From: an uncultured Flavobacteriales bacterium
GTDB taxonomy: Bacteria > Bacteroidota > Bacteroidia > Flavobacteriales_D > CAJJDF01
Assembly: GCA_938009745.1 (NCBI GenBank)
Contig: CALLII010000108.1
Span: forward strand, 1 to 32,385
Direction: 5' to 3'
Length of the DNA: 32,385 nucleotides
Shown in pieces: positions 1 to 32,385 of this stretch; positions within the stretch are counted from its first letter, which is position 1; each line of letters begins with the position of its first letter. The notes beneath the pieces are model-generated. The model was not told where the DNA came from and did not search any database. It saw only the letters and a list, made by a program, of their open reading frames with translations. The translations under genes and the position numbers were made by a program.

Positions 1-383
1 GATATAAATGTGACAAATTCACCTTTGTATTGGTCTGAATAGAATTTACCATCAGAAATTTTTACTCCAGATAAGTTTACATATTCAGAATGAGTCTCAA
101 CTTCAGAAGAATCAGCCAACCCTAATTCCAAACCATAACCGCCTTGCACCCAATGAGCGGGAAAATGAATCTGGGCTGAAACATTTGTGTCATCCACAAT
201 GATGATTAAATAGTTTCCATCATTAGGTTGAAAGATATATCTGTCTGAATATTCCGAAATAGAATCTTCAATCCAAGGCTTTACTGTCGATTCATCAACA
301 TCATGATCTCGTAATAATTGACCATAACAAGTAATTGTTAAGAATGAAAGGGTAAAAAATGATATGAGTCTCAGTTTGTTCAT
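1..383 (-). CDS. Secreted hypothetical protein, N-terminal part only (runs off the left edge)
   Basis: Reverse-strand ATG at 383-381 opens a frame with no stop to position 1: MNKLRLISFFTLSFLTITCYGQLLRDHDVDESTVKPWIEDSISEYSDRYIFQPNDGNYLIIIVDDTNVSAQIHFPAHWVQGG...; signal-peptide-like N-terminus. Not in the ORF track because it is open-ended. Confidence 0.75.
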   Translation of the reverse strand, partial: MNKLRLISFFTLSFLTITCYGQLLRDHDVDESTVKPWIEDSISEYSDRYIFQPNDGNYLIIIVDDTNVSAQIHFPAHWVQGGYGLELGLADSSEVETHSEYVNLSGVKISDGKFYSDQYKGEFVTFI

Positions 384-394
384 TTAATGTTTTA

Positions 395-418
395 TAACTT
401 GTTTATATCCACAAGTTA
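395..418. repeat. Perfect inverted repeat TAACTTGT-N8-ACAAGTTA
   Basis: 8-bp arms 395-402 and 411-418, just upstream of the minus-strand CDS start at 383; possible operator. Confidence 0.4.
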
Positions 419-534
419 CAAAATAATTTATGTAACACGTTAATAGTCATTGTTAAAATTCATGGGAGTTATAATTTTTTGTAAATTAGCTTGTTGTTGA
501 TTAGGGTACCTAACTGGATGTAAATCGCAAGTAC

Positions 535-1359
535 ATGAAAAATGAATTAGAATCTTTTAAAGAGTTATTGCAATTAAAAAGATACAGTAAACAGACTATA
601 GATTCCTATTTATCTAATTTGAAATTGGCTCAGGTTTTTTTTGACAATAAGAATTTTGTTTCTATAAATGAAAAAGATTGGTTCAATTATGTTTTTCACT
701 TGGTAAATACAAAATACATAGCTGCATCTACTCAAAGACAAATTGTTGGTAGTATTAATTTATTTTATAAAGAAATGTATGGCAAATCACTTAACCTTAA
801 TCAGCTTAATGTTTCGCAAAGAGAAAATAAATTACCTCCGGTTTTGTCTGCAAATGAGGTAAAGGCAATATTGACTCACACTCCTAATTTAAAACATAAA
901 GCCTTGCTAAGTTTATTATATGGTAGTGGTTTAAGAATAGGCGAGCTTTTAGAGTTACGTTTGTCTGATATAGACTCGGAAAGAATGACTGTGAGAGTTA
1001 ATCAAGGGAAAGGTAAAAAAGATAGGCTGACTATACTCTCGCATAATGTGCTTAAAGTATTAAGAAAATATTTTGTTGAGTACAAACCAAAAGATTATTT
1101 ATTTGAAGGACAAAATGGAGGTAAGTATTCGGCTAGTAGTTCGAGAAATGTATTAAAACAAAGTATGAAAAGGGCTAAAATAACTAAGCCTGCAACTCTG
1201 CACACGTTAAGACATAGCTTTGCTACTCATTTGCTAGAAAATGGAGTTGGAATAGCTCATATTCAAAAGTTATTGGGGCATCATAATATTAAAACAACTC
1301 TTATTTATACTCATATTGCTAATGATAGTTTAATGACAATAAAAAGTCCTTTGGATTAA
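535..1359 (+). CDS. Tyrosine recombinase / phage-type integrase family
   Basis: N-terminal SAM-like core-binding domain; catalytic motifs GSGLRIGELLELRLSDI (Arg), GKGKKDR (Lys), LHTLRHSFATHLLENG (HxxR), LLGHHNIKTTLIYTHI (His...Tyr). Confidence 0.9.
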   Translation: MKNELESFKELLQLKRYSKQTIDSYLSNLKLAQVFFDNKNFVSINEKDWFNYVFHLVNTKYIAASTQRQIVGSINLFYKEMYGKSLNLNQLNVSQRENKLPPVLSANEVKAILTHTPNLKHKALLSLLYGSGLRIGELLELRLSDIDSERMTVRVNQGKGKKDRLTILSHNVLKVLRKYFVEYKPKDYLFEGQNGGKYSASSSRNVLKQSMKRAKITKPATLHTLRHSFATHLLENGVGIAHIQKLLGHHNIKTTLIYTHIANDSLMTIKSPLD

Positions 1360-1413
1360 AAGAAGAGCTGAAGTTTTAGTATTAATTTCCCACTTTCGAA
1401 CCAACCAATTTTG

Positions 1414-1421
1414 TATCTTTG
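1414..1421 (+). promoter_or_regulatory. Putative Bacteroidota -7 element TATCTTTG
   Basis: Exact match to TAnnTTTG, 26 nt before the ATG at 1448. Confidence 0.4.
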
Positions 1422-1447
1422 AGGTATAATTAAGTAATTATAGAATC

Positions 1448-1726
1448 ATGAAAAATTTGAAACAAATAGTGATTGCTGCCATTTTTATTTTGGCGCAATT
1501 TTCGGGAAGTGCACAATGTGCTATGTGTAAAGCTACAGCTGAGAGTAATCCTGATGTTGGTGGTGGACTTAATGCAGGAATAGAATATATTTTGATAGTT
1601 CCTTATTTGTTGTTAGGTTCGTTTGTTTTTATCGTACTCAGAGGGAAAATGAAACCTTTTTGGAATGACTTAACTGGAAAGGACAAAGGAAAACAAGACG
1701 ATTTTACAGCAGAAAACTGGTATTAA
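1448..1726 (+). CDS. Small membrane protein with signal peptide and CxxC motif
   Basis: 92 aa: N-terminal signal segment, SAQCAMCKATAES motif, one central TM helix (YILIVPYLLLGSFVFIVL). Confidence 0.7.
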   Translation: MKNLKQIVIAAIFILAQFSGSAQCAMCKATAESNPDVGGGLNAGIEYILIVPYLLLGSFVFIVLRGKMKPFWNDLTGKDKGKQDDFTAENWY

Positions 1727-1738
1727 GAAATAGATTTA

Positions 1739-3094
1739 ATGGATTATACAGCCTTAATTATTGGAGTAGTTGTTGGAGCACTTATTGTGTTCTTAATTAT
1801 GCTGTTGAGAAAAAAAGAATTGCCTCTAGAGGTGAAAGCTAAGCTAGCTGCCTTGGAATCCGAAAATGAGTTACTCACAAAATCTTCTGTTTTATTAGAT
1901 AAAGAAAAGGGAATGATTGAGGTGAGGTTGGAGAATGCTGAAAAAGTATTTGCTCAACAAAAGGAAGAGATTTTCACTTTAAAAGCAGAGAACAAAAATC
2001 TTACAGAAGATCTTTCGGTATCGAACACCAATTTGGGGAATTTAGAAGAAAAGCTTTCTACCCAAAAAGAGGAAATGCAAGAGTTGCAAAAGAAATTCAC
2101 TACCGAATTTGAGAATATTGCGAACAAAATATTGGAAGAGAAATCGGTAAAGTTTACTGCTCAAAACAAAGAGAATATAGATACAGTTTTAGCTCCGTTA
2201 AGCGAAAAGCTAAAGAGTTTTGAAACCAAAGTACAAGACACTTACGAGAAAGGATTGAAAGAACGCTCGGAGTTAAAAGAGCAGGTTGTTCAGTTGTCAT
2301 CTTTAAATCAAACATTGAGTAAAGATGCTCAAAACCTGACTAGAGCTTTAACCCACGATAACAAGACCCAAGGAAACTGGGGAGAGTTAATTCTGGAAAA
2401 AATACTTAAAGAATCAGGATTAACGGAAGGGGAGGAGTACAGCAAGCAGTTTAGTACGAATAATCAAGAAGGAAAGCGAATTCAACCAGATTTTTTGATT
2501 CAGTTGCCTGATGAAAAGCACATTATAATAGATTCTAAAGTATCGCTTGTTGCTTATGAGCAATTTGTGAATAACGAAAATCCAGCAGAAAAAGAGAATT
2601 CACTTAAGGCTCACATCCTTTCGGTAAGGAGTCACATTAAGTTATTGAGTGAGAAAAATTACCAAACTGGAGCTACTATAAATTCTCCAGACTTTGTGTT
2701 GTTATTTATGCCAATTGAGCCTGCATTTAGTATTGCCATGCAGCAGGATAAAGATATTTATCAATATGCTTGGGCACGAAATATTGTGATTGTAAGCCCT
2801 ACTACTTTGCTTGCAACTATTAGAACAATTGCTTCTATTTGGAAACAAGAAAAGCAAAACCGAAATACCCAAGAAATTGCTAGACAAGCAACTGCTTTAT
2901 ATGAAAAATTTGTTGGATTTTTGGATGATATGGAGAAGATAGAAAAAGGACTTTCTCAAGCAGATTCTGCTTATAAAGGTGCTTTAAACAAGTTGAAATC
3001 GGGTACAGGAAACTTGATTAAGAGAACCGAAAACATGAAAAAGTTAGGTTTAGAAACAAAAAAACAGATTCCTGAGAAATACATTGAAGAGTAA
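1739..3094 (+). CDS. rmuC: DNA recombination protein RmuC family
   Basis: N-terminal TM, long coiled coil, then RmuC core (NWGELILEKILKESGL, RIQPDFLIQLPDEKHIIIDSKVSL, AWARNIVIVSPTTLLATIRTIASIWKQEKQNRNTQEIA). Confidence 0.92.
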   Translation: MDYTALIIGVVVGALIVFLIMLLRKKELPLEVKAKLAALESENELLTKSSVLLDKEKGMIEVRLENAEKVFAQQKEEIFTLKAENKNLTEDLSVSNTNLGNLEEKLSTQKEEMQELQKKFTTEFENIANKILEEKSVKFTAQNKENIDTVLAPLSEKLKSFETKVQDTYEKGLKERSELKEQVVQLSSLNQTLSKDAQNLTRALTHDNKTQGNWGELILEKILKESGLTEGEEYSKQFSTNNQEGKRIQPDFLIQLPDEKHIIIDSKVSLVAYEQFVNNENPAEKENSLKAHILSVRSHIKLLSEKNYQTGATINSPDFVLLFMPIEPAFSIAMQQDKDIYQYAWARNIVIVSPTTLLATIRTIASIWKQEKQNRNTQEIARQATALYEKFVGFLDDMEKIEKGLSQADSAYKGALNKLKSGTGNLIKRTENMKKLGLETKKQIPEKYIEE

Positions 3095-3095
3095 A

Positions 3096-4400
3096 ATGAG
3101 TATCTTAAGTGCTATGAAACAAACTACATTCTTTTCATATTCAGTTTTTGCTGGGCTCATTATGAGCTTGGTTGTGCTTGCTTGCACTACAAATAAGTTA
3201 AGTTCTAACGAAGAAAGCTATACTTACGACAGTAAAATAAAATCTCTTAATCCTAAGTATACAGTCTATCATCAGAACGATTCATTGTCCTACGTGTATT
3301 TCGAAATTCAGACTAAAGAATTACTATATGTAAGAGAAAATAGTAATAAACCATTTGAGGCTAAAGTTCAGTTTCATTATGAACTATACTCCGATTTTAA
3401 AGCGAATAATTTAAAAGATAGTGCTACCAAAATTCTTTATGACTATAAAGATGAGGGTGAAAACAGACAAATACTTGCTAGAGTTCCAATTAAAATAAAG
3501 TTTGGAGAAACAGGAGTTCTTCAATTAATAACCAGGGATGTAAATAAAAAAGTGAGAGATAAATCTATTATCACTATCGATAAAAAAAACATACTTTCTC
3601 CTCAGTTTTTTTTAATTAAAGAAAAAGAAACAGGGAATATTTGTTTTGATAATAGAGTAACTGTTACAAATAGATTGCTTGTAGAATCTCATTACAACAA
3701 GAATGAGACTTTTTCAATGGAGTATTTTAACACCAATTTTCCAGCTTCTAAACCACCATTTTCGAGTAATAAGTTAATAGAAGTACCTCCATATCGCGAT
3801 TCAAGCTTTTTAGTTTCTTTATCCGATACGGTAGGTGAATTTTCGCTTCCTAAGCAAGGGAGTTATTTTATGAAAGCATTGGATTCAATTTCGTATCACT
3901 TAATTTTTGAGAGATTAGACACTAATTTTGATGCTTTTAGAAACCACTTAGGCATGATTGAGCCACTTAAGTACATTTGCACTTCTACAGAGTACAAAGA
4001 GCTAGTTGGCTCAGCAAATAAGAGAAAAGCTGTTGAAACATTTTGGCTTAAAATAGCAGGTAATAAAGAAAGAGCCAAAGTGGTAATTGCCGAATATTAC
4101 AGAAGAGTAGAATTAGCTAATCGTTATTTTACATCCTACAAGGAAGGTTGGAAAACCGATAGAGGAATGTTGTCCATTGTAATGGGATTACCAAATACAA
4201 TTTATAAATCTCGTAATGGAGAAACATGGATTTATGGAACACCACATAACATGATGATGTCTCTTACATTTAATTTCTCGAAAGAGAATGAAGATACATT
4301 TGAAAACGATTATCAACTTACCCGTTACAGAACATACAGAGAATACTGGTATAGAGCTTGTGAAAGCTGGAGAAGAGGTAGGATTTATACATTTAATTAA
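3096..4400 (+). CDS. GWxTD-domain lipoprotein
   Basis: ORF track begins at a TTG (3084); ATG at 3096 or 3114 more likely. Lipobox-like LVVLAC near the N-terminus and a C-terminal GWKTDRGMLSIVMGLPNTIYK...ETWIYG segment typical of GWxTD proteins. Confidence 0.8.
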   Translation: MSILSAMKQTTFFSYSVFAGLIMSLVVLACTTNKLSSNEESYTYDSKIKSLNPKYTVYHQNDSLSYVYFEIQTKELLYVRENSNKPFEAKVQFHYELYSDFKANNLKDSATKILYDYKDEGENRQILARVPIKIKFGETGVLQLITRDVNKKVRDKSIITIDKKNILSPQFFLIKEKETGNICFDNRVTVTNRLLVESHYNKNETFSMEYFNTNFPASKPPFSSNKLIEVPPYRDSSFLVSLSDTVGEFSLPKQGSYFMKALDSISYHLIFERLDTNFDAFRNHLGMIEPLKYICTSTEYKELVGSANKRKAVETFWLKIAGNKERAKVVIAEYYRRVELANRYFTSYKEGWKTDRGMLSIVMGLPNTIYKSRNGETWIYGTPHNMMMSLTFNFSKENEDTFENDYQLTRYRTYREYWYRACESWRRGRIYTFN

Positions 4401-4413
4401 CAACAAATTTACT

Positions 4414-5154
4414 GTGAGAGATAGAAAAGAAAATAGCGACATTATTTTTGGAATGCACCCAGTTATGGAAGCCATAAAAAGTGGGAAGGAGATTAATAAA
4501 ATAATGATTCAGAAAGGATTACAAGGTAATTTGTTTCATGAGTTAAGAGCTATGCTTAAAGGTTCTATGGTAAATATCCAGTTAGTTCCTGTTCAGAAAT
4601 TAGACAGTATAACTAGAAAAAATCACCAAGGAGTAATTTGTTTTGCTTCGCCAGTAACTTACCATGATTTAGAAACTCTTGTTCCCGTTTTATTTGAAAG
4701 AGGGGAGGAGCCTAAATTTATTATTTTAGATGGAATTACTGATGTAAGAAACTTTGGAGCCATTGCCAGAACTGCTGAATGCCTTGGTTATAATGGAGTA
4801 ATTATTCCTGCAAAGGGAGGTGCTACAGTAACTTCTGATGCGATTAAAACATCTGCAGGTGCACTTATGACTTTGCCTGTTTGTAGAGTAACTAGTTTAA
4901 AATCGGCACTTGATTTTTTAGTTAACTCAGGAATAAAGCTGGTCGCTTGTACCGAAAAAACGGATGATTCTATTTATGATTTTGATTACTCTGGACCTGT
5001 AGGGATTGTAATGGGAAATGAGGAAACTGGAATTTCTAACGATTTAATTAATAGAGTTCAATACATTGGAAAAATACCAATGACTGGAGCTATTAAGTCT
5101 ATGAATGTTGCAGTTGCTGCAGGAATAGTAATGTATGAATCTGTAAGGAAATAG
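4414..5154 (+). CDS. rlmB: TrmH/RlmB-type RNA 2'-O-ribose methyltransferase
   Basis: IFGMHPVMEAI N-terminus, SpoU motifs (LDGITDVRNFGAIARTAECLGYNGVIIP, GIVMGNEETGIS, IPMTGAIKSMNVAVAAGIVMYE). Start moved from 4288 to GTG 4414, because 4288-4400 overlaps the upstream gene and its translation is unlike the family N-terminus. Confidence 0.85.
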   Translation: MRDRKENSDIIFGMHPVMEAIKSGKEINKIMIQKGLQGNLFHELRAMLKGSMVNIQLVPVQKLDSITRKNHQGVICFASPVTYHDLETLVPVLFERGEEPKFIILDGITDVRNFGAIARTAECLGYNGVIIPAKGGATVTSDAIKTSAGALMTLPVCRVTSLKSALDFLVNSGIKLVACTEKTDDSIYDFDYSGPVGIVMGNEETGISNDLINRVQYIGKIPMTGAIKSMNVAVAAGIVMYESVRK

Positions 5155-5181
5155 AAATATAAGAAGTCTTAAGATTCTATT

Positions 5182-8100
5182 TTACTGATCTTTTAGCTTT
5201 TTCTTGGGAGTAATAAATTCTTTCCAAGTATTAAAATCCTTTTTGTAATAAACACCAACTCCACTTGTAGTTTGAGATTGGTTGGCATTAGTAATGTCAT
5301 ATTCGTTTGTACGAGTAAATACCCTTACACGGAACGAACCATCTTCGTTAAGTTTATATTCTACGTTCACATCACCAATTAACGCATCTTGATTTTGGTT
5401 ATCATCATTTCCTTGAGCAACACCAAAATTTGAGCTAATTACAAGCCTGTCGTTTAATAATTCAGTTGAAAGAGCTACAGCAATTTCATCACTTGTAATG
5501 TCGTCACCAGGACGATAATTTAAGCCTACATCAACACCATCACTTAATTTTGATAACCAATTTGATAATTGATTAGATAAGATTTCACTAGCCGTGGTGC
5601 TAACAGCTCCAGCTCCATTTGTAGTTCTTCCTGTTTCATCAATTCCACTTCTATTTGTATTTGGAGAAAATTTATTAAGCAGTAATAAAGAGAAAACCTG
5701 TTTGTAAAGTTCCTGCTGGGTTTGAATTAAATTTGCAACAACAGACCTTTCTGTTTCTGTAGCTCGTGGCAGTTCGATTCCAAAACTAATATCTGGTGAC
5801 ATTAAGCTATTTTTTAGTTTCATAATACATTCAACTTCTCGTCTTTGGTTATAATTGTTCCCTCCAATTTCATCACTTGGCATAATTTCGGCCAAAGAAG
5901 CTTTTAAACTATATATTGCATCAATATCAATATCTGCATTGTAAGGGTCACCATACCAGTTTATTGTACTTCCGTTAGCAATTGTAAATCGTTTGTTCAC
6001 AAGGTTTTCAAATCGTTCTAAACCAAGTGTGAACAAGTAGTCTCCTTCGTCTATGGTATATTTTCCAGCTAAATTAAGTTCATTTTGTTTATCTACTGTC
6101 ATGGCGATATCTCCAAAACCTGTAGCCGTAATTATATCACCATACACTTCATCAAATACTAGTTGTATTTTGGTATCGGTAGTTACTTCTAAGTTAATGT
6201 CTAAATCTATTCCTTCTAGATTTACGGTTTCTATTTCCTCAAAAATAGAATCTGGATTTATGAAAATTACATAGTCTTCAAGCTCTACTTCAGAAGTACC
6301 ATAAAGTGGCAAGGTAAAGTTCGATCCTTTCTCTGTTTTTGCATCTACCGTAATGTCTATTTCATCCTGAATCCCTTCAATGTTAATATCTCCAGTAGCA
6401 TAAAGTAATCCATAAAAATCTTTATTCTGATCAATGGTGGTGTTTAAAGCCATGAATTTATTTGGGAAATTGGGAGCAGATTTAGGTCCAAAAGGCACTC
6501 TTTTTCCACCAACTACATAGGTGTTTTTTGGGATTTCGATTGCTACATCAAAGTTAAAGTTGGTGTAGTTTGTATGGTTTACAGATCCATTAAAAAAGGC
6601 ATAATTGTCTTCTTGGTCTCTTATTTCAAACAAGTTATTTGCATCCGTATAAATCGCATCATTTTCTACTATTAACAATCCCGAGAAATCATAATGTGTG
6701 TTGAGGTATTCTACATTAAAACCTGTTCTTATTAGTGATATTTCACCTTTGAGGAGAGGCTGATTTGGTTCGCCAGTTAATTTTATTTTACCCTTAGCTT
6801 TACCATTTATCCCCGTAATCCCTTGATCAACAACATATGGATTGAGTAAGGCTAAGTTGGTATTTTCTAACACGCAATTAAAGTCAAGAGAGTTTTTTTC
6901 TTTAAAAGGGTAGTAATAGCCTATAAAGTCAAAAGTGTTCTTTTTGTTTTTTAGTAATTCTCCCTTAATGTGCATAGCCTTTTTGTCATTTATCCAATCA
7001 GTATTTAAGGCTACATCTCCTACTATTTCTTCGTTTACAGTTAGCTTCTCAATATATAAATCAGAAATAACTTCTATTTGCGAGTATACATTTTGAATAC
7101 AAGCACTTCCATTTACATTTCCGTAATATTGCGTGTTTTTATTCCCAATTATTGGGTTTAAATTAGAAATATCAAAGTTGTCAAGGTAGATTTTTAACTG
7201 GTCTTCTGGATTATTAGAAATTGTTCCTACAGCAGAAAAAGCTTCTCCTAAGTTGTTGTAAATTTCTATCCCATTAAAGTTTAATGAAGTAGAGTCAATA
7301 ATAAGAGTTGCATCCTCTTTAATTTGCCAAGTCCTTTCTTTAAAGTAAAAATAGGAGGGAAGTACCAAAAGGTCAAAGTACTCCTCTGAGTACCAGTAAC
7401 CATCTCCTTGGATTTTACCATAGCTTGAACCATCATTAGAGCGCCATTTAATAGTAGGCATAATGTGATCTTCTTTTATAAGAGAAGTTAATATTACATT
7501 ATCTAAGTGAAGATCGTTTCCAACTTTAGCTTTATCCATTGTCACTTTAAGATCTAATATTTCGGTAGGTTTATCCAAATTAGCATCTACCATAATAAAG
7601 CTATTACCCTCGAATTGTATAGAATCAGCTGTTAACTGAAAGTTGAATGTTTCTTTGCTAGAAGATAACTCTCCATTGGCAATTGCATTTGGAGAAATAT
7701 AAAATGTTGGTGTAAATAATTCATAAATAGGAGTGTAATCCTTTATTTGGATATCAAACTCCAACTCTTGATTACTCATTGAAAAAGTATCTAAAGAAGA
7801 ATATAAAGCTGGGAATATCTGTTGGCCGATAATATCAAAAGTTTGTGGAAGATCAGATGTGGTAAATTTTCCCGATAGTGTTGCATCTGCAATGTCTGAT
7901 ATTAATTGGATATTCCTTAAGCTATCTTTAATACTTGATGTAATATTAATTTGCTCCTTAGTGTATACCAACTCATTTTGCTGGTATTTAATGTTCGATA
8001 TATTTATCTGTCCCAATGAATTATCTATGTTATCTCCTTTTCCTGCTATCTCTACATTAGCTGTAATAATATGAACGTTAGAGTCATTAATTAATTTAAG

Positions 8101-9708
8101 CTTAGTCAAATTAAGATTTTTTACTGTTGTTTTAAAGTCATATTCTGGAGTTTCATTTTCTAAATTTACTTCTCCCAAGAAATCTACTTCTCCATTTTTA
8201 TCTTTGATAGATGCTGAACCATTGAATGATTTGTCAGTGAATTGTCCATCAATCTTAATGTCCTTATAGGTATAGTTTTTATAAGAGATTTTAGGAATAT
8301 CTCCTTTGGTTACCAAGTCTATTCCTTTTTTAGAGTTCCATGAGAATTTAGTGTCTAAATTAGCAGATAGGTTTCCCAATTCTTTCTCATTTGCAAAGTG
8401 ACCTATGTTTAGTTCATCAGCTATTAGCATTCCATCTAAAAAGCTGGTGTTGTTTGTATTCCAGTATCTACCTTCTGCATTAACATCCCCTTGAGCAGTG
8501 GTAACTAATATTTTTCCGAGTAAATCATCAAATTTCCCAGTTAAATTTCCAGTGATATTAATGTCGCCCAGTCCATCAAATTCTTTGGGTAAGCTTATTG
8601 TTTGCTTTTGAGTAAATGGAGGTATTTCAATTCGTTTTAGTTCTTTTTCATTCGTTCTCAAAATAAAATTTTTAGAAGTAAAAAAAGTGTTATTAGTTTC
8701 AGGAAGTCCTTTCATAGCCAGGTCTCCTCTAAACTCAGTGTTTCTGTCGATTTTAAGAAACAAGTCTGTAGTTTGAAAATCGGCTACCGTTCCTTCAAAT
8801 TTTCCTGAGAGCAATACCTCTCTATCAATTCCCTCGAAAAAAGAGGTGAAATAAGCCAGATCACTAAGGTTTAGTGAGGTTTGCTTAAAGTTGGTGGTCA
8901 TCTTCACTTTGTTCACATAGTCGTCCTCCCAATAAGATGGGTCATCAAAATCAAACCTAAAATAATCGGTAACTATCTCAGATTTATCAGTTGTGATTTT
9001 TAGCTTATCTATTTGAACAAAATTTGAATCCAATTCTACCTTTCCTGTGAAGTTTTTTAAGTTGAATTTACTTTTTTCAATAGTTGAAAGGTGGTCGATA
9101 TTGACTTTTATATTACTTCCCAAGTTCTTAAATTCTGAGAAAGTTAGATTGATTCCTTTTGCATCTAAATCAGTAAAATCCATTCCAGAATATTCTGCCT
9201 TAGCTCTATAATCTTTAAACCTGAATCGACTATTTTTTAATTCAATTTTATTTGCTGTAATTAAGAACTGCTTGTTATTCTGCTCTTTTTTAGTTTCTGA
9301 TTTAAAATGGTCAATAATAAACTGAAAGCTAAACCCATGCTTTCCTTCTCTTTTTATGAGTTGGACGTCAGCTTTATTTAGTGACACCTTTTTTACTTTT
9401 ATTTTATTGCCTTGTAAATTAATGTTAGACATCAAAATAGATATGTTTTGGGCTTTTATTATGGTGTCATGCTCCAAGTCTAATGCATAAATATCTACAA
9501 GCTCAATGGACTTAAGCGGAGTAATAGCTACTTTTCCAATATGTATTGTTGTGTTTAAATCTTTGGATAGTTGTTTAGTAGCATATTGGGCTAAAGTTGT
9601 TTGTACTCGATCAAAACGAACGGCAATACAGCTTACAATAACAAGTACTAATACTATTTCGAATAGTAGAAGTAAAGATTGTAATAATATATTTCTTGCT
9701 TTTTTAAT
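5182..9708 (-). CDS. tamB: TamB-like translocation and assembly module protein (DUF490 type)
   Basis: Very long repetitive beta protein with C-terminal TamB-like region. ORF track starts at a TTG (9477), but the frame is open upstream to a TAA at 9723-9721 and encodes a TM anchor (ARNILLQSLLLLFEIVLVLVIVSCIAVRFDRVQTTLAQYATKQLSKDLNTTIHIGKVAI). Only non-canonical starts are available; ATT at 9708-9706 used here. Confidence 0.85.
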   Translation of the reverse strand: MKKARNILLQSLLLLFEIVLVLVIVSCIAVRFDRVQTTLAQYATKQLSKDLNTTIHIGKVAITPLKSIELVDIYALDLEHDTIIKAQNISILMSNINLQGNKIKVKKVSLNKADVQLIKREGKHGFSFQFIIDHFKSETKKEQNNKQFLITANKIELKNSRFRFKDYRAKAEYSGMDFTDLDAKGINLTFSEFKNLGSNIKVNIDHLSTIEKSKFNLKNFTGKVELDSNFVQIDKLKITTDKSEIVTDYFRFDFDDPSYWEDDYVNKVKMTTNFKQTSLNLSDLAYFTSFFEGIDREVLLSGKFEGTVADFQTTDLFLKIDRNTEFRGDLAMKGLPETNNTFFTSKNFILRTNEKELKRIEIPPFTQKQTISLPKEFDGLGDINITGNLTGKFDDLLGKILVTTAQGDVNAEGRYWNTNNTSFLDGMLIADELNIGHFANEKELGNLSANLDTKFSWNSKKGIDLVTKGDIPKISYKNYTYKDIKIDGQFTDKSFNGSASIKDKNGEVDFLGEVNLENETPEYDFKTTVKNLNLTKLKLINDSNVHIITANVEIAGKGDNIDNSLGQINISNIKYQQNELVYTKEQINITSSIKDSLRNIQLISDIADATLSGKFTTSDLPQTFDIIGQQIFPALYSSLDTFSMSNQELEFDIQIKDYTPIYELFTPTFYISPNAIANGELSSSKETFNFQLTADSIQFEGNSFIMVDANLDKPTEILDLKVTMDKAKVGNDLHLDNVILTSLIKEDHIMPTIKWRSNDGSSYGKIQGDGYWYSEEYFDLLVLPSYFYFKERTWQIKEDATLIIDSTSLNFNGIEIYNNLGEAFSAVGTISNNPEDQLKIYLDNFDISNLNPIIGNKNTQYYGNVNGSACIQNVYSQIEVISDLYIEKLTVNEEIVGDVALNTDWINDKKAMHIKGELLKNKKNTFDFIGYYYPFKEKNSLDFNCVLENTNLALLNPYVVDQGITGINGKAKGKIKLTGEPNQPLLKGEISLIRTGFNVEYLNTHYDFSGLLIVENDAIYTDANNLFEIRDQEDNYAFFNGSVNHTNYTNFNFDVAIEIPKNTYVVGGKRVPFGPKSAPNFPNKFMALNTTIDQNKDFYGLLYATGDINIEGIQDEIDITVDAKTEKGSNFTLPLYGTSEVELEDYVIFINPDSIFEEIETVNLEGIDLDINLEVTTDTKIQLVFDEVYGDIITATGFGDIAMTVDKQNELNLAGKYTIDEGDYLFTLGLERFENLVNKRFTIANGSTINWYGDPYNADIDIDAIYSLKASLAEIMPSDEIGGNNYNQRREVECIMKLKNSLMSPDISFGIELPRATETERSVVANLIQTQQELYKQVFSLLLLNKFSPNTNRSGIDETGRTTNGAGAVSTTASEILSNQLSNWLSKLSDGVDVGLNYRPGDDITSDEIAVALSTELLNDRLVISSNFGVAQGNDDNQNQDALIGDVNVEYKLNEDGSFRVRVFTRTNEYDITNANQSQTTSGVGVYYKKDFNTWKEFITPKKKLKDQ

Positions 9709-9773
9709 TGCGTTTCGTTTTTAGTAGTAGGTCAAAAATTGAGCCTTTCTAGGTATAATAGAGCTAAATTAAT

Positions 9774-9781
9774 TAATTTTG
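9774..9781 (+). promoter_or_regulatory. Putative -7 element TAATTTTG upstream of tsaD
   Basis: Exact TAnnTTTG match, 60 nt before the ATG. Confidence 0.3.
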
Positions 9782-9841
9782 TGGGTATTGAACTCAGTAC
9801 TTAATATACTTACTGATATACAATAGTTAATACCACACTGT

Positions 9842-10870
9842 ATGGAACTTGGAAAAGGAATAATTTTAGGGATAGAATCCTCATGTGATGATACTTCGGC
9901 ATCAGTAATAAAGGATGGAAAAATTCTTTCTAATTTAATTGCTCGCCAAGATATTCACGAGCAATATGGTGGTGTAGTTCCAGAGCTTGCTTCGCGTGCT
10001 CATCAACAAAATATTATTCCTGTGGTGGAACAGGCCTTAAAACAATCAGGAGTTACCAAAGAAGAATTAACGGCAATTGCTTTTACAGCAGGCCCAGGAT
10101 TAATGGGAGCTTTGCTTGTAGGTGTTTCTTTTGCCAAATCTTTTGCGCTTAGTTTGGATATTCCTTTGGTGCAGGTAAATCACATGAAAGGGCATATTTT
10201 GGCTCACTTTATTCAAAAACCAAATGAGGAGAAAAAGATGCCGACTTTTCCTTTTATCTGTTTAACGGTTTCGGGAGGGCACACTCAATTAGTAAAAGTA
10301 ACCGATTATTTAGAAATGGAAATAATGGGCGAAACACTTGATGATGCTGCTGGTGAAGCTTTTGATAAAATGGCAAAAGTACTTGGTTTTCCATACCCTG
10401 GAGGACCATTGATTGATAAGTATGCCAAAGAGGGAGATGCTACACGATTTACATTTACGCATCCTAGAACACAAAATTACGATTACAGTTTTAGCGGATT
10501 AAAAACTCAGTTCATCAATTTTATAAGAATGTGTGAACGAGATGACCCTAATTTTGTGGAGAAGAATAAAGCTGATATTTGTGCTTCTATTCAGGATACG
10601 ATCATCAGAACTTTGTTCTCTAAACTTAAAAAACTGGCTGATGATTTAAATATTAATCAAGTAGCTATTGCAGGTGGAGTTTCTGCTAATAGTCATTTAA
10701 GAAATGAATTAACTAAACTTGGTGAGAAAAAGAGGTGGGATACTTTTATTCCTGAATTTCAATACTGTACTGATAATGCTGGTATGATTGCCATGACTGG
10801 CTATTTTCAGTATTTAAATCAAGATTTTGTGGGGCAGGAGGTTACTGCTAATGCTAGGATGAAGTTTTAA
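9842..10870 (+). CDS. tsaD: tRNA N6-adenosine threonylcarbamoyltransferase TsaD
   Basis: GIESSCDDTSASV, GLMGALLVGVSFAKSFAL, VNHMKGHILAHF, CLTVSGGHTQLV, GEAFDKMAKVLGFPYPGGP, AIAGGVSANSHLR motifs. Confidence 0.98.
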   Translation: MELGKGIILGIESSCDDTSASVIKDGKILSNLIARQDIHEQYGGVVPELASRAHQQNIIPVVEQALKQSGVTKEELTAIAFTAGPGLMGALLVGVSFAKSFALSLDIPLVQVNHMKGHILAHFIQKPNEEKKMPTFPFICLTVSGGHTQLVKVTDYLEMEIMGETLDDAAGEAFDKMAKVLGFPYPGGPLIDKYAKEGDATRFTFTHPRTQNYDYSFSGLKTQFINFIRMCERDDPNFVEKNKADICASIQDTIIRTLFSKLKKLADDLNINQVAIAGGVSANSHLRNELTKLGEKKRWDTFIPEFQYCTDNAGMIAMTGYFQYLNQDFVGQEVTANARMKF

Positions 10871-11502
10871 TCAATATTATCTAATTTATTTACTGCATCT
10901 ATCTTATTATTTACCTGTAATTTTCTGTATAAATTTTCAATATGTTTTCTCACAGTTCCTTTACTAATAAAGAGATTAATAGCTATTTGCTCATAACTTA
11001 ATCCATTGGCAAGTAGTTGTAATATTTCTTTTTGTCGGGTAGTTAAGCCATAATCAACTGTTGGTTTTTTGCGAGTTTCTATTCTTGAAATTAGTTTCAA
11101 AGTTTTGCGAGCGATTGATGGATTTAATGGTGAGCCACCTTCCATAGCCTGGTATATTGCAGAATGAATCATCTCTGGTTTTTCTTCTTTTAATAAATAA
11201 CCGGTAGCCCCAGCAATTATAGAATCTAAAATAGAATCTTCGTCATCATAAACAGAACAGATAATGATTTTAATGTTTGGAAAATGATTTGAAATATATT
11301 CAGTTGCGTCAATTCCATTCATCACTGGCATATCAATGTCCATTAGAATTACGTCAATCGCATGGTTTTTCTCTATTTGTTTTACCATTTCTTTTCCGTT
11401 AATGGCATGAAATTTTACTTCAAAATCTGGCGAAAGTTCTATTTTACTTTTTAGTGTTTCTGCAATTCTCTTTATGTCATCAGCTATTGCTACTCTTATC
11501 AT
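10867..11502 (-). CDS. LuxR/NarL-family two-component response regulator
   Basis: REC domain (VAIADD, VILMDIDMPVMNG, KEEKPEM) plus C-terminal LuxR HTH (LTTRQKEILQLLANGLSYEQIAINLFISKGTVRKHIENLYRKLQVNNK). Confidence 0.95.
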   Translation of the reverse strand: MIRVAIADDIKRIAETLKSKIELSPDFEVKFHAINGKEMVKQIEKNHAIDVILMDIDMPVMNGIDATEYISNHFPNIKIIICSVYDDEDSILDSIIAGATGYLLKEEKPEMIHSAIYQAMEGGSPLNPSIARKTLKLISRIETRKKPTVDYGLTTRQKEILQLLANGLSYEQIAINLFISKGTVRKHIENLYRKLQVNNKIDAVNKLDNID

Positions 11503-11527
11503 GGTGTTTGTTTTTGAAACTATGGTT

Positions 11528-11535
11528 CAAAATAA
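11528..11535 (-). promoter_or_regulatory. Putative -7 element of the response regulator gene (TTATTTTG on minus strand)
   Basis: 7/8 match to TAnnTTTG; exactly 22 bp from operator 1; 25 nt before the ATG at 11502. Confidence 0.5.
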
Positions 11536-11557
11536 CTCAAAATAATTACGATTTGCG

Positions 11558-11575
11558 ATACGCAAAAATTCGTAT
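11558..11575. promoter_or_regulatory. Operator 1: ATACGCA-AAAA-TTCGTAT
   Basis: Imperfect 7-4-7 palindrome matching operators 2 and 3; TAC...GTA ends spaced as NarL-type 7-2-7. An overlapping perfect TTTGCG-ATA-CGCAAA repeat lies at 11552-11566. Confidence 0.65.
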
Positions 11576-11595
11576 TTAATCATTCATATTTCAAT

Positions 11596-11613
11596 ATACG
11601 CACTTTTGCGTAT
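11596..11613. promoter_or_regulatory. Operator 2: ATACGCA-CTTT-TGCGTAT
   Basis: Perfect 7-bp inverted repeat, 4-bp spacer; 22 bp upstream of the -7-like GACATTTG. Confidence 0.7.
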
Positions 11614-11635
11614 TTCAAGAAATCCATTTATCTCT

Positions 11636-11643
11636 GACATTTG
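11636..11643 (+). promoter_or_regulatory. Putative -7 element GACATTTG
   Basis: 7/8 match to TAnnTTTG, 29 nt before the ATG at 11673. Confidence 0.5.
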
Positions 11644-11672
11644 TAATATAAATTTTTAAAAAACAAAATATC

Positions 11673-12566
11673 ATGAAAACAATTATCGCAACACTATTAC
11701 TACTACCAACATTTGTTTGGTCACAAAATCAAATTAATTATGAAATTGAAAGAGATGCTCCAGATGAAATCCCTTGGATTAGTATGAACTTAGATTTATT
11801 TTCCTTAGATATTCCAGTGAATAATTTTAATTCTACTTCTTTTTATTTAGGACTGTGGGGTTATGTAAAACCTATAGAAAAACTACCCTTATCGATTGAT
11901 TATAGCCTTAAAAGAAGTTATTTGGTTGTTGGAGCTCTAGGAGACAAAGAGTATCCAAAATCATGGATGGCAGGATTGGGAGGAAGATTTAACTTAATTG
12001 ATAGAACCAAAACAAAAAAAGCTAATGTTGTTCTTAAATCTGAAAAAGTATACTTTGAAGGAAATGAAGGAACAAAAACAACTTCTGTAAGTGTATTGGC
12101 AAGCAGAAGAAGAGTTACTGCAGTTCGTGGTGGATTATATTTACGAAGAAGGGGATTCAATAGTGACGAAATTGAAGCTTTGGATTTTACCTCAAAAATG
12201 AACACGACTGGAGTTTATGGAGGAATTATGTTGACTACTTTTAGAAATGTATTCATAAAAACTGATCAATATGGAACTTCAGGAAATTCTAAAGGAATTG
12301 ATGTTTATGCAGATGCAATTTTTGCAGGAAATAAATTTACTAGAGTTTCTGATGGGAGTGATGTAACAGATTTCACCAAAACAAGATTAGATAAAAGAAC
12401 ACCAGTGGGATTGAGAGTAGGGTTTCAGACTTATGAAATTGAAGAAAAGTTATATACCGACAAAATGTTAGGGATTAATTACAACCTTGAATTTGGAATT
12501 TTACCGTACGAAGGTCTTTATGTTCAAGGTGGAATAACAATGACACTTTTAAAACTGAAGAAATAA
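11673..12566 (+). CDS. Secreted / predicted outer-membrane beta-rich protein
   Basis: Signal peptide (MKTIIATLLLLPTFVWSQ), alternating beta-strand-like segments to the C-terminus; stop overlaps the next ATG (TAATG). Confidence 0.75.
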   Translation: MKTIIATLLLLPTFVWSQNQINYEIERDAPDEIPWISMNLDLFSLDIPVNNFNSTSFYLGLWGYVKPIEKLPLSIDYSLKRSYLVVGALGDKEYPKSWMAGLGGRFNLIDRTKTKKANVVLKSEKVYFEGNEGTKTTSVSVLASRRRVTAVRGGLYLRRRGFNSDEIEALDFTSKMNTTGVYGGIMLTTFRNVFIKTDQYGTSGNSKGIDVYADAIFAGNKFTRVSDGSDVTDFTKTRLDKRTPVGLRVGFQTYEIEEKLYTDKMLGINYNLEFGILPYEGLYVQGGITMTLLKLKK

Positions 12567-13348
12567 TGAAACTCTCATTAATACTATTAATCTTTATCAC
12601 TTCAGTAAGTTTTTCTCAAGACAAATTAATTGAGTTTGATTACTTAAGTGATAGATTAACAAATCATAGATATTTGGATGTTGGTGCTATTTTCTCTTCG
12701 GTAAGTGATAATAAAGTTCTTAACCCTGAAGATCAAAAAATATCTGGTTGGAGTGTGAATGCCCAATTTGATAAAGTAAATTTTGAGTCAGGAGGTTACC
12801 AATATACAGGAAGAATAAAATTATATATGGATTTAATTTTTCAATTGGATAAAGCGCTTACAAAAGGAGGCTCAATTAATCGAAAAACAAGTACTGCTAT
12901 TACTTCGGGAATTTTGGGTTGGCACTCTTTCAGATGGAATGCGATAAGTAAAGACAGATTCTGTTTAGGAGTTGGCTTCAATGCTTCCGATTATTTTTAC
13001 GGAGCATCCTACAAAGATTCTAGTGGAGCATTATTTACTCCAGAGCCCAATGGGTATTATTTGGGAGGTGGCCCCACTTTAAGTTTTGATTATCGTATCA
13101 ATGATTTCTTGAAAGTTGGAGGTTTGTTTGACTATACTTTTTCGGCTGTAAAAGCCACAGGAATAAGCTATGGTGAAGAAATAGAAGGGTATCCGCTACC
13201 TCATTTTTTTAATGGTAGTATAAACCTTACAACAAAATGGGGAGCTTTCTTAAAATATGATTTTAATACAATACTGAATACAAACAATGCTCCAACACAA
13301 GGAAAAAGAAGTGATTTCTGGATTGGATTTAAGTTTGTTTTGCGATAA
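12566..13348 (+). CDS. Secreted / predicted outer-membrane beta-barrel protein
   Basis: Signal peptide (MKLSLILLIFITSVSFSQ), barrel-like strands, terminal FWIGFKFVLR typical of outer-membrane beta-barrel ends; translationally coupled to the upstream gene. Confidence 0.75.
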   Translation: MKLSLILLIFITSVSFSQDKLIEFDYLSDRLTNHRYLDVGAIFSSVSDNKVLNPEDQKISGWSVNAQFDKVNFESGGYQYTGRIKLYMDLIFQLDKALTKGGSINRKTSTAITSGILGWHSFRWNAISKDRFCLGVGFNASDYFYGASYKDSSGALFTPEPNGYYLGGGPTLSFDYRINDFLKVGGLFDYTFSAVKATGISYGEEIEGYPLPHFFNGSINLTTKWGAFLKYDFNTILNTNNAPTQGKRSDFWIGFKFVLR

Positions 13349-15223
13349 TTATTTACTTATTTCTAATTCAGTTTTAGTTCCAGATTGACTTGATTCAATC
13401 TGGAATTTTCCTTTTATTTCCTTCATTCTGTCTTCCATATTAGATAATCCATAACCTCTTACAATAGTTTTATTATCAAAACCTTTACCATTATCTTGTA
13501 TGATAATTGTCAAATCATTATTTGTCTCTTCTACAGTTATTTTCAGTTCAGTTCCTTCGCTATATTTTACAGAATTATTAATTGTTTCTTGGCAAACTCT
13601 AAATAAATTTAATGCGACAACAGAAGACAATTCTAGATTTTTATGGCTCTCAGTAATTGAAGATTTCAATTGAAAACGATTTACATAATTCTCAAGATTT
13701 GACACAAAATTATCCAAATCAATCTTGTCATTTTTAGTAGCCCAAATCGTTTTTCTTAACTGGTCAATAGCAACTTTGGAGTATTCAGAAATTTCTTCCA
13801 ACTCCTTTTTCTCATTTTCATCTTTACTTAAAAAAGCTCTTTGGTCAATTCTTGATTTTATCAAAGTCAGCTCAGCTCCAATGTGATCGTGTAAGTCTCT
13901 TGAAATTCTGAGTTTTTCTTGTCTTGCATTTAATTCTTTTTCTTTTAATTCCAAGTCTTTTCTTCTTCTAAAACTCCTGAAAAATAAGAAGCTCAAAACA
14001 AACAAACTCAATGCGACAATTGCTGAAATAATGTAAATGAAATTTTTCTTTCCAGCAGCAATTTCTTGATTTGCAAGTTCAGTATCTTGCTCGGCAATTT
14101 TTCTATTTTTCTCCTCCGTTTCAAATTTCTTTTGTAGTGTAAGCAGCTCTTTTTGTTGCGATTGAGAATAAATACTATCGTCAGCTGCATGATACAATTC
14201 TGAGTATTTAAAAGCCTCAGAAGTATTTCCTTTTTGCTTATTTATTTTATATAGCCCTTCATAAATCAATTTTTTGTGAATGTTAGAATTTGATTTTTCT
14301 AAATAAGGTAATCCTGCCAAAAATTCTCTTTCGGCTTCTTGAATATTGCCCCTATCGTACAAAATAGTTCCTAAATCTCCGTGCATCAAAACAAGGCCGG
14401 TAGCAGAGTTGTATTTTTGATAATCTGTTATGGCTTTACGATAATAAGTTTCGGCTTTGTTTGTATCGCCAAGTGCATATTCTGCCAACCCAAGACTTTG
14501 ATAGACCTGTCCCTCAAAATCCTTGTAAAACGATTGAGAGGAGTATGGAAGAAGTTCTTCTAAAACTCTAATACTTTCTTTAAGTTGTCCATTTTTGCGC
14601 AGCATATCACCATAGTTGGCTTGAGTAACAGTAAATCTAGCAGTGTCTTTTAGCTCCCAAAGTATTTCTGAGGCTTCTTTAGCTTGATTTATAGCTTCTG
14701 GCATTTGTTCATTTCGTTCATAAATATTAGCCATGTTATTTTTAATCTGAGCAGCTTGTACCTTTTTATCTTTTTTAATAAAAATTTCAGAAGCAATTCC
14801 ATAGAACTTAGTGGCGTCTTTTAAGTTACCCAACTCTTGGTGTCCCATTCCTAGTTTAGAATATGCAGATGCAATTGCTAAACTATCTTTAGTTTTTTTT
14901 CTGTGATATAGAGATTTCTCCCCGTAATCAAGAGTTTGCTGAAAGTTGCCGGCAATAAAGTGTGCAATTGATAAATCATTATAAATATTACCGAGTAAAG
15001 TATCGTCTTTAAGTTTTACCCCTATTTTTTTTGCTAAATCAGAATATTTAATTGCAGAATCGATACTTTTAAAAGCTTCTTTGCTTGCTATGTATTGATA
15101 ATTTTTTCCTTTGGCAAGATCACTTTCAAATGAACGGATTTGTTTTAAGCTATCTATTTCAGTTTGAGAATTTACATTAACTAGTACTAAAGAAAAAAAT
15201 AAAAGGTGTGCGAGGCGAAGCAT
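13349..15223 (-). CDS. TPR-containing sensor histidine kinase (HisKA_3 / NarX-type)
   Basis: Signal peptide, TPR-like repeats, single TM (FIYIISAIVALSLFVLSFLFF), dimerisation H-box ISRDLHDHIGAELTLIKSRI, HATPase motif IIIQDNGKGFD...GYGLSNMEDRMKEIKGKFQIES. Confidence 0.93.
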   Translation of the reverse strand: MLRLAHLLFFSLVLVNVNSQTEIDSLKQIRSFESDLAKGKNYQYIASKEAFKSIDSAIKYSDLAKKIGVKLKDDTLLGNIYNDLSIAHFIAGNFQQTLDYGEKSLYHRKKTKDSLAIASAYSKLGMGHQELGNLKDATKFYGIASEIFIKKDKKVQAAQIKNNMANIYERNEQMPEAINQAKEASEILWELKDTARFTVTQANYGDMLRKNGQLKESIRVLEELLPYSSQSFYKDFEGQVYQSLGLAEYALGDTNKAETYYRKAITDYQKYNSATGLVLMHGDLGTILYDRGNIQEAEREFLAGLPYLEKSNSNIHKKLIYEGLYKINKQKGNTSEAFKYSELYHAADDSIYSQSQQKELLTLQKKFETEEKNRKIAEQDTELANQEIAAGKKNFIYIISAIVALSLFVLSFLFFRSFRRRKDLELKEKELNARQEKLRISRDLHDHIGAELTLIKSRIDQRAFLSKDENEKKELEEISEYSKVAIDQLRKTIWATKNDKIDLDNFVSNLENYVNRFQLKSSITESHKNLELSSVVALNLFRVCQETINNSVKYSEGTELKITVEETNNDLTIIIQDNGKGFDNKTIVRGYGLSNMEDRMKEIKGKFQIESSQSGTKTELEISK

Positions 15224-15315
15224 AGGTTGGTATTAATAATATTTAGTTAAATATATTCAATTGGTTTGAGCTAGCCAAAATGATTTATGGCTCTGGACAA
15301 AATGAAATGACTTAA

Positions 15316-15333
15316 ATACGAACAACTGCGTAT
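15316..15333. promoter_or_regulatory. Operator 3: ATACGAA-CAAC-TGCGTAT
   Basis: Same 7-4-7 architecture as operators 1 and 2; 22 bp upstream of TACATTTG. Confidence 0.7.
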
Positions 15334-15355
15334 TTCATGGCTACCGAATCGGCTT

Positions 15356-15363
15356 TACATTTG
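15356..15363 (+). promoter_or_regulatory. Putative -7 element TACATTTG
   Basis: Exact TAnnTTTG, 26 nt before the ATG at 15390. Confidence 0.6.
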
Positions 15364-15389
15364 TGACATACAAATCAAATTATCGAATT

Positions 15390-16760
15390 ATGAAAAAAAC
15401 AATTTTAATAATAACAGTAGCATTAATCTCATTTTCTACTTTTTGCCAATTACCAGATAAGTCTTTGGGTAGTGAAAACTTAAAAGGAAAAGTGAAAGAA
15501 GTAAATACCAATATCTATTATTATCGAACAACTCAAAAATCTTATGTGCTATCTTCTTCTGATAAAATGAAATATAATGATGGAAATTTAATTTACCATT
15601 ATTCTGAGTTTGGTAGTTTACTATCCAATTATGAATACGAATACACTTATGAAGATGGAAATTTGGTAAAGCTCACAAGCCGAAACATTAGTAAAAAAAC
15701 TTCTCAGGTTGAATTGGAAAACTATACTAACTATTTATATAGTTCAGGTAATTTGACAGAGATAAATCTTACAGGTACAGATCCTACAACTATTAGCTTT
15801 GAATACAATAACAAGAATCAAGTGATTAAAGAAGCTAAAGTAGGGATTGGAGCTATTAAAAAATATGAAAAGATTTATGCCTACCAATCTAATTCTGCGT
15901 ATTCAATTACTAGTTATTTTTATTCGAAAGGAGAAAAAGCTGAAAAGCCAAACGTATTTAACTATGAGAAAGGAAATTTGGTTTCTTCAGAAATGAATGG
16001 ATATGGTTCGCCATCAAAAGGTGCATATTCTTTCAATGATAATGGAGATAAAATCTCCTATTATTATAATGGAAAATTAAGTTCAGAGTATTTTTATGAA
16101 TATGACAACCAAAACAATTGGATAACAAGAGTTGAAAAAAGATTCAATACTTTTAGCGAATCAATTTCCTACACGTATTCTTTTAGGCAACTTACTTACA
16201 AGAAAGGAATTACGGGTGGAACAGAGGTTAATTCTAATTTGCTAAAAAAATATGAAACAAGAGATTCTTATGAAGTAAAACCTTACGAAGTAACGGACTA
16301 TAACAAGATACTTTTAAACCCAACTGAGGTAAAGGAATTATTTGTTTTGAAAACGGAAGGTTCTCAATTTAAGGTAAAAACTGATGCAGGGAATTACTTA
16401 ACTAATAAAGTAAATGCTGTAAAGCATACCAATGGATTGGATATGATTTTGTATCATCCAAACAGTAACACAACAGCATTAGTCAAAGATTTTAATGAAG
16501 AGTTGTTCAAGCAAGATTTTTGGCATAAAGCAGAAATATTAAGTTCTACAGACTCAATGTTTTGGACCGTAAACGAAAAGGGAAGTTGGTACATTACCGA
16601 AAAGGGAAAGCCATATTCGGGTTATGAGGCAACAAGTCTTAAATATTCTACAGAAAATCCTGATGATGTAATAGTTTACATAAATGAGGTAGCAACTTAT
16701 ATGATGAAAAATTATAGAAATGCTACTCCACATAAATTATATGTTTTGAGAAAGATATAA
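15390..16760 (+). CDS. Secreted protein with YD/RHS-like degenerate repeats
   Basis: ATG at 15390 gives signal peptide MKKTILIITVALISFSTFCQ; repeated YEYEYTYEDGNLVK / FEYNNKNQVIKE / YEYDNQNNWITRVEK motifs. Track start (GTG 15363) overlaps the putative -7 element. Confidence 0.75.
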   Translation: MKKTILIITVALISFSTFCQLPDKSLGSENLKGKVKEVNTNIYYYRTTQKSYVLSSSDKMKYNDGNLIYHYSEFGSLLSNYEYEYTYEDGNLVKLTSRNISKKTSQVELENYTNYLYSSGNLTEINLTGTDPTTISFEYNNKNQVIKEAKVGIGAIKKYEKIYAYQSNSAYSITSYFYSKGEKAEKPNVFNYEKGNLVSSEMNGYGSPSKGAYSFNDNGDKISYYYNGKLSSEYFYEYDNQNNWITRVEKRFNTFSESISYTYSFRQLTYKKGITGGTEVNSNLLKKYETRDSYEVKPYEVTDYNKILLNPTEVKELFVLKTEGSQFKVKTDAGNYLTNKVNAVKHTNGLDMILYHPNSNTTALVKDFNEELFKQDFWHKAEILSSTDSMFWTVNEKGSWYITEKGKPYSGYEATSLKYSTENPDDVIVYINEVATYMMKNYRNATPHKLYVLRKI

Positions 16761-16776
16761 TTTATTAGTAGAATTA

Positions 16777-16812
16777 AAAAGAGCCTAAAACAATTATGTT
16801 TTAGGCTCTTTT
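16777..16812. terminator. Bidirectional intrinsic terminator hairpin
   Basis: AAAAGAGCCTAAAAC-AATTAT-GTTTTAGGCTCTTTT, perfect 15-bp stem between convergent genes, with A/T tracts on both sides. Confidence 0.9.
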
Positions 16813-16826
16813 CGGTTTATTACTTT

Positions 16827-17951
16827 TTAACTAAACACATCTTTCACTCTATCAAAGAATCCTTTGTCCTTACTTGTAGGGTTAGGGGCAAAGTTTTCAG
16901 ATTTCTGAAGTACTTCCAGGGCTTTCTTCTCTTCTTTAGTTAAGTTTTGAGGAGTCCAAACATTTACATGGACTAATATATCTCCCTTACCATAAGAATT
17001 TACAGAGGGGATTCCTTTTCCTTTTAATCTAAGTGTTTTGCCACTTTGTGTTCCTCCAGCAATTTTAAATTTAACGTTTCCTCCAACCGCAGGAATCTCT
17101 ACAGATGTTCCTAAGGCTGCATCTGCAATGTTTAAATACAAATCGTAATGTAAGTTTTGTCCTTCTCTTTTTAATGATTCGTGTTCTACTTCTGATATTA
17201 CTACCAATAAGTCACCAGCAACTCCATTTCCAGGAGCATCATTTCCTTTTCCTCTAACGTTAAGTTGCATTCCATCTTCCACACCAGCTGGAATTTCTAT
17301 TGGGATTACAACTTCTTTACGCACCATTCCGTTTTGATCACTTCCAGAAGGTCTTTTACCTATTGATTGTCCCGATCCACTACAAGTAGGGCAGGCAGAT
17401 GCTGTTTGCATTTGTCCCAAAAAGCTATTTACAACTCTAGTTACTTGTCCTTGACCTTTACAAGTGCTACACGTTTTGTATTCTACACCTTCAGCCTGAA
17501 CAAGTTTATTAACTTTTATCTTTTTCTCAACTCCATTTACAATTTCTTCGAGAGTTAAGTTTAGTCTTACTCTGAGGTTAGTTCCTTTAATGGTTCTTCG
17601 TCCTTGGCTTCTTCCAAAACCGCCTCCGAATCCACCACCTCCTCCACCACCAAAGATATCTCCAAATTGACTGAAAATATCATCCATGTTCATTCCACCT
17701 CCACCAAATCCACCTCCAGCACTACCGTCAACTCCTGCATGACCATATTGGTCATACCTTTGTTTCTTTTCGGCATTACTTAATATTTCGTAAGCCTCAG
17801 CTGCTTCCTTAAATTTTACTTCAGCATCTGGGTTATCAGGATTTTTGTCCGGGTGAAATTTGATAGCTAATTTACGGTAAGCCTTTTTAATTTCGCTTGC
17901 ATCCGCACCTTTGCTAATACCTAATACTTCGTAATAATCTCTTTTTGCCAT
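16827..17951 (-). CDS. dnaJ: Chaperone protein DnaJ
   Basis: J domain (KFHPDKNPDNPDAEVKFKEAAEAYEILSN), GF-rich linker, two CxxCxGxG motifs, C-terminal substrate-binding domains. Confidence 0.96.
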   Translation of the reverse strand: MAKRDYYEVLGISKGADASEIKKAYRKLAIKFHPDKNPDNPDAEVKFKEAAEAYEILSNAEKKQRYDQYGHAGVDGSAGGGFGGGGMNMDDIFSQFGDIFGGGGGGGFGGGFGRSQGRRTIKGTNLRVRLNLTLEEIVNGVEKKIKVNKLVQAEGVEYKTCSTCKGQGQVTRVVNSFLGQMQTASACPTCSGSGQSIGKRPSGSDQNGMVRKEVVIPIEIPAGVEDGMQLNVRGKGNDAPGNGVAGDLLVVISEVEHESLKREGQNLHYDLYLNIADAALGTSVEIPAVGGNVKFKIAGGTQSGKTLRLKGKGIPSVNSYGKGDILVHVNVWTPQNLTKEEKKALEVLQKSENFAPNPTSKDKGFFDRVKDVFS

Positions 17952-17969
17952 CTTAATTTCTTTTGGGAC

Positions 17970-18596
17970 TTATTGTCCTATAACCACTTTCGGGAACCTA
18001 ATAATTTTATCTCCCAAATAATATCCTTCTTCAACCACATCCATTATTTTTCCTTTCATATCCTCACTTGGAGCAGGAATATTGGTGATAGCTTCATGAA
18101 TATCTGCATTAAATACTTCGCCCATGGCATCAATTTTTTTTAATCCTTTTGCCTCAAGAGATTTAAATAGTTTGTTGTAAATCAGTTCAAAACCTTGTTT
18201 TATAGCGTCAGCATCATTCACCTCTTGGTTGTGTGCCATGGCTCTTTTAAAATCATCTACAATAGGAAGCATGTTCTTTATTACATCTTCACTTGCCGAT
18301 TTTATAGTGTCTAGCTTTTCTTTGGCTGTTCTTTTTCTGAAATTATCGAACTCAGAATATAACCTTAAATATTTGTCATTTGCTATTAATACAGCCTCTT
18401 GAGCTAGTTCTAGTTCGCTTTTTTCTTCAACTGGAGCTGATTCTTCTTGAGTTTCTTCCTGAGAATTTTCAGCATTCTGAGTAGTCTCTTCTGTTGCGTT
18501 ATCTTGTTTCAACTCTTCGTTATTTTCGTTTTCACTTGTCATTTTTCCTCTTTTATTTTTACGATTGAACATATTCAATTTGTTTGCCATTCGCAA
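17970..18596 (-). CDS. grpE: Nucleotide exchange factor GrpE
   Basis: Acidic N-terminus, RLYSEFDNFRKRTAKE, LPIVDDFKRAM, VFNADIHEAITNIPAP, VVEEGYYLGDKIIRFPKVVIG; operon with dnaJ. Start may be internal (MTSENENNEE). Confidence 0.95.
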   Translation of the reverse strand: MRMANKLNMFNRKNKRGKMTSENENNEELKQDNATEETTQNAENSQEETQEESAPVEEKSELELAQEAVLIANDKYLRLYSEFDNFRKRTAKEKLDTIKSASEDVIKNMLPIVDDFKRAMAHNQEVNDADAIKQGFELIYNKLFKSLEAKGLKKIDAMGEVFNADIHEAITNIPAPSEDMKGKIMDVVEEGYYLGDKIIRFPKVVIGQ

Positions 18597-18628
18597 ATCT
18601 AAGTCAATCTGACATAGATTGAATAAAA

Positions 18629-18670
18629 AATCCCATTAAAATGGCAGCAGACTGACATATTAATGGGATT
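18629..18670 (-). terminator. Hairpin terminator, repeat copy 1
   Basis: Minus strand: AATCCCATTAATATGTCAG-TCTG-CTGCCATTTTAATGGGATTTTTTA; follows the stop of the gene ending at 18705. Confidence 0.75.
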
Positions 18671-18704
18671 AATAGAAGTTTGTTTGTGGATACTTCTAAT
18701 TCAT

Positions 18705-19325
18705 CTATTTACCTATGGACCATAAGTAAGCGAGAGAAAAGTAATACCTGAATTCATTTTTTGTGTAGGATGCCCCACTTATCCTTTGAGGCTCGTTCAT
18801 TGGTTTTGTATAAGCAAATCGTATTGTCATTTCTTCTCCTAATGAGTTAGATATCAAATCATTATTAAAATTGAAGTGAAATCCTAAGGACAATTGAGGT
18901 CCATAAATGAAAGATGCGGTAGAATACCAAGCAGTATTTAATCCGACACCTAAAAAACCTCCAAATTTTTCTCTATCCCCAATGTACAGTTCTGCGAGCA
19001 CTGGTAATTCGCCAAAAATAGTTAATCCATTACCCCCTCCAGCTGGAGTTGCTGCTACTCCGGTCGATATGAATCCACCTCCAATTGAGGGATAAATAGT
19101 TGGTGCAATATTTATTAATTTGCCAAGTTTAAAATTCAATCCAGCTTGATAAAGTAAAGTTCCTCCGCCTCCACCAGATATACCGCCATTATTAAAACCA
19201 GGGATTGTGTAGTCGTATTCATAAGTAAAATAGGTTACGCCTAATCCAAAATTATGAAAGAATTGTTGGGATAAACAATTATATGATAATGTGATGATTA
19301 TAGAGAGAGTTAATAGTTTTTTCAT
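18705..19325 (-). CDS. Secreted hypothetical, predicted outer-membrane beta-barrel
   Basis: Signal peptide MKKLLTLSIIITLSYNCLSQ; glycine-rich, strand-like segments; no family confidently recognised. Confidence 0.65.
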   Translation of the reverse strand: MKKLLTLSIIITLSYNCLSQQFFHNFGLGVTYFTYEYDYTIPGFNNGGISGGGGGTLLYQAGLNFKLGKLINIAPTIYPSIGGGFISTGVAATPAGGGNGLTIFGELPVLAELYIGDREKFGGFLGVGLNTAWYSTASFIYGPQLSLGFHFNFNNDLISNSLGEEMTIRFAYTKPMNEPQRISGASYTKNEFRYYFSLAYLWSIGK

Positions 19326-19486
19326 TGAGTTTAAATAAATTAGTCCTAGTTCTTTTTTTATACTTGATTGCTAACTTAGTTATTTTTTCAAACTTGATGT
19401 TTTCTGAAAGGTTTCATGGGCTTTGTTATTACCTAAACGATTGTTTAAATCTTAACTAGAATAGTTTTATTTTTTTTCTAACTAAA

Positions 19487-19528
19487 AATCCCATTAAAAT
19501 GGCAGGAGTCTGTCATTTTAATGGGATT
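19487..19528 (-). terminator. Hairpin terminator, repeat copy 2
   Basis: Minus strand: AATCCCATTAAAATGACAG-ACTC-CTGCCATTTTAATGGGATTTTTAG; follows the stop of the gene ending at 19547; near-identical to copy 1. Confidence 0.8.
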
Positions 19529-19546
19529 AAAATCTTTTTGTCTTTT

Positions 19547-20104
19547 TTAGAATTTCTTTACATATCTATCAAGTGTAGTATGTAATTTCATTCCTCTAAG
19601 GTTTTTGGCTACTATCTTCCCTTTTGGATCAACCAAAAAACTTTGTGGAATAGAATTTACTTTATATGTTTTAGCTGCATCAGAGTACCATCCTCTTAGA
19701 TCACTTACATGATATTTCCATGATAAATTATCTTTAGTAATTGCTTGTTTCCATTTAGGAATTTGGTTATCAAGTGATACACTAAATATTTCGAAACCTT
19801 TTCCTTTTCTGAAAGAAGCATCTTTATATTTTTTATAGGCACTTACCAAATTTGGACTTTCTTTTCTACAAGGTCCACACCAGCTTGCCCAAAAATCAAT
19901 TAATACATATTTACCTCTAAGTGAAGATAATTTATATGTTTTTCCATCAGGACTTTTGTATTCCAAATCAGGGGCAATATCACCAATATTAACTCCAACT
20001 TCTGGAGATAATTCAATCTCTACTTCAGTGTTTGTAGTAGGTATGAAACTATATGATATCAAGGCTATCATTCCTGATAGGGCTATGATGATTACTTTTT
20101 TCAT
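19547..20104 (-). CDS. TlpA-like thioredoxin / thiol-disulfide oxidoreductase, exported
   Basis: Signal segment, VLIDFWASWCGPCRKESPNLV (WCGPC), IPQSFLVDPKGKIVAKNLRG. Confidence 0.9.
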   Translation of the reverse strand: MKKVIIIALSGMIALISYSFIPTTNTEVEIELSPEVGVNIGDIAPDLEYKSPDGKTYKLSSLRGKYVLIDFWASWCGPCRKESPNLVSAYKKYKDASFRKGKGFEIFSVSLDNQIPKWKQAITKDNLSWKYHVSDLRGWYSDAAKTYKVNSIPQSFLVDPKGKIVAKNLRGMKLHTTLDRYVKKF

Positions 20105-20163
20105 GTTTATATTTTCAATAAATTTATACTAGTGTTAAAGAATTAACAAGAACTATACCAAGT

Positions 20164-21468
20164 TTAACTTCTAACTATGTCAGCTCCAATATTATTTAAT
20201 CTGGTATCAATATTTTGGTATCCTCTATCAATTTGAGATATGTTACTAATTTGACTTTTTCCTTCAGCAGATAAGGCTGCAATAAGCAATGAAACTCCTG
20301 CTCTAATATCAGGTGAGCTCATTTTTATTCCTCTTAATGGATATTCCTTGTCAATTCCAATTACTGTAGCTCTGTGTGGATCGCAAAGTATTATTTTTGC
20401 TCCCATATCAATCAATTTATCTACGAAGAACAATCTGCTTTCGAACATTTTTTGGTGAATTAATACACTCCCTCTTGCTTGTGTTGCAACCACTAATACT
20501 ATACTTAATAAATCAGGAGTGAATCCTGGCCAAGGCGCATCTGATATCGTCATTATTGAACCATCAATGTATGATTCTATTTCATAATGATCTTGGGCTG
20601 GAATGTACAAATCATCTCCTTTTAGCTCTATTTTTATTCCTAATTTTCTGAAAGTATCAGGGATAATTCCCAAATCTGGGTATGACACATTTTTGATAGT
20701 AATTTCTGAACCAGTCATTGCAGCTAATCCAATAAAACTTCCAATTTCAATCATATCTGGAAGTATTCTGTGTTCGCATCCTCCAAGTGAATCAACTCCT
20801 TCAATTACAATCATGTTGGATCCAATTCCAGAGATTTTTCCTCCCATAGAATTTATCATTTTGCATAATTGCTGTAAGTATGGTTCACAAGCTGCATTAT
20901 ATATTGTAGTAGTTCCTTCTGCAAGTGCAGCTGCCATGACAATGTTTGCTGTTCCAGTTACCGAAGCTTCATCCAAGTGCATGTAGGCACCTTTTAATTT
21001 ATCAGCTTTTACTTCATAAAAGAAATCTTTGGCATCATAATGAAACGTAGCCCCAAGATTTTGGAACCCAATAAAGTGAGTGTCCAATCTTCTTCTTCCA
21101 ATTTTATCTCCACCTGGTTTTGGCATGTACCCTTTTCCAAATCTTGCCAATAATGGACCTAATATCATTATTGAACCTCTAAGGCTTGAGCCTTTTTGCT
21201 TAAATTCCTCTGATATTAAATAATCAACATTTACATTGTCTGCTTTAAATGAATATTTTTCGTCACTTAGTTTCTTTACAGTAACGCCCATTGAACTTAA
21301 TAAATCAATTAGTTTATTAGCATCAATAATATTAGGGACATTGTCTATAATTACTTCTTCTGGAGTCAATAAAACGGCACATAGCACTTGTAATGCTTCG
21401 TTTTTTGCTCCCTGTGGAGTTAATTCTCCTTTTAATTTTTTTCCTCCGTTTATTTCAAAAATATTCAT
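20164..21468 (-). CDS. murA: UDP-N-acetylglucosamine 1-carboxyvinyltransferase MurA
   Basis: GAKNEALQVLCAVLL, GSSLRGSIMILGPLLARFGKGYMPKPGGDKIGRRRLDTH, WPGFTPDL, ESRLFFVDKLIDMGAKI, DIRAGVSLLIAAL. Confidence 0.96.
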   Translation of the reverse strand: MNIFEINGGKKLKGELTPQGAKNEALQVLCAVLLTPEEVIIDNVPNIIDANKLIDLLSSMGVTVKKLSDEKYSFKADNVNVDYLISEEFKQKGSSLRGSIMILGPLLARFGKGYMPKPGGDKIGRRRLDTHFIGFQNLGATFHYDAKDFFYEVKADKLKGAYMHLDEASVTGTANIVMAAALAEGTTTIYNAACEPYLQQLCKMINSMGGKISGIGSNMIVIEGVDSLGGCEHRILPDMIEIGSFIGLAAMTGSEITIKNVSYPDLGIIPDTFRKLGIKIELKGDDLYIPAQDHYEIESYIDGSIMTISDAPWPGFTPDLLSIVLVVATQARGSVLIHQKMFESRLFFVDKLIDMGAKIILCDPHRATVIGIDKEYPLRGIKMSSPDIRAGVSLLIAALSAEGKSQISNISQIDRGYQNIDTRLNNIGADIVRS

Positions 21469-21477
21469 GTTTCAGTC

Positions 21478-22128
21478 TTATTTTTTAGTGTATTTCTTTC
21501 TTGAATTGTTGCTCTTTTTATTCGTTTTCTTTTTTGTTGAGTTAGATACTTTGGCAATAGACTTTGCTAGTTCATCCACTGATGTTAGAACCGTTCCTTC
21601 TGGTAATTCTAGTTTTCCGTTTGATAGTTCTTCCAAATGTTTAACGATTACTGAGTCTTCAACATAGTCTTTATTCCATGTTAGGAATAGTTTTTTCATT
21701 AGATTAGCTACTGCAACAGTAATTAACTCTTTTTCCTTTGGATCTTCTTTTTCAATAGCTTCTTTAATGAATAAACTCACAGATTTACCGTAATAAGCAT
21801 ATCTAATTTTTCTTTTCCCTTCAGAATAGCTCATTAATTCTGGCTTTTTTTCCGCTTCTCCCATTTCAGGCTTAGGATAAGGTGAGTCAACATCTAATTT
21901 ATCTTCTGAAATGATAAATAAATGATCCCAAAGTTTGTGAGTAAAATCAGTGATATCTCTCAGATGAGGGTTTAATTGTCCCATTACAGAAATTATTGCA
22001 TTGGCAACTTTTTGTCTCTCCTCACGGTCTTCAATCGAAATTGCGTAATCAATCATATTCTTGATGTTACGTCCGTATTCCGGTATCTGTAAGTCTTCTC
22101 TTGTTGTGTTATAATTTAATCCTTCCAC
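21478..22128 (-). CDS. DUF4290-like conserved protein
   Basis: YNTTREDLQIPEYGRNIKNMIDYAISIEDREERQKVANAIISVMGQLNPHLRD; lysine/asparagine-rich C-terminal tail. Confidence 0.8.
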   Translation of the reverse strand: MEGLNYNTTREDLQIPEYGRNIKNMIDYAISIEDREERQKVANAIISVMGQLNPHLRDITDFTHKLWDHLFIISEDKLDVDSPYPKPEMGEAEKKPELMSYSEGKRKIRYAYYGKSVSLFIKEAIEKEDPKEKELITVAVANLMKKLFLTWNKDYVEDSVIVKHLEELSNGKLELPEGTVLTSVDELAKSIAKVSNSTKKKTNKKSNNSRKKYTKK

Positions 22129-22144
22129 GTTAAGTTTTTTATTT

Positions 22145-24412
22145 TTAATCGATTATCTCGAGTTTAGCAAATTTAAGTAATAATTGTTTTTGGCCTACAT
22201 TAGGGAAAAAGACAGTCGCTTTTCTATTTGGATAAGCACCTTCTATGTTTACTATTTTTCCTTTGCCAAATTTGGCATGCCTTACATTAACTCCAACAAC
22301 CATATTTTTATTATCCGAGCCACCTCCTGAACTGGAAGTCGCAGATACTTTTTTCATGTTTGGTAATGTAGCGGCTGGTTTATTGAATTTCATTTCAAAC
22401 CCACTTTTCCTGTCGGTAGAAGTAGAGGCTTGTTTTCTTGGAGATACAATTGTTTCCTGATCTAAATATTGAGGGTCAATTTCATCAATGAATCTGCTTG
22501 GTTCACAGTTGATAAGACTTCCCCACCTGTAACGGCTTGTTGCATAGGATAATGTAGCTTTTTTTTCGGCTCTGGTTAAAGCTACATAAAACAAACGTCT
22601 TTCTTCTTCCAAATCATTACGAGTGGTTAATGACATTTGTGAAGGAAATAAGTTTTCTTCTAATCCTACGATATAAACGTATGGAAACTCCAAACCTTTG
22701 GCAGAGTGAATCGTCATCATCACCACTTTATTCAAGTCTTCTTCTTTGTCGTTATCAGCATTGGTTAATAATGCTACATCAATAAGGAAATCACTTAAAG
22801 TAGGTTGTAAATCGATACCTTCATCTTGATCGGTAAATTCTTTTAATCCATTTAGCAATTCCTGTATATTGTCATACCTACTTACTCCTTCAGGAGTTTT
22901 GTCAGCATATAAATCTCTTAATATCCCCGAAGAAGTGGCTATTTCTTTTCCTAAATCGTAGGCGTTTTCAGTTTCTAATCTTACAGTAAAGCTCTGTATC
23001 ATTGTACAGAAATCAGTGATTTTAGCAACAGTTCCTTTATTTATACCCAAAGTATTTTGAGATAAAGTATTGGCTACTTCCCAAAGCGATTTGTTTTCTT
23101 GGCTAGCAGCAATAATTAAATTATCAATACTTGTTTTTCCTATTCCTCTTTTCGGATAATTTATTACTCTTTTAAAGGCTTCTTCATCATTGTGATTAGC
23201 AATTAAACGATAGTAGGAGAGGAGGTCTTTTATTTCTTTTCTTTGATAAAAAGAGAGTCCCCCATATATTTTATAAGGAATATTTAGCCTTCGTAATGAT
23301 TCTTCAAATGAACGCGATTGTGCATTTGTGCGGTATAAAATGGCAAAATCTTTAAAGCTGGCATTTTCATTGTTTTTTATCTCATATATTGAGTTTGCTA
23401 TAGCCTTTCCTTCTTCATTATCAGATAAAGTTCTGACTACTTTTAGTTTTTCACCTTCGCTATTATCAGTCCAAACCTTTTTTTCAATTTGGTCTTTGTT
23501 CTTCTTAATAATACTATTTGCAGCCTGTACAATTACTTTTGTAGAACGGTAATTTTGCTCCAGTTTATATAACTTGTAATCGGGATAATCTTTTTTGAAA
23601 TTTAATATGTTTTCAATGTTTGCTCCCCTAAATGCATAGATACTCTGTGCATCATCACCAACAACAACAAGATTTTCGTTTGCTGAGGCTAGTTTTTTCA
23701 CAATTAGGTACTGCGAGTAGTTAGTATCCTGATACTCATCTACTAATAAGTACTTAAATCTTTGTTGGTATTTGTATAAAACTTCAAGATGATCTCTAAA
23801 TAGGATATTTGTTTTGAATAATAAATCATCAAAATCCATAGCTCCAGCTCTGAAACATCTTGATTGATAAGCTTTGTAAACTTCACCAATTTTTGGTCTT
23901 CCGGCACTTCGGTCATCAGCCATTATGGTTGCATTTTCCAAGTAGCCTTGAGCAGAGATTAAATTATTTTTTGCAGAAGATATTCTGTTGTAAACTATTC
24001 CTGGTTTATAGAGTTTATCATCTAAGCCATATTCTTTTACAATAGATTTTATTAAATTTTTAGAATCTTGAGTGTCATAAATTGTAAAGTTCTGTGGGTA
24101 TCCAATGTGATGAGCTTCAGATCTTAATATTCTTGCAAATACTGAGTGAAAAGTGCCCATCCATATGTTTCGAGCTTCACTTCCTCCAATTACTTTACCA
24201 ATCCTTTCTTTCATTTCTTTGGCTGCCTTGTTGGTAAAGGTTAATGAAAGAATACTGAAAGGATCAACTCCTTTTTCAATTAAATGAGCAATCCTGTAAG
24301 TTAAAACTCTAGTTTTTCCAGAGCCTGCTCCTGCGATAACCATGCACGGGCCTTCGGTATTTATAACAGCTTCAAGTTGTGGAGGGTTTAACTCGTCTAG
24401 ATATCCCATCAA
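22145..24412 (-). CDS. UvrD/PcrA-type superfamily 1A DNA helicase
   Basis: Walker A AGAGSGKTRVLTYR, LLVDEYQDTN, VVGDDAQSIYAFRGA, LEQNYRS, TIHSAKGLEFPYVYIVGLEE, VALTRAEKKATLSYA; C-terminal Tudor-like region. Confidence 0.95.
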   Translation of the reverse strand: MMGYLDELNPPQLEAVINTEGPCMVIAGAGSGKTRVLTYRIAHLIEKGVDPFSILSLTFTNKAAKEMKERIGKVIGGSEARNIWMGTFHSVFARILRSEAHHIGYPQNFTIYDTQDSKNLIKSIVKEYGLDDKLYKPGIVYNRISSAKNNLISAQGYLENATIMADDRSAGRPKIGEVYKAYQSRCFRAGAMDFDDLLFKTNILFRDHLEVLYKYQQRFKYLLVDEYQDTNYSQYLIVKKLASANENLVVVGDDAQSIYAFRGANIENILNFKKDYPDYKLYKLEQNYRSTKVIVQAANSIIKKNKDQIEKKVWTDNSEGEKLKVVRTLSDNEEGKAIANSIYEIKNNENASFKDFAILYRTNAQSRSFEESLRRLNIPYKIYGGLSFYQRKEIKDLLSYYRLIANHNDEEAFKRVINYPKRGIGKTSIDNLIIAASQENKSLWEVANTLSQNTLGINKGTVAKITDFCTMIQSFTVRLETENAYDLGKEIATSSGILRDLYADKTPEGVSRYDNIQELLNGLKEFTDQDEGIDLQPTLSDFLIDVALLTNADNDKEEDLNKVVMMTIHSAKGLEFPYVYIVGLEENLFPSQMSLTTRNDLEEERRLFYVALTRAEKKATLSYATSRYRWGSLINCEPSRFIDEIDPQYLDQETIVSPRKQASTSTDRKSGFEMKFNKPAATLPNMKKVSATSSSGGGSDNKNMVVGVNVRHAKFGKGKIVNIEGAYPNRKATVFFPNVGQKQLLLKFAKLEIID

Positions 24413-24501
24413 TAAGGGTTGTAAAATTCGATTATCATCAAAAATACGATTAAATCAGGATTTGTTTTTCAATTATTTGGGATATATGTTAACAATAGTA
24501 C

Positions 24502-24521
24502 ATGAATAAAATTTTATTCAT
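24502..24521. repeat. Perfect 20-bp palindrome ATGAATAAAATTTTATTCAT
   Basis: Directly downstream of the minus-strand patatin stop (24526-24524); possible AT-rich terminator. Confidence 0.4.
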
Positions 24522-24523
24522 TT

Positions 24524-25426
24524 TTAAGGGATGATAATAGCTTCTTTAGGGTCAATTTTTCTTGCAAACTCTTTCCCATCTTCCCACCATTTTGTCATCT
24601 TTTCTCTGTTAAAAATAAGAGAGTTTTCTGTTAATTGTGTAGGAGTGAAGAATCGATTTATGGTCACTTTTTTATTTTGTGCTCTTAATTTAGAAATTTC
24701 TAGTTTACTTTGATTGTTTTGTTCCATTAGATAGTCTAATAGCTTGAAAGTTAAGTCAAAAGCATTTGTAGACCTAATTTTATTGGATAATCTTTGAATA
24801 GGATCTAATATTATGACATCAATTTCTGTTGCCCCAGCATCTATTGCAGCCTGAACAGGAATGTTGTTTCCAAAACCACCATCAGCATATTCCATATTAT
24901 TCTTTATCATCAAACTCATAAAAGGAACAAAATTAGCTGAAGCCCAAATCCAATCACAAAAGTCAGAATAGCTGAAATCTTTAATCGATTTGTATTCTAC
25001 TTCTTGTGTAGAAAGATTAGATACTGTTACAATTACATTTTTTTCGGATTGTTTAATTTTTTCGAAATCCTTTTCAGTAAAATAGTTTTCAATAGTTTTT
25101 CTCAGATTTTTTGTAGAACCAAATGTTTTGTTTCCTCTCAAAAAAGATCTAATAACATTAAAGTGGTCCATCCTTATAAATTCTACTCCCCTTCGCTTTT
25201 TTAATTTATAGGGACTTAAAGTGAAAATATCTGAATTTTTTATTGTCGTATAAACTTGATGAGCTTTTTCTATATTATTTGATGCTAATAGAGGTATTAA
25301 TAGACTTCCTGTAGATGACCCAACAAACAAATCATAGTTTTTTTTCTTTTCTAAAATTAGGTATTCTGCAATGCCTCCGGCAAATGCTCCTTTACTGCCT
25401 CCTCCTGATATAACTAATGCTTTCAT
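24524..25426 (-). CDS. Patatin-like phospholipase
   Basis: GGGSKGAFAGG oxyanion loop, GSSTG nucleophile elbow, ADGGFGNNIP (DGG) catalytic Asp. Confidence 0.92.
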   Translation of the reverse strand: MKALVISGGGSKGAFAGGIAEYLILEKKKNYDLFVGSSTGSLLIPLLASNNIEKAHQVYTTIKNSDIFTLSPYKLKKRRGVEFIRMDHFNVIRSFLRGNKTFGSTKNLRKTIENYFTEKDFEKIKQSEKNVIVTVSNLSTQEVEYKSIKDFSYSDFCDWIWASANFVPFMSLMIKNNMEYADGGFGNNIPVQAAIDAGATEIDVIILDPIQRLSNKIRSTNAFDLTFKLLDYLMEQNNQSKLEISKLRAQNKKVTINRFFTPTQLTENSLIFNREKMTKWWEDGKEFARKIDPKEAIIIP

Positions 25427-25726
25427 GGTATAATGTACGTAGTATAATTAACAAGGTTGGACTATGAAAAAATAAACATTTGCAAGTAGTTAACAAAATA
25501 ATAAGTTTTTATGGTGAATTTTTGCTGATATATTGATGATAAAACAATATAGTTTATGTAGTTAAATCAATGATTATAAGGATTATAATTAGTCAATATT
25601 TCTTTAAACAATAGAAAAGTGCATTTTAAGCAAGGAAGTTATTCATAGTGTTGTGTGGATAAAGAATACTTTCTAATTTCGCAGAGATAAAAAAGAACTA
25701 AAAAGATACTTTACAAAAAATAGATT

Positions 25727-28700
25727 ATGAAAAATATCAATACTTATATTAAAATAGCTGCATTACTAATGCTGTCATTAATAAGTTTTAATGGGAAATC
25801 CCAAAGAATCGTAATGGATTCAGTTTCGTTTCCTTCGCCACAAATTGTTTGTGTGCCTGATACAATATCGTTTTTCTTCAAAACGGGATTGGATTCAAAC
25901 AGTAATCCACTTCTTCCTTATGAGGATGTTACTATTCATGTTGACCTTCCTAATGGGTTTACATTTGTTGATCATATTTACACAGAAACAATTGATAGTT
26001 TTGATATTCCACCTGGAACAGTAGACGCTACAAATCCTAGTGATGTAATTTTTCCCCATGTAACATTTTTATCTTCACCTTTCACAACTTATTTTGAGTT
26101 AAAGGTTGTTGTTGTTGCCTCATGTGGTGCCAGAACATCTAAATCTTCATCATGGGTTACAAAGAATTATAATGGTTCACCAATTGCAACACCAGTTAGT
26201 GATACTATTGTATCGAATAACATTTCTGTTAGAGAACCATATGTAGTTTTTCAAGGAATTTCTAACACTACCGCTTCTAATTCAAATATTAATTTGAATA
26301 GATTGGCGATTGGTCAAAAAATTCAAAGGTGCTTTAAAGTAAATTATACTTCGTTAATTAGTTCTATTGGTGAGTTAACAGTAACTATACCTAATAAACC
26401 AAATTATTATTCATTTGATTGGGTAACTGCAGGAGTAACATCTACAACTGTAAATGATACTGTTAGATACGTTTTTGGTCCAGCATTTTTTGCAACCATA
26501 GGTGATGGAGATGGGGAATTAGAACCAGGTGAACAATTTACTTTTTGTGATTCTGTAACTGTTTTAGGAAACTGTAATAGCCAGAACTCAAACGTAAAGA
26601 GAGATTACACTTTAACTTGGGGTTGTGGTGGATCTGATTGTCAGAACACAACTGTTGCAGCAGAAGGAATTATTGCTTTGTCACCAACCGTAGTTGGATT
26701 AACAGCAAGACCTGATTTATTTATTGCTCCTAATTTATGTGATACGTGTGGAACAGGTACAGCTAGATTTGGATTTCAATTAAAAAATAATACACAACCA
26801 GTATTACCAACTGGTGGATTTCTTACAGACATAGTTCTTGAATTAGGAACTGCTGATTATCCATACAATCGTTCTTCCTCACCAGGTTTATTGTCAGATA
26901 ATTTCTGTTGGGATTCTGTTATCATAAATGGAGTAAATGTTCCTTTTACCAGTACTGTAAATGCAGGTCTTAATGCAGGTGCAGCTGTTACAGTAAAAGA
27001 TTTACTTTCATTTAATGGATATGGATTTCAGGATATTAATAATGATGGTTTCTTTGATGATTTAGCTGTAAATGATTCTTTAGTTATCGAACTATATGGT
27101 TCTTTTTATGCACTTACTCACGATACCTCTTTTCTTTTACAAAACTTAAGTGGAGGTAATATTGATGCAAATCCTCAATTAGTAGAAGCGGTTCAGCCAT
27201 CAATGGATGTATTGTATTCTGATGAATGTTCTGGAAATAGAAAAGAACAAAGACTTTTAGGAGGACAAATATTTTACTTAAATCCTAGAGGATCAAGTTC
27301 TGCTATTACACCAGATTTTTTCGATAACGGTAGTTATGTGCTAAATATGACTTTAGGTGAATGGAATACATCTGCAACATATGAATGTGATAGTGCAGTT
27401 CGTCAGTTAAAAATTATTGTACCGAAAGATGTATCTCTTGATACAACTTTAGCATTTCCAATTTCTAACTTTCCTCAAAGTTCAACAACCGATTCAGTTG
27501 CTTCTTGGGAAGAAAGAAAAGGATTAAATGGTGTTGATACTATATATATATGGTGGAATACAGAAGGAACTACAGGAGCAGGAACTTATGGAGTTGATGT
27601 AACTTTAAGGTATGATTGTTCAGGTGGAATTTGTCCTGAGGCAGATTCTTTAAGAACTATAGAATGGATACAGAGTTACAAGTGTGTCAACACAGCTGAT
27701 CAAACTTGTTATGAAACGGATATGTTTAGAGGGAAAAGATTAGTGCGTTTTCACTGTGATTTACCACCAGAAGGTATTAGTTTAAGAACTTTCAATATGG
27801 AAAGAATAACTTTTGGATACACTGATACTACAGAAACAACAAAAGTTAATAGAAATACTCCAGGTATCGCATTGTACAGAGCTCAAGTAGCTGATACAGT
27901 TTTAGTACAGTTAAGAGGTGTAGTAAATAATGCTATTTTAGATAGTGCTCATGCAAGGTTTAGTTACCATACCCAAATCAACCAAGCTGGAACAAAACAA
28001 ATATTAAGAATGGATACTGTTAATAGTACCATCACTATTTATGATGCAGATGCCGGTACTCATAATACTTTTAAGTTACATGCTCCTGGTAAATACTCTG
28101 GAGAATATGGTCCTCAACAAGCAGGAACATCTCATGATTATGATTGGCAGTGGAACCTTTCTTCGTACAAAGATAGTATGGGAGGAGGATATCAATTTAC
28201 TGGTGGATCTGGTATTGATTTTGATAGTGTAAACTTGGATATCAAGTTTATTATCGAAGACAATACATATTCAGGAGGTTTTCATATTGATCCTTTTGCT
28301 CAAATAAATGAATTACCAGAAGATACTGCAACTCAATGTGATATTTATGGTCAGTTATTTCAAGTATGGCAAAATGCACTTTCATTTAATGTAGATCCAG
28401 CAGGTGATTTAGGAGGATGTTCTCCTGCTTTTCATCAGTTAGAACTTTGGAGTGGATCTGGAACTGATAATTATCCAAACGAATTTAAAAGAAATGAAAG
28501 AATAGATGAATTAAGATTCTCTTGGAGTCCTACATATTTCAATGATCCAGATAGTGTAGTAATTAGCTATAGATGGGGAGTTGAAGGAGGTAACTTAGCT
28601 GTTGAAAAAGTTATTCCTTTTACTCAATCAGGAAACTCAATAATTATCCCAATGGAAAAAAGTGCTGCAATTAATGTATTGCCAGAAACTTTTGGTCCAA

Positions 28701-31700
28701 GTTTAGCCAATAGAGTAGAAGTAAGAGTTTATCAAGTACCTACTTGTGCAATTGAAGATTCATCTTCAACAACATTGTTTGAATTAAAAGGAGAAGCTGA
28801 TATTACTAGATTTACTAATAGTGATGTAACTTCAGTGTTAACCAGATTCGATACAAATTCTAGATATGGAGCAAGTGATATCGTATTTGTTGATATTACT
28901 CCTTTCAATATTACTTCATCACCAATTGTAGCTGCTGCTTCAGCAGATTCAGTTTGTTGGGATGTTAATTATGAAAACCTTTCTTTCTCTGATATTGATT
29001 ATACATGGATTGATTTAAATTCAGATAGTTTAAATATTACAAGTGTTGTAAGAATTGATAGTGGATTTAGTGTTCCACAAACACTGTACACTTATGGAAC
29101 AAATGGAATTTGGTTCCAGACTGATACTATCAAATCATTAGATTCAAAAACTTACAGGGTTTGTGCTCAGTATACAAGTTGTGATTTAGATTCTATTACC
29201 GTTACTGGTGGATGGAACTGTGCTTCTTACCCAGTTGACCCAGCTTCTGGTTATGCACCAACAAGTTATTCTTGTGAGCATAATCAACAAACTGTTCAAA
29301 TTTACATTGATGAATTAGCAGCTAAACTTCAAGCAAGAATTGTTAGTGAGCCAACAATGCCATTTGATATTTGTGACACTTTATTTTATGATGTTCAAAT
29401 CGCAAATATTGATTTGACAGATTTAAAAGACTTAGCTTTTTCAGCTATTTTACCAAGTACTTCGAATGTTACATATATTCCTGGAACTTCTGAATTAATT
29501 TGGCCTTATGATGGTACAAATACAACTTCTATCAACTTAACTGATCCAACTCTAACTGGTGATTCATTGGGATGGGATTTAACAGGTCAGTTTTCTTCTA
29601 GTAAGTTGAAAAACTTTGAACAAATAAATGATTCAAATTTTGCATTAATAAGATTTGCGTTTAATACTAATTGTTTTGTACTTCCTGGAGATGACATCAG
29701 ATTCAATGTACAAGGTACAAGAGGTTGTAATGGAGTTACTATAAGTAGAAGTGAAATTTCTCAACCATTTCAAGTTAATGGATTACTTCCAAAAGCAAAT
29801 AGATTAACACTTGTTAATGTAAGAATGGATACAATTCAAGCTTGTGATACAGCAACTAAAGTTGATGTTTCATTCTTTAACTTGTATGCTAAGAATAGTA
29901 GAGGTTCAGAGGTAATAGCAGTTACTTTCCCAGCTGAATTTGATTTTGCTGGTACTATTTACAATACACATAGAAGTTCATTTTTACAATCTTTAACTCC
30001 AACGAATACTGTTTCTGGAGGAATGAGAACATTAGAATGGTACTTAACTTCTGGATTACCTACTGCTGCTCCAACAGGAGTGCCTGGTGCAGATAGTCTT
30101 TCATTCTCATTTAGTATGGTTCCAGTAACTTCTGTTAACTGTGCAATGGATACATCTATTGAAGTAGAAGCATTTGAAAGATATATACTTTATTGTAAAA
30201 CTGATTCTTCAGTGCCATGTGAAGTTATTTATCCTTTATCTTCTAATAAAGATGAATTTATAGTTAGTAAAGGTGATATAGCTCTTACTAATATTTCTAC
30301 AGTTCTTAATGGATGTAATGATTCTCTTGATATTAACTTTAGCTACATTAACAATGGAACAAAAATAAATCAAGGAACTCAAACATTGTTTAAGTTCTAT
30401 GCAGATACTAACGGTAACGGAATAATTGATGCTACTGATCCAATATTTGATTCATTAGTTTATACTGATTCAATTAATAAAGGAGAAACAGGAACAATTA
30501 ACTTTAAATCCATAGCTACTAATTATACTGGTGGTGCAATATGTGATATAATAGTTGCTTTAGATAGTGCTTCAAGTTGTGTATGTGATACAAACTTTGC
30601 TGTACTTCCTGTAACAATCGATATGATGTTACAAAATGATACCATGTGTGATAATGATACTTTAAACTTCGGAGTATGTTCAGGAACTGGTAATTATTCA
30701 GGTAGAGTATTTGTTTGGTCAGATCCAAATAGTTTAGGAAGACAAACCTTCCTTTCAAGTATAACTGACAGAAGTCCTACTTTGGACCCACCTTCAGTTC
30801 CTTTTGATCAAGTTTGGACATTTAGGCTTCAAGTTATTGATGGAGATTGTGTTTTTGAAGATTCAATTTCAATATTCATTAAAGGTACACCAGCACCTTT
30901 TGATGTAATAGATGATACTATTTGTGATGATGACTGTGTAATGTTGACTACAACTTTAATTGCAGGAAATACTTATAATGTTTATGATGGTGCAGGAAGT
31001 TTCTTAGGAACTATGCCTTATTTAGCTTGTCCAAACGTAACAACTACTTATTATTTCGAAGCAATTGATTCTGTTAACGGATGTGGTTCAGTATTTGATA
31101 CAGCAGTTATCACTGTAGTGCCAAAAGGTAATCCAGGAAGTAATAATGTGATAGCAAACTGTGGAGCAGGTTGTACATTCAATTTATTTGATACATTAGT
31201 TGGTACTCCAGATACAACAGGTATATGGACTGACCCATTTGGAGCAGCATTTGGAACTGGATATAATGCCATATTTAATAGTACAACTAATCAATCTGGA
31301 GTTTATACTTATACACTTAGTAATGCGCCTTGTGGTGACACAACTGCAACTGTTACAGTATTACCATTTACAGATACTATTCCTGTATCTACTTTAGAAG
31401 ATGTTCCATTTACATTAGGTTCTCCTTCAATAGGAGCAGCTGGAACAGTTAGTACTATTTCGACTAGTAATGGACCAAAGCATGGAACAGTAACTACTGA
31501 CCCAGTAACAGGAACAATAACTTACACACCAGATACTAACTATGTTGGTTATGATACAGTGACAATAATAACTTGTTATACAACAGCTAATTGTGATACA
31601 ACCGTGTTAACAATAACAGTTATTCCAGTAATGGATACAGTGCCAATGACAATTGACGAAGACAGTACATTTACCATCTTCCCAAGAACAGATTCATTAA

Positions 31701-32385
31701 CAGATGTAGATAGTTTAGGAACAGTAACAGTAATAAGTGGACCAAAACATGGAACAACAACAGTTGATCCAATAACAGGAGCCGTGACTTATCAAGCAGA
31801 TTCTAACTATGTAGGAGTTGATACCATAACAGTAGTAATCTGTGATGGCGTAACGCCATTCTGTGATACTACGTTAGTACCAATAACTATAGTACCAGTT
31901 AGAGATACGATCATGGATACAATTCCAGAAGGAGGAACAATAACATTATGTCCGCCATCAATTACGCAAGTAGATGTATTGGATACAATAGTGTTTAACT
32001 GTGGACCAAATAATGGAATGGCTGGTTACAATCCTTTGACAGGATGTGTTACTTATGATCCAACACCAGGATACGCAGGAAACGATACAGTATGTTTCGT
32101 AGTGTGTGATACAAATGGAGTGTGTGATACAACAACACTGATAGTAACAGTAGAGCCAGTAACGGATACAGTACCAGTAGTAACCTTAGAAGATGTACCA
32201 GTAACCTTAGGTCAACCAATCGTGAGTGGAGTTACACCAGTAATAACAGTAACAACAACAGGAGGACCAAAGCATGGAACAATTACTATTGATTCAGTAG
32301 GAGGATTACCAACAGGAACCATTACTTACACACCAGATACAAACTATGTAGGTTATGACACAGTAACAGTGATTACTTGTGATGC
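25727..32385 (+). CDS. Giant secreted cell-surface protein (start only; open at the right edge)
   Basis: ATG at 25727, signal peptide MKNINTYIKIAALLMLSLISFNGKSQ, frame followed to the window end with no stop seen (6,659 nt, at least 2,219 codons). Adhesin-like: Cys-rich beta domains, Ca-loop-like motifs, C-terminal Ig/cadherin-like repeats. Missing from the ORF track because it is not closed. Confidence 0.85.
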   Translation, partial: MKNINTYIKIAALLMLSLISFNGKSQRIVMDSVSFPSPQIVCVPDTISFFFKTGLDSNSNPLLPYEDVTIHVDLPNGFTFVDHIYTETIDSFDIPPGTVDATNPSDVIFPHVTFLSSPFTTYFELKVVVVASCGARTSKSSSWVTKNYNGSPIATPVSDTIVSNNISVREPYVVFQGISNTTASNSNINLNRLAIGQKIQRCFKVNYTSLISSIGELTVTIPNKPNYYSFDWVTAGVTSTTVNDTVRYVFGPAFFATIGDGDGELEPGEQFTFCDSVTVLGNCNSQNSNVKRDYTLTWGCGGSDCQNTTVAAEGIIALSPTVVGLTARPDLFIAPNLCDTCGTGTARFGFQLKNNTQPVLPTGGFLTDIVLELGTADYPYNRSSSPGLLSDNFCWDSVIINGVNVPFTSTVNAGLNAGAAVTVKDLLSFNGYGFQDINNDGFFDDLAVNDSLVIELYGSFYALTHDTSFLLQNLSGGNIDANPQLVEAVQPSMDVLYSDECSGNRKEQRLLGGQIFYLNPRGSSSAITPDFFDNGSYVLNMTLGEWNTSATYECDSAVRQLKIIVPKDVSLDTTLAFPISNFPQSSTTDSVASWEERKGLNGVDTIYIWWNTEGTTGAGTYGVDVTLRYDCSGGICPEADSLRTIEWIQSYKCVNTADQTCYETDMFRGKRLVRFHCDLPPEGISLRTFNMERITFGYTDTTETTKVNRNTPGIALYRAQVADTVLVQLRGVVNNAILDSAHARFSYHTQINQAGTKQILRMDTVNSTITIYDADAGTHNTFKLHAPGKYSGEYGPQQAGTSHDYDWQWNLSSYKDSMGGGYQFTGGSGIDFDSVNLDIKFIIEDNTYSGGFHIDPFAQINELPEDTATQCDIYGQLFQVWQNALSFNVDPAGDLGGCSPAFHQLELWSGSGTDNYPNEFKRNERIDELRFSWSPTYFNDPDSVVISYRWGVEGGNLAVEKVIPFTQSGNSIIIPMEKSAAINVLPETFGPSLANRVEVRVYQVPTCAIEDSSSTTLFELKGEADITRFTNSDVTSVLTRFDTNSRYGASDIVFVDITPFNITSSPIVAAASADSVCWDVNYENLSFSDIDYTWIDLNSDSLNITSVVRIDSGFSVPQTLYTYGTNGIWFQTDTIKSLDSKTYRVCAQYTSCDLDSITVTGGWNCASYPVDPASGYAPTSYSCEHNQQTVQIYIDELAAKLQARIVSEPTMPFDICDTLFYDVQIANIDLTDLKDLAFSAILPSTSNVTYIPGTSELIWPYDGTNTTSINLTDPTLTGDSLGWDLTGQFSSSKLKNFEQINDSNFALIRFAFNTNCFVLPGDDIRFNVQGTRGCNGVTISRSEISQPFQVNGLLPKANRLTLVNVRMDTIQACDTATKVDVSFFNLYAKNSRGSEVIAVTFPAEFDFAGTIYNTHRSSFLQSLTPTNTVSGGMRTLEWYLTSGLPTAAPTGVPGADSLSFSFSMVPVTSVNCAMDTSIEVEAFERYILYCKTDSSVPCEVIYPLSSNKDEFIVSKGDIALTNISTVLNGCNDSLDINFSYINNGTKINQGTQTLFKFYADTNGNGIIDATDPIFDSLVYTDSINKGETGTINFKSIATNYTGGAICDIIVALDSASSCVCDTNFAVLPVTIDMMLQNDTMCDNDTLNFGVCSGTGNYSGRVFVWSDPNSLGRQTFLSSITDRSPTLDPPSVPFDQVWTFRLQVIDGDCVFEDSISIFIKGTPAPFDVIDDTICDDDCVMLTTTLIAGNTYNVYDGAGSFLGTMPYLACPNVTTTYYFEAIDSVNGCGSVFDTAVITVVPKGNPGSNNVIANCGAGCTFNLFDTLVGTPDTTGIWTDPFGAAFGTGYNAIFNSTTNQSGVYTYTLSNAPCGDTTATVTVLPFTDTIPVSTLEDVPFTLGSPSIGAAGTVSTISTSNGPKHGTVTTDPVTGTITYTPDTNYVGYDTVTIITCYTTANCDTTVLTITVIPVMDTVPMTIDEDSTFTIFPRTDSLTDVDSLGTVTVISGPKHGTTTVDPITGAVTYQADSNYVGVDTITVVICDGVTPFCDTTLVPITIVPVRDTIMDTIPEGGTITLCPPSITQVDVLDTIVFNCGPNNGMAGYNPLTGCVTYDPTPGYAGNDTVCFVVCDTNGVCDTTTLIVTVEPVTDTVPVVTLEDVPVTLGQPIVSGVTPVITVTTTGGPKHGTITIDSVGGLPTGTITYTPDTNYVGYDTVTVITCD
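31370..32385 (+). repeat. Tandem ~87-90 aa Ig/cadherin-like (Big_9-type) protein repeat array
   Basis: Repeat starts in frame at 31370, 31631, 31901 and 32162 (spacing 261, 270, 261 nt); shared GPKHGT-x-DPxTGTITYTPDTNYVGYDTVTV core. Confidence 0.85.

Follow-up and report, generated by a model that had tools for sequence, protein, structure and literature searches.

Bacteroidota recurrently carry two-component systems in which a TPR kinase is paired with a LuxR-type regulator. Activation by NarL has been described at the E. coli ogt promoter, where it acts from a 7-2-7 site at -44.5 that abuts the -35 region (PMC7419079). It has also been reported that FimR binds and activates the mfa1 promoter in Porphyromonas gingivalis, and no FimR operator sequence is defined in that study (PMC1974823). 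Bacteroidota sigma-A promoters carry a -33 TTTG and a -7 TAnnTTTG element (PMC7366714, PMC9723704), the -7 box having been mapped at -12 to -5 in a flavobacterium (PMC9723704). In the literature searched, which lay mostly outside subscription journals, no LuxR-type response regulator of Bacteroidota had a defined operator. NarL-type activation is known; the operator described below and its fixed distance to a Bacteroidota -7 box appear to be undescribed in the searchable literature.

The two-component system and neighboring secreted proteins

We analyzed a stretch of 32,385 nt (contig CALLII010000108.1, assembly GCA_938009745.1) from an uncultured Flavobacteriales bacterium, which as a whole is called the window. 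It encodes a NarL/LuxR-type response regulator of 211 aa (10867..11502, minus strand) with a receiver and a GerE helix-turn-helix domain. Both domains were above the Pfam cut-off (Response_reg, 6e-23; GerE, 9.9e-18), giving the NarL/FixJ architecture, and the phosphoacceptor Asp (D55) and switch Lys (K105) typical of NarL/FixJ regulators were invariant among 7 homologs. The best solved relatives were VraR (5hev) and NarL (1a04); against the NarL equivalog, a nitrate regulator, the protein scored 113.6 bits, below the cut-off of 250. A sensor kinase (13349..15223, minus strand) has a signal-like N-terminus, TPR repeats (TPR_12, 5.9e-24) and one predicted membrane helix, together with the HisKA_3 dimerization domain (9.1e-08) and HATPase_c (8.9e-11) that characterize NarX-like kinases (all domains by Pfam). 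Its match to the FimS equivalog NF053520 of NCBIfam was partial, covering the TPR region only (1e-15), with 57.1 bits against a cut-off of 600. Together, the kinase and the regulator make up a two-component system.

Three genes for secreted proteins are located nearby on the plus strand. B1 (11673..12566, 297 aa) has a signal-like N-terminus, had no family match in Pfam or NCBIfam, and is beta-rich in a low-confidence model; a homolog was found in genome L143 at 4e-48. The start of B2 (12566..13348, 260 aa) overlaps the stop of B1, as in an operon. Structure predictions for B1 and B2, based on 2-3 sequences each, were weak (pLDDT 52 and 44), and the strands predicted in these poor models are consistent with barrels. 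Of 79 genomes searched, 8 had a B2 homolog, and the regulator subfamily was present in 7 of these 8. The target set varies, since in the nearest relative, G004, the regulator gene and its operator are both present and a B2 homolog is missing. The third protein, S3 (15390..16760, 456 aa), is of unknown family, with no curated family above cut-off in Pfam or NCBIfam.

Predicted operators and promoter layout

The first-pass annotation, made from the letters of this DNA, had described three palindromes of the form ATACGMA-N4-TKCGTAT, and their sequences and coordinates proved exact. Predicted operator 1 (ATACGAATTTTTGCGTAT on the minus strand, 11558..11575) is located in the regulator gene's own promoter, predicted operator 2 (ATACGCACTTTTGCGTAT, 11596..11613, plus strand), a perfect 7+7 palindrome, belongs to the B1-B2 pair, and predicted operator 3 (ATACGAACAACTGCGTAT, 15316..15333, plus strand) to S3. 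When up to one mismatch to TACGMANNNNTKCGTA was allowed, the window contained three matches, every one exact, vs 0.09 expected, and none of 100 shuffles of the window reached at least three. A genome-wide motif scan recovered the strict palindrome at these three sites and nowhere else in the 2.5-Mb genome. The TAC-N10-GTA (7-2-7) geometry of NarL-type dimer sites was present at the three window sites and in homologous promoters; the NarL heptamer consensus TACYYMT was not, all three window sites having TACGMA with G at position 4.

Each palindrome was also said to lie 22 bp from a -7-like element that is in turn at a nearly constant distance from the ATG, and both statements held throughout. 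These elements are TTATTTTG in the regulator promoter (11528..11535, minus strand, 25 nt to the ATG), GACATTTG for B1-B2 (11636..11643, plus strand, 29 nt) and TACATTTG for S3 (15356..15363, plus strand, 26 nt). Only TACATTTG is a full TAnnTTTG (6/6), while TTATTTTG and GACATTTG each match at 5/6 positions. In the regulator promoter, a second TTATTTTG copy (11538-11545) is found 12 bp from operator 1, which makes the choice of 22 bp ambiguous from the window alone; homologous promoters favor 22 bp over 12 bp as the probable spacing. TTG was absent from the -33 position of all three operator promoters of the window. In contrast, a promoter-like sequence of the kinase gene, TTG-N20-TATATTTA (15248..15278, minus strand, 24 nt before the ATG), has TTG at -33 and no operator 21-23 bp from its -7 element. 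The sensor kinase thus looks constitutively made. We considered operator 3 as also driving the kinase gene and dropped this possibility, because the sole -7-like match on that side was 32 (or 10) bp off and the TTG-N20-TATATTTA promoter is closer to the kinase gene.

Conservation of the site and its spacing

Scanning of 399 genomes of the order for ATACG-N8-CGTAT followed by TAnnTTTG at 8-37 bp yielded 59 matches, 34 of which (in 25 genomes) had a spacing of exactly 22 bp; the remaining 29 spacings together accounted for 25, and a reversed-pattern control gave 23 matches in all. Background occurrence of the motif, named at the outset as an outcome that would speak against the proposed sites, was therefore not what we observed. 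In 12 of the 34 matches at 22 bp, the final base of the site was also the first base of a TTG. The regulator subfamily, detected at an E threshold of 1e-45, was present in 21 of the 25 genomes with 22-bp sites (3.1 expected; p ~1e-17, a value that overstates independence because the count includes related genomes and duplicated promoters) and in 6 of 21 genomes with other spacings only. On sequence evidence, this co-occurrence ties the site to the regulator.

Homologous promoters showed the same arrangement. A composite of operator and -7 element scoring at least 12/14 was found upstream of 33 of 50 homologous regulator genes (2.8% in shuffles), and the spacing was 21 or 22 bp in 31 of these 50 promoters (0.2% in shuffles); for 17 of the 50 genes, no high-scoring operator was present within 300 bp upstream. 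In 23 aligned regulator promoters the site and the -7 element were conserved, the spacer was not (0.25 bit per column), and conservation extended to columns unused in selection, e.g., 2.0 bits at the site's final T. The arrangement was also kept before homologous barrel operons of four other genomes, with GTCCTTTG, GTTCTTTG and GAATTTTG as -7 elements at 22 bp. For example, the module of G279 is syntenic for kinase, regulator, two operators, B1 and B2, and the barrel operon of G005 is syntenic with regulator and kinase; the site itself is syntenic with kinase and regulator in G279, G035, G297 and G005. G297 was left out of the conserved B1-B2 promoters, its 22-bp site being ~0.9 kb upstream of the B2 homolog. 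Conservation in orthologous promoters, on which the initial proposal had been made to depend, was thus borne out for regulator promoters and for the G279 and G005 barrel operons, and the conserved site inside the regulator's own promoter supports the autoregulation that had been suggested.

Proposed mechanism and alternative explanations

These observations suggest that the palindromes are very likely landing sites of the neighboring two-component regulator, which would switch on its own gene and the surface-protein genes. More specifically, we assign a probability of about 0.9 to the reading in which a NarL-type regulator, itself autoregulated, occupies a site that abuts the -33 region and from there activates sigma-A promoters that have no -33 TTG. 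The phosphorylated regulator would bind the TAC-N10-GTA palindromes as a dimer, with the proximal half of the site abutting the -33 region. Since TAnnTTTG follows the 18-bp site after 22 bp and the -7 box is placed at -12 to -5, the site would be centered at ~-43.5. The bound regulator would then recruit RNA polymerase to three promoters without a -33 TTG, i.e., the regulator's own (positive autoregulation), that of the B1-B2 operon and that of the secreted gene S3. A position fixed relative to the -7 box points to polymerase contact, hence activation, and a site that overlaps or abuts the -35 or -33 region at fixed spacing is the arrangement of class II activators. Binding, phosphorylation dependence, sign of regulation and start sites are inferred.

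Alternatively, the regulator could bind the palindromes and repress by covering the -33 region, with negative autoregulation. A repressor could also block polymerase at the -33 position, which the site overlaps or abuts, and autoregulation by response regulators can be negative; however, occlusion needs no exact distance, yet 22 bp is fixed across order and class, and the missing -33 TTG in the three window promoters and the imperfect -7 in two of them are expected of activator-dependent promoters. Repression therefore seems very unlikely. If anything, it is even less probable that the sites are bound by some NarL-type regulator other than the neighboring one, or by a dimeric factor of another kind. 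GerE domains were matched 10 times in this genome, and 4 of the 25 genomes with 22-bp sites had no subfamily member at E 1e-45, so that similar sites must also be read by NarL-type regulators outside the subfamily. A second two-component system of this genome has the same operator architecture and spacing, but its core is a different one, TACGTAGTACTACGTA, and both the location of the site in the regulator gene's own promoter in 31 of 50 homologs and its synteny with kinase and regulator argue for the neighboring protein.

The palindromes and their spacing might also have arisen by chance or merely reflect the AT-rich composition of intergenic DNA. In the own genome, a looser palindrome, TACGNANNNNTNCGTA, with up to one mismatch occurred 43 times vs 79 for its reversed control, and the composite of operator and -7 element with 2 mismatches likewise showed no excess over the reversed control. 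The palindrome alone is thus non-diagnostic, the diagnostic feature is palindrome plus offset, and no wider regulon is claimed. Against chance stand the excess of strict matches in the window, the order-wide peak at 22 bp with its co-occurrence with the regulator subfamily, and homologous promoters that are conserved while their spacers are not. We consider this explanation, which has next to no probability, already refuted by the comparative tests.

The activation proposed here may be part of a wider pattern. Besides the second system of this genome, ATACC-N8-GGTAT sites of other orders follow the same 22-bp rule. A fixed 22-bp distance from TAC-N10-GTA to the -7 box is probably a general rule for many different NarL-type regulators of Bacteroidia that activate sigma-A promoters, with the bases adjacent to TAC (ATACGMA, ATACGNCA, ATACGTAGTA, ATACC) serving as a specificity code. 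If true, scanning would match a large proportion of the phylum's uncharacterized LuxR-type regulators with their operators and targets. The family is large and little studied, and since the 22-bp spacing recurs in numerous relatives, its targets can be predicted from sequence. A palindrome at an exact distance from a -7 element predicts operators, targets and autoregulation, plus a start site for each, natural variation would reveal the base code of the helix-turn-helix, and an activation route is suggested for the unusual -33/-7 promoters of Bacteroidota.

Comparison with known systems

The system resembles E. coli NarX/NarL at yeaR-yoaG and ogt in its NarL-family regulator, HisKA_3-type kinase and TAC-N10-GTA inverted repeat, and in activation, here inferred, from a site beside the -35 or -33 region (PMC7419079). 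It differs in the heptamer (TACGMA vs TACYYMT), in the promoter, which is of the Bacteroidota -33/-7 type, and in the kinase, which has TPR repeats where NarX has a nitrate domain; also unlike NarX/NarL, the site keeps a constant 22 bp to the -7 box in different promoters and genomes. With P. gingivalis FimS/FimR it shares a Bacteroidota two-component system whose kinase has an N-terminal TPR region by NCBIfam match, although the window kinase scores far under the cut-off of the FimS family, with 57 bits against 600. Compared with Bacteroidota sigma-A promoters in general, the -7 element is common to both, whereas the -33 TTG is missing here and a putative activator site is found instead.

Proposed operators of the regulator locus

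The source genome is a draft of 2.5 Mb in 165 contigs. The closest relative found to share this regulator, at 80% identity, belongs to the same Flavobacteriales family. The locus encodes a NarL-type response regulator (10867-11502, minus strand), two secreted proteins in a two-gene operon, B1-B2 (11673-13348, plus), a sensor kinase with TPR, HisKA_3 and HATPase_c (13349-15223, minus) and another secreted protein, S3 (15390-16760, plus). Two of its intergenic gaps contain all three 18-bp palindromes, ATACGMA-N4-TKCGTAT, assigned to the promoters of the regulator gene (operator 1, 11558-11575), B1-B2 (operator 2, 11596-11613) and S3 (operator 3, 15316-15333). On re-reading the sequence, these positions matched the first-pass annotation exactly; the 22 bp that it placed between each palindrome and a TAnnTTTG-like -7 element (11528-11535 minus, 11636-11643 plus and 15356-15363 plus, respectively) and the distances from element to start codon (25, 29 and 26 nt) were also correct. 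The regulator promoter carries two tandem copies of TTATTTTG (11528-11545), offset by 10 bp; one lies 12 bp and the other 22 bp from operator 1.

The strict palindrome occurred three times in the window (0.09 expected), with no further match elsewhere in the 2.5-Mb source genome. Searching this genome for the palindrome joined to a -7 box by a 22-bp gap gave four exact matches. Two were operators 2 and 3, and the other two were identical copies of a further promoter (contigs C49 and C33); operator 1 matched with one mismatch. The relaxed palindrome alone was not enriched, with 43 matches against 79 in the reversed control.

Spacing and distribution across the order

Across the order, we scanned 399 genomes for ATACG-N8-CGTAT with TAnnTTTG 8 to 37 bp downstream of it. 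There were 59 matches, 34 of which, spread over 25 genomes, had a gap of 22 bp; four were at 21 bp and the remaining spacings were scattered. The reversed control in the same genomes gave 23 matches, about equal to the 25 real matches away from 22 bp, so that practically the whole excess lay at 22 bp and the spaced motif was above background, in agreement with its proposed role as a regulator-binding site. The binomial probability of this peak (p = 8e-35) overstates independence because related genomes are counted, but the peak was common to genomes of at least three families.

Close homologs of the window regulator (its subfamily, E at most 1e-45) were found in 50 of the 399 genomes. Where a 22-bp site was present, 21 of 25 genomes had such a homolog (3.1 expected, p 1.3e-17); where only other spacings occurred, 6 of 21 did. 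Within 300 bp upstream of the 50 homologous regulator genes, 33 had an operator and -7 composite with a score of 12 or more out of 14. These composites were at 21 or 22 bp in 31 cases (25 at 22 bp), while 2.8% of shuffled upstream sequences reached this score and 0.2% reached it at 21 or 22 bp; conservation in homologous promoters thus extended to 31 of 50 regulator genes. When 23 promoters with the 22-bp spacing were aligned, the site and -7 box were conserved and the spacer was not (0.25 bit per column). Conservation also extended to columns that played no part in the selection; for example, the site's final T reached 2.0 bits and some inner columns 1.0–1.3 bits. Composites in the regulators' own promoters, together with these columns, argue that autoregulation, which the first-pass annotation had proposed for the window regulator, is common in the subfamily; judged from promoter sequence, it is the usual state there. 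In these promoters the half-site adjoining the -33 region, CGTAT, was almost invariant, the promoter-distal half-site was degenerate (TAGG, TTCG, TCCG, TAAG), and the site was preceded, two bases upstream, by a conserved A.

Homologous modules

B2 homologs occurred in 8 of 79 genomes searched, and 7 of the 8 had the regulator subfamily. In G279, the regulator (6e-68) and kinase (5e-81) are divergent to B1 (4e-48) and B2 (2e-45) homologs, and the intergenic region shares the double-operator layout of the window, with operators 22 bp from TAATTTTG (regulator) and 22 bp from GTCCTTTG (B1). G005, from the same family as the source, has kinase, regulator, one operator and B1-B2 in synteny. Four homologous B1-B2 operons outside the window, from three genera, kept the 22-bp gap between the site and a -7 box that starts with G (GTCCTTTG in G279, GTTCTTTG in G005, GAATTTTG in G024 and G036), so the site is conserved in homologous regions as well. 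The window box, GACATTTG (11636-11643), is also G-initial; G replaces T as the first -7 base in five of five B1-B2 promoters (the window; L269, L271, L274, L275), possibly with a role in holding basal activity low. In G035 and G235 the 22-bp operator is borne instead by a different secreted cassette adjoining the regulator and kinase.

The same spacing at other regulators

The source genome has a second NarL-type two-component system on C49 (L279:2294-6046), in which the palindrome ATACGTAGTACTACGTAT lies 22 bp from GAGATTTG, between the kinase and a divergent secreted gene. An identical copy of this operator-promoter, about 50 bp long, precedes another large secreted protein gene on C33 (G000:C33:583, L278). 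In G291, the site of a related regulator has a comparable core, here with a 21-bp gap. The same spacing scan with ATAC-N10-GTAT in 149 genomes of the class gave, among the first 150 matches listed, 39 at 22 bp versus about 3.8 per other spacing; 31 of these 39 were ATACC-N8-GGTAT. Some such 22-bp sites in other orders lie next to genes for LuxR-type helix-turn-helix proteins and for large proteins that are secreted or receptor-like (for example, L199 in G490, L200 in G416, L201 in G519 and L215 in G404), and regulator genes of other orders have, in their own promoters, TAC-N10-GTA sites with a 22-bp gap to a -7-like element (L020, L022, L026, L030, L042, L044). Taken together, these cases make the 22-bp rule look general among the class's NarL-type regulators, while the core bases vary from one regulator to another, although the wider rule has been put to fewer tests than the core finding. 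ATACGNCA-type operators at 22 bp also recurred in several genera ahead of small lipoproteins with SCKK(E/K)GCTD (L135, L136, L138, L153, L156), which are likely a second target family.

Promoter geometry and relation to known systems

In Flavobacterium psychrophilum the -7 box occupies -12 to -5 (PMC9723704); with a 22-bp gap, the palindrome would be centred at about -43.5, near -44.5, the position used by NarL in activating ogt of E. coli (PMC7419079). In 12 of the 34 order-wide 22-bp sites, a TTG starting on the last base of the site lies 20 bp ahead of the -7 box, the position expected for -33. At this position the three promoters of the window read TTT, TTT and TCG; since they have no TTG, an activator should be required. 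For the kinase gene, the promoter reads TTG-N20-TATATTTA, and an operator is absent at 21–23 bp. In the proposed reading, the kinase would be produced constitutively and the regulator would become phosphorylated; its dimer on the palindrome would then contact polymerase and switch on the regulator gene, B1-B2 and S3.

In the papers searched, there was no description of an operator of this type or of a 22-bp rule. The nearest studied Bacteroidota system found was FimS/FimR of P. gingivalis, in which direct binding of FimR activates mfa1, in a paper that defines no operator sequence (PMC1974823). The type of activator is already known: the window system shares its architecture and, as proposed here, its mode of action with NarL-type activators, and is therefore not a system of a new kind.
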